This document shows positions 1 through 22,048 of a DNA stretch of 22,048 nucleotides, one piece after another. The notes beneath the pieces were generated by a model that searched no databases, was not told where the DNA came from, and saw only the letters and a program-made list of their open reading frames with translations. Origin of the DNA: a virus. The stretch spans positions 1 to 22,048 of the IMG/VR virus record IMGVR_UViG_3300028596_000072. The stretch is one strand, 5' to 3'. The position numbers and the translations under genes are program-made. Positions within the stretch are counted from its first letter, which is position 1. Every line of letters starts with the position of its first letter.

Positions 1-116
1 ACCAGCCTGCGGTCTCCAGCCGGCCGTCACGCCCACGATCACGCCCTGCCCGTACAGCACTCCCGTTGCTGCGACCCTCCACCGGGCGCGCGTCCGGCTG
101 GAGACCGCAGGCTGGT
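1..116. repeat. 23-bp perfect inverted repeat at the window edge
   Basis: Bases 1-23 are the exact reverse complement of bases 94-116, with 70 bases between the arms. The right arm lies in the DUF6197-like reading frame, where it encodes RLETAGW. The left arm starts at the first base of the window. This may be a real hairpin or a fold-back artefact at a contig end, and the window alone cannot decide. Confidence 0.85.
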
Positions 117-352
117 GCACCGGCCAGCTCCGCGATAAGCAGGGCGCGGCATGCGCGATCGGCCACATCCGCGTCGAAGCACCCACCCGCGGCGCCGCAG
201 GCGATGCATGTGTCGTCCTCCTCGAAGCCATCCAGCGGGACTTCCGCGGCGTCGACACGATCCCGTCGTGGAACGACGCACAGCGCAACCCGCGGCTCGT
301 CCTGCTCTACCTCGACCGCGCCGCCGCCCTCGCCGACAGCCGCGGGCAGTAG
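2..352 (+). CDS. DUF6197-like hypothetical protein, 5' partial
   Basis: An open frame runs from the window edge to TAG at 350-352 with no ATG, GTG or TTG in frame, so the start lies upstream. The readable core contains RLETAGWCTGQL, then a helical stretch and IPSWND, and ends in an Ala-rich helix (LYLDRAAALAD). The GWC...IPSWND pattern resembles DUF6197, a small protein family common in Streptomyces and its phages and without known function. Assignment is from memory of the family pattern. The first ~30 codons are suspect because bases 1-23 copy the later RLETAGW segment in reverse complement, so they may not belong to this gene. Confidence 0.6.
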   Translation, partial: PACGLQPAVTPTITPCPYSTPVAATLHRARVRLETAGWCTGQLRDKQGAACAIGHIRVEAPTRGAAGDACVVLLEAIQRDFRGVDTIPSWNDAQRNPRLVLLYLDRAAALADSRGQ

Positions 353-451
353 CTGCGCACCCGGTCTCGAATCGGTGACCGCTCAACCGTTCCGCATACA
401 TCAACATCATCCGGCGATAACCTGCCGATCCATCACATCCATGGGGGGACC

Positions 452-982
452 ATGACCAACGACCAGCCCGAACCGCCCGCCACCCCGCCGCTCCCGGACG
501 ACGCGCCGCCGCCACCCACAGAGCCGCCCACCGCGGCCGAGACGCCGAAGAAGAGACTCAGCCCGCTCACCGCCGGACTCACCGGCCTCGCCCTCGGCGC
601 CAGCCTCATGGGCGGCATCTGGGCCATCACCGCCAACAGCGGACCCGACAAGCCCGCCGCGTTCACCCTGGAAGGCACCTTCACCCTCACCGAAGACGCC
701 ATCGCCACCGGCGACGACGATTGCTCCGGCGGCTACGACTCCGGCTACGACGACATCTCCGAAGGCACGTCCGTCACCGTGTACGGGGCGAAGGGCGACG
801 TCGTGGCCACCGGCGAGCTCGGCGACTCCACCTACGCCTCGTACATGTGCGCGTTCGACATCAGCGTGCCCGACGTGCCGAAGGGGGAACGGTTCTACAA
901 GGTCGAGGTCTCCCATCGTGGCACGCTCCAACTGTCCGCGAAGGAAGCCGAGAACGGAGAGCTCGCCGCCACCCTCGGCTAG
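452..982 (+). CDS. Single-pass membrane protein with exported two-cysteine domain
   Basis: This 176-residue protein has a Pro-rich cytoplasmic-type N-terminus (residues 1-35), a KKR positive patch, one hydrophobic segment at about 38-60, and an exported domain of about 115 residues. That domain carries two cysteines (C91, C133), which could form a disulfide, and beta-rich segments such as TSVTVYGAKGDVV and FYKVEVSHRGTL. There is no lipobox, so it is probably N-in/C-out anchored. The start is ATG 452 behind a G-rich Shine-Dalgarno sequence at 443-448. Proteins of this plan are common in Streptomyces genomes, but I know no function. A role at the host envelope, for example after infection or in lysogeny, is inference only. 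The layout matches that of the MmpS-like gene downstream. Confidence 0.85.
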   Translation: MTNDQPEPPATPPLPDDAPPPPTEPPTAAETPKKRLSPLTAGLTGLALGASLMGGIWAITANSGPDKPAAFTLEGTFTLTEDAIATGDDDCSGGYDSGYDDISEGTSVTVYGAKGDVVATGELGDSTYASYMCAFDISVPDVPKGERFYKVEVSHRGTLQLSAKEAENGELAATLG

Positions 983-1257
983 CCAGAACTCTCGGGGCCC
1001 CGGCCATTGGTCGGGGCCTTCGTCTTGCCCGGCACGGCGCGCGCCATCCAGCGGTCGTCTGTCAGCTGCTTCGGCAGCATCGCCGGCACCAGGCCCAGCG
1101 CGACCAGCTGGCGCAGCCCTTCCGCGCATTCGGCTTCGGTGTCTGCCTGCACCGCGAAACGCAACGCCATACCGGCAGTGTGGCGCCCGCGGCGGGTCTT
1201 GTAGCCCATTTGAGTGAAGACGGAATCCCGGGCCCGGTGGTGTGCAACCATCCCCAC
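979..1257 (-). CDS. Small hypothetical protein on the opposite strand
   Basis: This 92-residue frame starts at GTG 1257, with AAGGA about 10 bases upstream on this strand. ATG codons at 1251, 1209 and 1170 are alternative starts. Codons from MALRFAVQADTEAE to DRWMARAVPGK show the strong G/C third-position preference of real genes here, while the opposite-strand frames give low-complexity Arg/Pro peptides. The core looks like a small alpha-beta fold (MALRFAVQADTEAECAEGLRQLVALGLVPAML). I do not recognise a function. Its stop overlaps the stop of the membrane-protein gene, and its last codons lie in the 996-1018 hairpin. The two genes are therefore convergent and tail to tail. Confidence 0.65.
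   Translation of the reverse strand: MGMVAHHRARDSVFTQMGYKTRRGRHTAGMALRFAVQADTEAECAEGLRQLVALGLVPAMLPKQLTDDRWMARAVPGKTKAPTNGRGPESSG
996..1018. terminator. Hairpin between convergent genes
   Basis: GGCCCCG at 996-1002 pairs with CGGGGCC at 1012-1018. A G-T wobble and further CCA/TGG pairs extend the stem almost to the centre. It sits just after the + strand stop and within the 3' end of the minus gene. It is followed on + by TTCGTC, the same tail seen after the hairpin at 1983-2013. There is no long U-tract, which is usual for high-GC actinobacterial terminators. Confidence 0.65.
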
Positions 1258-1265
1258 TCTTTACA

Positions 1266-1282
1266 TGTCCTTCACATGGACA
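1266..1282. promoter_or_regulatory. Possible operator dyad upstream of the MmpS-like gene
   Basis: TGTCC and GGACA flank a 7-base spacer (TTCACAT) in the 45-base gap between the GTG start of the minus gene and ATG 1303. The gap separates divergently started genes, so a shared control element is plausible. The half-sites are only 5 bp, so chance is a real alternative. Confidence 0.25.
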
Positions 1283-1302
1283 CCGCACCTCCAGGGGGAC
1301 CC

Positions 1303-1965
1303 ATGAGCGACCAGTACCCGCAGCAGCCTCAGCAGCCGAACTGGGGCCAGCAGCCCACGCAGCCCGGATACGGCTACCCGCAGCAGCCCGGCTACCCGCA
1401 GCCGCAGCCGCCGAAGAAGCGCAGCATCGGCAAGATCCTCGGCATCACCGGCGGCGTGTTCGTCGGCCTCATCGTCATCGCAGCCATCGCAGGCGGCGGG
1501 GAAGACGGCGACAAGAAGGACAGCGGAAGCGACAAGGCCGCCGCCGTCACCAGCGACAAGCCCAAGGCCGCCACCGACGACAAGGCCGAAGAGCTGGCCA
1601 AGGAAGAGCCGGCCGCCGAGGAGAAGACCGAAGCCCCGGCCAAGGAAGAGAAGAAGGACAAGCCGAAGGTCGTCACCTTCAAGGTGTGGGGCACCGCCCC
1701 CGCCGGCGCACTCGGCCCCCTCGACATCAGCTACGGCTCCGACAGCGACAGCCGCAAAGGCGAGTTCAAGGACGGCAAGTTCGAGGCCACGCTCCCGCTG
1801 AAGGACGACGCGATGTACTACAACGTCATGGCCCAGCTGCAGGGCTCCGGCGACATCAACTGCTCCGTCACAGTTGACGGCGAGACGAAGAGCGCCCACG
1901 CCTCGGGCGACTACAACATCTGCAACGCCCAGCTGAGCGGCGGCCTGTTCGGCGGCTGGAGCTGA
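1303..1965 (+). CDS. Proline-rich membrane-anchored protein with MmpS-like domain
   Basis: This 220-residue protein has four parts. Residues 1-37 are a Tyr/Pro/Gln-rich cytoplasmic tail (PQQPGYPQPQ). A KKR patch is followed by a transmembrane helix at about 43-65. A charged Lys/Glu/Ala linker spans about 68-122. A C-terminal beta-sandwich-like domain (about 122-212) starts VVTFKVWG and has cysteines at C187 and C207. The domain pattern, with an early ITY/ISY strand, a late C-x-VTVDG strand and a final Cys, resembles the exported domain of MmpS-type accessory proteins of actinobacteria. The start is ATG 1303 after AGGGGGA. Function in a phage is unknown; envelope remodelling or superinfection exclusion is inference. 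It ends at a strong hairpin shared with the convergent gene 2018-2251. Confidence 0.85.
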   Translation: MSDQYPQQPQQPNWGQQPTQPGYGYPQQPGYPQPQPPKKRSIGKILGITGGVFVGLIVIAAIAGGGEDGDKKDSGSDKAAAVTSDKPKAATDDKAEELAKEEPAAEEKTEAPAKEEKKDKPKVVTFKVWGTAPAGALGPLDISYGSDSDSRKGEFKDGKFEATLPLKDDAMYYNVMAQLQGSGDINCSVTVDGETKSAHASGDYNICNAQLSGGLFGGWS

Positions 1966-1982
1966 CGCACGCACCACAGACC

Positions 1983-2013
1983 GGCCCGGCTCGCGCCCGT
2001 GCGCGGCCGGGCC
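1983..2013. terminator. Bidirectional terminator hairpin
   Basis: GGCCCGGC at 1983-1990 pairs with GCCGGGCC at 2006-2013, with further GC pairing inside the loop. It lies in the 52-base gap between convergent stops at 1965 and 2018, the classic position for a two-way terminator. It is followed on + by TTCGTCA. Confidence 0.75.
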
Positions 2014-2017
2014 TTCG

Positions 2018-2251
2018 TCATGCGGTGGGCGGGCGAAGCGCCGCAAGTTCCGCGTGGAGTTGCCGGTTGAGCGCGTCCGTGTGGTCCTGGATTCGCCGGT
2101 GCGCGGCGGCGATAGCCTGCGTCGCCTGCTCGCGCGGCACGGTGAAGATGGTGCAGTCCAGCAGATGCAGGTCGAGGCCCTTGCACGAGCAGCCCTCGAC
2201 GCGGGACACCTCGGGCGGAGTTGGTACGACCGGGAGATGCAGCAGGCTCAT
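2018..2251 (-). CDS. Small hypothetical protein with CSC motif, opposite strand
   Basis: This 77-residue protein reads MSLLHLPVVPTPPEVSRVEG, then CSCKGLDLHLLDCTIF and a C-terminal helix (ATQAIAAAHRRIQDHTDALNRQL). Cysteines at CxC and DC could bind a metal or form a disulfide. ATG 2251 is chosen because the family-like sequence starts there; an open frame continues upstream to 2350 but reads as low-quality sequence. The Shine-Dalgarno is weak (GGGG just upstream). Codon third positions fit a real gene. I do not recognise a function. It converges on the 1983-2013 terminator and diverges from the zinc-ribbon operon that starts at 2368. Confidence 0.65.
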   Translation of the reverse strand: MSLLHLPVVPTPPEVSRVEGCSCKGLDLHLLDCTIFTVPREQATQAIAAAHRRIQDHTDALNRQLHAELAALRPPTA

Positions 2252-2367
2252 GGCCCCAGCATCCCAGATGCCTCCGTCTGCGCCATTGGCCCCGACTGTC
2301 AACCCCACATGCCACCATTGGCTCAAAGGTTGTCTGCTTCCCCGTACCACCGCCGAGGAGCTGAGCC
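2252..2367. promoter_or_regulatory. Divergent intergenic region before the Thg1 operon
   Basis: These 116 bases separate the minus-strand gene (start 2251) from the GTG-started zinc-ribbon gene at 2368, so promoters for both directions are expected here. The segment around 2310-2340 is AT-richer than its surroundings. I could not identify a convincing -35/-10 pair. GAGGAG at 2354-2359 is the Shine-Dalgarno sequence of the + gene. Confidence 0.35.
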
Positions 2368-3096
2368 GTGAACGACCTCGCCGTGCTCGAAGACTATGCG
2401 TGGCCCGTCTGCGTCACCCCGAACTGCAACCGCCAACTCTGGGTCGCCGAAGCTGGGAGGTGGGCTTGCCATCCATGTGAGGAACGCACCGCGGCCCGCA
2501 TATCCGAACTCCCCGTCCTCTTCCGCCGACTGGACACGACGGCCGCCCTGATGAAGGGCGCCTCCCGTGGCGGCAGTCCGACCTCGGGGAGCCGCATCCC
2601 GCCGATCCCGCCCCGGTTGAACGTCCTCAACCTGGTGTCGCCAGGCGGTGTTGCGGCCCGGCTGTCGGCGATCGAGGACGCGTGGCGGCAGACGCTCGGC
2701 TGGACCATCGCTCCCTGGCGCGGCAGCCCAAGGCAGGCGATCCCGCACCACGTTGAGTTCCTCACCAACAACCTCCTGTGGGCCTGCTCTAGCTATGAGG
2801 CGGTCGGGCAGGACATTGATGACCTGCGACGCCTGCACAGCGAATGCACGTCGGTCGCCAACGATGAGCGGCGTCCGGGCCGGGTGCAGATCGGCAACTG
2901 CCCCGTGCGCGTCGACGACGAACTGTGCTGGACGCCGCTCACCGCCACCGCCGCCAGCCACCGCGTCCGATGCGGCGGCTGTGGGAGCCGTTGGGAGACG
3001 CTGGGGGAGTGGCGGGAACTCCGGGCAGCGCAAGAAGCCGCGCTCGCCGAGATGGCGCGGCAGCAGGAAGCCGAAGCGGCAGGAGTCGCGGCATGA
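2368..3096 (+). CDS. Double zinc-ribbon hypothetical protein, first gene of the Thg1 operon
   Basis: This 242-residue protein starts at GTG 2368, nine bases after GAGGAG. It has two putative metal sites: C15/C20 with C34/C37 near the N-terminus, and C178/C187 with C202/C205 (CGGC) near the C-terminus. A helical middle region lies between them (residues ~95-165, including HHVEFLTNNLLWACSSYEA), and the protein ends in a charged helix. The plan suggests a nucleic-acid or protein adaptor, and similar zinc-ribbon proteins occur in Streptomyces phages and mobile elements without a known role. Its stop overlaps the next start (ATGA at 3093-3096), so it heads a coupled operon that reaches the Thg1-like polymerase. 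A functional link to that enzyme is inference from position. Confidence 0.85.
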   Translation: MNDLAVLEDYAWPVCVTPNCNRQLWVAEAGRWACHPCEERTAARISELPVLFRRLDTTAALMKGASRGGSPTSGSRIPPIPPRLNVLNLVSPGGVAARLSAIEDAWRQTLGWTIAPWRGSPRQAIPHHVEFLTNNLLWACSSYEAVGQDIDDLRRLHSECTSVANDERRPGRVQIGNCPVRVDDELCWTPLTATAASHRVRCGGCGSRWETLGEWRELRAAQEAALAEMARQQEAEAAGVAA

Positions 3097-3425
3097 CGCT
3101 CGACCTGCCATTGGACGTTCGGTACCGGAACGTCGACGGGCCTCTAGCCGCGTACAAGGCCGCACAACCCTGGACTTCTGCGCTCCAGCAAGAGGTGAAG
3201 GAAGCCTTCGAGCGCGACCAAGAGGCGACCAGTCTGACCGCTCCCCTCGTCGCCACCGTCAGATATCGCTGCCCGAGCTGCGAGATCCGCCAGGACGAGA
3301 TCCGGTTCGAATCTCTCGCCTTCTACGCCGACGAGGACTTCCATCAGCTGACCCCGATGGGGCATGGGGAGCTGATCACCATGGTCACCTGTGGGCACCA
3401 GTTCCGGAGGGAGCTCTCGCAATGA
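3093..3425 (+). CDS. Small zinc-ribbon hypothetical protein
   Basis: This 110-residue protein starts at ATG 3093, overlapping the previous stop, with AGGAG at 3081-3085. A helical N-terminal half (QPWTSALQQEVKEAFERD) precedes a CPSC pair (C60, C63) and a TCGH pair (C100, H102) that together form a likely treble-clef or ribbon zinc site. I know no function. It is translationally coupled on both sides (ATGA at 3422-3425). Two zinc-binding proteins in a row before a tRNA-processing enzyme suggest RNA or DNA binding, but that is inference. Confidence 0.85.
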   Translation: MTLDLPLDVRYRNVDGPLAAYKAAQPWTSALQQEVKEAFERDQEATSLTAPLVATVRYRCPSCEIRQDEIRFESLAFYADEDFHQLTPMGHGELITMVTCGHQFRRELSQ

Positions 3426-3655
3426 GCGCCCCCCTGCCTCACGCGGCGGATCGTCTGCCGATCGTGACCGCCAGCGATGGTCAGCCGTACATCTCATGCG
3501 CGGCCGTCCTGGCCCTGCTGCGCGCTATCGCCGAATCCTGCCGCAACCTCGCCGACGACCCCGACTGCACCCTCCCCGGCGCCGGAGCGGCCATCGACAT
3601 CGAAGCCGACGCCCTCGAAGCACGCGCCATCGCCCACACCACGGAGACAGCATGA
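3422..3655 (+). CDS. Small hypothetical protein
   Basis: This 77-residue protein starts at ATG 3422 with a strong GGAGGGAG at 3406-3413. Its stop overlaps the next ATG (ATGA at 3652-3655). A short N-terminal segment with GQPYISCAAVLALLRAIAESC suggests an amphipathic helix, followed by an acidic linker (AAIDIEADALEARA). There is no recognisable domain. The overlaps place it in the same operon as the Thg1-like gene, where it may simply be a linker or a small partner protein. Confidence 0.8.
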   Translation: MSAPLPHAADRLPIVTASDGQPYISCAAVLALLRAIAESCRNLADDPDCTLPGAGAAIDIEADALEARAIAHTTETA

Positions 3656-4437
3656 GCGACAACAGCGCGCTGGGCTACCGCATGAAGGCCTACGAGGCCG
3701 CGCACCGTGCCATCCTCCCGCGCCGCACGTACTGCCTGATCCGTTGTGACGGGCGCTCCTTTCACACCTACCTGCGGGGCTGCCAGAAGCCCTTCGACGA
3801 GCAGTTCATCTCCGACATGGACGCCGTAGCCGAAGCGCTTTGCGCAGAGATCTCCGGTGCTGTGTTCGCGTACACGCAGTCCGACGAGATCAGCGTCCTC
3901 GTCACCGACTTCGCCACCATCCAGACCCAGCCCTGGTTCGACGGCGTCGTCGCCAAGCTGGTATCCATATCGGCATCGCTGGCGACCGCCGTCCTCAACG
4001 AGCGCCGGCCCAACAAACGGGCCCTGTTCGACGCCCGCGTCTTCACCATCAGCGACCCCGTCGAAGTCGCGAACTACTTCCTGTGGCGGCAACGCGACGC
4101 CGTCCGGAACTCGATCAGCATGGCCGCGCAAGCCCACTTCTCCCACAAGCGCCTGCACGGCGTCAGCAGTGCAGGCATGCAGGAACTACTCTTCAGTGAG
4201 GCCGGAGTGAACTGGAACGACTACCCAGACGGCTGCAAGCGCGGACGCATCACCACCCGGCGCACCGGGGAACGGCCCGTCGAGTACGTCGACAAGCGCA
4301 CCAGCCAGACCGTGCAGACAACGGCCGTCCGCTCATGGTGGGAGACGACCGCGGCGCGGCACTTCACCACCAAGCCCGGCGACTGGCTCGCTGAGACGAT
4401 CCCCGAGTTGCCGTCGCTGCGTCGGGACGCGCCGTGA
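3652..4437 (+). CDS. Thg1-like tRNA 3'-5' polymerase (tRNA-His guanylyltransferase family)
   Basis: This 261-residue protein shows the Thg1 family pattern. LIRCDGRSFHTY (residues 29-40) carries catalytic D33 with DGR. FAYTQSDEISVL (72-83) carries the second metal-binding acidic pair (D78, E79). FDARVF and the segment WRQRDAVRNSIS match the C-terminal half of the palm and hand. LLFSEAGVNWND and KRGRITTRR match the conserved tail. Family members add nucleotides in the 3'-5' direction to tRNA 5' ends. Eukaryotic Thg1 adds G-1 to tRNA-His, and Thg1-like proteins repair 5'-truncated tRNAs by templated addition. The RNSI segment replaces the HINN motif of eukaryotic Thg1, which points to the repair-type branch. 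It is coupled by ATGA to the gene before and GTGA to the gene after. The length is typical. No phage tRNA gene was seen nearby. Confidence 0.92.
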   Translation: MSDNSALGYRMKAYEAAHRAILPRRTYCLIRCDGRSFHTYLRGCQKPFDEQFISDMDAVAEALCAEISGAVFAYTQSDEISVLVTDFATIQTQPWFDGVVAKLVSISASLATAVLNERRPNKRALFDARVFTISDPVEVANYFLWRQRDAVRNSISMAAQAHFSHKRLHGVSSAGMQELLFSEAGVNWNDYPDGCKRGRITTRRTGERPVEYVDKRTSQTVQTTAVRSWWETTAARHFTTKPGDWLAETIPELPSLRRDAP

Positions 4438-4769
4438 GCGTCACGCTGCTCAACCTTGCCGACACCTACGAGCGCCAGGCCGACAGAATGGGGACCTCGC
4501 AGCGATGTCGATTGGCGCTCCGAGACTCGGCGGCCCTGTTCCGCCGCATGGTCTGCAATCGGCAGGCCGCCGACCCGACCAGGCTGCAGCTCGACCTCGC
4601 GATGCTCCTCGACGTCGCCGAACGCTGGTGCCGCCAGCATGGCTATCGGGCTGTCGTCGGACACGGCGGCTACATCCTCCAACGCAACGACGAGCCCGCG
4701 ATCGTCGCAGCATTTGGCGAAACGCTGCTGTGGGACGGAGAGCGAATCACGGTGGAGGCGAACCGCTGA
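4434..4769 (+). CDS. Hypothetical protein, last gene of the Thg1 operon
   Basis: This 111-residue protein starts at GTG 4434, overlapping the Thg1-like stop (GTGA). The Shine-Dalgarno is weak, so it probably depends on translational coupling. The N-terminal two thirds look helical (YERQADRMG, LALRDSAALFRRM, LQLDLAMLLDVAERWCRQHGY), followed by a short beta-rich tail (AVVGHGGYIL, TLLWDGERITVEANR). There is no recognised domain. Immediately after its stop comes the 4771-4798 hairpin, which likely ends the operon. Confidence 0.8.
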   Translation: MSVTLLNLADTYERQADRMGTSQRCRLALRDSAALFRRMVCNRQAADPTRLQLDLAMLLDVAERWCRQHGYRAVVGHGGYILQRNDEPAIVAAFGETLLWDGERITVEANR

Positions 4770-4770
4770 G

Positions 4771-4798
4771 CCCCTCATTGCCACTTTGGCAACAGGGG
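4771..4798 (+). terminator. Hairpin closing the Thg1 operon, with perfect inner palindrome
   Basis: CCCCT at 4771-4775 pairs with AGGGG at 4794-4798. Inside lies TTGCCA-CTT-TGGCAA (4778-4792), a perfect inverted repeat. It begins just after the stop at 4767-4769, so it can act as an RNA hairpin. The inner palindrome sits 6 bases before a candidate -35 box, so it could also be a DNA operator. Confidence 0.5.
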
Positions 4799-4828
4799 TT
4801 GCCGCGTGATCAGCGGCGAGCGTATGGT
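4799..4828 (+). promoter_or_regulatory. Candidate promoter for the HTH gene
   Basis: TTGCCG (4799-4804) and TATGGT (4823-4828) are spaced by 18 bases and resemble -35 and -10 elements of a housekeeping-sigma promoter. The spacer holds the palindrome TGATCA (4807-4812), and TTGCCACTTTGGCAA lies just upstream. Transcription would start near 4835, about 70 bases before the HTH gene. Confidence 0.45.
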
Positions 4829-4857
4829 GTGCTCCAATCGATCTCGCTGTGTCTGGA

Positions 4858-4882
4858 GGGCCGCCACCGCTGGCGGCCCTTT
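4858..4882 (+). terminator. Strong hairpin plus T-run in the HTH gene leader
   Basis: GGGCCGCCA (4858-4866) pairs perfectly with TGGCGGCCC (4871-4879) around a CCGC loop, followed by TTT. It lies between the candidate promoter and the HTH start at 4904. It could be an attenuator, or it could terminate a roughly 45-50 nt transcript. Confidence 0.65.
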
Positions 4883-4903
4883 CGCGTACCCGGGGGTGAA
4901 CTC

Positions 4904-5149
4904 ATGCCCCCACACCTCGTCCCCGAGGACCTCGCCGCCTACTGGACCGGCCGACCCGCTACCACCATCCGGCGCTGGGCAGCCGAAGGCAGACTCACCC
5001 GCCACTACGACCCGGCACGGCGACGCAACGGCGTCCTCTACGACCTCGCCGAACTCCCCGAAGCCAAGCGGGACTCGGACACGCGTGAGCTGATCGAACC
5101 CGGGCCCACCCCCGACATCATCCAGACCGCACCCTTACTGGCCGCCTGA
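4904..5149 (+). CDS. Small MerR-type helix-turn-helix DNA-binding protein
   Basis: This 81-residue protein starts at ATG 4904 after GGGGGTG. Residues 8-34 (EDLAAYWTGRPATTIRRWAA, then EGRLTRH) match a winged or MerR-like helix-turn-helix of the excisionase/AlpA size class, in which DLAAYW precedes the turn and TIRRWAAEG is the recognition helix. The following NGVLYDLAEL strand fits the wing. Such proteins act as excisionases or small repressors/activators. No integrase is visible, so either role is open. It follows a promoter-plus-attenuator leader and precedes the tail appendage genes, so it could control the late tail genes; this is inference. Confidence 0.8.
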   Translation: MPPHLVPEDLAAYWTGRPATTIRRWAAEGRLTRHYDPARRRNGVLYDLAELPEAKRDSDTRELIEPGPTPDIIQTAPLLAA

Positions 5150-5160
5150 ACCCCTGCGCG

Positions 5161-5243
5161 CGGTGGCAGCAGCGCAGGACGGCCCTCGAAGCGCCTCGCG
5201 CTCGGGCCACCGTCCGCCCGGCCTAGTGGGGGCCGGGCGGACG
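5161..5243 (+). promoter_or_regulatory. Structured leader with competing hairpins
   Basis: Two strong structures overlap and exclude each other. The downstream one is a 13-bp perfect stem, CGTCCGCCCGGCC (5211-5223) with its complement at 5231-5243, around a 7-base loop. The upstream one pairs GGACGG (about 5178-5183) with CCGTCC (5210-5215), containing an inner AGCGC-CTC-GCGCT hairpin. CGGTGGC (5161-5167) can also pair with GCCACCG (5206-5212). They precede GGGAGG and ATG 5261. Confidence 0.5.
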
Positions 5244-5260
5244 AAGACCTGGGAGGTGCG

Positions 5261-5521
5261 ATGCCGGACGCGATCTACCGCTACGAAGTGCCGGTCGACG
5301 ACCGCTGGCACCCCCTCCAACTGTCCGGGCCGATCGTGCACGTCGGATGTCGCAAAGTGCATTCCGTCGAAGTCTGGGCCGTCCACACCGACGACCCCGT
5401 CGAGACCCGCAGCTTCCGCGTCTACGGCACCGGCCACACCCTGCCGCCCGACGTCCAGCACATCGGCACCGCACTCGCACCAGGCGGGCAGCTCGTCTGG
5501 CACCTCATCGAAACCGCATAG
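5261..5521 (+). CDS. DUF7352-like hypothetical protein
   Basis: This 86-residue protein starts at ATG 5261 behind GGGAGG (5251-5256). The sequence is all-beta: IYRYEVPVDD, then HPLQLSGPIVHVGC, VEVWAVHTDD, RSFRVYGTGHTLP and a C-terminal IGTALAPGGQLVWHLIE. The order 'lW/VWA-vd', 'F-v-GTG', 'yIGT', 'vWHlfE' matches a small family often found in phage genomes (DUF7352, from memory of the pattern), with no known function. It sits between two 13-bp hairpins at the head of the tail appendage block. Confidence 0.75.
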   Translation: MPDAIYRYEVPVDDRWHPLQLSGPIVHVGCRKVHSVEVWAVHTDDPVETRSFRVYGTGHTLPPDVQHIGTALAPGGQLVWHLIETA

Positions 5522-5554
5522 CCCGGGGCTGGCCGCTCACTCCGAGCCCCGCAC

Positions 5555-5595
5555 GTCCCGCCGCCCGCCATCCCCCATGCCACGGGCGGCGGGAC
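5555..5595 (+). terminator. 13-bp stem hairpin before the tail genes
   Basis: The 13-base arm at 5555-5567 pairs perfectly with 5583-5595, with a 15-base loop (5568-5582). A smaller GGGGCT/AGCCCC hairpin lies just upstream (5525-5530 with 5545-5550). The pair follows the stop at 5521 and precedes AGGAGG and ATG 5619. It may terminate the upstream transcript or stabilise the 5' end of the tail-gene message. Confidence 0.6.
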
Positions 5596-5618
5596 CCCGA
5601 CACCGCCAGGAGGCGTCC

Positions 5619-5717
5619 ATGGCCGACGAATACGTGCTGCGGCTGGAAGCCTCCGGCGACGTCACCCCCGCCAAGACCGACACGGACGGCACGGAGCCTG
5701 AGGAGGCCGAGGAATGA
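5619..5717 (+). CDS. Very small acidic protein upstream of the tail fibre gene
   Basis: This frame encodes 32 residues, MADEYVLRLEASGDVTPAKT followed by an acidic tail (DTDGTEPEEAEE). ATG 5619 has a canonical AGGAGG at 5608-5613. Its stop overlaps the next start (ATGA at 5714-5717), so translation is coupled. There is no domain. The strong ribosome site and coupling argue that it is real. It may serve as a translational leader or a small structural or assembly protein. Confidence 0.65.
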   Translation: MADEYVLRLEASGDVTPAKTDTDGTEPEEAEE

Positions 5718-6121
5718 CCGCAGGACTCGCCCCCAGTCTCGTGTCTGGCTGGCTCGATACGCTCCGCACCACCGGCAACGGCGGCTCTGCATACTCGGCG
5801 GTGGCCGGGACGTTCGCGCAGCTGCACACCGGCGACCCCGGCGCCGCCGGAACCGCCAACGTGTCCGCCGGCTCCACCACCCGGAACAGCTTCGTCTTCT
5901 CCGACTCCTCAGCCGGCTCCGCACTGTCCCTGGGCACCCCGCCTGCGGCATGGACGAACGGCGGCACCTCGGAGACCCTCACCCACATCTCCGTGTGGAC
6001 GGCGTCGACATCCGGGACGCTGCTGTTCACGGTGGCGCTCACCGTGTCGCGCGCGTGGGCGTCCGCGGACACGTTCACGCTCGCCACGCTCAGCGCCGCC
6101 CTCACACCGCAGGCTGCATAG
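5714..6121 (+). CDS. Phage tail fibre / minor structural protein
   Basis: This 135-residue protein starts at ATG 5714 (AGGAGG at 5701-5706). Features typical of small actinophage tail proteins include the N-terminal LVSGWLDTL helix, LHTGDPGAAGTANVS, TRNSFVF, ETLTHISVWT and a final ADTFTLATLSAALTPQAA. The LHTGDPGAAGT block is a hallmark of this group, which usually sits in the tail fibre/appendage region next to lectin-like and beta-helix proteins, as here. It is predicted to be all-beta and part of the distal tail or a fibre. The exact position in the virion is unknown. Confidence 0.8.
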   Translation: MTAGLAPSLVSGWLDTLRTTGNGGSAYSAVAGTFAQLHTGDPGAAGTANVSAGSTTRNSFVFSDSSAGSALSLGTPPAAWTNGGTSETLTHISVWTASTSGTLLFTVALTVSRAWASADTFTLATLSAALTPQAA

Positions 6122-6141
6122 CGGCCTGACAGGGAGGGGCC

Positions 6142-7335
6142 GTGACCACCTTCACCGACGACTTCAACCGGGCCGACAGCACAAACCTCGGCGCCAACTG
6201 GGTTGAGGTGTCGGGCGACTGGTCGATCATCTCCAACCAGCTCTCCTCAGGCTCAGCGGGTGGCACGATCATTCTCCGCGCTGCCGGGGCAATGGCCACG
6301 AACGACAACTCCGCGCAGGTGACGATCGCGGTCACCGCATCCGTCAGCCACGGCGTGTGGTGCCGCGGTAACTCCAACATCACGTCCGGCTACCTGTGGC
6401 GCAACGACGGCAGTTCCTGGAACCTCTTCTCCGTCGTCGGCGGCTCGTTCACCTCCATCGGCAGTTTCGCCGGGGCGGCCGTCGCCGGGGATGTGGCGAA
6501 GGTTCAGGCAGTCGGCTCGACGATCAAAGGCTTCGTCAACGGGATCCAGCGGGTCTCGGTGACCGACACCAACGTTCCTACCGGCACCAGCGTCGGAATC
6601 CGAGCGGAGAGCGTGTCCGCTCTCCGCTTTGACGACTTCACCGGGGCTGACGTCACCTCCGGCGTTACGGGCGACGCCGCTCTCTCGGGAACCGCCACCC
6701 TGACCGCCACCGGCCTACGGGGAACGTCCGGCGTCTCGGCCCTCACAGCGACTGCGGCACTGGCCGCGACCGGCGTGCGGGGCGCCGTTGACGGTGCAGC
6801 AATCGCAGCCGCAGCCGACCTGGCTGCCGACGGTGTCCGCGGCACCTCCGGAACGACCGCCCTCGACGCGACAGCGGACCTCCACGCGGCCGGCACAGTA
6901 GGCACCGCAGGCGACACGACGCTCAATCCGACAGCCGACCTGGCGGCCGACGGAACCGTCGGACACCCAGGCCACGCCGCGATCGCCGCAACCGCAGGAC
7001 TGGCCGCCAGCGGTCTCCGCAACACCCTGGCAGACGCGAGCCTCACCGGTACAGCCGAGCTGGCCGCGCAAGGGCATACCGGCCGCACCGGCAGCACCGC
7101 CCTGGCAGCCACAGCACTCCTCACAGCCAGCGGCGCCATCGCTGCCACCGGTCACGCAGCGCTGACAGCCACAGCCACGCTGACGGCCAGCCGGGCAGCG
7201 GCACCGAGCGAAGAGGACGTTGATGTCACCGTAGGAGCCCCCTACAGCCCGTGGACGGCAGGACAGCCGAACGCGCCAGCCTGGAACACCGAAGGCCCCC
7301 AGGACGACGGCTGGGAGGCGAGTGCACCGTGGTGA
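6142..7335 (+). CDS. Lectin-like tail protein with nine 20-residue repeats
   Basis: This 397-residue protein starts at GTG 6142 with GGGAGGGG just upstream. Residues 1-175 form a concanavalin/LamG-like domain (TDDFNRADSTNLGANWVEVS, GVWCRGN, GYLWRNDG, VKGFVNG-like strand, VGIRAES, LRFDDF), the fold used by many carbohydrate-binding tail and cell-wall proteins. From residue 180, eight full repeats and one partial repeat of exactly 20 residues follow (consensus A-L/I-x-x-T-A-x-L-x-A-x-G-x-x-G-T-x-G). They are Ala/Thr/Gly rich and probably form an elongated stalk. A C-terminal APYSPWTAGQPNAPAW segment ends the protein. The role is likely receptor binding on the host surface. It overlaps the next gene. 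Confidence 0.85.
   Translation: MTTFTDDFNRADSTNLGANWVEVSGDWSIISNQLSSGSAGGTIILRAAGAMATNDNSAQVTIAVTASVSHGVWCRGNSNITSGYLWRNDGSSWNLFSVVGGSFTSIGSFAGAAVAGDVAKVQAVGSTIKGFVNGIQRVSVTDTNVPTGTSVGIRAESVSALRFDDFTGADVTSGVTGDAALSGTATLTATGLRGTSGVSALTATAALAATGVRGAVDGAAIAAAADLAADGVRGTSGTTALDATADLHAAGTVGTAGDTTLNPTADLAADGTVGHPGHAAIAATAGLAASGLRNTLADASLTGTAELAAQGHTGRTGSTALAATALLTASGAIAATGHAALTATATLTASRAAAPSEEDVDVTVGAPYSPWTAGQPNAPAWNTEGPQDDGWEASAPW
6679..7197 (+). repeat. Tandem 60-bp coding repeats (20-residue units)
   Basis: Units begin at 6679, 6739, 6799, 6859, 6919, 6979, 7039, 7099 and 7159 (the last partial). Each encodes a 20-residue unit starting A/S/T-L/I-x-x-T/A-A. The units are clear at protein level but diverged in DNA, so the array is old or selected for protein pattern rather than recently amplified. 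Confidence 0.85.
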
Positions 7336-7616
7336 TCCCCGCCTCTTCCACCGAGTACCTGCACGTTCCCGTCACCGCCCCCGACGGCGTCGACCTCGAC
7401 GACACACCGGTGAAGATCGCAGTCGTCGCCCATCGCGCCAACCCTGCCGACGACGAATGGCACACCGCCGCCTGGGCCGGAACCGCAGCGCGCCTGCTCA
7501 TCGGCCCCGATACCGACATCGAACTCGTCGCAGGCGACTACCGCGTGTGGATCCACATCGACCCACCCGGCGCCGAAGCCATCGTCCGCAAATCCGGAGT
7601 CCTCTCCGTCACCTAG
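7329..7616 (+). CDS. Small phage tail-associated protein
   Basis: This protein of about 95 residues starts at GTG 7329 (GGGAGG at 7313-7318, 10 bases upstream) or at the adjacent GTG 7332, which overlaps the previous stop. It reads IPASSTEYLHVPVTAPDGVD, then TPVKIAVVAHRANP, DEWHTAAWAG, RLLIGPDTDIELVAGDYRVW and ends SGVLSVT. The strand pattern, with the central DEWhtA.W and late AGDYRVWI, is typical of small beta-domain proteins in actinophage tail regions and resembles the C-terminal module of the protein ending at 9138. The structural role is inferred from location and pattern. AGGAGG for the next gene overlaps its stop. Confidence 0.75.
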   Translation: MVIPASSTEYLHVPVTAPDGVDLDDTPVKIAVVAHRANPADDEWHTAAWAGTAARLLIGPDTDIELVAGDYRVWIHIDPPGAEAIVRKSGVLSVT

Positions 7617-7619
7617 GAG

Positions 7620-8012
7620 GTGAGTCCGATCGCAGACAACTTGAGCAACACGGGCGAGAACAGGACGCTCGACTGGCTGCTCGGCGGAAGCCCCACCCCG
7701 CCAGACCCGGACATGAAGGTCGCCCTCGTCACTGCGGCAGGCGACGACGCCACCGCCGGCACCGAGGTCGTCGGCGGCTCCTATGCCCGCCAGACCCTCA
7801 CCGTCGGCGCCGCCTCCGGCGGTGCTGTCTCCAACTCGGCCGACCTTGTGTTCTCGGGTATGCCGGCCTGCACGATCGTCGGCTGGGAGATCTGGGACTC
7901 TGCCGGCACCCCAGTTCGCTGGTGGTACGGGCCGCTCGACACCAACCGGACCCTCCTCGCCGGCGACGAGTACCGGATCACAGCAGGGAACCTGGACCTG
8001 TCGATCAGCTGA
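7620..8012 (+). CDS. Phage tail fibre-type protein with unusual start
   Basis: This 130-residue protein contains IADNLSNTGENRTLDWLLGG, PPDPDMKVALVTAAGDD, GTEVVGGSYARQTLTVGAA, VSNSADLVFSGMP, WEIWDSAGTPVRWWYGPL and AGDEYRITAGNLDLSIS. The pattern 'LLDWLLG ... VaLvTA ... GTEV-GGSYARQ ... SN-a-l-F ... G-l' is a common small tail/fibre protein family in phages. The start is unclear. GTG 7620 shares a base with AGGAGG (7615-7620), so spacing is impossible for that site. TTG 7641 lies downstream. ATC 7629 sits 8 bases after AGGAGG, an ideal distance for a rare AUC start. GTG 7620 is used by convention. Confidence 0.78.
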   Translation: MSPIADNLSNTGENRTLDWLLGGSPTPPDPDMKVALVTAAGDDATAGTEVVGGSYARQTLTVGAASGGAVSNSADLVFSGMPACTIVGWEIWDSAGTPVRWWYGPLDTNRTLLAGDEYRITAGNLDLSIS

Positions 8013-8022
8013 TGGAGGCGGC

Positions 8023-9138
8023 ATGCCCTCCCTCTCCACCTTGATCGACAACTTCAACGACAATGCGATCGGGCCGAACTGGGGCAACAGCTACGGCGGT
8101 GTGAGCGAGTCGGCGGGCAAAGCCCATGTGCCCTGCGGCACCGGCTACGCCGGATACCAGACCGCCTACAGCTGGACCCTCGCCGGCGCCAGCTTCTACG
8201 TCGCCGTCACCACCGTCCCCGCGGCATCCACCGCCACCGAGGCCTACGCGTCCGTGTTCGTCAACCACCCCGACATCGCCACCAACGGCACCCGCATCGG
8301 GTTCGTCATCAACACCGTCAGCAGCCAGTTGAGGTGCAAGAACGACACCGGCTACTTCGACGCCGGCAGCGTCGACCTCACCTACAACGCGACGACCCAC
8401 AAGTTCCTGCGGATCCGCGAAGACGGCACCAACGTCTACTGGGACACCTCACCCGACGGCACCACATGGACGAACCGGCGCACCCTCGCCACACCGGCCT
8501 GGGTCACCACCAGCATCGACACCTGCGCCCTCGACCTGTCCGCGCACCGCGACGCAGGCACCCCAGACGAAGCCCAGTACGACATGGCGAACACGCTCGC
8601 CGACGGCGCCGTCTACACCGGAACCGCCGCAGGCAGCGCCGAATCCGGTGCCACCGCCACCGGCACGCTCGCCGCCGCAGGATCCGCCACCGGCAGCGCA
8701 CAGGCAAACGCCGCCACCGTCGGCCTCACCGTCGTCCACGGCACCGCCATCGGCAGCGCACAGAGCGACGCGTCCGCCACAGGCGAAGGTGACACGCTTC
8801 CGGAGGTGGCTGGATTGACCGCCGGAACCTGGGACCTGAAGATCGAGCAGGGCGCCACCTTCGTCCAGAACTTCACCGCCCTCGACGACGGCTTCTCCTG
8901 GGATGGCTGGACCGCCCGCGCCCAGATCCGCTCCGCGCCCGCCGACAGCGGCGACCTCCTCATCGACGTCACCCCCTACCTCACCGTCGACGGGCCCTCC
9001 GTGCGCATCGCCCTTCCCGCCGCGCAGACGCAGGCCCTCACCCGCAACGGCGTGTGGGACATGGAACTCGTCTCCGGGTCCACGGTCGTGCGCTGGCTGG
9101 AGGGCAAAGTCCTCGTGTCGCTGGAGGTGACCAGGTGA
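8023..9138 (+). CDS. Lectin-like tail protein fused to a tail beta-domain
   Basis: This 371-residue protein starts at ATG 8023 (GGAGG at 8014-8018). Residues 1-195 form a LamG/concanavalin-like domain (LIDNFNDNAIGPNWGNSYGG, AYSWTLAGASFYVAV, RIGFVIN, DGTNVYWDTSPDGTTWTNR). Residues 200-257 are three 20-residue Gly/Ala/Ser repeats (GTAAGSAESG, GSATGSAQAN, GTAIGSAQSD). Residues 265-371 form a beta-domain (LTAGTWDLKIEQGATFVQNF, DGWTARAQIRS, RNGVWDMEL) that in other actinophages occurs as a separate small protein. GGAGG (8802-8806) and TTG 8815 lie in frame at ideal spacing before that domain, so it may also be made separately. It probably contributes to host surface recognition. Its stop overlaps the tailspike start. 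Confidence 0.82.
   Translation: MPSLSTLIDNFNDNAIGPNWGNSYGGVSESAGKAHVPCGTGYAGYQTAYSWTLAGASFYVAVTTVPAASTATEAYASVFVNHPDIATNGTRIGFVINTVSSQLRCKNDTGYFDAGSVDLTYNATTHKFLRIREDGTNVYWDTSPDGTTWTNRRTLATPAWVTTSIDTCALDLSAHRDAGTPDEAQYDMANTLADGAVYTGTAAGSAESGATATGTLAAAGSATGSAQANAATVGLTVVHGTAIGSAQSDASATGEGDTLPEVAGLTAGTWDLKIEQGATFVQNFTALDDGFSWDGWTARAQIRSAPADSGDLLIDVTPYLTVDGPSVRIALPAAQTQALTRNGVWDMELVSGSTVVRWLEGKVLVSLEVTR
8620..8793 (+). repeat. Three tandem 60-bp coding repeats
   Basis: Units begin at 8620, 8680 and 8740. The segments encoding GSATGSAQAN and GTAIGSAQSD share long stretches at DNA level (CGGCAGCGCACAG in both). The period is the same as in the 6679-7197 array of the other lectin-like tail gene, although the unit sequence differs. 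Confidence 0.75.
8815..9138 (+). CDS. Possible internally initiated tail beta-domain (107 residues)
   Basis: In frame with the 8023-9138 gene, TTG 8815 lies 8 bases after GGAGG (8802-8806). The product, starting TAGTWDLKIEQGATFVQN, corresponds to a domain that is usually a separate gene product in actinophage tail regions. This may be a gene fusion that kept the old start site, giving both long and short products. The strong ribosome-binding site inside a coding region is the direct evidence; use of the site is inference. Confidence 0.4.
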   Translation: MTAGTWDLKIEQGATFVQNFTALDDGFSWDGWTARAQIRSAPADSGDLLIDVTPYLTVDGPSVRIALPAAQTQALTRNGVWDMELVSGSTVVRWLEGKVLVSLEVTR

Positions 9139-12098
9139 GAGTCCAGGTCACCGGCGACAACGTGCCCGAAGCCGTCGTCGACGGCCGCCAGGGCATGGTC
9201 ATCGAAGCGAACGTCGGCTCCGTCTCCTCCGTCAACGGCCAGGTCGGCACCGTCAACCTGTCCGGGATCACGGACTGGCTCAACGTGCAGCGCCTCGGCG
9301 CCGCCGGGAACGGGACCACGGACGACACCGCGGCCATCCAGGCCGCCATCGACGCCTGCCCGCCCGGCGGAACCGTCTACCTGCCCCGCCTGTACAAGAC
9401 CACAGCCACGCTCGACCTGAAGAACGGCGTCAGCCTGCGCGGCGCGCACGCCAACCTGATGGTCGGCCCCGGCATGACCGGCACCGAATACGTCAGCGGC
9501 ATCCAGCCCGCCGCCGCCTTCACCGGCACGAGCGTCATCCAGATCATCGGCGACACCGACGGCGGACACCCCGACATCTCCGGCGAGCAGCGCCTCACCG
9601 ACCTGATGCTCGACGGCTCCCAGCTCGGCGGATCGTCGATCGACGGCCTGTACGCGCGCGGCAACGTGCAGAACGTGGTGCTCGAGAACTTCACCGTCCG
9701 GCAGATGCCCAACAACGGCATCGTGACGGCCTCACGCGGCGACGGCACCTACCCGTACTCGTGGCGTCTCCACCACGTCATGGTCGACAACTGCCACGCC
9801 AACGGCCTACTGCTGACCGGCTGCACCGACGTCACCCTCGACGACGTCCAGGTCATCGGCTGCTGGGGCCAGGGCTTCGTCCTGGAGAACTGCACCAACG
9901 GCCAGCTCGACGGCTGCCGCGCCGAATGGAACGGCTCACACGGCTACCACATCACCGGCGCATGGGGCGACTGGACCGGCTCCGGCGGCATGCAGATCAC
10001 CGGCTGCCAAACCGACCGCAACGGCCAACACGGACTACTCGTCGACGCCACCGGCAACACACCCATCCTCGTCACCGGCCTGCAGACCCGGCGCGACGGA
10101 CGCAACGGCGGATCCGGCGGCGGCAACTTCGCCGGCATCGCCGTCATCAACGCCACCGTGCCCGTCACCATCGACGGCGTCACCTGCTACCCCGGCATCG
10201 ACGACGGAGGCGGCAGCACCAACTCGCCGCAGTACGGCGCCCGATTCTCCGGCTCGTCGACGGTCCTCCTCGACAACGCGACCCTCCATGCCAACACCGC
10301 CGGCCTCCTTGACGACGGCACCAACACCCTTGTCTCCTACGGAGCCAACCTCGTCACCATCGCCGGGGCCACCACCGAGGCGACGCGAACCCTGTCGAAC
10401 CCCTACAAGGGCATGGTCGCCGCCCGCTACGTCGTCGCCAACAACGCCTCCGCACGGGAGAAGGCGCGCGCCGACTACCTGTGCGACGGCATCGCCGACC
10501 AGGTGCAGATCCAGGCCGCCATCGACGCCGTGCAAGCCGAAGGCGGCGGCATCGTCCAGCTATCGCCGGGCGGCTTCAACATCGCCGCCACCATCGAGAT
10601 CAACGGCACCCTCGACGAAAACGACCCCAAGACCGTCACCCTCAAGGGCTGCGGTCAGCAGGTCACCGAACTCACCGTCGCATCCGGTGTCGTCGGCATC
10701 ACCATCTCCGACTGGGCGCAAGTCCACCTGGAGAAGCTCTGCCTGTTCATCTCCGGCGCCGGGATCGGCATCAAGTCGGTCGGCGTCAACGACGTCGGCG
10801 ACAACAACAACGTCAGCTTCTGGCACAGCTCGTTCCGCGACCTGCGGATCAACGGCGGCTTCGTCACCAGCTCCACCACCTGGGGCATGGAACTCGGCAT
10901 GCCCTGGCGGTCCGTCTTCGAGAACATCGAGATCGAAGGCTGCCGCAACGGCATAAAGATCATCAACGACGCCACCATGCAGAACGCAGGTGACTGCGTC
11001 TTCAGCCGGTTCTTCGTCGAGATCGTCGGCGCCGGAGGCTACGCCCTCTACGTCGACTCCATCGACGGCAATATGAACCAGAACACCTGGATCGACTTCG
11101 AAGCCGGCGCAGGCACCGGACGGTCAGGCAACACCGGCATCTGGCTCGGCGGCACAGCCGGAACCGCGTCGCAGCGGTTCATCGGCAACCTGAACCTCGA
11201 ACGGTTCGCCACCCTGATCAACGTCGCCAACGGCAACAGCAACGTCTTCGACGCGAACTACATCACCTGCGAAGGCGTCGGAGCCACCAACAAAGGCTTC
11301 GTCACCGGCACGAACAGCTACAACAACACGTTCCGGTCCGCCTACTTCAACATCGCGTCCAGCGACACCGTCAAGGTCATCGAAGACGCCAACACCACGA
11401 GCAACGCGCCGAACATCTTCGAGCGCATCCGGCTGGAGAACAACACCAGCGGCACCGTCACCTACTCGACCACATCGAGCACCGTGCTGCGGGACATCAC
11501 CACCTTCAACAGCGGCAACGCCATGCCGACCGGGCTGCTGCAGTACCCGCTGACGACGGTCAACGACCCCGCGTTCAAGGCGCCCGACCACAACTACCTG
11601 ACCTGGTCCTGCGACCCCGCCTACGCCGATAAAGCCACCTCCGCGGCGGCCACCCTCGGAGCGATCCACCTCACCAAAGTGAAGATCGTCAACCGGGCGA
11701 CCGTCGTCACCAACGTCGTAGCAGCCATCGCCAACACCGTCGCCGGACTCACCAGCAGCCAAAACCTCGCAGGGATCTACGACAGCAGCGGCAACCGCCT
11801 CGCACAGACCGCCGACCAAACCACCGCATGGGGATCCGCCGGCCTCAAGACCATGGCGCTCACCGCACCAGTCACCCTCGCCGTCGGCACCTACTACATC
11901 GCACTGCTCACCAACGGATCCAACACCGTCCAGTTCACCGCCATCGGCGGCGGCTTCGCCGGAACCACCAGCGCAGGCCTCACCACCGGCACAGCGCGGT
12001 CGCTCGTCACCGGAACCGGCAACACCAGCCTCCCGACGACGATCACCCTCGGATCGCAAACCACCAACGGCTACACGCGATTCGTCGCACTCAGCTAG
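9135..12098 (+). CDS. Tailspike-like protein with two parallel beta-helix (pectate lyase-like) regions
   Basis: This 987-residue protein starts at GTG 9135 (GGAGG at 9123-9127), overlapping the previous stop. Residues 1-45 form an N-terminal linker (VQVTGDNVPEAVVDGRQGMV). A first pectate-lyase superfamily segment starts near residue 48, with LNVQRLGAAGNGTTDDTAAI, QAAIDACPPGGTVYLP and many short Asn/Asp/Gly-rich turns typical of right-handed beta-helix coils. A second such module starts near 434 (DYLCDGIADQVQIQAAIDAV, GGGIVQLSPGGFNI). From about 804 a beta-rich C-terminal domain follows (LTWSCDPAYADKATSA, LAGIYDSSGNRLAQTA, GTYYIALLTNG), perhaps for binding or trimer capping. Such spikes bind or cleave surface glycans or teichoic acids. 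Enzymatic activity is not proven by motif. Confidence 0.88.
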   Translation: MRVQVTGDNVPEAVVDGRQGMVIEANVGSVSSVNGQVGTVNLSGITDWLNVQRLGAAGNGTTDDTAAIQAAIDACPPGGTVYLPRLYKTTATLDLKNGVSLRGAHANLMVGPGMTGTEYVSGIQPAAAFTGTSVIQIIGDTDGGHPDISGEQRLTDLMLDGSQLGGSSIDGLYARGNVQNVVLENFTVRQMPNNGIVTASRGDGTYPYSWRLHHVMVDNCHANGLLLTGCTDVTLDDVQVIGCWGQGFVLENCTNGQLDGCRAEWNGSHGYHITGAWGDWTGSGGMQITGCQTDRNGQHGLLVDATGNTPILVTGLQTRRDGRNGGSGGGNFAGIAVINATVPVTIDGVTCYPGIDDGGGSTNSPQYGARFSGSSTVLLDNATLHANTAGLLDDGTNTLVSYGANLVTIAGATTEATRTLSNPYKGMVAARYVVANNASAREKARADYLCDGIADQVQIQAAIDAVQAEGGGIVQLSPGGFNIAATIEINGTLDENDPKTVTLKGCGQQVTELTVASGVVGITISDWAQVHLEKLCLFISGAGIGIKSVGVNDVGDNNNVSFWHSSFRDLRINGGFVTSSTTWGMELGMPWRSVFENIEIEGCRNGIKIINDATMQNAGDCVFSRFFVEIVGAGGYALYVDSIDGNMNQNTWIDFEAGAGTGRSGNTGIWLGGTAGTASQRFIGNLNLERFATLINVANGNSNVFDANYITCEGVGATNKGFVTGTNSYNNTFRSAYFNIASSDTVKVIEDANTTSNAPNIFERIRLENNTSGTVTYSTTSSTVLRDITTFNSGNAMPTGLLQYPLTTVNDPAFKAPDHNYLTWSCDPAYADKATSAAATLGAIHLTKVKIVNRATVVTNVVAAIANTVAGLTSSQNLAGIYDSSGNRLAQTADQTTAWGSAGLKTMALTAPVTLAVGTYYIALLTNGSNTVQFTAIGGGFAGTTSAGLTTGTARSLVTGTGNTSLPTTITLGSQTTNGYTRFVALS

Positions 12099-12110
12099 GA
12101 GGCCCGCGCC

Positions 12111-12890
12111 ATGGCCGACGACCTGCTCGTCATCATCCCGACCAGAGGCCGCCCCCACGCCATCCCCGAGATCATGGCCGCGTGGGACGAGACCGGGGCC
12201 ACCGCCGACGTGCTGTTCTGCGTCGACAAGGACGACCCCGAACTCGCCGGCTACAAGGCGCAGGCCAAGGAGCTGGCGGACGACGGCCGGGTGCGGTTCG
12301 TGTTCTGGGCGCGGAAGCGGCTGGTCGGGACGCTGAACCAGGCCGCGGTGAAGAACGCTTCGGACCATCGGTTCCTCGCCTTCATGGGCGACGACCACCG
12401 GCCACGGCCCGCGGCCCAGCCGTGGGATGAGCGGATCCGCATCTGCCTGTCCGGCGGCCCCGGCATCGTCTACGGCAACGACCTACTTCAGGGCGAGAAG
12501 ATGGCCACCGCCGTCGCCATGACCAGCGACATCGTGGCGACGCTCTCCTACATGGCGCCGCCCGCCATGGTCCATCTCTGCGTCGACCTGTGCTGGGTCG
12601 ACTGGGGTCGCGGCATGGGGCGGATCACATACCTCGACGACATGGTCATCGAGCACCTGCACCCCGCCGCCGGGAAGGCGAGCGTGGATGCGGTGTACGA
12701 GGACTGCAACAGCTCCGAGCGTGCCTCGCAGGACGCGGCCGCCTACTACGACTACCGCGACAACGGCGGCCTCGAAGCCGACCTGGACAAGCTGCGGAAC
12801 CTCGTCGCGTACAGCCAAGGTGACGTACTGGCACCCGGGATCACCGTCGCCCGCAACACCACGGGCGAACCCGAGGAGGTGATCGCGTGA
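12111..12890 (+). CDS. Glycosyltransferase family 2-like (GT-A fold)
   Basis: This 259-residue protein starts at ATG 12111 after AGGAGG (12097-12102). It has the GT-A opening LLVIIPTRGRPHAIPEIMAA (residues 5-24) and a later GDD-H motif at 93-96 (FLAFMGDDHRPR), which fits the metal/nucleotide-binding DxD site. A central segment IVYGNDLLQGEKMATAVAM is followed by a C-terminal HLHPAAGKASVD, typical of GT2-like phage enzymes. The Cys-rich HLCVDLCWVDWGRG segment is unusual. Substrates cannot be read from sequence. It follows the tailspike directly and overlaps the methyltransferase (GTGA at 12887-12890), so it likely belongs to a glycan-building or glycan-modifying cassette linked to the tail. Confidence 0.8.
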   Translation: MADDLLVIIPTRGRPHAIPEIMAAWDETGATADVLFCVDKDDPELAGYKAQAKELADDGRVRFVFWARKRLVGTLNQAAVKNASDHRFLAFMGDDHRPRPAAQPWDERIRICLSGGPGIVYGNDLLQGEKMATAVAMTSDIVATLSYMAPPAMVHLCVDLCWVDWGRGMGRITYLDDMVIEHLHPAAGKASVDAVYEDCNSSERASQDAAAYYDYRDNGGLEADLDKLRNLVAYSQGDVLAPGITVARNTTGEPEEVIA

Positions 12891-13483
12891 CCGCCGAAGC
12901 CGTCATCCAGGCCTGGGACCAGGCCGACCCGACAGCGATCCACCCGCTCCGCCGCGTCTCCGAAGACGCCTACTGGGGCTCGGGCAAGGCGCAGGCCGAC
13001 ATGCTCGCCACCGTCATCCCCGACGGGGCGAAGGTCATGGACTTCGGATGCGGTGACGGTCGCGTCGCCATCCCCATGGCCGCGCACGGCTACGACGTCA
13101 CCGCCGTCGACAGTTCCCAGCGCATGCTCAACCGGCTCACCGAACGCGCCCCCGACATCACCACCGTGCAAGCCGCAGCCGACGGCATCGCCGGACACCT
13201 CGGCCGCCGCCGCATGGACGCCGTGTACGCGCTGGCCGTCCTGATCCACCACAGCTACGACGACGGCCTGCACATCATCGGCAAGCTGCGGGCCGCCACC
13301 AAGCTCGGCGGCATCCTCGTCCTCGACTGGCCCGTCTCCGACCAGCCCGGCGAAGCCGACAGTTGGATCGGCGTCACCACCTGGTCCCGCCAGCAGCAGG
13401 ACGACGCGTGCAGCCAGATCGGACTGGAGTCCGTCGACAGCGGCCTGCCGTGGGGCGTCTACCGGGCCGTGAAGACCAACTGA
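12887..13483 (+). CDS. Class I SAM-dependent methyltransferase
   Basis: This 198-residue protein starts at GTG 12887 (GAGGAGG at 12873-12879). Motif I is VMDFGCGDGRVAIPMA (residues 50-65), the motif II acidic residue is in VTAVDSS (D75), and the motif IV region is MDAVYALAVLIHHSYDD. The N-terminal AYWGSGKAQADML is typical of Rossmann-fold methyltransferases acting on small molecules or sugars. The C-terminal part LGGILVLDWPVSDQ continues the fold. Context (a coupled glycosyltransferase before it, an SDR downstream) suggests a sugar or glycan methylase rather than a DNA methylase, since no NPPY-type motif is present. The target is unknown. Confidence 0.85.
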   Translation: MTAEAVIQAWDQADPTAIHPLRRVSEDAYWGSGKAQADMLATVIPDGAKVMDFGCGDGRVAIPMAAHGYDVTAVDSSQRMLNRLTERAPDITTVQAAADGIAGHLGRRRMDAVYALAVLIHHSYDDGLHIIGKLRAATKLGGILVLDWPVSDQPGEADSWIGVTTWSRQQQDDACSQIGLESVDSGLPWGVYRAVKTN

Positions 13484-13503
13484 CTTCGCCACCAGGAGAC
13501 TGC

Positions 13504-13743
13504 ATGAGCACCACCGCCGAGAGCACCCGTCACCTCGGAACCGTCTGGCGCGGCCAAAGGCCGTGGGAATGGAAAGCCCTCTACAGGGGCCACGTGCAGC
13601 CGCGCGGCTACCGCACCTACTGGACGAGCCGCCACCTCTGGCAACTGCACCTCACGCCGGTCCACATCGCGCGAGACTGTGACCGGTGGGAGATCGGCCT
13701 CTGCCTCGGCAAGCGAACGGTCTTCCTCGAGACCCACCGCTGA
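13504..13743 (+). CDS. Small hypothetical protein
   Basis: This 79-residue protein starts at ATG 13504 after AGGAGA (about 13493-13498). It is rich in Trp, Arg and His (TVWRGQRPWEWKALYRGHVQ, YRTYWTSRHLWQLHLTPVHI, CDRWEIGLCLGKRTVFLE) and looks like a small all-beta protein. I recognise no family. It lies between the methyltransferase and the SDR in the sugar cassette, and a role there cannot be judged from sequence. Confidence 0.75.
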   Translation: MSTTAESTRHLGTVWRGQRPWEWKALYRGHVQPRGYRTYWTSRHLWQLHLTPVHIARDCDRWEIGLCLGKRTVFLETHR

Positions 13744-13759
13744 CCAGAGGAACCACCAC

Positions 13760-14011
13760 GTGAAGCCAGTGATCGGTGCATCCGTGCACTACGTCAACCA
13801 CACCCTGTCGGGCGGTGAGGTCGCAGTCGAGTGCGTGGACGCGACGATCACGAAAGTGCATCCGAGCAGTGGCGCTGGCACATTGGCAGATCTTCACGGA
13901 CCCGAGGAAGTGGACCTCGACATCCTCAAGCCGACCGACATGGCCACGGCTGAGCAATGCCGCCACTCCGAGGGCTCGCGACTCAATGGAACCTGGCACT
14001 GGCCACACTGA
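13760..14011 (+). CDS. Small hypothetical beta-barrel-like protein
   Basis: This 83-residue protein starts at GTG 13760 with AGAGGA about 8-14 bases upstream. The N-terminal half, IGASVHYVNHTLSGGEVAVE, CVDATITKVHP and VDLDILKP, has the strand spacing of a small SH3-like barrel seen in many short phage proteins. The C-terminal tail EQCRHSEGSRLNGTWHWPH ends in a His/Trp-rich motif. No function is known. It lies just before the SDR gene. Confidence 0.7.
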   Translation: MKPVIGASVHYVNHTLSGGEVAVECVDATITKVHPSSGAGTLADLHGPEEVDLDILKPTDMATAEQCRHSEGSRLNGTWHWPH

Positions 14012-14029
14012 CCTCGGTGAGGAGGTCCA

Positions 14030-14896
14030 ATGCGCGTCCTCCTCACCGGCCACCGGGGCTTCGTAGGCCGCCACCTGTACGAGGCGATGGACAAGCGCGG
14101 GTGGCGCGTCACCGGCATCGACCTCGCCGACGGACGCGACGCCCTCGACTTCTTCCGCCGCGACGCCAGCAGGTGGGACCTAGCCGTGCACTGCGCGGCG
14201 ATCGTCGGCGGCCGAGCCAGCATCGACGGCAGCCCCCTGGGTGTCGGAACCAACCTCGCCCTGGACGCCTGGTACATGCGATGGCTCATCCGCACCGGCA
14301 CCCCGCGCGCCGTGTACTTCTCGTCGTCTGCGGCCTACCCCGTCGCGCTGCAGCAGCCCGGCGACGTGCGGCGCCTGTACGAAGAGGACATCAACCTCTC
14401 GTACATGGAAGAGCCTGACGCGACCTACGGCTGGGCGAAGCTGACGGGGGAGAAGCTCGCCACCTACGCGGAGGCTGAGGGTTGCCGCATCCTCCTGCCC
14501 CGGCCCTTCAGTGGCTATGGCGAGGACCAGGCGCCGTGTTACCCGTTCCCCGCCTTCGTCCAGCGGGCCAAGCGACGCGACGACCCCTTCGAGATCTGGG
14601 GGAGCGGCGACTCCACCCGCGACTGGATCCACATCGACGACCTGACCGGCGCCACCCTCGCACTCCTCGACAACGAGGTCACCGGACCCGTCAACCTCGG
14701 CTGGGGACGAGCCACTTCGTTCGACGAACTCGCCCACATCGTGTGCACGGCCGCCGGCTACCAGCCCCAGTACAAGCACCGGCACGACGCACCCCAAGGC
14801 GTCCACCACCGCGTCAGCGACCCCACGTGGATGCTCAACCACTACGTGCCCCGCATCACGCTGGAAGACGGTGTGCGGCGGGCGCTCGACGCCTGA
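14030..14896 (+). CDS. NAD(P)-dependent sugar-nucleotide epimerase/dehydratase (extended SDR)
   Basis: This 288-residue protein starts at ATG 14030 behind GAGGAGG (about 14020-14026). The N-terminal Rossmann motif is MRVLLTGHRGFVG (G7, G10, G13). HCAAIVGG follows strand 4, and SSS at 98-100 gives the catalytic Ser/Thr. Y133 and K137 (ATYGWAK) form the active-site YxxxK. Later motifs IWGSGDSTRDWIHIDDL and GPVNLGWGRATSFDEL match the substrate-binding half of GDP-fucose synthase and dTDP-glucose dehydratase-like enzymes. RDWIHIDD is typical of nucleotide-sugar SDRs. The exact reaction is not decided by sequence. Together with the glycosyltransferase and methyltransferase upstream it suggests that the phage makes or alters a nucleotide sugar. 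Confidence 0.88.
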   Translation: MRVLLTGHRGFVGRHLYEAMDKRGWRVTGIDLADGRDALDFFRRDASRWDLAVHCAAIVGGRASIDGSPLGVGTNLALDAWYMRWLIRTGTPRAVYFSSSAAYPVALQQPGDVRRLYEEDINLSYMEEPDATYGWAKLTGEKLATYAEAEGCRILLPRPFSGYGEDQAPCYPFPAFVQRAKRRDDPFEIWGSGDSTRDWIHIDDLTGATLALLDNEVTGPVNLGWGRATSFDELAHIVCTAAGYQPQYKHRHDAPQGVHHRVSDPTWMLNHYVPRITLEDGVRRALDA

Positions 14897-14909
14897 CGGG
14901 AGGTGCCAC

Positions 14910-15113
14910 GTGAACACCGTGCAGCAGCTTGCCTACCGGCGCATCCCCAGCTTCAAGCGCGAGGCAGGCGGCCTTTATCACCTGTACGCGGCCGTCTACT
15001 CGCGGATCTACGCCGCCCGCATGCGCCACCTCCACAAGCGCGGACGCCACGGACCCGGCGCCCCACACGGCATCGCCCCGCGATGCACCTGGTGCGGCGT
15101 ACCCATCACCTGA
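14910..15113 (+). CDS. Small basic hypothetical protein with C-terminal CxxC
   Basis: This 67-residue protein starts at GTG 14910 after GGGAGG (14898-14903). Most of it is a basic helix (RRIPSFKREAGGLYHLYAAV, YSRIYAARMRHLHKRGRHG). It ends in CTWCGVPIT, a half zinc knuckle. It may bind nucleic acid or pair its CxxC with a partner, but no family is recognised. It starts the run of small accessory genes after the sugar cassette. Confidence 0.7.
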   Translation: MNTVQQLAYRRIPSFKREAGGLYHLYAAVYSRIYAARMRHLHKRGRHGPGAPHGIAPRCTWCGVPIT

Positions 15114-15134
15114 ACCCACGGAAGGCCCGCGCCC

Positions 15135-15437
15135 ATGGCTTCCCCTGACCAGCCCCGCGACCGACACGTCCGCCGTGGTGACGGCGCCGGATTCCGGCTC
15201 ACCACCCCTCCCACGGACACTCGGCCGTACCGACGCGCCTCCGAACCGAGCGGCCAGGAGATGCGCACCCACACCCTCGACGCCGAGCAGACGTGGCGAC
15301 AGATCGGCTGGCACGGCCAGACCGGCGCCCTCTACGCCCTCGACGAGAAGCCAGCCCACCACGAGCCCGGCAGCTACAGCCCGTTGTGGATCCTCGTCGA
15401 CAACGAGCCGCCCATCCTCCCCGACGACGAGTCCTGA
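15135..15437 (+). CDS. Small hypothetical protein
   Basis: This 100-residue protein starts at ATG 15135 after GGAAGG within a shared initiation box (GCCCGCGCCCATGG). The first ~42 residues are Arg/Pro-rich and disordered-looking; the second part (MRTHTLDAEQTWRQIGWHGQ, TGALYALDEKP, PLWILVDNEPPILPDDES) looks folded. ATG 15258, preceded by AGGAG without a gap, is an unlikely alternative start. No function is recognised. Confidence 0.65.
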   Translation: MASPDQPRDRHVRRGDGAGFRLTTPPTDTRPYRRASEPSGQEMRTHTLDAEQTWRQIGWHGQTGALYALDEKPAHHEPGSYSPLWILVDNEPPILPDDES

Positions 15438-15452
15438 CCCGGAGCCCGCGCC

Positions 15453-16022
15453 ATGGATCTCCACGCCTGGATCACCCGGCAAGTCGACGCCGTTGAGAAG
15501 CGGGCCCGAGCCTGCGACGCAACCGACTGGCGACACGTCTTCGACGGCATCATCGTCGACCGCGACACCGACGGCTGGCAGCACGCACCCGACAACGCCG
15601 TCATCGCCCGCGTCGACTACGACCGGATCTACTGGTCCACCAGTCCGGCCCACTCACCCGAGGCCGACCACATCGTTTCGAACGACCCGGACACGGTCCT
15701 GCGGCGCTGCGAGGCGGACCGCCGCATCCTCGCCCGGCACCGGCTCGACCCGAACGTCACCTACGAGCCCGCCTGCGAAGGCTGCCGCACCTACGGCGAC
15801 ATGGATATGTCGTACACCGACAACCTGAACGACTGCCCCGAGCTGCTCGACCTCGCCCACGCCCACGGCATCACACCCGACATCCTCGCCGGACTCGACC
15901 GGCCACAGCCGCCCGAGCGTCAGCCGCGCATCGGCCCACGGATCGGGCACTGGCTCACCACCCCGCCCATCACCACCAGCGACGTGCCCGAAGCGCTACG
16001 CGGACCCCGCTGGAAGCCCTAA
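15453..16022 (+). CDS. DUF6221-like protein
   Basis: This 189-residue protein starts at ATG 15453 in the shared box (GGAGCCCGCGCCATGG). It has an N-terminal helix LHAWITRQVDAVEKRARAC, a middle part with HSPEADHIVSNDPDTVLRRC and EADRRILARH, then CEGCRTYGD with a CxxC, and a Pro-rich C-terminus. The 'aaHIarhDPa-vLr-veAdRril-rh' block is the mark of DUF6221, a family common in Streptomyces and its phages with no known role. It is longer than many members because of the C-terminal tail. Confidence 0.8.
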   Translation: MDLHAWITRQVDAVEKRARACDATDWRHVFDGIIVDRDTDGWQHAPDNAVIARVDYDRIYWSTSPAHSPEADHIVSNDPDTVLRRCEADRRILARHRLDPNVTYEPACEGCRTYGDMDMSYTDNLNDCPELLDLAHAHGITPDILAGLDRPQPPERQPRIGPRIGHWLTTPPITTSDVPEALRGPRWKP

Positions 16023-16041
16023 CCCACGGAAGGCCCGCGCC

Positions 16042-16254
16042 ATGGCCGAACCGAACAAGCACCTGCGCATCACGAGAGACGGCGTCACCCTCGACGGACT
16101 CAACATCCTCGCCACCGACGACGGCATCGAAGTCGAACAGATCACAGACGGCCTCTATGTCGCACGCCTCGCCATCTACGTGGAGGCCGTGGAAGTCGAC
16201 CCCGCACTCCCGCACACCGACGTGACGACGTACTCGCCACCCCGCCCCACCTGA
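16042..16254 (+). CDS. Small hypothetical protein
   Basis: This 70-residue protein starts at ATG 16042 after ACGGAAGG in the shared initiation box. It is all-beta in appearance (HLRITRDGVTLDGLNI, GIEVEQITDGLYVARLAIYV, EAVEVDPALP). No function is recognised. It belongs to the row of short genes with near-identical start regions. Confidence 0.75.
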   Translation: MAEPNKHLRITRDGVTLDGLNILATDDGIEVEQITDGLYVARLAIYVEAVEVDPALPHTDVTTYSPPRPT

Positions 16255-16275
16255 ACCCACCCTGGAGCCCGCGCC

Positions 16276-16443
16276 ATGGCCCGCTTCCGCAAGAAGGCAA
16301 CGAGCATCCCCGCTTACGACCGATGGCTGCACGAAATCTGGTGGCGCCTTGCACGCTGGCCGGAGAGTGAGAGGATTGCTGGCCGAGCCGCGCTCATCGA
16401 GCACTACATCCATCGTTCCGTCGCCAAGGCGGTGACCGGCTGA
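16276..16443 (+). CDS. Short basic hypothetical protein (55 residues)
   Basis: ATG 16276 lies in a shared box (CTGGAGCCCGCGCCATGG). The product is MARFRKKATSIPAYDRWLHE, then a Trp-rich helix IWWRLARWPESERIAGRAAL and IEHYIHRSVAKAVTG. The stop shares a base with the next ATG (TGATG at 16441-16445), so it is coupled to the downstream gene. The strong start region, coupling and codon use support it despite its small size. No function is recognised. Confidence 0.7.
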   Translation: MARFRKKATSIPAYDRWLHEIWWRLARWPESERIAGRAALIEHYIHRSVAKAVTG

Positions 16444-17174
16444 TGGCCCGCCTGCAGATCCTCGAACTCCCCGAAGGCGGCGGAGACGACCGGCCGCCGT
16501 TCGTGCTCGTCATCGACCAGGCCGAGGCAGAAGTCGTCGCCAGCATCGCCTCGACAGAGAGCGGGCTACGTGAAGGTCTCGCCGAAGAGATCGGCGCACG
16601 CACCGTCCTCGCCTTCAGCGAGACCATCGATATCCCCGCCAACGACACCACCGCCTACCTCCGCGATGACTCCCCGGCCGACGTCCACTGCCAGGTCAGC
16701 GTCGGAGGACAGCCCGTCGACTGGAACCGCGCCACCGACACCCAGGCACGCGTAGTGCAAGAGGGCCAGCGACTCGCACAGGAACGCAGCGACATCGCGC
16801 GCGACATGGACCGGCTCGCCAAGTGGAAGAGCGAACTCACCGACGCCCTCGGCATGGACCGCACTCGCGACTGGGACGACATCCGCAACGCCGCCGCCGG
16901 GATCCGGAAGCAACGCGACTCCCAAGCAGCCGAACTAGAACGACTGCGGGCAGGCGAAGAACCCGGCGCAGACGAACGCGTCACCCCCACCCCAGGCCAA
17001 TGGATCTGGCACTGGAACCGGGCCACGCCAGAGAAGCGCCTCAGCATGGCGGCCCAGATCCTGGCAGGAATGGCGCGCTCGAACGAATGCTTCATGGCCG
17101 ACCACGAAACCCAGATCGAACGGCTCCGCGCCGAAGTGGAACGGCTTCGCGCCGAACGCAGCCCCGAGGAGTAG
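16443..17174 (+). CDS. Coiled-coil hypothetical phage protein
   Basis: This 243-residue protein starts at ATG 16443. The N-terminal ~90 residues are beta-rich (LQILELPEGGGDDRPPFVLV, RTVLAFSETIDIPAND). The middle has a heptad-like helix (RVVQEGQRLAQERSDIARDM, DRLAKWKSELTDALG). Then comes WIWHWNRATPEKRLSMAAQI, a motif I have seen in actinobacterial phage and prophage proteins, and a final coiled coil (ETQIERLRAEVERLRAERS). Its function is unknown. It lies between small accessory genes and the HNH endonuclease. Confidence 0.85.
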   Translation: MARLQILELPEGGGDDRPPFVLVIDQAEAEVVASIASTESGLREGLAEEIGARTVLAFSETIDIPANDTTAYLRDDSPADVHCQVSVGGQPVDWNRATDTQARVVQEGQRLAQERSDIARDMDRLAKWKSELTDALGMDRTRDWDDIRNAAAGIRKQRDSQAAELERLRAGEEPGADERVTPTPGQWIWHWNRATPEKRLSMAAQILAGMARSNECFMADHETQIERLRAEVERLRAERSPEE

Positions 17175-17176
17175 CG

Positions 17177-17488
17177 ATGAGCGGCGGCTGGCAAGGCAGT
17201 ACGAGGAAGAGTCGACTCCCCGCCAACTGGGAATCGCAGATCAGGCCCGCCGCGCACGCCCGCAACCCGGAACACATCTGCCACCTCTGTGGCCTGCCCG
17301 GCGGCGACTACCTCGACCACAAGCAGCCCGGCGACGACCACAGCCCCGACAACCTCGACTGGGCCCACGACCGCGTGCCCCCGCACTGCCACCGCTTCAA
17401 GTCGAGCCGCGAAGGCCACGCCGCCAAGGCGGCCAACCCGAAGCCCGGGCGACGACGCCCCGAAGAAGACCACCCAGGGCTGAGGTGA
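17177..17488 (+). CDS. HNH endonuclease
   Basis: This 103-residue protein starts at ATG 17177 (GAGGAG at 17166-17171). The HNH core is CHLCG (C35, C38), YLDHKQPGDDH (D47-H48), DNLDWAH (N59), then PPHCHRFKSSREGH (H70/C71/H72, K75, E79). These fit the zinc pair and the D-H...N...H active site of phage HNH nucleases. In many tailed phages with cohesive ends an HNH protein next to the terminase helps packaging cleavage. Here it lies about 1.7 kb before terS, on the other side of the candidate packaging region. It overlaps the next gene by GTGA. Confidence 0.88.
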   Translation: MSGGWQGSTRKSRLPANWESQIRPAAHARNPEHICHLCGLPGGDYLDHKQPGDDHSPDNLDWAHDRVPPHCHRFKSSREGHAAKAANPKPGRRRPEEDHPGLR

Positions 17489-17490
17489 CC

Positions 17491-17703
17491 GTGCCCCGCT
17501 ACCTCATCACCTTCCCCGGCGGCCAAGGCCGCGACGACTACCGCATCGACGACAACCTCACCCTCACCTTCAGCGGAGACTGGGCCATCTTCAGCGATGA
17601 AGCCGGCCCCAGCTACGCCATCCCCGCAGGGATGGGCGCCGCCATCGAACGGGTAGACGAACCACAAACCCCCGACCAGGAGCCCGCGCCACAGAAGGAG
17701 TGA
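17491..17703 (+). CDS. Small hypothetical protein
   Basis: This 70-residue protein is started at GTG 17491 (GAGG at 17482-17485, five bases upstream). GTG 17485, overlapping the HNH stop, is an alternative adding two residues. The sequence is beta-rich: PRYLITFPGGQGRDDYRIDD, NLTLTFSGDWAIFSDEAG, YAIPAGMGAAIERV. Its last codons (QEPAPQKE) are encoded by a copy of the GAGCCCGCGCCA box that precedes other genes here. No function is recognised. Confidence 0.75.
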   Translation: MPRYLITFPGGQGRDDYRIDDNLTLTFSGDWAIFSDEAGPSYAIPAGMGAAIERVDEPQTPDQEPAPQKE

Positions 17704-17708
17704 GACCT

Positions 17709-17948
17709 GTGGCCAGCAAAGGACGCGGCAACCGCGGCAACGCCGAAACCCTCCGCCGATACTGGGGCCCTACGGGCGCCGGCGGGGCACGCATCCGCTG
17801 GGGTACACCAGGCGACTGGACGCGGTGCAATCGTCTGCTCAGCCGCTACCTCGGAGCGCGAGCCAAGGGCTATTGCCAGCTCATGCACATCCGATCGACC
17901 GGAGTCGCAACCGGTAGTCGACTCAACCCTGGAAGGCGCAGGCGTTGA
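17709..17948 (+). CDS. Conserved actinophage small basic protein (RGNAETLRRYW type)
   Basis: This 79-residue protein starts at GTG 17709, 8 bases after AAGGAG (17695-17700). GTG 17700 in frame is possible but poorly spaced. It reads VASKGRGNRGNAETLRRYWG, then IRWGTPGDWTRCNRLLSRYL, GARAKGYCQLMHIRSTGVAT and a basic end (GRRRR). The pattern 'GNAE-LRRyW ... IrWGtpGD...C...l..y...RAkGYC...H...G' is a widespread short module in actinobacteriophages, sometimes found in capsid-gene regions. Function is not known to me. It lies close to the packaging region, so a packaging or head role is possible. Confidence 0.75.
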   Translation: MASKGRGNRGNAETLRRYWGPTGAGGARIRWGTPGDWTRCNRLLSRYLGARAKGYCQLMHIRSTGVATGSRLNPGRRRR

Positions 17949-18121
17949 CCGACACGCTTCACGTCACGCCGACCATCGACCTGGTCGACCACGACACCAG
18001 CACCACCGAACCCGACTGCGTGTGCGGACCTGAGGTCAGGCCAGTCACCCAGGACGACGGGTCGATGGGTTGGCTGCTGGTACACCACTCCCTCGACGGC
18101 AGGGAGCAGGCCGAGGGGTAG
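17945..18121 (+). CDS. Small acidic hypothetical protein with TTG start
   Basis: TTG 17945 shares its last bases with the previous stop (TTGA at 17945-17948) and has GGAAGG at 17931-17936, eight bases upstream. The 58-residue product is TDTLHVTPTIDLVDHDTSTT, then EPDCVCGPEVRPV and GSMGWLLVHHSLDGREQAEG. The CVCGP...GWxLVHHSLDGRE pattern recurs in Streptomyces phages, from memory, as a small protein near the structural genes. The two cysteines (CVC) may bind a metal. It is the last coding sequence before the non-coding region. Confidence 0.75.
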   Translation: MTDTLHVTPTIDLVDHDTSTTEPDCVCGPEVRPVTQDDGSMGWLLVHHSLDGREQAEG

Positions 18122-18203
18122 ACCCGCACGCCGGCCGGCCCACCCAGGGTGCGTGCTGGCCGCGGCGCGGCAGGGTCGAGGCAGGCAGCGATGTGGTCAT
18201 GGC

Positions 18204-18413
18204 GATCGTGTCGCAGCTCGTCGACGTGATCACTGATCAGCGATCAAGTGATCAGGATTCGAAGGCTGATTCGAGAGGATCGAGAACGATTCGGATCGAG
18301 GTCGGGTCATGATCGACGAGCTCTCAAATCTGCATGATCGAACTTGGATTCCCTTGATCCACTCGACCAAGATCACCTGGGGGGTTACCCCATGATCATG
18401 ATCTTTTAGGATC
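18204..18413. repeat. GATC cluster (14 sites in 210 bp)
   Basis: GATC occurs at 18204, 18228, 18235, 18242, 18250, 18278, 18294, 18311, 18336, 18356, 18371, 18394, 18400 and 18410. Four are spaced 7, 7 and 8 bp (GATCACTGATCAGCGATCA onward), like short iterons. About one site per 256 bp is expected in random sequence. Three GATTCG variants lie between them (18255-18294). Confidence 0.85.
18381..18391. promoter_or_regulatory. GGGGTTACCCC palindrome between GATC sites
   Basis: GGGGT and ACCCC are exact inverted halves around a central T, with two more G residues before. GATC sites flank it at 18371 and 18394. Such a GC-rich dyad beside repeats could be a terminase nicking site or an operator. 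This is inference. Confidence 0.3.
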
Positions 18414-18455
18414 GGGCCCGTATAGCACCTGACATTGCCCCCGGGTTTCCAAGGC

Positions 18456-18536
18456 CCTGACCTGCAGCAATTCCGGGCCGGCGCTGAGGCTGGGTTGGCC
18501 GCCCCCTGTCGCGGATTGGTAACTATGCAGGTCAGG
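18456..18536. repeat. 11-bp perfect inverted repeat upstream of the prim-pol gene
   Basis: CCTGACCTGCA (18456-18466) is the exact reverse complement of TGCAGGTCAGG (18526-18536), 59 bases apart. It lies 38 bases before the prim-pol start and could be a protein-binding site pair or a long hairpin. Confidence 0.7.
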
Positions 18537-18562
18537 CAGCTGTAGCCGTTAACCCGACTAGG

Positions 18563-18568
18563 TATCCT
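18563..18568 (+). promoter_or_regulatory. Candidate -10 box for leaderless prim-pol transcription
   Basis: TATCCT at 18563-18568 ends six bases before ATG 18575, so a transcript from it would start at or near the start codon. No good Shine-Dalgarno sequence precedes ATG 18575. The matching -35 region is weak, so confidence is low. Confidence 0.3.
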
Positions 18569-18574
18569 GGATGC

Positions 18575-19201
18575 ATGCCAGGGACGCTTCAGAGCTGCGA
18601 GCACTGTGGGGGAGACCTGCCGGTGGTGCACCGGTCGGACCGTCGCTACTGCTCGAACTCGCACCGTGTCCTTGCAGCTCGGGCCCGCAAGCGTGAGCGT
18701 GAGGCGGCCCTGGCGGTCGAGCAGCAGGCGCGAATCCCGGCAGAGTTGACGTCCCGTCCTCGCTGGGTGCGACACAAGGACAAGGTGCCGATGCGGACGG
18801 ATGGCCGCTTCGCCTCGGTCAACGACCCGTCGTCCTGGTCGGACTTCCCCACGGCCTCGTCGTCGAAGACTGGCGACGGTGTCGGCTTCGTCCTCACGGC
18901 CGGCGACCGCATCACGGTGGTCGACCTGGACCACGCCGTCGAGGCCGGCCAGGTACTGCCGTGGGCGCAGGCCATCATCGACCGGCTGCCGCCGACGTAC
19001 ATGGAGCGCGGCCGGTCTGGTACCGGCTTGCATCTGTGGTTCCGTGGTGCGGTCCCGGCGGGCCGCAGGGTCCGCAAGGGGGAGTTGGCGGTCGAGGTGT
19101 ACTCGGATCGCCGGTACATCATCGTGGGCGACCGGGTTCCAGGTACGCCTTTGAGTCTTGCCGAGCTGCCTGATGCGGCCGGCTTGATCGCTTCGCTCTG
19201 A
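18575..19201 (+). CDS. Bifunctional DNA primase/polymerase (prim-pol) domain protein, stand-alone
   Basis: This 208-residue protein starts at ATG 18575. An N-terminal zinc finger (C8, C11, C26, H30: CEHCGG...YCSNSH) precedes the archaeo-eukaryotic primase-type prim-pol domain. PAELTSRPRWVRHKDKVPM and SVNDPSSWSDF are family blocks. VVDLDH (DLD at 117-119) supplies the metal-binding acidic residues, SGTGLHLW (148-155) the catalytic His region, and VEVYSDRRYIIVG (173-185) the third acidic residue and C-terminal strand. No helicase is attached, so it is shorter than the usual prim-pol/helicase proteins of mobile elements. It lies next to the terminase and the GATC-rich region, so it may act in replication start or at genome ends. 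Priming activity is inferred. Confidence 0.85.
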   Translation: MPGTLQSCEHCGGDLPVVHRSDRRYCSNSHRVLAARARKREREAALAVEQQARIPAELTSRPRWVRHKDKVPMRTDGRFASVNDPSSWSDFPTASSSKTGDGVGFVLTAGDRITVVDLDHAVEAGQVLPWAQAIIDRLPPTYMERGRSGTGLHLWFRGAVPAGRRVRKGELAVEVYSDRRYIIVGDRVPGTPLSLAELPDAAGLIASL

Positions 19202-19216
19202 CGCCCCGGCGGCGTC
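19200..19216 (+). terminator. Possible weak terminator hairpin after prim-pol
   Basis: GACGCC (19200-19205) pairs with GGCGTC (19211-19216) over a 5-base loop. A further GGGCGTC (19223-19229) could compete. There is no U-tract. It follows the stop at 19201. Confidence 0.35.
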
Positions 19217-19283
19217 CTGAGCGGGCGTCGTTGTTCCAGCCCTCTGTGCGCCCTGGTGGCGTGCTCTGACCCTGGAGGTCGTC

Positions 19284-19727
19284 ATGGGCGCTCGTGGACC
19301 TGTCGGTAAGCGCTCCGAGGAGCGTATGGGCCATCGCTCGAAGAATGAGAAGGACTCGATCACAAAGGCCCCGTCGGGGGCGCCGGCGGATCTGCCGGAC
19401 CTGCCGGAGCCGAGTCCACTGTGGGATCCGATCGCGACGGACTGGTATCTGTCGTTGCGGGAGTCGGGGCAGGCGGCGTTCTATCAGCCGTCGGACTGGG
19501 CGGTCGCCCGGTATGCGGCGGAGCTGATGTCGCGCGTGCTGGACTGCTCCGAGCGCGGACCGAATGGACAGTTGGTCGCGGCGCTGAACTCGGTGATGTC
19601 GTCGCTGCTGACGACCGAGGGCGACCGTCGCCGGGCGCGCATGGAGCTGGAGCGGAAGAAGCCTGCCGGCCGTAGCGACGCCGATGTGACGGTGCTTGAT
19701 GACTACCGCGCCGCCTTCGGTGGCTGA
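19284..19727 (+). CDS. terS: Terminase small subunit
   Basis: This 147-residue protein starts at ATG 19284 behind GGAGG (19274-19278). It opens MGARGPVGKRSEERMGHRSK, the usual basic opening of actinophage small terminases. A Pro-rich linker follows (DLPDLPEPSPLWDPI) and then helices WYLSLRESGQAAFYQPSDWA, ARYAAELMSRVL and LVAALNSVMSSLLTTEGDRR, the oligomerisation and DNA-recognition part. The C-terminus ADVTVLDDYRAAFGG overlaps the large-subunit start by about 30 bases. Small subunits bind the packaging site on phage DNA and hand it to the large subunit; here the GATC-rich region about 0.9-1.1 kb upstream is the natural candidate site. Confidence 0.85.
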   Translation: MGARGPVGKRSEERMGHRSKNEKDSITKAPSGAPADLPDLPEPSPLWDPIATDWYLSLRESGQAAFYQPSDWAVARYAAELMSRVLDCSERGPNGQLVAALNSVMSSLLTTEGDRRRARMELERKKPAGRSDADVTVLDDYRAAFGG

Positions 19728-21471
19728 CCAGGCGGTTGAGGAAGTCCCCGACGTCGTCATCCCTGTCGTTATCGGCCCGTCGTGGAAGCGTGGCGAGGAC
19801 GGGCTGTTCGTCAAGCCTGCGTTCACGCTGGGCTGGCACGTGCTGGTGTGGACGGGCAAGTACTTGCAGCACCGCGGGCAGCGGTGGCGGTACACGAGCG
19901 AGCAGGTCCGGCTGATCCTGTGGTGGTTCGCTCTTGATCCGGATACGGGCGAGTTCGCGTACCGGGATGCTGTGCTGCAGCGCCTGAAGGGTTGGGGCAA
20001 GGATCCGTTCGGGGCGACCTTGTGTGCCGTCGAGTTCGTGGGCCCGTCGCGGTGGCTGGGGCGGGTCGCGGGCCCTGACGACGAGAGTGGCGTGCCGGAG
20101 GGGCAGCCTGTTGGTGAGCCGCATCCGGAGCCGTGGGTGCAGGTGGCGGCGGTCTCGAAGGATCAGACCCGCAACACGATGATCATTTTCGGGTCGTTGT
20201 TCACTCCGAAGGCCCGAGCCGAGTACAGCATCGACGTCGGCAAGGAGATCGTCTACGCCCACAAAGGTGCGGCCCGGATCGAGGCTGTGACGTCCTCGCC
20301 GCGGGCTCTTGAAGGCGGCCGGACGACGTTCACGCTGCTCAACGAGACGCACCACTGGATCGAGTCGAACCAGGGCCACGAGATGGCCGCCACGATCGAG
20401 CGGAACGCCACGAAGTCGGCGGACGGTTCGGCCCGTACTTTCGCCATCACCAACGCTTTCGAACCGGGCGAGGACTCGGTGGCGGAACAGACTCGCGACG
20501 CCTACGAGGCGGCCGAGGCTGGGCGGGCTGAAGACACCGGCATCCTGTACGACTCCCTCGAGGCCCCGCCGGAGGCCAAGCTCTCCAAGCCCTGGCTGGC
20601 GAAGGTGATCGAGGCGGTCCGGGGCGACTCGGTGTGGCTGGACATTGGCCGCATCGTGAAGTCGATCCTTGACCCTCGCAACCCTCCGTCCCGCAGCCGG
20701 CGTTTCTGGTTCAACCAGATCGTTGCCGCCGAGGACGCGTGGATGGCCCGCTACGAGTGGGATGCCTGCAAGCGCGAGGATCTGCAGTTGGCCGACGGCG
20801 ACGAGGTCGTCCTGTTCTTCGATGGCTCCAAGAGCGACGACGCGACGGGCCTGTGTGCCTGCCGCATGTCCGACGGCCTGGTATCGGCTCTGGGCGTGTG
20901 GCAGAAGCCGCCGAACTGGCCGGCGCCGAATACGCCGGGCTACGTGCCTTACCGGGTGCCGCGGGATGAGGTGCATGGCGTGGTGGAGAACGCGTTCGCC
21001 CGCTTCAAGGTGCTGGCGTTCTTCGCGGACCCAGGCTCTGGGCAGGATGACGACGACGGCGAGATGTACTGGGACACCTACATCGACTTGTGGGGTCAGA
21101 CGTGGGGCTCGAAGCTCGCGCTGCGCTCCGTTTCGTCGGGTCCGAAGGCGCACGCGGTGCGCTGGGACATGCGTGATCCCCGCAACCAGGAGACATTCAC
21201 GGAGGCCGTGAAGCGCACCCATGCGGACGTGTTGGAGCGGACGCTCATCCACGACGGGCACAAGGTGCTGCGCACGCACGTCATCAACGCCCGTCGGCGG
21301 ACGAACCGGTGGGGGATCACGATCGGCAAGGAGCATCGTGAGTCTGCACGCAAGATCGACCTCGCGGTGTGCGCGATCGGGGCACGGATGCTGCGCCGCA
21401 TGATCCTCAACTCGCCGAAGCGGCAGAAGAAGAAGGCCACGGGTAAGGGCAGGGTGGTGGTGCTGCGGTGA
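19699..21471 (+). CDS. terL: Terminase large subunit (ATPase and nuclease)
   Basis: This 590-residue protein is started at ATG 19699; TTG 19696 lies directly before it, and translation is probably coupled to terS, whose end it overlaps. The ATPase part has the variant Walker A loop LKGWGKDPFGA (about 96-106) and a Walker B/coupling segment LLNETHHW (about 210-217). The C-terminal RNase H-like nuclease has LFFDGSKSDDATGL (D at about 375) and a late acidic site in KIDLAVCAIGARML (about 550-565). FFADPGSGQDDDDGEMYWDT is a further conserved segment. This is the motor that cuts and pumps DNA into the capsid. Codon use is more G/T-ending than in the genes before 18.1 kb. Confidence 0.93.
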   Translation: MTTAPPSVADQAVEEVPDVVIPVVIGPSWKRGEDGLFVKPAFTLGWHVLVWTGKYLQHRGQRWRYTSEQVRLILWWFALDPDTGEFAYRDAVLQRLKGWGKDPFGATLCAVEFVGPSRWLGRVAGPDDESGVPEGQPVGEPHPEPWVQVAAVSKDQTRNTMIIFGSLFTPKARAEYSIDVGKEIVYAHKGAARIEAVTSSPRALEGGRTTFTLLNETHHWIESNQGHEMAATIERNATKSADGSARTFAITNAFEPGEDSVAEQTRDAYEAAEAGRAEDTGILYDSLEAPPEAKLSKPWLAKVIEAVRGDSVWLDIGRIVKSILDPRNPPSRSRRFWFNQIVAAEDAWMARYEWDACKREDLQLADGDEVVLFFDGSKSDDATGLCACRMSDGLVSALGVWQKPPNWPAPNTPGYVPYRVPRDEVHGVVENAFARFKVLAFFADPGSGQDDDDGEMYWDTYIDLWGQTWGSKLALRSVSSGPKAHAVRWDMRDPRNQETFTEAVKRTHADVLERTLIHDGHKVLRTHVINARRRTNRWGITIGKEHRESARKIDLAVCAIGARMLRRMILNSPKRQKKKATGKGRVVVLR

Positions 21472-22048
21472 CGGTGACCAGCCCCGACATCCCGCTGGCG
21501 TTTCTGTCGGACGACGAGCTCGCCCTGGTCAACATGTTGCGGGCGGACATGCTGCGTGACCGGTGGGCACTGCAACTGCGGGACGCCTACTTCAACGGCG
21601 AGCAGTTGGTGCGCGACCTCGGGATTTCGATCCCTCCGCAGTTGAAGGGCCTGCACACGATCATCGGCTGGCCGCGGGTCGGTGTGGAAAGTCTGGAGGA
21701 GCGTCTCGACTTGGAGGCGTTCCGATGGGCGGACGGGTCTGACTCGAGTGAGTTGGCGGAGATCGCCGAGGCGAACGATCTGTGGGACGAGTCGTCGCTG
21801 GCTCACCTGGATGCGCTGGTGTACGGCCGGGAGTATCTGGCGGTCGGCTCGGGGGACTGCGACGGGGAGTGTCCGCCGCTGATCTCTGCAGAGTCGCCGC
21901 TGGACATGACCGTGATGTGGGACGCCCGGGTCCGCATGAGTGTGGCTGCGCTGCGCGAGTGCGCGGCGGACACCTTCATCGAGGCTGGTCCGGACGAGCG
22001 GATGCTGGTCTTGTATCTGCCAGATCAGACGGTGATGGCGATGCCGTC
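21468..22048 (+). CDS. Portal protein, 3' partial
   Basis: GTG 21468 overlaps the terL stop (GTGA). The visible 193 residues read TVTSPDIPLAFLSDDELALV, ADMLRDRWALQLRDAYFNGE and LHTIIGWPRVGVESLEERLD, with SSLAHLDALVYGREYLAVGS and DMTVMWDARVR after that. These match the N-terminal region of the Gp6-like (SPP1-type) portal family common in actinophages. The portal forms the dodecameric ring at one capsid vertex through which DNA passes and to which the terminase docks. The position directly after terL supports the call. The gene continues beyond the window. Confidence 0.88.
   Translation, partial: MTVTSPDIPLAFLSDDELALVNMLRADMLRDRWALQLRDAYFNGEQLVRDLGISIPPQLKGLHTIIGWPRVGVESLEERLDLEAFRWADGSDSSELAEIAEANDLWDESSLAHLDALVYGREYLAVGSGDCDGECPPLISAESPLDMTVMWDARVRMSVAALRECAADTFIEAGPDERMLVLYLPDQTVMAMP

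What the first reader, a model, noticed from the sequence alone, without database searches (positions are those of the whole stretch)
3652..4437. Phage-encoded Thg1-like 3'-5' tRNA polymerase inside a coupled operon
The protein keeps all metal-binding residues (D33, D78, E79) and the family tail, so it is probably active. RNSI replaces the eukaryotic HINN motif, pointing to tRNA 5'-end repair rather than only G-1 addition. A phage gain from repairing tRNAs cut by host defence or stress nucleases is a plausible and little-studied role. The rest of the coupled operon encodes unknown proteins.
Basis: partly seen in the sequence, partly recalled or inferred. Interest (0 to 1): 0.75.

Follow-up and report, generated by a model that had tools for sequence, protein, structure and literature searches.

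The report
Phage RNA-repair polymerase (Thg1-like)
This Streptomyces-type phage carries an intact copy of a known enzyme that adds nucleotides to the front (5') end of RNA, most likely to mend damaged tRNA during infection; such phage copies are already common in databases, so this is a good example rather than a new kind of system.

Summary
ORF 3652-4437 (+, 261 aa, intact) is a Thg1-like 3'-5' polymerase (TLP). It matches Pfam Thg1 and Thg1C; its closest solved relative is Bacillus thuringiensis TLP (46% identity, 1.1 A over 202 columns, on a pLDDT-93 model). The residues named for the metal, activation and transfer sites of BtTLP are all kept, and dN/dS is about 0.25. The 4-base overlaps with neighbours are real. 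The record is a phage fragment.

It is a TLP, not a eukaryotic-type Thg1. No tRNA-His was identified in 40 TLP-bearing virus records, and at most 4 of 296 Streptomyces genomes have a Thg1 hit. In other actinophages TLP genes co-occur with, and often sit beside, RNA-repair genes (PNKP phosphatase, RlaP, RNA ligase); the window and its nearest relatives lack them. In its own phage family the gene sits in a variable cargo slot.

It is not new in kind: PHROG 4717 names the family, 125 named phage records and at least 592 IMG/VR stretches hold relatives, and an RNA-repair role against host defences was proposed in 2010. Side finding: a recurrent coupled active-site swap (DGRxFH to DIRAAH) in other phage TLPs, not in this one.

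The parts
3652..4437 (+). Thg1-like protein (TLP), 261 aa; metal ligands D33 and D78 with E79, activation-site K46/S77/H38/M157, transfer-site R19/R31/K102/R129
   Evidence: Pfam and PHROG matches; closest solved relative BtTLP; model pLDDT 93 and 1.1 A to 4kgm_B; residue check
2368..3096 (+). Upstream gene, PHROG 1467 (unknown function; weak match to a phage DNA-binding family), conserved left border of the cargo slot
   Evidence: PHROG match 3.9e-17; homologs at 59-73% identity in most related phages
3093..3425 (+). Small gene of unknown function, overlapping its neighbours by 4 bases
   Evidence: Gene call; no Pfam, PADLOC or NCBIfam match
3422..3655 (+). Small gene of unknown function overlapping the TLP start by 4 bases; homologs in L304 (no TLP) and L308 (with TLP)
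   Evidence: Gene call; homologs
4434..4769 (+). Small gene of unknown function overlapping the TLP stop by 4 bases
   Evidence: Gene call; no family match
4904..5149 (+). Right border of the variable cargo slot (81 aa, unknown function)
   Evidence: Homologs at 53-92% identity in L306, L307, L308, L309
5714..6121 (+). Phage head/fibre-type protein (PHROG 240, Pfam Gp80)
9135..12098 (+). Minor tail protein
   Evidence: PHROG 11699, 1.4e-100 (on the frame from 9054); start from the gene call
19720..21471 (+). Large terminase subunit, phage hallmark
   Evidence: PHROG 9, 4.7e-74 (on the frame from 19696); about 47% identical to Streptomyces phage terminases

Best explanation
The gene encodes an active bacterial-type Thg1-like protein carried as accessory cargo by a Streptomyces-type phage. 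By analogy with BtTLP, it takes the 5'-monophosphate end of a shortened or broken RNA, activates it with ATP or GTP, and adds nucleotides in the 3'-to-5' direction opposite a template strand, so restoring lost 5' nucleotides of tRNAs (the acceptor 5' end, or possibly the 3' half of a cleaved tRNA). The phage would gain by keeping translation going when host or stress RNases damage tRNA. Shown here: family, fold, intact sites, purifying selection, phage location, cargo-slot position, no identified phage tRNA-His, and linkage of TLP to RNA-repair genes in other actinophages. Inferred: catalysis by this very protein, its RNA substrate, and the counter-defence benefit.
For: Closest to BtTLP, whose described preference is repair of 5'-truncated tRNA (PMC6471195; PMC3701042), by sequence and fold. 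All named BtTLP functional residues kept. dN/dS 0.24-0.26. Separate from yeast and Candida Thg1 at 100/100. No identified tRNA-His in 40 TLP virus records and 22 with no tRNA match. At most 4 of 296 Streptomyces genomes have a Thg1 hit. RlaP in 9/40 and PNKP phosphatase domain in 8/40 TLP records against 0/24 TLP-free relatives; either partner 13/40 vs 0/24, p=0.0009; 5 of 13 within 2.5 kb of the TLP, matched by 7 of 20,000 random placements. RNA ligase in 4 and RtcB in 2 TLP records. Annotated polynucleotide kinase or RNA ligase near the TLP in Mycobacterium phage Pound and Rhodococcus phage Weasels2.
Against: The window and its nearest TLP-bearing relatives (records of L002 and L014) have none of the repair partners tested. 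The TLP-bearing and TLP-free sets differ in phage type and record size. No biochemical or infection data exist for this protein. A distant relative, L043, has a tRNA-His near its TLP.
Confidence: 0.66

Rival explanations
1. The enzyme mainly adds or restores G-1 on tRNA-His, host or phage, as eukaryotic Thg1 does.
For: The family is annotated as tRNA-His guanylyltransferase, and bacterial TLPs can add G-1 to tRNA-His lacking it in vitro (PMC6471195). L043 has a tRNA-His close to its TLP.
Against: Most bacterial tRNA-His genes encode G-1 (PMC6471195). No tRNA-His was identified in 40 TLP-bearing virus records. The anticodon-reading HINN motif is absent.
Confidence: 0.13
2. The enzyme works on RNAs other than tRNA (for example 5' ends of phage or host transcripts), or activates 5' ends for ligation rather than extending them.
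For: TLPs have relaxed RNA specificity (PMC6471195); a 5'-App ligation role was suggested (PMC2904730); RNA ligase genes accompany some phage TLPs.
Against: No direct evidence; ligases are found in only a minority of TLP records.
Confidence: 0.15
3. The gene is a passenger without benefit to the phage.
For: It sits in a variable cargo slot and is absent from all but one of 29 records related by terminase; chromosomal actinobacterial copies fall among the phage copies in the tree.
Against: Intact frame and functional residues, dN/dS about 0.25, and wide recurrence in unrelated phages.
Confidence: 0.06

Closest known systems
Bacillus thuringiensis Thg1-like protein (BtTLP, PDB 4KGK/4KGM)
   Same: Fold (1.1 A over 202 columns, 46% identity), catalytic carboxylates, activation and transfer residues, KNSI/RNSI in place of HINN
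   Different: Here encoded by a phage in a cargo slot, with an extra C-terminal segment of about 60 residues beyond the aligned part
PHROG 4717 phage 'tRNA-His guanylyltransferase' (e.g. in Bacillus phage G, Mycobacterium phage Pound, Rhodococcus phage Weasels2)
   Same: Same family in phages
   Different: All 125 matched named records are under 60% identical, the top-listed about 49%; the closest copies are in unnamed IMG/VR actinophage records at 77-81%
Eukaryotic Thg1 (yeast, Candida, human)
   Same: Same superfamily fold and carboxylates
   Different: No HINNLYN anticodon motif; separated from yeast and Candida in the tree with 100/100 support
Phage RNA-repair sets with PNKP, RlaP and RNA ligase
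   Same: TLPs of several related actinophages co-occur with these genes, some adjacent
   Different: None of these partners in the window or in the records of L002 and L014

Membership tests
Thg1-like protein (TLP) | Thg1 catalytic domain and Thg1 C-terminal domain | tested here: met
   PF04446 and PF14413 over cut-off
Thg1-like protein (TLP) | Three conserved carboxylates (BtTLP D30, D75, E76) | tested here: met
   D33, D78, E79
Thg1-like protein (TLP) | Activation-site and transfer-site residues of BtTLP (K43, S74, H35, M158; R16, R28, K99, R131) | tested here: met
   K46, S77, H38, M157; R19, R31, K102, R129
Thg1-like protein (TLP) | TLP fold | tested here: met
   Model pLDDT 93.0; 4kgm_B best hit, E 4.5e-25
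Thg1-like protein (TLP) | Groups with TLPs, apart from eukaryotic Thg1 | tested here: met
   100/100 branch to yeast and Candida Thg1; archaeal MaTLP has a long branch and an unsure place
Thg1-like protein (TLP) | Templated 3'-5' addition, preferring 5'-truncated tRNA | not testable with these tools
   Needs an enzyme assay
Eukaryotic-type Thg1 (tRNA-His G-1 transferase) | HINNLYN anticodon-reading motif | tested here: not met
   RNSISMA at that place
Phage RNA-repair cassette (TLP with PNKP, RlaP or ligase) | Repair partner genes in the same record | tested here: not met
   None of RlaP, HAD_PNKP, RNA_ligase, RtcB in the 22-kb window, which is a fragment
Tailed phage of actinobacteria | Phage hallmark genes | tested here: met
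   Large terminase, head/virion and minor tail proteins; terminase nearest to Streptomyces phages among the named phages listed

The most novel reading that the evidence does not exclude
Phage TLPs are general RNA-repair polymerases that undo the damage of tRNA-cutting defences, working with PNKP, RlaP and ligase on cleaved tRNA halves as well as on acceptor 5' ends; in some phages the phosphate-binding loop of the activation site has been re-tooled repeatedly by a coupled swap (G34 to I/M/V with F37 to A/G), which would point to an arms race or a changed activating nucleotide at this site.
Probability: 0.25. Interest if true: 0.6.

Novelty: new member of a known kind. Interest (0 to 1): 0.33.

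Why it matters
If the repair role is true, phages carry a reverse (3'-to-5') polymerase that most Streptomyces lack and use it to undo tRNA damage, a suggestion that has stood untested since 2010. The linked PNKP, RlaP and ligase genes name candidate partners, named phages of laboratory hosts (Mycobacterium phage Pound on M. smegmatis) make it testable, and the natural active-site variants offer comparisons for how the activation step works.

Tried and rejected
tRNA-His co-carriage: no tRNA-His identified in 40 virus records; a distant relative, L043, has one in its flank, so this is not universal. Conserved operon partner: none; neighbours change from phage to phage. Defence-system membership: no PADLOC match for the TLP or its coupled neighbours. 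NCBIfam: no match for the TLP. Variant motif as phage-only: rejected, because L118 (Lachnospiraceae MAG) carries it with no evident phage genes nearby (judged by eye on the translations). Variant motif as recent short gene conversion: unlikely, because the codons differ among variants. Near-identical named phage: none. Host chromosome instead of phage: rejected.

Full report
Observation. The reading frame 3652-4437 is intact, matches Pfam Thg1 and Thg1C above their curated cut-offs and PHROG 4717. By sequence its closest solved relative is BtTLP (4KGK, E 4.7e-53), far ahead of yeast, Candida, human and archaeal members. The AlphaFold2 model (pLDDT 93.0, pTM 0.87) superposes on BtTLP with ATP at 1.1 A over 202 columns with 46% identity. 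The gene overlaps its upstream and downstream neighbours by four bases, as do the two genes before it.

Active site. The BtTLP paper (PMC3701042) names D30, D75 and E76 (carboxylates), K43, S74, H35 and M158 (activation site), and R16, R28, K99 and R131 (transfer site). The window has D33, D78, E79; K46, S77, H38, M157; R19, R31, K102, R129. RNSI stands where eukaryotic Thg1 has HINN, and BtTLP has KNSI there. dN/dS against the close relatives L002 and L014 is 0.26 and 0.24. The protein is therefore very likely an active TLP. In a 45-row tree it lies in a group of actinobacterial phage and chromosomal copies, separated from yeast and Candida Thg1 at 100/100.

How common it is. Of 296 Streptomyces genomes, 4 have a Thg1 hit; two of these were genomes I had already picked for having one, and one is a partial match. 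Phage TLP is thus a known, widespread gene that the usual host lacks.

Where it sits. Records found through the window's terminase (80 listed, 42-100% identity, several of 85-90 kb) mostly lack TLP: of 29 searched, 1 has it, with the caveat that several are fragments. Comparing gene order, the stretch between the homolog of 2368-3096 and the homolog of 4904-5149 (or the structural genes that follow) is a variable slot. It holds one small gene in L307 and L306, other genes in L304, L305 and L309, and the TLP in the window, in L308 (80%) and in L310 (81%). The TLP is accessory cargo.

What it might act on. Of 40 TLP-bearing virus records, 22 have no tRNA match, and none of the tRNAs that ARAGORN could name in the others is tRNA-His. 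Next to TLPs of other actinophages I found RlaP and a PNKP-type HAD phosphatase, in L133 and L045 directly downstream of the TLP (the L133 pair confirmed by Pfam). RlaP occurs in 9 of 40 TLP records and the PNKP phosphatase domain in 8 of 40; neither occurs in 24 TLP-free relatives of the window's terminase. Either partner: 13/40 against 0/24, p = 0.0009; 5 of the 13 lie within 2.5 kb of the TLP, reached by 7 of 20,000 random placements. RNA ligase over the cut-off is in 4 TLP records, in one of which ligase, TLP and PNKP lie within about 5 kb, and RtcB is in 2. Mycobacterium phage Pound has an annotated polynucleotide kinase as the third gene downstream of its TLP; Rhodococcus phage Weasels2 has an annotated 2'-5' RNA ligase as the third gene downstream. 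This agrees with the bacterial neighbourhoods of kinase, MACRO domain and ligase reported in 2010 (PMC2904730). The two record sets differ in phage type and size, so the co-occurrence test is only suggestive; the proximity test does not depend on that. The window and the records of its nearest TLP-bearing relatives (L002, L014) have none of these partners, so this TLP works alone, with host enzymes, or with genes outside the 22 kb.

Interpretation. The best reading is RNA 5'-end repair by a BtTLP-type enzyme, probably on tRNA, useful to the phage under tRNA damage. The enzyme class is shown by sequence and fold; substrate and benefit are inferred. That phage Thg1 might serve RNA repair aimed against host defences was printed in 2010 (PMC2904730), and RNA-repair genes of jumbo phages, Thg1 among them, were reviewed in 2021 (PMC7824862). 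Novelty is therefore low.

Side finding. In some other TLPs the D-G-R-x-F-H motif that holds the first metal ligand becomes D-I-R-A-A-H, D-M-R-G-A-H, D-M-R-A-G-H or D-V-R-S-A-H. G34 and F37 change together in nine distinct sequences. On a tree built without the motif residues after the Asp, 11 rows need at least 9 changes, 5 of them forced by starred branches (quick method, several long branches). In BtTLP the main-chain amides of the residues aligned with 36 and 37 bind the phosphates of the activating nucleotide (PMC3701042), so the swap lies in the activation site. Most cases are in viral or prophage-like contexts, with L118 as a likely chromosomal exception. The window copy has the ordinary motif.

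Noticed in passing
L005, L009/L048, L014, L022, L052, L063/L134, L118, L135, L192 (TLP residues equivalent to window 33-38): Recurrent coupled active-site swap: DGRxFH becomes D[IMV]R[AGS][AG]H (one case ends in R), G34 and F37 always changing together; at least 9 changes on the tree, 5 forced by well-supported branches. Catalytic carboxylates are kept. No explanation found.
   Followed up: partly
L133:6001-7990 and L045 (two genes downstream of the TLP): TLP, RlaP nucleotidyltransferase and PNKP-type phosphatase stand in a row, a compact RNA-repair cassette in an actinophage and in an actinobacterial contig.
   Followed up: yes
window 3097-4903 and the same place in L304-L310: Variable cargo slot between a conserved PHROG 1467 gene and the structural genes of this phage family; it holds different small genes in each phage. 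Their functions are unknown.
   Followed up: partly
window 12111-14896: Glycosyltransferase-like, methyltransferase and nucleotide-sugar epimerase genes behind the tail genes, conserved across much of the phage family; possibly for virion or surface sugar modification.
   Followed up: no
window 18575-19201: Primase/polymerase (Prim-Pol) N-terminal domain just before the terminase genes.
   Followed up: no
L043:3508-11807: A distant TLP-bearing virus contig with 11 tRNA genes within 12.7 kb, including a tRNA-His.
   Followed up: no
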